IMG/VR virus record: IMGVR_UViG_3300010885_060705
Span: 1-23,274 of that record
Source: a virus
Length of the DNA: 23,274 bases
Direction: 5' to 3' (one strand)
Part shown: piece after piece, positions 1 through 23,274 of the stretch
Position numbering within the stretch: position 1 is the stretch's first letter
Layout: each line of letters opens with the position of its first letter
The notes under the pieces: generated by a model
The model's database searches: none
The model's input: the letters and a program-made list of their open reading frames with translations, nothing else
Told to the model about the DNA's origin: nothing
Made by a program: the position numbers and the translations under genes

Positions 1-1332
1 GCAGATTGGGAACTATTGCGTGGTCGTGCTTCTGGCATATATACATTCAAGAAACAAACCGTAGATGAAGAAGGAAGAATTGTCGAGATAATCGAATATC
101 CAGCAGGTGCATTGGTTGGCGATTTAGCCAGAAAAACCATCTATACCTTCACCGACACAAATACTGAACCTGATGAAATTTTTCAGATACCACATGTTCT
201 CACATCTGATGACTTGATCACGCCTCCTACGCCTCCTGTCACGCCAATCGTCGGAACGGTATGGGGCGTTGGTTACAATGATGATGGGGAACTTGGCGAC
301 AATACAACAGATTACAGATCATCTCCAGTTCAAACAATCGCTGGTGGCAGCAATTGGGTTCAAATCAATTGTGGATACTACAACATCGCTGGTTTGAAAG
401 ATGATGGAACACTTTGGACTTGGGGTCTGAATGATGATGGTGGTTTGGGAGACAACACAACTGTTAATAAATCATCGCCAGTACAGACAATATGTGGCGG
501 AAATGATTGGAAGTCAATGGTGGTTGGAACCTACTACGAACATTGTGCTGCAATAAAGACTGATGGAACATTATGGCTTTGGGGTTACAACAATAGCGGA
601 GAAATCGGTGATGAAACAACTAGTAGTAGATCATCGCCAGTACAGACAATATGTGGAGGAACTGAATGGAAGCAAGTTGCTTCTGGTGGCAAGCATACGG
701 CAGCAATAAAGAACAATGGAACGCTTTGGATTTGGGGCGATAATGGGCATGGTCAATTAGGAAATGATACAGAAGATGATAAATCATCGCCAATACAGAC
801 GATATGTGGCGGAACTGACTGGAAGTCCGTTTCTTGCGGGGAACGCTTTACCGCAGCAATAAAGAATAATGGAACTCTTTGGACTTGGGGCGAAAACGCT
901 GATGGTCAATTGGGCGATGAAACATCTGATGACAAATCTTCACCAGTTCAAACCATAGCTAGAGGAACTGACTGGAAGCAAATTTCCTGTGGCGACAATC
1001 ACATGATTGCGATCAAGAATAATGGAACATGCTGGACTTGGGGAAGCAACAATGATGGTCAATTAGGCGACGAAACAACAAGTGATAGATCGTCACCAGT
1101 TCAAACGGTTACTTATGGAACTGATTGGAAGCAGGTTGACGGTGGACAATACGAATCTGCTGCGATCAAGAATGATGGAACATGTTGGGTTTGGGGATAT
1201 GGCGAAAACGGTGAACTAGGAGATGGAACGGCTATAAGCAAATCATCACCAGTGCAGACTGTTATGGCAGACACCAACTGGCTATATGTTTCCGCTGGAT
1301 ATGTTAATACCTTTGGAATCAGGAAAGCGTAA
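1..1332 (+). CDS. RCC1-repeat tail/fibre-like protein, 5' end outside window
   Basis: The reading frame is open from base 1 (first codons read ADWELL), so the TTG at 16 is not a credible start and the gene begins upstream. The N-terminal 80 or so residues contain a phrase like those in phage tail and fibre proteins (TIYTFTDTNTEPDEIF) and a Pro/Thr linker. Then come seven repeats of about 50 residues with the pattern GTxWxWGxNxxGxLGDxT and the intervening SSPVQTI. This is the RCC1 (regulator of chromosome condensation) repeat, and seven repeats suggest a closed seven-bladed beta-propeller. RCC1 propellers bind proteins, glycans or lipids, so a receptor-binding or virion-surface role is plausible but inferred. 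The gene is AT-richer than the head genes and uses AGA rather than AGG, like the fibre-type genes at the other end of the window. Confidence 0.85.
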   Translation, partial: ADWELLRGRASGIYTFKKQTVDEEGRIVEIIEYPAGALVGDLARKTIYTFTDTNTEPDEIFQIPHVLTSDDLITPPTPPVTPIVGTVWGVGYNDDGELGDNTTDYRSSPVQTIAGGSNWVQINCGYYNIAGLKDDGTLWTWGLNDDGGLGDNTTVNKSSPVQTICGGNDWKSMVVGTYYEHCAAIKTDGTLWLWGYNNSGEIGDETTSSRSSPVQTICGGTEWKQVASGGKHTAAIKNNGTLWIWGDNGHGQLGNDTEDDKSSPIQTICGGTDWKSVSCGERFTAAIKNNGTLWTWGENADGQLGDETSDDKSSPVQTIARGTDWKQISCGDNHMIAIKNNGTCWTWGSNNDGQLGDETTSDRSSPVQTVTYGTDWKQVDGGQYESAAIKNDGTCWVWGYGENGELGDGTAISKSSPVQTVMADTNWLYVSAGYVNTFGIRKA

Positions 1333-1474
1333 ATCGAAGTCTCCGATAGACCAGTTTTCCGCCGATCGCCTGTCCGTCAATTGCGTGCGTGTTTCTTTTT
1401 TTTTCAGAGATTTGACTACTTCAATGTGATATGAGGGGAAATTGTGCGTTTCCCCCCAATCGATTTTGGACTCA

Positions 1475-2020
1475 TTACATCGCAAACAACAAATACCCCA
1501 AACCTGCGGTGAGGACTACGATGATTCCGACAAGCACGTTGTTCACGGTCTTGTTGCTTTTCTCCTCATCGTTAACCTTTTCCTCTATCTGGTCGGCAAG
1601 ACCAAGGCTGTTGATCTTGTGGCATTCATTCACTCTGGATGAAGCAAGCGCGTCACGCACAACCTCGAACACGTCATCCTTCGTAAGCGATTTCTTGCAA
1701 GCGGTCTTGCAGTGCGACTGAGCTCCGACATTGGCGACACCAATGTGCTCCACAACCTGCATCTTCACCTGTGGCTCGGAAGCCTCGATCTTGACTTCCA
1801 CAACATTGCCGTGGGCATCAATGGTTTCTATTTTACGCTCGCAGATGACCGGCTTGGTCTTCTCCGTGATCCTCTGCTTCAGTTTCAGAGGTCTTTCGTC
1901 CTCCATGTGAAGCTCTACGACTTTTTCGCTCGTGAGTTCACTTTGGTTTACATTTTCGACAATACGCTTCTCGGCTTTCCTGCCGTCTTCTAATGTCCAT
2001 TTTTCTACGTGATCGCTCAT
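1475..2020 (-). CDS. Hypothetical tail-anchored membrane protein
   Basis: A 181-residue protein of no family I recognise. The first 155 residues are charged and hydrophilic with many Glu, Lys and Val. Residues about 160-180 form one hydrophobic segment (NNVLVGIIVVLTAGLGYLLF) ending at the C-terminus, as expected for a tail-anchored inner-membrane protein with its bulk in the cytoplasm. Four cysteines lie in the C-terminal half. The start is supported by a good Shine-Dalgarno (AGAGGGG) a few bases upstream on the minus strand. It is the last gene of a three-gene minus-strand operon (2923 to 1475) and converges on the RCC1 gene. A GATAAATA sequence upstream (2059-2052, minus) resembles the T4 late promoter box TATAAATA. 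Confidence 0.75.
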   Translation of the reverse strand: MSDHVEKWTLEDGRKAEKRIVENVNQSELTSEKVVELHMEDERPLKLKQRITEKTKPVICERKIETIDAHGNVVEVKIEASEPQVKMQVVEHIGVANVGAQSHCKTACKKSLTKDDVFEVVRDALASSRVNECHKINSLGLADQIEEKVNDEEKSNKTVNNVLVGIIVVLTAGLGYLLFAM

Positions 2021-2068
2021 GTTACCCCTCTTGTAAAAATATGACTTACTTTATTTATCCCACCAGCG

Positions 2069-2401
2069 TCAATTTTGATGCCTTATTTTCACTTCAGACA
2101 CGCTGGCGTCCTTGTTGCCGAGCAGACCGCTCTTTTCCAGAGCCATCACCTCAGCCTCAGCCTCATCCTTGGCGCATATTCCCGGAACGGTCAGGTATTC
2201 CACACCCAGACCTTTGTCATACCTTATGATAGCCTTGAAAGGTTTTTTTTCATAGGAAATAATAACCTTAGCCTCGGCGAACGCGTCGTCCAAATCGTCG
2301 AAATCCCTCGTATTGCCAATCACGGCAAGGTCTTGAGCCTTCACCCTGCACAACCTGAAATTTTCACCGAATCTGCAAATAAAAACGCCTTCGTCATCCA
2401 T
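2069..2401 (-). CDS. Hypothetical protein
   Basis: A 110-residue acidic soluble protein with no signal peptide or membrane segment; I do not recognise the family. The N-terminus (MDDEGVFICRFGENFRLCRV) reads like a beta-strand-rich start, followed by an Asp/Glu/Ala-rich helix and a second alpha/beta stretch. The ATG at 2401 lies four bases after the stop of the upstream gene, with a G-run Shine-Dalgarno (GGGGGG) inside that gene's last codons. This implies co-transcription and coupled translation as the middle gene of the minus-strand operon. Confidence 0.75.
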   Translation of the reverse strand: MDDEGVFICRFGENFRLCRVKAQDLAVIGNTRDFDDLDDAFAEAKVIISYEKKPFKAIIRYDKGLGVEYLTVPGICAKDEAEAEVMALEKSGLLGNKDASVSEVKIRHQN

Positions 2402-2404
2402 CGG

Positions 2405-2923
2405 TCAAACCCCCCATTTGTCCTTGAGCCTTTTCAGGATCTCGTTCTTCTTCGCGTCCGACCTCTTCACGAGGTCCTGCCTCGCCGATTTCTTCTTTGA
2501 CTTGTCGTTTTTAAGGACTCTGGAATAGATCGCCTCGATCTTCAACTCCCACAACTCGTTCGGCACAAAGCATTCTAGGTCGCCAGCCACCTCCTTGTAA
2601 ACCATATTCCCCTCGAACATCACCTTTATCTCCGCGTTGGCTAGATTCAGGTTCACGGTGAGATCGTCTCCGTTCTTGTAGCCGTCGTAGTTATACCCGA
2701 GATGGTGTATCACCTCATCCTCGTCCATGGTCGGTATTTCCTCCTCCTCGCCCCATTCGTAGAAATCATCTATGAAAGTCTGGTGGAAAGCGCCTGAACC
2801 CTGCTGCACGACATCGAATCCGAACTTGCGGGCTATCTGGGCGAATTTGCCCTCATAGCCCATATATCCTTTTTTCATGGCTTCTATCGTTCGCTGCTCT
2901 TGTACTATTTTTTCTGTATTCAT
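2405..2923 (-). CDS. Hypothetical protein, first gene of minus-strand operon
   Basis: A 172-residue soluble protein of unknown function. Residues about 1-45 include a helical Glu/Lys-rich start and a segment (YEGKFAQIARKFGFDVVQQG) that could be a helix-turn-helix-like pair of helices. A strongly acidic middle (EEEEIPTMDEDE) follows. The last 35 residues are very basic (KNDKSKKKSARQDLVKRSDA), suggesting contact with nucleic acid; that is inference only. No clear Shine-Dalgarno precedes the ATG at 2923, so an internal start such as the Met at residue 16 is possible. The gene diverges from the metalloprotease gene, and the intervening 96 bases hold an AT-rich ATATATAT box. Confidence 0.7.
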   Translation of the reverse strand: MNTEKIVQEQRTIEAMKKGYMGYEGKFAQIARKFGFDVVQQGSGAFHQTFIDDFYEWGEEEEIPTMDEDEVIHHLGYNYDGYKNGDDLTVNLNLANAEIKVMFEGNMVYKEVAGDLECFVPNELWELKIEAIYSRVLKNDKSKKKSARQDLVKRSDAKKNEILKRLKDKWGV

Positions 2924-3019
2924 GAGTTTGGTGACAAATTAGTGTTTTATGGAATCCCATCAAATATATATATCGACGGTCTCAAGTTTCGAAAACCATT
3001 TTACATCAAGGAGGTCTAC

Positions 3020-4753
3020 ATGTTTAATTGGATAAAGAAATTGTTCTCCTTCAACAAAAAAAACAAGAAATCAAACAACAAGAAGATCATGGCTGCGGTC
3101 GTCGAAAAAGACGCCAGAGCGGACTTGAACTCCGCCGTCTCGGCGCCGGCGCCGGTCGCCAAGATACAATACCTTCTGAACGATCCGACCACTTCCGACC
3201 AGATAATCAGCGTGGTTCCCCCGGCTCCGAGCACTCTAAAGATGAACATAAACGGGTACAAGGGCGGCGGCTACGGAATCGAAACCCTCCAGGGTCAGGC
3301 TGCCGGATGCTACGTGACCATAACGAACACCGCCAAGTTCCTCATATCGAAAATCAAGACCAAGACAACCTTCGGGAAATGGGCTGCCGTAAGCATACTG
3401 AACGTCAACCCGAGGGCTGGCAAGGATTTCAACGCTTACTACGACAGGTCAAGCCTCAAGTTCTTCTACGACACGAATAAGGTCACGAAGAAGATGGTCT
3501 ACACCTGCCAGTCGGCGGATGTTGTCGCCCACGAGTTCGGTCACGCCTTCCTTGACATAATAAGACCGGACCTGTGGAGCGCCCAGTACTACGAGGCTTG
3601 GGCTTTCCACGAATCGTTCGGCGACATAGTGGCCATATTGAACATAATGCAGTACGACCAGATACTCCAGAAGGCTCTGAGGGACACGGGCAACGACATG
3701 TCGAAATCCAACATCGTGTCGAGGCTGGCCGAGGAACTGGGGAAAGCCATAGGTGACGTCACGGGCGACATGTCCTATTCGCTTTTCCTGAGAGACGCCG
3801 CCAACAACTTCAATTGGGTCGACCCTACGACGCTTCCAGACGACGCCCCCAACGCGTCTCTATCGAACGAATGCCACAGTTTCAGCAGGGTTTGGACCGG
3901 GGCTTGGTACGAGTGCATGGTGGAGATGTACAAGAAGAACGTGGCTGACAGAATGGCGCCTCTGGAAGCTCTCAAGCTAGCCAGGGACACCGCCGCGACA
4001 TACATACTGCACGCAGCCCAACACGCCAACACGATCAAGTTTTTCGAGTCTCTTGCCAGCCAGATGATAAATTACGACATAACGAAAAACGGATCAAAAT
4101 ACCTATCAGTACTCAATTCCGTTTTCTCCAAGAGGAACATAATCAAGCCGGTCATCAAGATTCTCGGTGAGGAAAGCTACAAGTCGATCATGAAAAAGAG
4201 CAAGAGCATGATCGTGACCGAGGAGCAAATTGACGGCGGGTTCGTCTGCAAGGTCAAGAGCAAGAAGATCGCGAAGGAAAAGAACAACATCTTCTCCCTT
4301 TCGAACAAAAAAGACGAGTTCAGCGTGGATCTGCCAGACAACAGCCTTTACCTGTTCGACAGCGAAAAGAATCTGGTTCACTCCATCGAAACATCGGACG
4401 AGGATGTCGACGAGATGACCAAGTTCTGCGTCTCAATGCTGGAGAGGAAAGGTCACATAGGCAGCGAAGACTCGAAAATGTTCGAGATCAAGAATCGAAA
4501 ACTGGTCAGGAAGAGAATAGCCGGATGCAAATGCATGCAGAACAACGCCTGTGACCCAAACGCCCCAGAATACGGCAAGGCGTGGAAAGGGGAAAACAAT
4601 GCCGGATGCGGCAGCAAGGGAGTCACGGTCGACTGCGAATGCAATGGTCAGGAACAGCCGGAGCCAGTCAAGTCGGGATGCTTCATCACGACTAACGCCT
4701 GCGGCTCGATTTCCAAAACCGTCTGCTCGACAGTATCAAGGACGGTCTGCTAG
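3020..4753 (+). CDS. Thermolysin-like (gluzincin) zinc metalloprotease with C-terminal CFI-box-like motif
   Basis: A 577-residue protein; the ATG at 3020 follows an AAGGAGG Shine-Dalgarno. The zinc site is clear: H171-E-F-G-H175 (HExxH), then E198 in HESFGD, with D202 four residues later. This is the M4/thermolysin arrangement, where HExxH supplies two ligands and the catalytic Glu and the ExxxD helix the third ligand. The N-terminus is basic (FNWIKKLFSFNKKNKKSNNKK) without a convincing signal peptide. The C-terminal 75 residues are Cys-rich and include GCFITTNACG, which matches the start of the CFI-box C-terminal motif of some bacterial peptidases; here it stops soon after, ending in a KTVCSTVSRTVC tandem. 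The 3' end overlaps the convergent lipoprotein gene by 18 bases. Substrate and location are unknown; lysis, host-protein processing or a virion role are all possible. Confidence 0.85.
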   Translation: MFNWIKKLFSFNKKNKKSNNKKIMAAVVEKDARADLNSAVSAPAPVAKIQYLLNDPTTSDQIISVVPPAPSTLKMNINGYKGGGYGIETLQGQAAGCYVTITNTAKFLISKIKTKTTFGKWAAVSILNVNPRAGKDFNAYYDRSSLKFFYDTNKVTKKMVYTCQSADVVAHEFGHAFLDIIRPDLWSAQYYEAWAFHESFGDIVAILNIMQYDQILQKALRDTGNDMSKSNIVSRLAEELGKAIGDVTGDMSYSLFLRDAANNFNWVDPTTLPDDAPNASLSNECHSFSRVWTGAWYECMVEMYKKNVADRMAPLEALKLARDTAATYILHAAQHANTIKFFESLASQMINYDITKNGSKYLSVLNSVFSKRNIIKPVIKILGEESYKSIMKKSKSMIVTEEQIDGGFVCKVKSKKIAKEKNNIFSLSNKKDEFSVDLPDNSLYLFDSEKNLVHSIETSDEDVDEMTKFCVSMLERKGHIGSEDSKMFEIKNRKLVRKRIAGCKCMQNNACDPNAPEYGKAWKGENNAGCGSKGVTVDCECNGQEQPEPVKSGCFITTNACGSISKTVCSTVSRTVC

Positions 4754-5155
4754 TTTCACTGGCATGCCTTCCTTGTCGTAGTTTATGATCTCAATGTTGG
4801 AATCAACCTTTTGGAAGAAAAGCTCCGAATAGGGCTTGTTACCGAAAGTGTTGATTCTGACACTGAGGCATGTCGTATCCTTCCCAACTTTCGTTATCGC
4901 AACCGAAAAGCTGTCGTGTCCGACCCCTTGTATGGAATATCCGCCCCTTGACTTCTGGTCTTTCGTTATCTTGATGTTGAGGTCAAAAAACGACTTTCTG
5001 ACAGACCTTTTTACCACCTCTTGGTCTATGTCGTAATATTTGTTCGCCTTGCCATCTTTGTAAATTATGATGCCCGTAATTATAGGGCTGGCAAAAGGCA
5101 CGAACGCGCATCCTGTAAAAAAAGAAAAAATCAAAAAAATCAGTATTTTTTTCAT
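4736..5155 (-). CDS. DUF3568-like lipoprotein
   Basis: A 139-residue protein with a signal peptide (MKKILIFLIFSFF) and a lipobox-like TGC placing the lipidated cysteine at residue 16. The mature part starts CAFVPFASPIITGIIIYKDGKANKYY and continues with a Val/Arg-rich helix and a beta-rich end. This layout resembles small DUF3568-type bacterial lipoproteins, though that is recognition by eye. The start is supported by AAGGAG seven bases upstream on the minus strand. The gene is monocistronic and overlaps the metalloprotease 3' end by 18 bases. A phage lipoprotein is often a superinfection-exclusion or envelope-protection factor; that role is inferred. Confidence 0.75.
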   Translation of the reverse strand: MKKILIFLIFSFFTGCAFVPFASPIITGIIIYKDGKANKYYDIDQEVVKRSVRKSFFDLNIKITKDQKSRGGYSIQGVGHDSFSVAITKVGKDTTCLSVRINTFGNKPYSELFFQKVDSNIEIINYDKEGMPVKLADRP

Positions 5156-5206
5156 GGGTATCTCCTTATATTATGTATTAAAGGTAACCACAAAAGGATG
5201 TGATTC

Positions 5207-5626
<420 letters not shown>

Positions 5627-5681
5627 CTTCAATATGAATTGATTTTCGAAAGAAGACGATTGATCTTCATCAAACAAAGAT

Positions 5682-5708
5682 AAAAACGGCGCTTCCGGCG
5701 CCGTTTTT
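5682..5708 (+). terminator. Rho-independent terminator after poly-Asp gene
   Basis: A perfect 11-base-pair stem (AAAAACGGCGC / GCGCCGTTTTT) with a five-base TTCCG loop and U-tracts in both directions. It ends the poly-Asp transcript 56 bases after its stop codon and would also work on the opposite strand. Confidence 0.9.
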
Positions 5709-5798
5709 CGTTTTCAAGCCATAAGCAAGAATATTATCGAAACCGCAAATGTTGTGCGGAAACAGAACTATATAATTGCAAACAGTTCAAGGAGGAAC

Positions 5799-6509
5799 AT
5801 GAAACCCAAAAATGCGTTTCTGCAATTTTCCATGTCTTGCGCCTTGCTGTCGGCATTCCTGTGTCTTTTCTCCTATGGGATGAAAGTCCAGGAAGCGACC
5901 TATCCGAGCCAAAATTCCGACCGCGCGAATCCAGTCGCACTTTTCGAGGGCGAAGCCGACGACGACTTGTCCGGGGTCATGGTTCCGATACCAATGAAAG
6001 ACAGGGTTTTCAACAAAACCGGCATTCAATGCGTATGGGCTTCCCTCGAGTGCATCGGTCGATACGCCGAGGAAAGGAAATTGATCGGGCTGACGAAAGA
6101 CAGGGAATGCCAAAGCTACAGCAGCCCAACCGGGGCATCAAGAAAGCTGAATCAGCTCAACGTGAGATTCGAGCAGACCACAAGCAAAAACGACAAGAGC
6201 CTGATCTACAAGGCTGTGGTCAAGGAGAAAAGGGGGGTTCTGTTCGGGATACCGGGGCATGCCATGGTGATGGTTCACTACGACGAGAACAACGGCGTCA
6301 TGAAGTACGTGAACAACAGCGATGCCGACCTGAAGATAAGGACATGGAAAATAGAGGATTTCGACCGCAGATGGGATGGGTGGGTGTGCGCCATATATGC
6401 CGACAACGACATAATCCGACTGAAGTTTCTGGCTTCCAAGATAACGGTGGAGGACAAGAACGACATCGGATTCATCGCCCCGAAGGGATACATCCTGTTT
6501 CCCCAGTGA
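5799..6509 (+). CDS. Papain-like cysteine peptidase with N-terminal membrane/signal segment
   Basis: A 236-residue protein; the ATG at 5799 has a GGAGG Shine-Dalgarno five bases upstream. Residues about 6-27 are hydrophobic (FLQFSMSCALLSAFLCLFSYG), a signal peptide or anchor, so the rest is probably extracytoplasmic. The segment GIQCVWASLE places Q77 and C78 as oxyanion-hole Gln and nucleophile in the papain/C39 pattern. GHAMVMVHYD gives the candidate catalytic His154, and KYVNNSD gives Asn172/173. The order Cys-His-Asn and the size fit a compact papain-fold peptidase or transpeptidase. The 3' end stops four bases before the convergent small gene. The substrate is unknown; cell-wall peptides, host envelope proteins or bacteriocin-like precursors are possible. 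Confidence 0.65.
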   Translation: MKPKNAFLQFSMSCALLSAFLCLFSYGMKVQEATYPSQNSDRANPVALFEGEADDDLSGVMVPIPMKDRVFNKTGIQCVWASLECIGRYAEERKLIGLTKDRECQSYSSPTGASRKLNQLNVRFEQTTSKNDKSLIYKAVVKEKRGVLFGIPGHAMVMVHYDENNGVMKYVNNSDADLKIRTWKIEDFDRRWDGWVCAIYADNDIIRLKFLASKITVEDKNDIGFIAPKGYILFPQ

Positions 6510-6512
6510 AAA

Positions 6513-6743
6513 TCATTTGCCGCAGTTGCAGTTTTTCTTTCGGGACATGATCCTTTTCATCTTGCCGCCTGGAGTTGGAGGCAGATCCTTGCCGTCAAGG
6601 GAGAAGGTGTTGAACGCCCCAGGGCTTTCCCCTCCAATCTCGTCGGGAACCATGTCGTGGGAGTCCGGACCGATATCGGATATGCCTACCCTGGCGGCGC
6701 CACGGTTCTCGTCTCTCCTTTTTAGCCATTCGCTGTACTTCAT
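6513..6743 (-). CDS. Small protein with candidate head-targeting N-terminus
   Basis: A 76-residue soluble protein beginning MKYSEWLKRRDEN. The YSEWL at residues 3-7 fits the [FY]xx[FW][ILM] N-terminal pattern seen in other genes here and in the T4 capsid-targeting peptide. The middle is Gly/Pro/Asp-rich and probably disordered. The tail is basic and ends KKNCNCGK, a possible metal-binding CxC. It lies four bases downstream of the sulfotransferase-like gene in the same direction, so the two are likely co-transcribed. I know no family for it. Confidence 0.65.
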   Translation of the reverse strand: MKYSEWLKRRDENRGAARVGISDIGPDSHDMVPDEIGGESPGAFNTFSLDGKDLPPTPGGKMKRIMSRKKNCNCGK

Positions 6744-6747
6744 AGAT

Positions 6748-7341
6748 CTATTTAACGCCCAAGCATCCGATATTGCTCACGAAATAGAGATATTTCTCGT
6801 AAGCCTCGGAAAGCGAGTCGTACTCTTCGATCCGAAGCTGGTTTTTCATCTTCTGCTCGTCGACCCAATTTATTCCCGGTATGCCGTCCTTCAGGTTCAG
6901 CTGCCTCTGTATGAGATCTAGACCCTTGCCGTCCCGGAGGTTGGCGTGCGTGAGGAAAGTCGACCCAGGCGTCCTCTTCGCCAACTCGCATATCCTCCTT
7001 ATCCTGTAAAGGTAATATCTCTTAGCCTGGTCCCTGCTGTATGCTCCAGATCCTATCAGGTAGTCGACGGACGCCTCAGGCTCGCGGACAACGTAGACGA
7101 AACTGCAGCAGGACAGAAGAGACCTGTCCGAAATCTGGTAGTTGTAGAGCAGGTGGTCCATGTATATCCTGGAGTTGTTCATCAGCTTGTGTTTGTTCCC
7201 GGTAAGAGACATGAGCCTGATCTTGCTCGAGTAAACATTGTCGGAGAAGAACCCCTGTATCTTCGGATGCGCGTTGAGGGATTCGTAGACCGAGCCGCTC
7301 CCCGAGCCAACATGGCTGACCAAAAACAAAACTTTTTTCAT
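6748..7341 (-). CDS. Sulfotransferase-like P-loop protein
   Basis: A 197-residue protein. I place the start at the ATG at 7341; the frame also allows a TTG two codons upstream. The N-terminus KKVLFLVSHVGSGSGSVYESLNAHP matches the 5'-phosphosulfate-binding loop of PAPS-dependent sulfotransferases (normally RSGST...LLNSHP). FVYVVREPEASVDYLI at about 81-96 resembles the 3'-phosphate motif (LRNPRDxxxS), but the Ser is not at the canonical spacing. FLTHANLRDGKGLDLIQRQL resembles the later YEDL-type segment. Sulfotransferase-like genes are known in marine T4-like phages; substrates there are mostly unknown. It diverges from the portal gene across 68 bases. Enzyme activity is not certain given the altered motifs. 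Confidence 0.65.
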   Translation of the reverse strand: MKKVLFLVSHVGSGSGSVYESLNAHPKIQGFFSDNVYSSKIRLMSLTGNKHKLMNNSRIYMDHLLYNYQISDRSLLSCCSFVYVVREPEASVDYLIGSGAYSRDQAKRYYLYRIRRICELAKRTPGSTFLTHANLRDGKGLDLIQRQLNLKDGIPGINWVDEQKMKNQLRIEEYDSLSEAYEKYLYFVSNIGCLGVK

Positions 7342-7364
7342 TTGCAACCCAAAAAAGTCAAAAA

Positions 7365-7378
7365 AATAGATATCTATT
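7365..7378. promoter_or_regulatory. 14-base palindrome in divergent promoter region
   Basis: The sequence AATAGATATCTATT is a perfect inverted repeat between the divergent sulfotransferase-like and portal genes. It could be a small operator. A TATACT hexamer (7384-7389) just downstream is a possible -10 box for the portal gene. Confidence 0.35.
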
Positions 7379-7409
7379 GAACTTATACTAAGTTAAATAG
7401 AGGAATATT

Positions 7410-9938
7410 ATGACAATTTGGTCAGATTTTTTTAAGCTATTTACATATGCCAACGAGAAAGATCCGCTAACAAAGACGAAAGACGCTTCCAAATTCTCGG
7501 GAGCGGGCATATCTCAGGCTGACGCCCTGCAAACTGGCGGCGAGCTCGTCGCTGGGCAGGGTCCGAGCAATTACGTAAATCTGCGCCAGACCTACGACAT
7601 GATCGACACCACGACCCTTGGTAACCGATCCATGCGGTACAAGGAGTACGAGAGGCTTCGAAACCTGCCGGAGATAGAGATGGCGATGACCGTTTTCGCC
7701 GACGAGGCTTGCGTCGCCGGCGACACCAGGATAGCGACGCCGTTCGGATTCCAGACCATAGAGTCGCTTGTCAGGGACAAGGCTGAAGATAGGTTCCTAG
7801 TCTACTGCTATGACTTCGAGAAAAGCGACTATACCCTCGGATGGGCTTACGCGCCAAGGCTGGTGAGGAAAGCCAAGACCGTCAAGATAGTCCTGGACAA
7901 CGGCAAGACCATAACCGCAACGCACGACCACAGGGTGCTGAAAAGGAACGGCGAGTGGACGACATGCGGCGAACTCAGGTTCGGCGACGAACTCATGCCT
8001 TTCTACAGGATCCCAGCGAACCAGAACCACAACGACCTCAAATCAAACCTGTTCCCGAGACTGTACAGCTTCGAGAAGGGATGGGTGCACGAGCGTCAGT
8101 TCATCGACGACTGGAAAAACGGGAAGACAAGCCCGGAATACGAGAAGGTCAACAGGGCTGCGAGGCTGATATGCGGCGACATCTCGGTGAGGCAGATAGC
8201 CAAGATCATGGACCACGACTGGAACACGGTCGAGAACTGGATGCACAAGAACGGCTTCACCCTCAAGGAACTGCGGCACCTGGCGAAAAACAAGACCGTG
8301 AGGAAGGTAGTCGGCGTGTCGGACGGACCGGAGACGGAAGTCTACGACATATCCGTGGAGAAACACAAGTGCTTCGCCACCGACTCGGTGATACTGCACA
8401 ACTGCCAGAAGAACGATGACGGGAACGTCCTCAAGATAGACTGCAAGAACGACGATATCCGCAAGGAGCTCGAGTTCCTGCTCCTGAACCGCAAGATGCT
8501 CAACATAAACAGGTACGCCTACGTCTATTTCAAGGACCTGATAGTGCACGGCGACAAGTTCTTCGAAGTCGTGATAAACCCGGATAACCCGTCCGAGGGC
8601 ATATACAAGATTGTCCCCCTGCCTGTCGACACCATGTACAGGATCGAGACCATCAAGGGAAGGCTCGTGGAGTTCCAGCAATCCAAGGAAGGTCCAGACT
8701 ACCAGTCGATAGCCCGTGGAGACGTGTCGCAGATGAGCGACGCCGAACTGGCTCAGTCAACAGCCATACGGTTCGCCCCTACCCAGGTTCTCCATATAAG
8801 GATAGGAGACGACAGGAAGAACTTCTACCCGTACGGTCAGTCGCTCATAGAGCCGGCGAGGGGTCCAGCCCACCAACTGAGGCTGATGGAGGACGCCATG
8901 GTCGTATACAGGTTGGTAAGGGCTCCCGAGCGAAGGGTGTTCTACATAGATGTCGGTCAGCTTCCGCCTTTCAAGGCTGAGGCGTTCATAGAGAGGCTCA
9001 AGGACCAGTTCCGCAAGAGGAAGACTGCGAACAACCGGGGCTCGGTCGGAGCCAACATGGTCGAGGAGCGTTGGCAGCCCCCGGCGCAGGACGAGGACTT
9101 CTGGATACCCACGAGACCGAACGCGAACAGCAGGATCGAGACCCTTCCGGGGGCGCAGAACCTCGGCGAGATAGACGACGCGCTCTATTTCAGGAACAAG
9201 CTCTTCATAGCCCTGAACTTCCCGAAGAACTATTTCTCCAGCGAGGACGTCAACGCCACGAGGATAACGCTTTCGGCTCAGGACGTTAAGTTCGCAAGGA
9301 TGATCGAGAGGCTGCAGTCGAATTTCGAGGACGCCATGATAGACCTGTGCGAGAGGCATCTCGAGCTCCGCGGCTATCCGCAGGAGATGTACCATGACCT
9401 TAAGGTGAAGATGACGCCCCCTTCTGACTGGAGGGAACTGTCGAGAGCCGAGGTGAGGACGGCGAGGTTCACGAACGCCGGCGCCCTCAAAAGCGGCATG
9501 CTCATGTCCGACTACGACATATACACGAGGATACTCATGTATTCCGACGAGGACACCTCGATGATGCTCAGCAGGCTCAAGCTCCAGAAGCTGGAGGACC
9601 TGAAGATACAGATCATGTCGCAGAACCCGCAGCTCCTCGGGGTCGGGATACCAAACCAGCAGTCGCCGGACACGGAAGTCGGAGCCGAAGCCGGCGGTCC
9701 GACGCCGGAACTCGCAGCCGGGGGAGCGCCACCGGAAGGAGCGCCACCAGAAGGCTCCCCGGAAGGAGCCCCGCCGGAAGGCGCGCCGGAGGATACGGAC
9801 GAGAAGTCCAAGCCGGGAGACTCGGCTTCGGAAGTGCCGATACCGTCCGAGGACGACATCAAGAAGTACAACATGGAAATCAAGGACTACAGGACGGACA
9901 TGGACTACGAGGACAAGGACACCAGCTACTTGAGCTGA
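7410..9938 (+). CDS. 20: Portal vertex protein (T4 gp20-like) interrupted by an intein
   Basis: An 842-residue precursor. After removal of a 231-residue intein (101-331) the extein is 611 residues, a little longer than T4 gp20 (about 520). Extein segments such as EIEMAMTVFADEA, LRIGDDRKNFYPYGQSLIEP, RAPERRVFYIDVGQLPP and NFPKNYFSSEDVNATRITLSAQD are typical gp20 core sequence. The portal forms the dodecameric head vertex that nucleates the prohead and through which DNA is packaged. The C-terminal 100 or so residues hold a low-complexity Gly/Ala/Pro/Glu tract (APPEGAPPEGSPEGAPPEG) absent from T4. Arg is mostly AGG and Ile mostly ATA, unlike the capsid gene. It starts the head-morphogenesis run, followed by gp67/68-position, protease, scaffold and capsid genes. 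Confidence 0.93.
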   Translation: MTIWSDFFKLFTYANEKDPLTKTKDASKFSGAGISQADALQTGGELVAGQGPSNYVNLRQTYDMIDTTTLGNRSMRYKEYERLRNLPEIEMAMTVFADEACVAGDTRIATPFGFQTIESLVRDKAEDRFLVYCYDFEKSDYTLGWAYAPRLVRKAKTVKIVLDNGKTITATHDHRVLKRNGEWTTCGELRFGDELMPFYRIPANQNHNDLKSNLFPRLYSFEKGWVHERQFIDDWKNGKTSPEYEKVNRAARLICGDISVRQIAKIMDHDWNTVENWMHKNGFTLKELRHLAKNKTVRKVVGVSDGPETEVYDISVEKHKCFATDSVILHNCQKNDDGNVLKIDCKNDDIRKELEFLLLNRKMLNINRYAYVYFKDLIVHGDKFFEVVINPDNPSEGIYKIVPLPVDTMYRIETIKGRLVEFQQSKEGPDYQSIARGDVSQMSDAELAQSTAIRFAPTQVLHIRIGDDRKNFYPYGQSLIEPARGPAHQLRLMEDAMVVYRLVRAPERRVFYIDVGQLPPFKAEAFIERLKDQFRKRKTANNRGSVGANMVEERWQPPAQDEDFWIPTRPNANSRIETLPGAQNLGEIDDALYFRNKLFIALNFPKNYFSSEDVNATRITLSAQDVKFARMIERLQSNFEDAMIDLCERHLELRGYPQEMYHDLKVKMTPPSDWRELSRAEVRTARFTNAGALKSGMLMSDYDIYTRILMYSDEDTSMMLSRLKLQKLEDLKIQIMSQNPQLLGVGIPNQQSPDTEVGAEAGGPTPELAAGGAPPEGAPPEGSPEGAPPEGAPEDTDEKSKPGDSASEVPIPSEDDIKKYNMEIKDYRTDMDYEDKDTSYLS
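7710..8402 (+). other. Intein within portal protein (residues 101-331)
   Basis: Block A begins with Cys101 (CVAGDTRIATPFGFQTIESL). Block B is THDHRVL with the TxxH pair T171/H174. The C-terminal blocks are VYDISVEKHKCFATDSVILHN, ending in the penultimate His330 and Asn331, with Cys332 as the first C-extein residue. All residues needed for standard Cys-type splicing are present, so it should be active. The insertion point is in the conserved FADEA | CQK region. At 231 residues it is larger than a minimal Hint domain. The extra central part (about 200-300) has no LAGLIDADG or HNH active site that I can see, but carries a helix-turn-helix-like stretch (ISVRQIAKIMDHDWNTVENW, 258-277), perhaps a remnant of a homing endonuclease's DNA-binding domain. 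Confidence 0.92.
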
Positions 9939-9957
9939 TGCATACGAGGTGTTTAAA

Positions 9958-10212
9958 ATGATGACGGAAAACCAGTTGGCTCAATTGAGCTTCAAGAACA
10001 AAAGCCTGCAGGCGATATCGAAGAACGCCGGGTGCTACCACTGCGTGAAGTCGTTCTCAGCCTCTGACATAAAGGAGTACACGGACTCCGGGGAGACCGC
10101 GCTGTGCCCGCTGTGCAAGGTTGACGCCGTGGCTTTCGACTGCACCGGATACGACCTTGGCGAGGCTAGCCTAGCCAAGGCGAACAGGTACTGGTTCGGC
10201 AAGACGAAGTGA
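9958..10212 (+). CDS. Zinc-ribbon small protein
   Basis: An 84-residue protein with two CxxC knuckles, C26/C29 (CYHC) and C50/C53 (CPLC), making a four-cysteine zinc ribbon. The wording CYHCVKSF...TALCPLCKVDAV resembles a small zinc-ribbon family found in bacteria and phages. I choose the ATG at 9958 because a GAGGTG Shine-Dalgarno sits about seven bases upstream; the in-frame GTG at 9949 lies inside that site. It follows the portal gene by 19 bases, so it is co-transcribed with it. The function is unknown. Confidence 0.75.
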   Translation: MMTENQLAQLSFKNKSLQAISKNAGCYHCVKSFSASDIKEYTDSGETALCPLCKVDAVAFDCTGYDLGEASLAKANRYWFGKTK

Positions 10213-10512
10213 CTACATTCCTTCTGGATGAGCTCCGGCTGGAGCTTCTTCGCCTTCGGAAGACTTATTCGCCATGGCAGTTTTAAGCTTTGCGATCATA
10301 GGTCTTAATTCCGTTTCCGTTTCCGAAGCCGAGTCTATGATGTTGACGATCTTGTTCAGGATGGATGGGTTCTCGGCGACGGCTTGCTCAAGCGCGTTGA
10401 AGAACTTGTTCATGACGCCTTTCTGCATCGTGGTAAGACCTTCTCCCTGATCCTTGCCGAATTGCTGGTCTGACATACCCATGTCTTCCATGAATTGAAA
10501 AAACGTTTTCAT
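10213..10512 (-). CDS. Small helical protein with T4 capsid-targeting-like N-terminus
   Basis: A 99-residue protein; the ATG at 10512 has an AGAGG Shine-Dalgarno. It begins MKTFFQFMEDMG, strikingly like the T4 internal-protein targeting peptide MKTYQEFIAEA. The body is amphipathic helix (MQKGVMNKFFNALEQAVAENPSILNKIVNII) with an acidic, Ala/Gly-rich tail. The stop codons of this gene and the zinc-ribbon gene are directly adjacent with no gap. It sits inside the head cluster but on the opposite strand, as though inserted between the gp20 and gp67/68 positions. An internal head protein is a reasonable guess; the family is unknown to me. Confidence 0.7.
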   Translation of the reverse strand: MKTFFQFMEDMGMSDQQFGKDQGEGLTTMQKGVMNKFFNALEQAVAENPSILNKIVNIIDSASETETELRPMIAKLKTAMANKSSEGEEAPAGAHPEGM

Positions 10513-10585
10513 TTTTACCTCTGTAATATATTTGAAACTATGCTCTATATAGTAAGCACGACTTTTTTTTGCCATCATGACGCGT

Positions 10586-10618
10586 TGTGGGCATGGCTGT
10601 TTTCGGAGCCATTCCACA
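10586..10618. other. Imperfect hairpin in 223-base divergent intergenic region
   Basis: TGTGG..ATGGCT pairs with AGCCAT.CCACA across an eight-base loop (GTTTTCGG) with a small internal mismatch. It lies between the minus-strand 99-residue gene and the gp67/68-position gene. No full T-run follows on either strand, so it is a weak terminator candidate or a structured RNA leader element. The rest of the gap (10513-10735) holds only AT-rich promoter-like sequence, including AATATATA at 10656-10663. Confidence 0.35.
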
Positions 10619-10735
10619 TTTTGTGATTTTAACAAGAAAATATTTGGGACAGTGCAATATATAACTCAATGAAACGGCATATGTAAATAGTGCTGGATAA
10701 ATCAAGTAACCTAAAGCACAGGGAGTTGATCAGAC

Positions 10736-12796
10736 ATGAAAAGAAAACTTATAAGCTTCGAAGCATTCAGGAACCTGGAAGAGAATTCACTTACCAGGGC
10801 GGAAAATGAACTCGTACAAGCCGAAGACGTACTCGGCAAGGCTCTCGGCATCGACGTTGAGCTTCACTGCTTCAACGAGAGCGAAGCCACATACAAGACT
10901 GCGGATGACAACTACATCCACGCCATCTACAAGATAGAGAACGACCACGTACTGTTCGAGAACATGCAGGAACTCGTCATCGACGAGGAATCCAGCAAGA
11001 AAAGCGCCCGCCAAGCCATCTCGGAAATGGTAGACGCAATCATAGACAGCAAGGAAGCGGTAGCCGACGAGAAATTCGACGAGTACTTCTCCATGCCGAA
11101 CGTCCGCAAGGAACTCAACGAGGGCAAGAGACTGATCTTCAAGCTTTCCAAGCCAAAAGGACGCTCCCCGCTCAAGAACAAAGTACAAACATCAAAAACA
11201 ATAGCCGCCAGAAAATTAGGCATGAAGAAAGCCAGACGACTGAGGACTGGAAGCCAGAAAAAGGCTCGCGCGCTGCTTCTCGCGAAGGCGCACAAGGCGC
11301 TCGGCAAGCAAAGCAAGGGCTCGCGCAAGAGGGTATACATCCGCACGGCAGCCGCCATGAAGGAATGGTCCAACCTGTGCGAGAACGTGTACGGATACAT
11401 AGAATTCAAGAACTTCGGTCACGTGGTCAGGGAATCGACGATCGTTCCGGACTCGAACGGCAACATCATTGGAATCGCGATACCGACCATGAGGAAGAGG
11501 AACGAGGGCAAGATACTTTCCCTCGGATACAAGACACCCGACACCGAACTCAAGATCCTGCGCGGCACCGCCAAGAAGATCAACGAGGACCAGTCCTTCG
11601 TGAGGGCGATAGCGGAACTCAAGAGATACAACAACGTATCCGACAACTCGGCTCTGGAAGAGACCCTGGAAAACGTCGTCAGCAAATGGCCGTCCGTGCT
11701 GTGCCTGACGCAAGGGGAACTAACCTCCACCGTGGCTGAGGCTCTCGAGATAGCGAACGTGAGGAACTATGACGACAGCACCTGCCAGTTCATAGCCGAA
11801 GCCATCCTGCGAACGGCGCACAGCGCCTACACCGACAGGGTGAGGAAGATCGGAAACATGGCTGGATCCAGGACCGACATAACCGCGGAATGCAAGACAT
11901 GCAAGGACTCCTACGCCGAGTTCCAGAAGGTGGCGTCCGGCTTCTTCTCGAAGCTCGACGAGAACGACAACATAGACATGAAGGTATTCTCCGACCTCTA
12001 CAGGGCTCTGCACCAGATACACAAGAACGCAGCCGGGGCTAACGACGAGGTGACGAAGGTAGAGACCGCCAGCCTCATGTCCGATTGCGAATCAGTGCTG
12101 AACAGGGCTTCCCAGCCATCGCTGGAACTAGCCGAGGCGATTTCCGACTACATCTCCGACATCATCGAGGGCAACCTCGACAACTCCGGCGAATGGTCGG
12201 ACTCCGAAGTCCACACGTCCGTGGGCGGCGAACACCCGAGAACCAGCTGGAACGCGAAGCAGACCGACGCCGTCCCAAGCAAGTTCAACGGCAACGACGA
12301 ATACGGCGTCAACAGGGCTCCGGTGAGCGACGGCAAAGACTTCGGCGGCGAGGAGGAGATGATGCACCAGGCATTCTCCAACATCGGCGGCGAGGACGTC
12401 TGGCCATCCCTCAGCAACCCATACATACCAAGCCCGCTCGAATTCACGATGAAGGGCGAAAAGGGAGCGGACAAGGACAACGACGACCTGGGCACCAACC
12501 AGTCGGACGACACTTGGCCGAACCTCTCGAACCCGATGCACCCGAAGAGAGAAACCGCAAAAATGACTGAAAGTTGGACATTGGACGGGATGGGAAAATT
12601 ACAAGGTGACGAAAACAGTCCTCTAATTAAAGCAAGAAAAGAAATAATGGACACAAAGAAATTACTCAGGACCATAGCCAATTCTCCAGGTGGAGAAGAA
12701 GGTGCGAAATACATAAAAAGTGGTCTGAAGGCTAAACTTGACGGTCTTGGCTATGACTGGAAAAGATGTCCACACGCTTTAGAAGTACTTGAGTAA
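10736..12796 (+). CDS. Large head protein in the gp67/gp68 position
   Basis: A 686-residue protein between the zinc-ribbon/portal genes and the prohead protease, where T4 has the small core proteins gp67 and gp68. I recognise no domain. Residues about 1-135 are acidic alpha/beta. About 140-210 are very basic (KKARRLRTGSQKKARALLLA), suggesting DNA or scaffold contact. The middle is helical and the C-terminal quarter is disordered, with two copies of WPxLSNPxxP at about 556 and 594. SFEAFRNLE near the N-terminus loosely fits the head-targeting pattern. The last 80 codons are abruptly AT-rich: 33% GC in 12601-12660 against 60% in 12241-12300 (hand counts). A prohead-core or internal head role is inferred from position. 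Confidence 0.7.
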   Translation: MKRKLISFEAFRNLEENSLTRAENELVQAEDVLGKALGIDVELHCFNESEATYKTADDNYIHAIYKIENDHVLFENMQELVIDEESSKKSARQAISEMVDAIIDSKEAVADEKFDEYFSMPNVRKELNEGKRLIFKLSKPKGRSPLKNKVQTSKTIAARKLGMKKARRLRTGSQKKARALLLAKAHKALGKQSKGSRKRVYIRTAAAMKEWSNLCENVYGYIEFKNFGHVVRESTIVPDSNGNIIGIAIPTMRKRNEGKILSLGYKTPDTELKILRGTAKKINEDQSFVRAIAELKRYNNVSDNSALEETLENVVSKWPSVLCLTQGELTSTVAEALEIANVRNYDDSTCQFIAEAILRTAHSAYTDRVRKIGNMAGSRTDITAECKTCKDSYAEFQKVASGFFSKLDENDNIDMKVFSDLYRALHQIHKNAAGANDEVTKVETASLMSDCESVLNRASQPSLELAEAISDYISDIIEGNLDNSGEWSDSEVHTSVGGEHPRTSWNAKQTDAVPSKFNGNDEYGVNRAPVSDGKDFGGEEEMMHQAFSNIGGEDVWPSLSNPYIPSPLEFTMKGEKGADKDNDDLGTNQSDDTWPNLSNPMHPKRETAKMTESWTLDGMGKLQGDENSPLIKARKEIMDTKKLLRTIANSPGGEEGAKYIKSGLKAKLDGLGYDWKRCPHALEVLE

Positions 12797-12809
12797 AAAA
12801 AGGAGAATC

Positions 12810-13496
12810 ATGAGCGATAACAACATGTTACTTGTAGACTCCTGCAACAACGGCGGATTTTTCCTGAACCTCAGCGAGTCGACCGAGAAGGGTCTCGTCA
12901 AGTTCAAGGGCAAGTTCCAGGAAGCCGAAGCCGTGAACAAGAACAAGAGGATGTACCCATACTCTGTGCTTGACGAGAACGTGAAGAAGCTGATACCGAT
13001 AGTGAAGGCTAGGGGTCTGGTCGGCGAACTGGACCACCCCACCGACTCCATCATCCACTTCGAACACGCCTCCCACGTCATCACGAAACTGTGGTGGGAC
13101 GGGAACAACCTCATGGGCGAGGGAGAGATCCTGAACACCCCATACGGGAAGATACTCAAGGCTCTCATCAACGACGGCGTCCGGGTCGGAATATCCAGCC
13201 GCGGAGTCGGGAACGGGAAAGTGGACGAGAACGGCATCCTTGTCATAGGCGAGAGCTACAAGCTCCTCACCTTCGACGCCGTAGCCGACCCAAGCACCAA
13301 CGCAGCCTTCCAGGAGAAGGTCGTCAGTTCAGGGGGGAGCAAGAGGGAGAGTTACGTTCCATCGAATAATTGTGTGGAATCTTCCGTTAAAAACGAAAGC
13401 AGAAGCATACATAAAGTTAGCAAAGAAGCGTTAATTGCTTGCTTGGGTGGAATAATCGAGGATCAAACAAAGAACATTAAGTCCAGAATTGTTTGA
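12810..13496 (+). CDS. 21: Prohead core protease (T4 gp21-like)
   Basis: A 228-residue serine protease of the T4 gp21 type, which cleaves scaffold, capsid and internal proteins after (L/I)xE during head maturation. The ATG at 12810 follows an AGGAGA Shine-Dalgarno; the in-frame upstream codons overlap the previous gene and are not needed. The signature motifs are GRGLVGELDHP with catalytic His76 and VGISSRGVGN with the catalytic Ser at 129/130. NKNKRMYPYSVLDENV and the AVADPSTNAAF segment are also typical of the family. The last 50 or so residues are AT-rich and look like a variable tail. It is followed by the scaffold gene after 43 bases. Confidence 0.92.
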   Translation: MSDNNMLLVDSCNNGGFFLNLSESTEKGLVKFKGKFQEAEAVNKNKRMYPYSVLDENVKKLIPIVKARGLVGELDHPTDSIIHFEHASHVITKLWWDGNNLMGEGEILNTPYGKILKALINDGVRVGISSRGVGNGKVDENGILVIGESYKLLTFDAVADPSTNAAFQEKVVSSGGSKRESYVPSNNCVESSVKNESRSIHKVSKEALIACLGGIIEDQTKNIKSRIV

Positions 13497-13539
13497 TTAT
13501 TTCTTATAACGAAAAACTAGCAAAAGTGAGGTTAGGCTA

Positions 13540-14439
13540 ATGGAAAAGATAATGGAAGCAATCAAGAAACTTTTACCAGAATCCGACGTGAAGGAAGTAT
13601 CCTCTGCCATCGGCGAGATGCTCGAACAGGCTAAAACCAATCTCGAGAAAGAATACAACGAGAAGCTGGAAGAAGCCTACACCGAACTTTCTGGTGAGTT
13701 GAAGGGCGCGGAAAAAACAGCGGAAAAAGGCTACGAAGAGGCTTACGCCATCATCGCGGACCTTCGCAACAGACTTGAGGTTCAGGGAGAGGAATACAAG
13801 CAAGCCCTCGAAGAGGGTTACGAGGAAGCCTACCAGATGCTCAAGAACGAGAGATCGAAGAACAACGGAATCGAAGTCGAACTCTACGAGGAATACGACA
13901 AGAAGCTCCTCGAGATGAAGGAATACATCGTCGACAAGGTCGACCAGTTCCTGCAGGTCAAGGGTCATGAAATCTACGAGCAGGCTCGCAAGGACATCCT
14001 CAGCGACCCACGCCTCGCGGAACACAAGGTCGTACTCGACAGAATCGTCGACATCACCAGCAACTACATGTCCGACGACGACATGAACAACGTCTCCTCG
14101 GCCAAGCTCGAGGAAGTCAACAAGAATCTTGATGAACTCAAGGGTCAGCTCCGAATCATGGAAGCGAGAAACATACGTTTGTCGACCGAGAACACCAAGC
14201 TAAACGAAAACATGCGCCATGCTACAAATTTGGTTACAGAGCATAGAAAGGCTAATGTTTCGAGCAGGAATTCTGAAGTAATCACAGAACAGAAAGAAAG
14301 ATCAGAAAAGGCACGTAACGTAACGGGGAGAGGACAAAAGATAGTTGAGAGGGAAGTTGTCATTGCGGAAAATGCCATCTCCTCCAACAGTGACTTAGAC
14401 CAAATTTTGGTTCTTTCTGGTGTTAAGAAAGCCCAATAG
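13540..14439 (+). CDS. 22: Prohead scaffold core protein (T4 gp22-like)
   Basis: A 299-residue, highly helical, charged protein between prohead protease and major capsid protein, the exact T4 gp22 position. It forms the internal core on which the capsid assembles and is then degraded by the protease. The sequence is mostly heptad-like Glu/Lys/Leu coiled coil, with three EEAY repeats (about 13669, 13735 and 13822). The region KGHEIYEQARKDILSDPRLAEHKVVLDRIVDI resembles the conserved part of gp22-type scaffolds. A Shine-Dalgarno (GTGAGGT) lies six bases before the ATG. The last 70 codons shift to AT-rich composition. Confidence 0.88.
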   Translation: MEKIMEAIKKLLPESDVKEVSSAIGEMLEQAKTNLEKEYNEKLEEAYTELSGELKGAEKTAEKGYEEAYAIIADLRNRLEVQGEEYKQALEEGYEEAYQMLKNERSKNNGIEVELYEEYDKKLLEMKEYIVDKVDQFLQVKGHEIYEQARKDILSDPRLAEHKVVLDRIVDITSNYMSDDDMNNVSSAKLEEVNKNLDELKGQLRIMEARNIRLSTENTKLNENMRHATNLVTEHRKANVSSRNSEVITEQKERSEKARNVTGRGQKIVEREVVIAENAISSNSDLDQILVLSGVKKAQ

Positions 14440-14467
14440 AGCCTGTATCTAACCTAAAGGAAAAAAA

Positions 14468-15904
14468 ATGAACGCAAACTCAAGATTTTTGAACGAAGCT
14501 AAGGAGTTAGAAACTCGCTGGGGCAAGACTGGTCTCCTCGAAGGTATCGAAGACCGCTATGTTCGCGCCGCCACCGCAGTTCTACTCGAAAACCAACGCC
14601 TTGTGAACGAAGTGTCAACCGACACCGCCGACATCGCACAATTCAAACGGATCTCCATACCATTGGTCCGTAGGATTTACCCGCAATTGATCGCAAACAA
14701 GATCGTATCCGTCCAGCCATTGCTCGGACCAACCGGTCTCGTTTACTATCTCCGATTCCGTTATTCATCCAACAAGGGTGCGACCCGCGGCGCCGACAAC
14801 AATGGCGGCTTCCCAGGCGATGACGCGAATTCACTCATGCAGAAGGCTGACGGTACCGCAAACCTCGACATCTTCTACTCCCACCAGTTCGTCCAGAACG
14901 AGAGAAGTAGCACCGATGCCGGCGCGGACACAACCTCAGTTTTCAGCCCGTTGGAACACACCCCGATCTTGGCTGGAACCGTGACCGGAACCATCTACAA
15001 GGGCGCGACCGCGGTACAGACATTCAGCGTGAGCAGCGGCGGCGCTTTCAGCTTCACCGCGATCGGCAACCCAACCGATTTCGTTCAAGCTGGCACGGTG
15101 AACGTGACTACAGGCGAGATCACCTTGACCTGGAACAACAACCCAGGCTCCAACAACCTTGTTCTGAGCTACGAGGCAAACCTCGAGTGCTCGCAAGACC
15201 TCCCGGAAATCAATCTAGTCATTGAATCTGAGGACATCACTGCCAAAACCCGAAAGTTGAAAGCAGTCTGGTCTTATGAAGCCCAACAGGACCTTCGCAG
15301 CCAGCACAACCTTGATGCCGAAGCTGAATTGACAGCTGTATTGGCACAGGAAATCAACCTCGAAATCGACCGCGAAGTTCTGACCGATCTTCGACAGAAC
15401 GCCGGTACCGTCACAGCTTGGGACTTCAACACCAGCTTGGGTGATACCATCAAGGAAAAATACGAGTCACTGTACGTGAAGATCGTAGAAATCTCATCCG
15501 TCATCCATCGTAAGACTCTGCGCGGCGGCGCCAACTTCATCGTGACCTCACCTGAAGTAGCTTCGATCTTCGAAACCGCTACCGCGGGCTTTGCCCCAGC
15601 TCCTAGCGAGACATTCACAAGCTCCCTCGGCATCCAGTATGTCGGGACCGTGAACAATCGTTGGAGACTGTACAAAGACCCATTGTTCCCAAGCAACCAG
15701 TTGCTCATGGGTTACAAGGGCGATTCCTACCTTGACTCCGGATACTTCTACTGTCCTTACGTGCCATTGACCCAGACTCCAGTCGTTCTCGATCCAGAGA
15801 GCTTCTGCCCGAGAAAAGGTATTTTGACCCGGTACGGGAAGAAACTTCTACGTGAGGGCGCCAAATTCTACGCCCGCATGTCAATCGCAAATTTCGTGAT
15901 TTAG
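14468..15904 (+). CDS. 23: Major capsid protein (T4 gp23-like)
   Basis: A 478-residue HK97-fold capsid protein. N-terminal WGKTGLLEGI and AVLLENQR and the SIPLVRRIYPQLIANKIVSVQPLLGPTG block match the most conserved part of T4 gp23. C-terminal segments (FIVTSPEVASIFE, YVGTVNNRWRLYKDPLFP, LLMGYKGDSYLDSGYFYCPY) are also characteristic. A Gly/Thr/Val-rich stretch at about 170-245 (GTVTGTIYKGATAVQTFSVS) looks like an inserted beta domain, where T4 has its insertion domain. The long N-terminal propeptide of T4 gp23 seems shortened; FLNE at residues 7-10 is a candidate (L/I)xE cleavage site. Arg is CGC/CGT-rich, unlike the AGG-rich neighbours, as expected for the most highly expressed gene. An AAAGGA Shine-Dalgarno precedes the ATG and a strong terminator follows. 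Confidence 0.95.
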   Translation: MNANSRFLNEAKELETRWGKTGLLEGIEDRYVRAATAVLLENQRLVNEVSTDTADIAQFKRISIPLVRRIYPQLIANKIVSVQPLLGPTGLVYYLRFRYSSNKGATRGADNNGGFPGDDANSLMQKADGTANLDIFYSHQFVQNERSSTDAGADTTSVFSPLEHTPILAGTVTGTIYKGATAVQTFSVSSGGAFSFTAIGNPTDFVQAGTVNVTTGEITLTWNNNPGSNNLVLSYEANLECSQDLPEINLVIESEDITAKTRKLKAVWSYEAQQDLRSQHNLDAEAELTAVLAQEINLEIDREVLTDLRQNAGTVTAWDFNTSLGDTIKEKYESLYVKIVEISSVIHRKTLRGGANFIVTSPEVASIFETATAGFAPAPSETFTSSLGIQYVGTVNNRWRLYKDPLFPSNQLLMGYKGDSYLDSGYFYCPYVPLTQTPVVLDPESFCPRKGILTRYGKKLLREGAKFYARMSIANFVI

Positions 15905-15939
15905 TTTTAAATCCTTGCTAGACAAGGAATTCAAACAAA

Positions 15940-15977
15940 TAAAAAACCCAGTCATCTTCGGATGGTTGGGTTTTTTT
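15940..15977 (+). terminator. Strong rho-independent terminator after capsid gene
   Basis: The stem AAAAACCCAGTCATC / GATGGTTGGGTTTTT is closed by a cUUCGg tetraloop (loop 15957-15960), with two G-U pairs and a T7 run. It isolates the capsid transcript from the homing endonuclease. A smaller hairpin (TCCTTG/CAAGGA, 15912-15928) lies just upstream. Confidence 0.93.
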
Positions 15978-16013
15978 ATTTGCATTTACATTTTAAGAAT
16001 TTAATTCAAAAGG

Positions 16014-16040
16014 TTGTTGCGAGAATATATCTGATATGTT
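16014..16040 (+). promoter_or_regulatory. Possible promoter for the homing endonuclease
   Basis: TTGTTG at 16014 and an extended -10-like TGATATGTT at 16032-16040, with a short 15-base spacer, lie between the capsid terminator and the endonuclease Shine-Dalgarno. An AATATAT box also falls here (16024-16030). Because a strong terminator precedes this gene, some local promoter is likely. Confidence 0.35.
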
Positions 16041-16075
16041 ATGATGCGTGTGTCATTAACAATAAGGAGAGAAAA

Positions 16076-17242
16076 ATGCAACTAGAAGAATTTGACACCA
16101 AGTGGAACTCTGTAGGAATGAAACACTACATTGACATGCATTGTTCAGACTGTGGGTGCGAGAGAACTGTTCTTAAAGAAAAAGCCAGGGCTACAATAAT
16201 TCGCAAAGGAAGATACCTGTGTCGGAGTTGCAGCATGAAGCAACGCCACAAAGATGTAGAGTTCTCGGAAGACCGCAAAGAAAACATCAGTCGGTCGTTG
16301 AAAGGCATCAAAAGGTCTGCGGAAACTCGCGAGAAAATGTCTGAGGCTAAATTGGAGTTTTACAAGACGCAAAAAGGTTTATCTCTCAAGAATAAACTTT
16401 CCCTTCTCGCCTCTCAAGCTCACGCGGAAAACAAGTTTGAAAACAAGAAGAGACAAGGTTGGCACCAGTCTGGAAAAGCCGGATTGGTATTCTATGGGTC
16501 GTCATACGAACTGCGACTCTGCCACGAGCTAGACGCTGACCCGTCTGTGAAAACCTATCGAACTCAAATCTCCTATCAAGCAAGAGAAAGGGGGCGATGT
16601 TTGGATTTTCTCGTTACATACACGGATGGCAACAATGAGTCCATTGAGGTTAAGCCAGAATCTCGTCTTTGCGAACAAGCCAACATCGATCAAATCAATG
16701 ACAGTAGAGAGTTTGCAGAATCGCAAGGATGGAGTTTCGAAGTTTACACCGAAAAAACTTTTGGGATGACCGACAAAGAACTGCGTGACTGGTCTGATGT
16801 TGTTCGCTCCCAGATGGGTGATTTCGACTGGGTTGCATTCCGCAAAGAACTTAACCAGAAGAAAGCCAATAATTACTATCGCAAAAACATAGCCAACGAC
16901 AAGGTGACCGTGTTCTGCTCCTTCTGCCAGATGGACCACACCCCGCTTCGGCTCACGCACGACAAGAACATCGCGAGGAACGGTCGCTACATATGCGAGC
17001 GAGAGGGAGGTCACATGGCGGGAAGCAGACCGAAGCCGCACCTGCAGAAGGACAACCCGCACCTCGCCGACGGGAAGAAGGAGTGCCTGAAATGCAAGGT
17101 CATCCTAGACCTGGCGGAGTTCGGCGTGGACAAGGGGAGACGCGACGGACTCTCCAGCAGGTGCAAGAAATGCAGGGCTGCCTCGGCTACATCGAAATAC
17201 CAAGCCAAAAACAGAAAAGAAAATGAGGACAACAATATATAG
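16076..17242 (+). CDS. Free-standing homing endonuclease, PD-(D/E)XK with NUMOD3 and zinc knuckles
   Basis: A 388-residue protein; the ATG at 16076 follows AAGGAGAG. The domain order is a zinc knuckle (C23, C26, C49, C52), a NUMOD3 DNA-binding motif (KENISRSLKGIKRSAETREKMSE, about 68-90), and a PD-(D/E)XK nuclease with E144 (GSSYE), D177 (RCLDF), E191 and K193 (IEVK). A second copy of the N-terminal knuckle follows (C281, C284, IARNGRYIC), then an endonuclease VII-like CxxC...CxxC end (C337/C340, C363/C366 with FGVDKGRRDGLSSRC). Such enzymes cut a related phage's genome and copy themselves in. Up to about base 16895 the gene is AT-rich with mixed codons; after that it uses the GC-rich AGG style of this phage, so it looks like a fusion. 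Confidence 0.85.
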   Translation: MQLEEFDTKWNSVGMKHYIDMHCSDCGCERTVLKEKARATIIRKGRYLCRSCSMKQRHKDVEFSEDRKENISRSLKGIKRSAETREKMSEAKLEFYKTQKGLSLKNKLSLLASQAHAENKFENKKRQGWHQSGKAGLVFYGSSYELRLCHELDADPSVKTYRTQISYQARERGRCLDFLVTYTDGNNESIEVKPESRLCEQANIDQINDSREFAESQGWSFEVYTEKTFGMTDKELRDWSDVVRSQMGDFDWVAFRKELNQKKANNYYRKNIANDKVTVFCSFCQMDHTPLRLTHDKNIARNGRYICEREGGHMAGSRPKPHLQKDNPHLADGKKECLKCKVILDLAEFGVDKGRRDGLSSRCKKCRAASATSKYQAKNRKENEDNNI

Positions 17243-17268
17243 GAAAGGAAACAACAACAGGAGACACG

Positions 17269-18027
17269 ATGGATTTCAAGAAATGGATGGTGACGCTCGA
17301 GCAACTTGGATCCCCGGCTCCACAGACGGCGCAGGCGCAGCCGATGACCGCGTATGCCCCCCAGGTCAACCCAGCCACCATCGGCACGGAACTGATGGAC
17401 GAGAGGGCTATAGACGCCGTCTACGACAAGGCTAAATACTCCGTCAGGCTCGCCCAGATGTACGACAAGACAAAGAGCGACAAGGACAAGCTCCTCCTCA
17501 ACATAAGCACGATAGCGACCCTGGACCAGGGCGTGTACGGTCTCTACAACTCGGCCGAGAACAAGAAGGTCATAGACCAGTCGACCCTCGGGAGGCTGAG
17601 GATGGTCTTCGGCGACGACATCGTCTCCAACCACAAGCTAGACGCGCTCCCGATGAGCGTCGTGAGACAGGTGATAAAGCAGCACGCCCCGGACCTGGAC
17701 GTCAGGAAGATAAAGGTGGCGAACCCTATACACGTCAACGTGAGGCAGCACCTCGCGAAGCACGGCGACACACTGGAGGCGGTGCTAGAGCTTGCTTCGA
17801 CCATAGTCCACGAGGCTAGGCACGACTGGGAGAGGCAGAACTACGGGAAGACCGACGAGTCGGGTCCGAGGATGGAGGAGGGCAGGTTCATGGGCTGGTG
17901 GAACAAGAACAGGGATTCCATAACGCGCCAGATGCCGCCGCAGTTCGCCGCGCTCAAGAGCTCAAGCTCCATGATGGCTACTCCCGGGATGCCTGCGGCG
18001 GCGCCGGGATTGGCTCAGCCGAACTAA
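17269..18027 (+). CDS. HEARH zincin metallopeptidase-like protein
   Basis: A 252-residue protein; the ATG at 17269 follows CAGGAGA. TIVHEARHDWERQNYG holds an HExxH zinc site (H181, E182, H185), with Glu203/204 (RMEEGRF) as the likely third ligand, so it is probably a gluzincin-type peptidase. I cannot assign a named family. Residues 1-45 are Pro/Ala/Gln-rich and flexible, and the C-terminus is a Met/Pro/Ala-rich tail. The start MDFKKWMVTLEQ has FKKWM at residues 3-7, matching the putative head-targeting pattern, so it may be packaged in the head. There is no signal peptide. The stop is one base from the stop of the convergent MscL-like gene. Confidence 0.75.
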   Translation: MDFKKWMVTLEQLGSPAPQTAQAQPMTAYAPQVNPATIGTELMDERAIDAVYDKAKYSVRLAQMYDKTKSDKDKLLLNISTIATLDQGVYGLYNSAENKKVIDQSTLGRLRMVFGDDIVSNHKLDALPMSVVRQVIKQHAPDLDVRKIKVANPIHVNVRQHLAKHGDTLEAVLELASTIVHEARHDWERQNYGKTDESGPRMEEGRFMGWWNKNRDSITRQMPPQFAALKSSSSMMATPGMPAAAPGLAQPN

Positions 18028-18028
18028 G

Positions 18029-18412
18029 TCAGTTTGCGCTTTTCTTCTCCTGGACTTCCTTGTTCAGAACCTTCACGTACAGCACATAGACGAACACGCT
18101 GGTTATCACGAACTCCAGCGAAGTTCCGACGATCTTGCCGACCTCGAACTCCATGTTGTCGACGGGCACGAAAACTAGGCTCCTCCAGTTCCCGCCGGTC
18201 TCGTTGACCAGGTAGTTTATGAACGGCATGAGGAGCGACTCGGATATGGACGAGACGAGCCTCTGCGCGGTGTTCGCGAACAGGAGGGTCAGAGCCATCG
18301 CCATGAAGTTCCCGGAGAACGCGAATTTAGCGTAGGAGTCGAACTCCCGTTTGACGTGTTCCTTGCTGATGAAATTTTTTTCTTCCATGTCAATATCCGA
18401 GACAGAGTACAT
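18029..18412 (-). CDS. MscL-like mechanosensitive channel protein
   Basis: A 127-residue membrane protein. Residues 30-65 (KFAFSGNFMAMALTLLFANT...RLVSSISESLLMPFI) match MscL transmembrane helix 1 and its flanks, where cellular MscL has FxxxGNxxDLAVG...VSSLxxxxxMP. Residues 93-114 (KIVGTSLEFVITSVFVYVLYVK) match helix 2, and a charged cytoplasmic tail (LNKEVQEKK) follows. The length fits MscL (about 130-150). MscL forms pentameric pores that open under membrane tension. In a phage it could ease lysis, protect the infected cell from osmotic stress or alter membrane permeability; this is inference. The conserved Asp after GN is Met here. The gene is divergent from the lipoprotein gene, with an ATATATA box at its start. 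Confidence 0.8.
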   Translation of the reverse strand: MYSVSDIDMEEKNFISKEHVKREFDSYAKFAFSGNFMAMALTLLFANTAQRLVSSISESLLMPFINYLVNETGGNWRSLVFVPVDNMEFEVGKIVGTSLEFVITSVFVYVLYVKVLNKEVQEKKSAN

Positions 18413-18453
18413 ATATACCTAAAATAGTGTCGATGACAAAGTATGGAGGTGAA

Positions 18454-18813
18454 ATGAGAAAAATGATTTTTGTTGCTTTCGCGTCAACCCTGCTTGCCGT
18501 CGGTTGCGGGAAGATCCGGGACGGGTCGGTCGACAGGGAGTACAGCGGGTTCCCAAGAACCGCGTCAAAGGAAAAGACCGGGCTGTTCTTCAACACGAGC
18601 CTGTGCGTGACGACCGACGAGGTCCTCAACATCAAGCCGTGCGCCATGACCACGAAGGTCAGCGAGAGCTTCTACAGGGGATACCAGGACAGCATCTACG
18701 GAAGGAAGGTGAAGCTGTTCGGCAAGGACAACGAATACCAGTCGGGCTACGAGCTTGGCGAGGACGACAAGAAAAGCAGGTCTTCCGTCAGGAAGATCGA
18801 GGTGACGAGATGA
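18454..18813 (+). CDS. Small lipoprotein
   Basis: A 119-residue protein with a signal peptide and the lipobox LAVGC, giving the lipidated cysteine at residue 18. The mature part is hydrophilic with two further cysteines (LCVTTDEVLNIKPC) that could form a disulfide in the periplasm. The ATG at 18454 lies immediately after a GGAGGTGA; the Met at 18463 has better spacing to that site and may be the true start, still leaving a lipobox. I know no family. The stop overlaps the next start (ATGA), so the two genes are translationally coupled. Confidence 0.75.
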   Translation: MRKMIFVAFASTLLAVGCGKIRDGSVDREYSGFPRTASKEKTGLFFNTSLCVTTDEVLNIKPCAMTTKVSESFYRGYQDSIYGRKVKLFGKDNEYQSGYELGEDDKKSRSSVRKIEVTR

Positions 18814-19220
18814 CGGGATTCGCGGAATGGCTCGAGATGAGCGAGGGGAAGGACGCCTGCTACCACAAGGTCAAGTCGAGGTACAAGAAATGGCCGAGCG
18901 CTTACGCGTCCGGCGCGCTGGTGAAGTGCAGGAAGGTAGGCGCCGGGAATTGGGGCGAGTCGGATTCGGTGTCGGAAGGCGCGTTCGGTCTCGAGAAGGA
19001 GCGCGGTCTCCGTGGCTGGTTCGACAGGAACGGGGGAAAGGGCTGGATAGACTGCAAGGCGAGCAAGAAGGGAAAGCTTGTGCCGTGCGGGAGGGAGAAG
19101 GCTGGGAAGGGCTCGGACAGGGCTTACCCCGCCTGCAGACCGACATTGGGCGCGTGCACGAAGGTCGGGGTGAAAAGGAAGAAAGGAAAGAAAAATATCT
19201 CTTGGAAAAAGGAAAAATAA
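18810..19220 (+). CDS. Cys-rich protein with PSAYASGALVKCRK domain
   Basis: A 136-residue protein starting at the ATG of an ATGA overlap with the lipoprotein gene. It has CYHKVKSRYKKWPSAYASGA followed by LVKCRKVGAGNWG, a conserved motif that recurs in phage and large-virus proteins of unknown function. A second conserved segment follows: GWFDRNGGKGWIDCKA...PCGRE...YPACRPTLGAC. Six cysteines in these motifs suggest metal binding or disulfides. The tail is Lys-rich and could bind DNA. The start MTGFAEWLEMSEG has FAEWL at residues 4-8 and so fits the putative head-targeting pattern, consistent with an internal virion protein; no biochemical role is known to me. Confidence 0.75.
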   Translation: MTGFAEWLEMSEGKDACYHKVKSRYKKWPSAYASGALVKCRKVGAGNWGESDSVSEGAFGLEKERGLRGWFDRNGGKGWIDCKASKKGKLVPCGREKAGKGSDRAYPACRPTLGACTKVGVKRKKGKKNISWKKEK

Positions 19221-19221
19221 A

Positions 19222-19608
19222 ATGTTTGACAAAAGCAACAAGAACTACAAGCTTTACCTCGCCGGGGTCATCAGCGAGAGCCAGTACATGGACCTGTGTG
19301 AACTCGTCGATCCGTACAGTAAATCCATGAACCCGGGACCTACACAGGGCGCAGTCGGTCCTCAAGGTCATGTGGAAGCCGAAGAAAAATTAACTCCAGA
19401 ACAAGAAGAGAGTCTTAAAGTGGCAGATGGCGAATTCATGAAATCATTAGAACAACCACTTAATAGGCTATTTGATAAATTAGACGCAAACGTAAAGGGA
19501 ATGCAACGCAGAAAACAATTTATGGGTTCATTAGTCCATAAATTAGCTGGCATGTTTGGCATAAACATGAATCAGATGCAAGCAATTACACGCAATAGTT
19601 ACAAATAA
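19222..19608 (+). CDS. Hypothetical protein with YKLYLAG N-terminal peptide (copy 1)
   Basis: A 128-residue protein beginning MFDKSNKNYKLYLAGVISESQYMD. The same 22-residue start occurs in the next gene, although the rest of the two proteins is unrelated. The body is helical (LNRLFDKLDANVKGMQRRKQFMGSLVHKLAGMF). The VISE sequence fits a gp21-type (L/I)xE cleavage site, so the peptide could be a removable head-targeting leader. From about 19375 the gene is strongly AT-rich (about 32% GC in 19441-19500), unlike its first 50 codons. It follows the Cys-rich gene by one base. Confidence 0.75.
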   Translation: MFDKSNKNYKLYLAGVISESQYMDLCELVDPYSKSMNPGPTQGAVGPQGHVEAEEKLTPEQEESLKVADGEFMKSLEQPLNRLFDKLDANVKGMQRRKQFMGSLVHKLAGMFGINMNQMQAITRNSYK

Positions 19609-19627
19609 CCACAACAGGAAAACTACG

Positions 19628-20245
19628 ATGCTGAACAAGAATAGCGACAGTTACAAGCTCTACCTGGCTGGGATCATCACGGAGAACCAGTATTACGACA
19701 TCATGGACCCGAAGCCCAAGGTTGAGGTTTCCGACGACGGCAACGACATGCTGAAGCGCAACCTGAAGGACATAAAGGAATACGCCGAACTCATCCTGTC
19801 GATCATGGACGACCATGACCAGCTGGAGGAATGGATGGAGAACAAGATATCCGTTTGCAGGGCGAACATATCCGACGTAGCCCACGCGTTCAAGTACGAC
19901 AAGGAGGAGGAGGCTGAGGACGCTGCTTCATCGTGCGGAGGCGGAGGTGGGAGCGTGAGGGTCATATCGATGGAGTCCACCGAGCATGGCGAAGGCGAAG
20001 AAAAGTGGGACAGGGAGGGTCGACTGATGGACGCAGCCAACTCCGTGATGTCCAAGGTTGGCGAGAGGATCGACAGCGGCGAGTTCGAGCATCCCGAGTG
20101 GACCGATTCGGGAAGCCTGCCGGAGTTCCTGCGCCATCACGGCGAGGGAGATCCGGAAGGCATGAAGAGCCACCTAGAGGACATAGCCTCGGAACTTCCT
20201 TCCGACCTCGGCAAGGAACTGATGGAGAAGATCAGGGACATCTGA
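19628..20245 (+). CDS. Virion-type protein with YKLYLAG N-terminal peptide (copy 2)
   Basis: A 205-residue acidic protein beginning MLNKNSDSYKLYLAGIITENQYYD, nearly the same as the previous gene's start. Residues about 60-85 (MDDHDQLEEWMENKISVCRANISDVAHAF) match a helical motif, usually written LPEWVQxKIxxAxxYIxxVxxYL, that I associate with structural proteins of T4-like phages. A Gly-run linker (SSCGGGGGSV) then leads to an acidic helical C-terminus. GIITE fits a gp21-type cleavage site. It is last in the plus-strand run starting at 18454 and stops one base before the convergent small gene. Confidence 0.75.
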   Translation: MLNKNSDSYKLYLAGIITENQYYDIMDPKPKVEVSDDGNDMLKRNLKDIKEYAELILSIMDDHDQLEEWMENKISVCRANISDVAHAFKYDKEEEAEDAASSCGGGGGSVRVISMESTEHGEGEEKWDREGRLMDAANSVMSKVGERIDSGEFEHPEWTDSGSLPEFLRHHGEGDPEGMKSHLEDIASELPSDLGKELMEKIRDI

Positions 20246-20246
20246 C

Positions 20247-20585
20247 TCATATCTCCCTGCTGAACTCGAGATAGACCTTCTGCTTGATCTTGCCGGAGAC
20301 ACATACCTTCTTGGCGATGTTGTTGTAGGTCATCATTCCGTCCACCTTTCCCTCGACGCCCTCGTGGACTTCGCATATTATCTTCAAAATCGAGCTCTTG
20401 TCCCCGCGTATCTCGCCGTCCCACGCCACGTCGTTCTTGCCGCATTTCGTGGTCACCATGACGGACTGGATGGTAGCCTGCGGTTCTGGCATCCTCTTGG
20501 TCTTCTTGTAGATGTACAGGATGAACACCTTGGAGACGTTGAGCCTGTCAAGAAGATCCCAAACCTTTTCGATGTTGTCGATCAT
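20247..20585 (-). CDS. Hypothetical protein
   Basis: A 112-residue soluble protein I cannot assign. An N-terminal helix (MIDNIEKVWDLLDRLNVSKVF) is followed by an alternating beta-rich region with two cysteines and a C-terminus rich in Val/Lys. I choose the ATG at 20585 because GGGGTGA lies five bases upstream; a TTG start at 20600 is possible but has no site. It is monocistronic, and convergent with the preceding gene across one base. Confidence 0.65.
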   Translation of the reverse strand: MIDNIEKVWDLLDRLNVSKVFILYIYKKTKRMPEPQATIQSVMVTTKCGKNDVAWDGEIRGDKSSILKIICEVHEGVEGKVDGMMTYNNIAKKVCVSGKIKQKVYLEFSREI

Positions 20586-20681
20586 GTTGTCACCCCGCAA
20601 GTATCTATTGAACCGGAATGGTTTCCTGGTTACAATCCCGGGGATGTCGATGGAATTTTTGTGACTTTAAGGGATGAAGCC

Positions 20682-20864
20682 ATGACAGAAAACGAAGCGA
20701 CCAAGATAAAAACCAGGAAATGCGATATCCACGGGATCTTCTCGGGCTGGGGATGCAGGTCGTGCGAGAGGGAGCTGGTGAGGCGGATCAGGGAGGAATA
20801 CGAGAGGAAGCTGAGCGAGAGGGAGAGGGCTGAGATCGAAGCCATATGGAGGACGGCGCTTTGA
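20682..20864 (+). CDS. Small zinc-finger helical protein
   Basis: A 60-residue protein. CDIHGIFSGWGCRSC gives C14, H17, C25 and C28, a compact zinc finger, followed by a long charged helix (ERELVRRIREEYERKLSERE). The start at 20682 is supported by an AAGGGA Shine-Dalgarno about eight bases upstream; the frame is open further upstream but without a site, and that part would overlap the minus-strand gene. It could be a small regulator or nucleic-acid binder. It ends two bases before the convergent 145-residue gene. Confidence 0.6.
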   Translation: MTENEATKIKTRKCDIHGIFSGWGCRSCERELVRRIREEYERKLSERERAEIEAIWRTAL

Positions 20865-20866
20865 CG

Positions 20867-21304
20867 CTATTCCCCCAGCAGGTCCTCCAGACCGAAGTAT
20901 ACGGCGGACACCTTTGCCGACCTTATCTCCTCCAGCATGGACTTGATCTCGTCGCGCCTTTTGACGTAGAAGTCGAACCCGTTGCCGACCTGGACATCGT
21001 TGGGGAGGTTGTGGTCGCCGAAGACGAACATGCCGCAGAGGCGGTATATGCTGTTGTCCCCGGACATCCTCTCTTCGACCTTCGCCCTGCAGTAGGACAT
21101 TATCTGGTCGTTCGTTATCAACGACTGCGATTCCATGGATCCGAGGTCTATTGACTTCGACATCTTCGCCAGATCCACGATCTTGAGCTTGATGTCGATG
21201 TCGACTTGGTCCGAGTTGATTTCGAGGTGGATGTTCTCGCCCTTGAACATCTCGTGGTAGAGGTGGAGCTTGTCGCAGTAGTAGAGGCTGGATTTCGTGC
21301 TCAT
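20867..21304 (-). CDS. Hypothetical protein
   Basis: A 145-residue soluble alpha/beta protein of unknown family. It has a beta-rich start (INSDQVDIDIKLKIVDLAKM), a middle with two cysteines and a helical end (KRRDEIKSMLEEIRSAKVSAVYFGLEDLL). Its ATG overlaps the stop of the upstream gene by one base (TGATG), so the two are translationally coupled. It is the last gene of a three-gene minus-strand operon with the LAGLIDADG endonuclease. Confidence 0.7.
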   Translation of the reverse strand: MSTKSSLYYCDKLHLYHEMFKGENIHLEINSDQVDIDIKLKIVDLAKMSKSIDLGSMESQSLITNDQIMSYCRAKVEERMSGDNSIYRLCGMFVFGDHNLPNDVQVGNGFDFYVKRRDEIKSMLEEIRSAKVSAVYFGLEDLLGE

Positions 21305-21573
21305 CAGCTGGCTTCCTCCTGGTCGTAAAGGCTTTCCAGGATCATGGGTTCCGGGTCCTCGACGATGAGCTGCACCCCTTTGCCCTCGGCGTCGGATAGC
21401 ATCGTCCTTATCGAGCCCACGACCTCCTCCGATGAGTCTCCGACGACTATCGGGCTGTTCCCGTAGGACGTCTCCCCGCCGACGTCATAGACCTCGTGGA
21501 GGGCGTAGTAGTCCCGCCTGCTGTTCCTGTGGAATATTATGCCGTATTTCCAAGTGCCCATTTTGACGCCCAT
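21304..21573 (-). CDS. Small conserved-type WxYxxxxHEVY protein
   Basis: An 89-residue protein. MGTWKYGIIFHRNSRRDYYALHEVYDVGGE and the following PIVVGDSSEEVVGSIRTML resemble a widespread small protein type in bacteria and phages (MWNYRVVR...HEVYYD...GxSxEEL...L..ML) with no known function. Two starts are possible, at 21573 and at 21561 (MGTW); a GG-rich site upstream favours the second slightly. The gene follows the endonuclease stop by four bases, and its own stop overlaps the next start. Confidence 0.7.
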   Translation of the reverse strand: MGVKMGTWKYGIIFHRNSRRDYYALHEVYDVGGETSYGNSPIVVGDSSEEVVGSIRTMLSDAEGKGVQLIVEDPEPMILESLYDQEEAS

Positions 21574-21577
21574 CCTG

Positions 21578-22144
21578 TCAGTCTTTTGCCAAGAAGTTCG
21601 GGATCCTGTGCGCGAATGTTTTAAGATACTCTTGCGCGCCCTTGTTGTCAAACACTATCTCGAATCTTTCCTTCTGCTTCTTTATGGAGCAGGTGCAGTC
21701 GAGGGAGTTGAAGTAGTCGGCTATGACCTGCGTGCCTTCCTCGCCGAATTTCTGGGTCCTCAGGTACACCTTCCTCTTGCTCTTCCTTCCGGAGTCCACG
21801 TACCAAACCATCCAGGCTAGGTCGTTGAGCGACTCCAGTATCTCCTTCGTGATGATCTTCCTGCCGTCCTTGTAGAACTTCCTGTATATGGAGTTGAAGC
21901 ACGGGTAGGCTATGGAATAGCACCTGTACGTGTTCTTGTCCTTCTTGACCGTGTTGCTGTCCATCTTGAACATGTCCTGCAGCTCGTTGATCTTGTAGGA
22001 AAGCCAGTTGAGGTCGCTGTCGCGCATGGCTAGGTAGCAGTTCCTGCCGTAGGTCGGGTTGACGATCGACGATCCTCCTATAATTGTTCCGTACAGTATT
22101 TGAGTCTGGAACGACTTCATCTCTGGGCTGTTTTCGTAGGTCAT
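21578..22144 (-). CDS. LAGLIDADG-type homing endonuclease, possibly degenerate
   Basis: A 188-residue protein from the ATG at 22144; the frame extends to 22342 but would overlap the plus-strand gene at 22253, so I reject that start. Motif 1 is ILYGTIIGGSSI (residues 16-27), where active enzymes have LxGxLLGDGS; the catalytic Asp is Gly here. Motif 2 is LNDLAWMVWYVDSG (106-119), with Asp117 kept. Later strands (KVYLRTQKF, FEIVFDNKGAQ) fit the family's single-subunit fold. Codon use is AGG/ATA-rich like this phage, suggesting long residence. No clear Shine-Dalgarno is visible, and an ATATATAT box lies just upstream. It heads a minus-strand operon of three genes. Confidence 0.8.
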   Translation of the reverse strand: MTYENSPEMKSFQTQILYGTIIGGSSIVNPTYGRNCYLAMRDSDLNWLSYKINELQDMFKMDSNTVKKDKNTYRCYSIAYPCFNSIYRKFYKDGRKIITKEILESLNDLAWMVWYVDSGRKSKRKVYLRTQKFGEEGTQVIADYFNSLDCTCSIKKQKERFEIVFDNKGAQEYLKTFAHRIPNFLAKD

Positions 22145-22252
22145 GAAGGTATATATATTTTTCGCAATATTTATTCCGTTGGATTGCGACAAAAAGATCC
22201 CCGAATCGTATCTATATCGGTTAACTTTCACCTTAATTCCAAGGAGGCTATT

Positions 22253-22648
22253 ATGGGTGCTACTAGCGTAACGGGCGTAGGTCAAGGTTCCGCGAGCAAA
22301 GTCGGACCAGCAATCAAGAACATTACCATCAACGATCCACATATCGTCATGACTGGTGTGTGCTCAAATATTGGACAAGCTTTACCATGGAAAATTCGTG
22401 TTTATTTTCCAGAACTTCCATTAGATCCATCTCATTATTCCGTATTCGTAATACAGTCAGATTTATCAGACACCGATGGATCAGGTGGAGACTTGGCTCC
22501 ACACATTGCAAAAAAAGATGCCAATGGAAACTTTGAAAACGATGGGTTCGACAGCGGATTCGCTAGCTTTACTCTTCGTACAGGAACTAGCGCAGATGTA
22601 TCTTTCATGTGGATGATCGTTAAAAACGGCATGAATGTAAGAAGCTAA
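22253..22648 (+). CDS. Probable head decoration or fibre-base protein with MGATS N-terminus
   Basis: A 131-residue protein; the ATG at 22253 follows AAGGAGG. It starts MGATSVTGVGQGSASK, a Gly/Ser-rich peptide shared with the next gene. The rest (WKIRVYFPELPL, YSVFVIQSDLS, FASFTLRTGTSADVSFMWMIV) looks beta-rich, like a small virion surface protein. It is AT-rich with codon use like the RCC1 and solenoid genes rather than the head genes. The family is not known to me; structural function is inferred from sequence type and context. Confidence 0.65.
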   Translation: MGATSVTGVGQGSASKVGPAIKNITINDPHIVMTGVCSNIGQALPWKIRVYFPELPLDPSHYSVFVIQSDLSDTDGSGGDLAPHIAKKDANGNFENDGFDSGFASFTLRTGTSADVSFMWMIVKNGMNVRS

Positions 22649-22660
22649 TCAAACCTTTTA

Positions 22661-22690
22661 TTCCCAGCATGAAATTTTTCACGCTGGGAA
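22661..22690 (+). terminator. Probable terminator hairpin
   Basis: TTCCCAGC / GCTGGGAA form an eight-base-pair stem with an inner TGAA/TTCA extension, 12 bases after the MGATS gene stop. The T-run is displaced to about 22708, so this could be a weak terminator or an RNA-processing hairpin before the next gene. Confidence 0.5.
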
Positions 22691-22738
22691 TTATAATGTC
22701 CATATAATTTTTTTTTAACACAACAAAAGGAGATCATT

Positions 22739-23274
22739 ATGGGAGCAACAAGTCAAGAGGGTGTCGGAATAGGATCTGTAAGCAAACAAAAGCCACTTAT
22801 CATCAATGGCGTGGTTAAAGCTGAAAATCTTGGCGTTGACATTCTCCACAATTGGAAATACGACATCAACGCGACTGGCGACATGACAACCGAATCAAAT
22901 GTCAGTGCGGATGGCGACATTTCGTCTGGTGGCGATATATCCGCTGATGGTGATATTTTATCTGGTAATGATATATCCGCTGATGGTGACATTTCGTCTG
23001 GCAACAATGTAACCGCAGATGGCGATATATCCGCTGATGGCGACATTTCGTCTGGCAACAATGTAACCGCAGATGGCGATATATCCGCCGATGGCGACAT
23101 TTCGTCTGGCAACAATATAACCGCAGGTGGATACATCAGGGGCGCATCAAATGGACAACACTTGAATACGAGTTTCTATACATTCACCGCTGGCGAATTG
23201 ACCAACAACAGTAATGACTATACTGATTTCGCATCAGTTTCATACACGCCAGTATCCAACAGCAGTTCCTTGTA
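22739..23274 (+). CDS. Hexapeptide-repeat beta-solenoid fibre protein, 3' end outside window
   Basis: The ATG at 22739 follows AAGGAGA and the frame is open to the window edge (178 codons). It starts MGATSQEGVGIGSVSK, like the previous protein. Residues about 57-135 are hexapeptide repeats of the form (A/S)(D/G)(G/N)(D/N)(I/V)(S/T), e.g. ADGDIS SGNNVT ADGDIS. A hydrophobic residue every sixth position suggests a left-handed or trimeric beta-solenoid shaft, as in phage fibres and tailspikes. The following part (NTSFYTFTAGELTNNSNDYTDFASVSYTP) looks like the start of a globular beta domain. It is probably a virion fibre or spike; the shared N-terminus suggests the same docking site as its neighbour. 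Confidence 0.8.
   Translation, partial: MGATSQEGVGIGSVSKQKPLIINGVVKAENLGVDILHNWKYDINATGDMTTESNVSADGDISSGGDISADGDILSGNDISADGDISSGNNVTADGDISADGDISSGNNVTADGDISADGDISSGNNITAGGYIRGASNGQHLNTSFYTFTAGELTNNSNDYTDFASVSYTPVSNSSSL
22910..23125 (+). repeat. 18/36/54-base tandem repeats in solenoid gene
   Basis: The 18-base unit encoding six residues is organised in higher-order copies. Two 36-base units (22910-22945, 22946-22981) are followed by two near-identical 54-base units (22982-23035, 23036-23089) and a partial third (23090-23125). Recent duplication is implied because the DNA, not only the protein, is almost identical. Confidence 0.9.

Follow-up and report, generated by a model that had tools for sequence, protein, structure and literature searches.

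A portal-protein intein of T4-like phages with a conserved non-nuclease module that persists in a free-standing gene predicted not to splice

Inteins are usually seen as selfish passengers, and in the usual view an intein that has been excised is useless unless it carries a nuclease. Inteins without a nuclease are common, and the forms known as mini-inteins have no nuclease and a minimal length of ~130-150 aa. Inteins have been reported in a phage portal protein (PORT) in the cluster C1 mycobacteriophages (PMC5050341). In addition, helix-turn-helix (HTH) accessory domains occur in the nuclease-bearing inteins TliVMA and PI-TkoII, in which they are thought to contact DNA (PMC8966425).

The window analyzed here is the whole 23,274-nucleotide stretch of IMG/VR record IMGVR_UViG_3300010885_060705 (Table 1). 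An 842-aa ORF in the window was assigned as a T4-like portal protein (gp20) based on its matches to PF07230 (E 1.7e-75) and to solved gp20 chains (E 8e-33). Within this product, residues 101-331 were identified as an intein by PF14890 (Intein_splicing, E 1.1e-12, over the cut-off) and, in NCBIfam, by TIGR01445 (intein_Nterm, 50.2 bits against a cut-off of 24.5) and TIGR01443 (intein_Cterm, 16.6 bits against a cut-off of 15.6). The residues of a class 1 intein are all present, these being portal Cys101 as intein Cys1, THDH as the TxxH motif at intein residues 71-74, His330-Asn331, and Cys332 as the +1 residue. The Hint-fold assignment made from the profiles was also apparent in an AF2 model of the intein built from 46 homologues (mean pLDDT 96.6), the splicing part of which matched the Mtu RecA intein with a Z of 21.8 over 136 residues at 1.5 A. 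The limits of the intein are exact, because the homologues have the same junctions, DE[AST]/C...HN/CQ. As judged from the profiles and the model, the segment is an intact class-1-type intein for which splicing is predicted. These results agree with an earlier note on this DNA, which had placed an intein in the portal protein at these limits and described its splice residues as intact. The note had also proposed a comparison with intein-free gp20, and the possibility that the segment is native gp20 was rejected since T4-like outgroup portals and gp20 are without it.

Table 1. Features of the portal locus in the window; features within the intein are predicted from profiles, alignment and modelling
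Feature	Position	Strand	Basis or remark
Portal's syntenic neighbour	6748..7347	-	Homologues in 166 loci; homologue beside the free Hint-HTH gene in L161 and L162
T4-like portal (gp20) gene, intein-bearing	7410..9938	+	N-extein 7410-7709, C-extein 8403-9938; PF07230, gp20 chains
Intein, 231 aa	7710..8402	+	PF14890, TIGR01445, TIGR01443; junctions common to homologues
Intein landmark codons	Cys1 7710-7712; His230-Asn231 8397-8402; Cys+1 8403-8405	+	
N-terminal splicing part, residues 1-96	7710..7997	+	TIGR01445; AF2 model vs Mtu RecA mini-intein, Z 21.8
Block B TxxH, residues 71-74	7920..7931	+	T71 and H74 in 125/125 distinct homologues
Beta-hairpin and helix, residues 114-137, with PRLYSFEKGWVHERQFIDDW	8049..8120	+	Entropy 1.05 bits; 96% identity between free genes
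Four-helix HTH-like part, residues 142-191	8133..8282	+	AF2 pLDDT ~95; weak NarL/LuxR-type HTH matches
C-terminal splicing part, residues 196-231, with His-Asn end	8295..8402	+	TIGR01443; D213, H230 and N231 in 125/125

Several other genes of the window were recorded. At its start is an RCC1-repeat protein (1-1332, +; PF00415, 4.5e-63, seven repeats), followed by a thermolysin-like protein (2900-4753, +; PF01447, 1.2e-4) and an ORF composed of near-pure aspartate runs (5207-5626, +), which could be a coding simple repeat and has a similar acidic ORF in locus L237. Behind the major capsid gene is a free-standing putative nuclease (15962-17242, +) with a TnsA-like core (PF08722, 7e-9) and an endonuclease VII-like C-terminal stretch (PHROG 1035), and related ORFs were seen in 6 other loci. 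A free-standing LAGLIDADG_2 endonuclease (PF03161, 3.1e-28) is encoded at 21578-22342 on the minus strand, with a related ORF in L195.

A scan of IMG/VR identified at least 80 relatives of the intein, all of them at the same portal codon wherever the locus was long enough to judge. Over all fetched loci there were 202 complete intein ORFs with no stops in any of the 202; as overlapping loci repeat some contigs, the 125 distinct sequences among them are the number to use. The homologues are 228-238 aa in length, nearly all being 230-235 aa, and C1, T71, H74, D213, H230 and N231 are invariant in all 125. Conservation over this number of distinct sequences excludes a chance origin. Frame-broken copies on metagenome contigs in L227 (minus strand, from ~9020) and L103 (from 3529) could be dead or could reflect errors of sequencing. 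Among GenBank phages the only full-length relative came from the metagenomic phage LR756511.1 (595 kb, unannotated). One full-length relative (59%) was found in cellular genomes, on the 77-kb contig RXKI01000042.1 (L289) of a Neisseriaceae MAG, and is either a possible hint of the host or a sign of a phage contig within the bin.

Between the two splicing halves are ~95 residues that consist of a linker, a beta-hairpin with a helix (residues 114-137) and four helices (residues 142-191) in an HTH arrangement, which the AF2 model places at 142-155, 160-166, 171-180 and 185-191 with a pLDDT of ~95. By sequence the HTH of the window intein is weak (HTH_Tnp_ISL3, E 0.0035; HTH_38, E 0.022). When the middle was modelled alone (pLDDT 86.5), its leading structural matches were mostly HTHs of the NarL/LuxR and AraC types, with a best Z of only 5.7 and a Foldseek E of 0.07, which is above 0.05. 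The middle is likely an HTH based on the modelling, and DNA binding is no more than putative because the matches are low. The search against nuclease profiles proposed in the earlier note detected no passing nuclease family when the window intein was compared with Pfam, PHROGs and NCBIfam, and none when 45 relatives were compared with Pfam. The sole match with a nuclease label was PHROG 7545 ("HNH endonuclease", E 0.018), which is confined to the HTH and the part after it. The note's description of an HTH-like segment with no visible nuclease was thus borne out. Defence-system profiles gave no match for the intein or the free-standing genes described below, and HNH nucleases were absent from the PDB comparison of the middle, an absence that proves nothing. 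None of the endonuclease domains (LAGLIDADG, HNH, GIY-YIG, PD-(D/E)XK) that characterize a homing intein was thus detected in the intein, and neither is it a mini-intein with little past its splicing domain, given the ~95 extra conserved residues.

The conservation of the middle is uneven. Residues 114-137 have the lowest entropy of the intein, at 1.05 bits versus 1.38 for the splicing part, and the putative recognition helix (171-180), with a mean charge of +1.2, is among the most variable regions (2.38 bits). Exposed positions that vary on an otherwise conserved frame would be compatible with a binding surface that tracks its target. Since the HTH varies more than any other part and matches known folds only weakly, it may instead be the hairpin-helix that carries the selected function, which could then be something other than DNA binding.

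In 14 close pairs of inteins dN/dS was 0.105 for the N-terminal splicing part, 0.137 for the hairpin region, 0.131 for the HTH and 0.127 for the C-terminal splicing part, indicating that the middle is under purifying selection at a level similar to that of the splicing part. The earlier note had suggested that the segment might be a decayed homing intein or a new kind of insert. In a decaying intein the middle should be under relaxed selection and eroding in length; instead, dN/dS there is 0.13-0.14 (0.105-0.127 in the splicing parts), the length is near-constant at 228-238 aa and free copies have retained the middle while losing splicing. We consequently rejected a decaying homing intein on the basis of dN/dS, length and conservation, although the intein may descend from a homing intein. 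To call the portal intein itself a new kind of insert would overstate the case, both portal inteins and nuclease-less inteins being known. An account that fits the uniform dN/dS is that the middle is a remnant of a homing endonuclease region that the Hint fold needs for folding and splicing, the excised intein being inert. A mutualism between nuclease and Hint domains has been proposed (PMC8966425), and the hairpin-helix is packed in the confident single model. We consider this account unlikely, however, as free genes without the splicing residues keep the hairpin-helix (96%) while their splicing half diverges beyond that of embedded inteins.

To describe the occupancy of the site, DNA patterns for its occupied and empty forms were matched to IMG/VR; these require exact codons, and their counts therefore give a ratio and not a census. 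The occupied-site pattern matched 109 stretches, all with this intein (6 ended at contig ends or were frameshifted) and none with a nuclease-bearing form at the same site. The matching empty-site pattern was found in 3 stretches, of which 2 are genuine (L161 and L162). Portals outside the clade (~38% identical) are intein-free and mostly have Thr or Ser at the junction. The intein and portal trees are in broad agreement (Mantel r 0.66 versus a maximum of 0.21 in 999 permutations) and conflicts between them are few, for example L058/L077. This agreement argues for mainly vertical inheritance. The sporadic distribution and discordant trees of a homing intein were thus not seen in this near-universal intein, and the sequences fit an intein that is fixed at one gp20 site in a T4-like phage clade and inherited mainly vertically, with no current homing.

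Further inteins are present in portals of the clade, at a site b (VYRL/C) in L012, L021, L079 and L100 and at a site c (LPGA/C) in L077, L214 and L281. Those at site b exceed the window intein in length, most being 395-430 aa. At site c, the intein of L281 is long and includes an HNH_3-like segment that scores slightly below the cut-off (22.2 against 24.8 bits; E 1.1e-4); with the shorter ones of L077 and L214 it forms an apparent nuclease-loss series. The N-terminal splicing part of one site c intein aligns with that of the window intein at 27% identity. By hhalign, the middle had no significant match to two site c inteins and resembles them only by eye; with no homology detected there, an origin of the intein from an HNH form is a guess.

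These other, often longer inteins, one of them HNH-like, would be in keeping with an intein that is still mobile, in which the HTH recognizes an empty site for a nuclease encoded elsewhere to cut in trans. The free-standing TnsA-like (15962-17242) and LAGLIDADG (21578-22342) nucleases of the window could supply such an activity, and a few conflicts between the trees, L058/L077 among them, are a hint that transfer occurs on rare occasions. Continued mobility of this kind is nevertheless decidedly improbable in our judgement, given that the trees are broadly concordant, that empty sites are almost absent and that empty portals accompanied by a free copy have not been re-invaded. The neighbours are also inconsistent, with the TnsA-like gene in 7 loci and the LAGLIDADG gene in 2, as opposed to 43 for the major capsid gene. 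A consistent partner nuclease nearby was rejected, none being found among the loci compared.

The two genuine intein-free portals, L161 and L162, are from different assemblies and belong to one lineage that is nested inside the intein-bearing clade (95). Each of these loci carries a separate gene, encoding 235-236 aa, that is homologous to the whole intein; in L161 its product (M-SVAG...LISN-stop) spans intein residues 1-231. The gene is located between a 2H-phosphoesterase-like gene and ORF198m, the portal's neighbour on the minus strand. Among the other loci with both of these flanking genes, the gap between them is 1-239 bp in 34 (10 bp in the near relatives L036, L211, L274 and L275), and in the last two the junction is occupied by different DNA, L193 having an unrelated ORF and L237 being rearranged. 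No further free gene was found at this junction in other loci, and a scan with both free genes returned 18 loci in which only the copies of L161 and L162 are free-standing. The 2H-phosphoesterase-like gene (L161:3590-4135, and in other clade loci) matches Acb1 (anti-CBASS, 1.2e-7) and 2_5_RNA_ligase2 (2.1e-7) and may be a counter-defence gene near the portal. The free genes group with L079, L036, L089, L211, L213 and L222 (98) in the tree of inteins, and since this matches the place of their portals, they descend from their lineage's own portal intein.

Neither free protein should splice via the class 1 route, as C1, T71, D213 and H230 have been lost in L161 and C1, H74, D213, H230 and N231 in L162. 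Overall identity between the free genes is 54%. When as many changes as observed were simulated under neutrality, the frame remained open in 0/5000 runs, and the observed changes have a codon-position bias (p 0.006). Residues 114-137 of the pair are 96% identical, which was reached by 0/1021 embedded pairs of equal overall identity, and its N-terminal splicing part falls below 99% of the same 1021 pairs; the pairs are non-independent and the comparison is thus a ranking with no p-value. That the hairpin was kept as the splicing half diverged suggests that splicing was no longer under selection whereas the hairpin-helix still was. As both genes are from one lineage, they represent one event.

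It might be argued that the free genes are slowly decaying relics and uninformative on function, given that they diverge faster than embedded inteins (ratio of free-gene to portal divergence 6.1, versus a median of 2.6 and a maximum of 6.0 for embedded inteins) and have an overall dN/dS of ~0.5. This is scarcely credible against the simulations, the codon-position bias and the near-identity of the hairpin, and both genes have their own start codons, preceded in L161 by a purine-rich stretch and in L162 overlapping the preceding gene at an ATGA. The same two loci bear on the idea that conditional splicing of the portal precursor is an assembly switch and the reason that the intein is kept. Conditional inteins are known, such as that of P. 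horikoshii RadA (PMC8987985), and near-universal occupancy in the clade with absolutely conserved splicing residues would be consistent with a switch. However, any essential gene would conserve such residues, and in L161 and L162 the portals are intein-free while the intein protein is kept elsewhere without them, leaving a switch very improbable.

We lean towards the reading that the intein is fixed and vertically inherited and that its central module functions beyond splicing, most likely in nucleic-acid binding once excised. Supporting a role of the module as more than a splicing helper is the retention of the hairpin-helix in a splicing-dead gene. We speculate that the element originated as a homing intein whose nuclease was lost after fixation and which was then domesticated. 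The portal precursor would splice itself and release the 231-aa intein, made in equal number with the portal protein and useful to the phage, possibly as a regulator or a packaging-related factor acting by nucleic-acid binding. In one lineage the portal is intein-free and the intein protein is encoded by a separate gene that has lost splicing residues and retained the hairpin-helix. The fuller proposal is that after excision the intein works as a protein of its own, probably by binding nucleic acid, that it is supplied at a constant ratio to the portal, and that in one lineage it became an independent splicing-dead gene; in our estimation this proposal is evenly balanced. Nucleic-acid binding is a best guess from the predicted HTH and its charge, and the alternative is protein binding by the hairpin-helix.

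The free gene separates selection for splicing from selection on the rest of the intein. This natural experiment points to the 24-residue hairpin-helix as the selected part, and the question of whether an excised intein can have a job becomes testable. No description of an intein kept as a splicing-dead gene was found in the open-access literature searched, and we likewise did not find in open-access papers the combination that appears to be new here, namely fixation across the clade together with a conserved module that is not a nuclease and with persistence as a splicing-dead gene.

In comparison with known systems, the location of the intein has a precedent. The earlier note had regarded the portal as a less usual intein site; the portal is indeed less common, but it is not new as a site, because the PORT inteins of the cluster C1 mycobacteriophages, which are different phages, are also in a phage portal (PMC5050341). 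TliVMA and PI-TkoII resemble the portal intein in having an HTH within the intein, but theirs is beside a nuclease and here none was found. In its splicing fold the portal intein resembles the Mtu RecA splicing domain and the Npu DnaB intein (Z 21.8 and 20.9; 136-137 residues, 1.4-1.6 A), with which Cys1, TxxH, His-Asn and Cys+1 are common. Relative to these two mini-inteins, the portal intein has ~95 additional residues, the hairpin-helix and the HTH, in the place usually taken by the nuclease.
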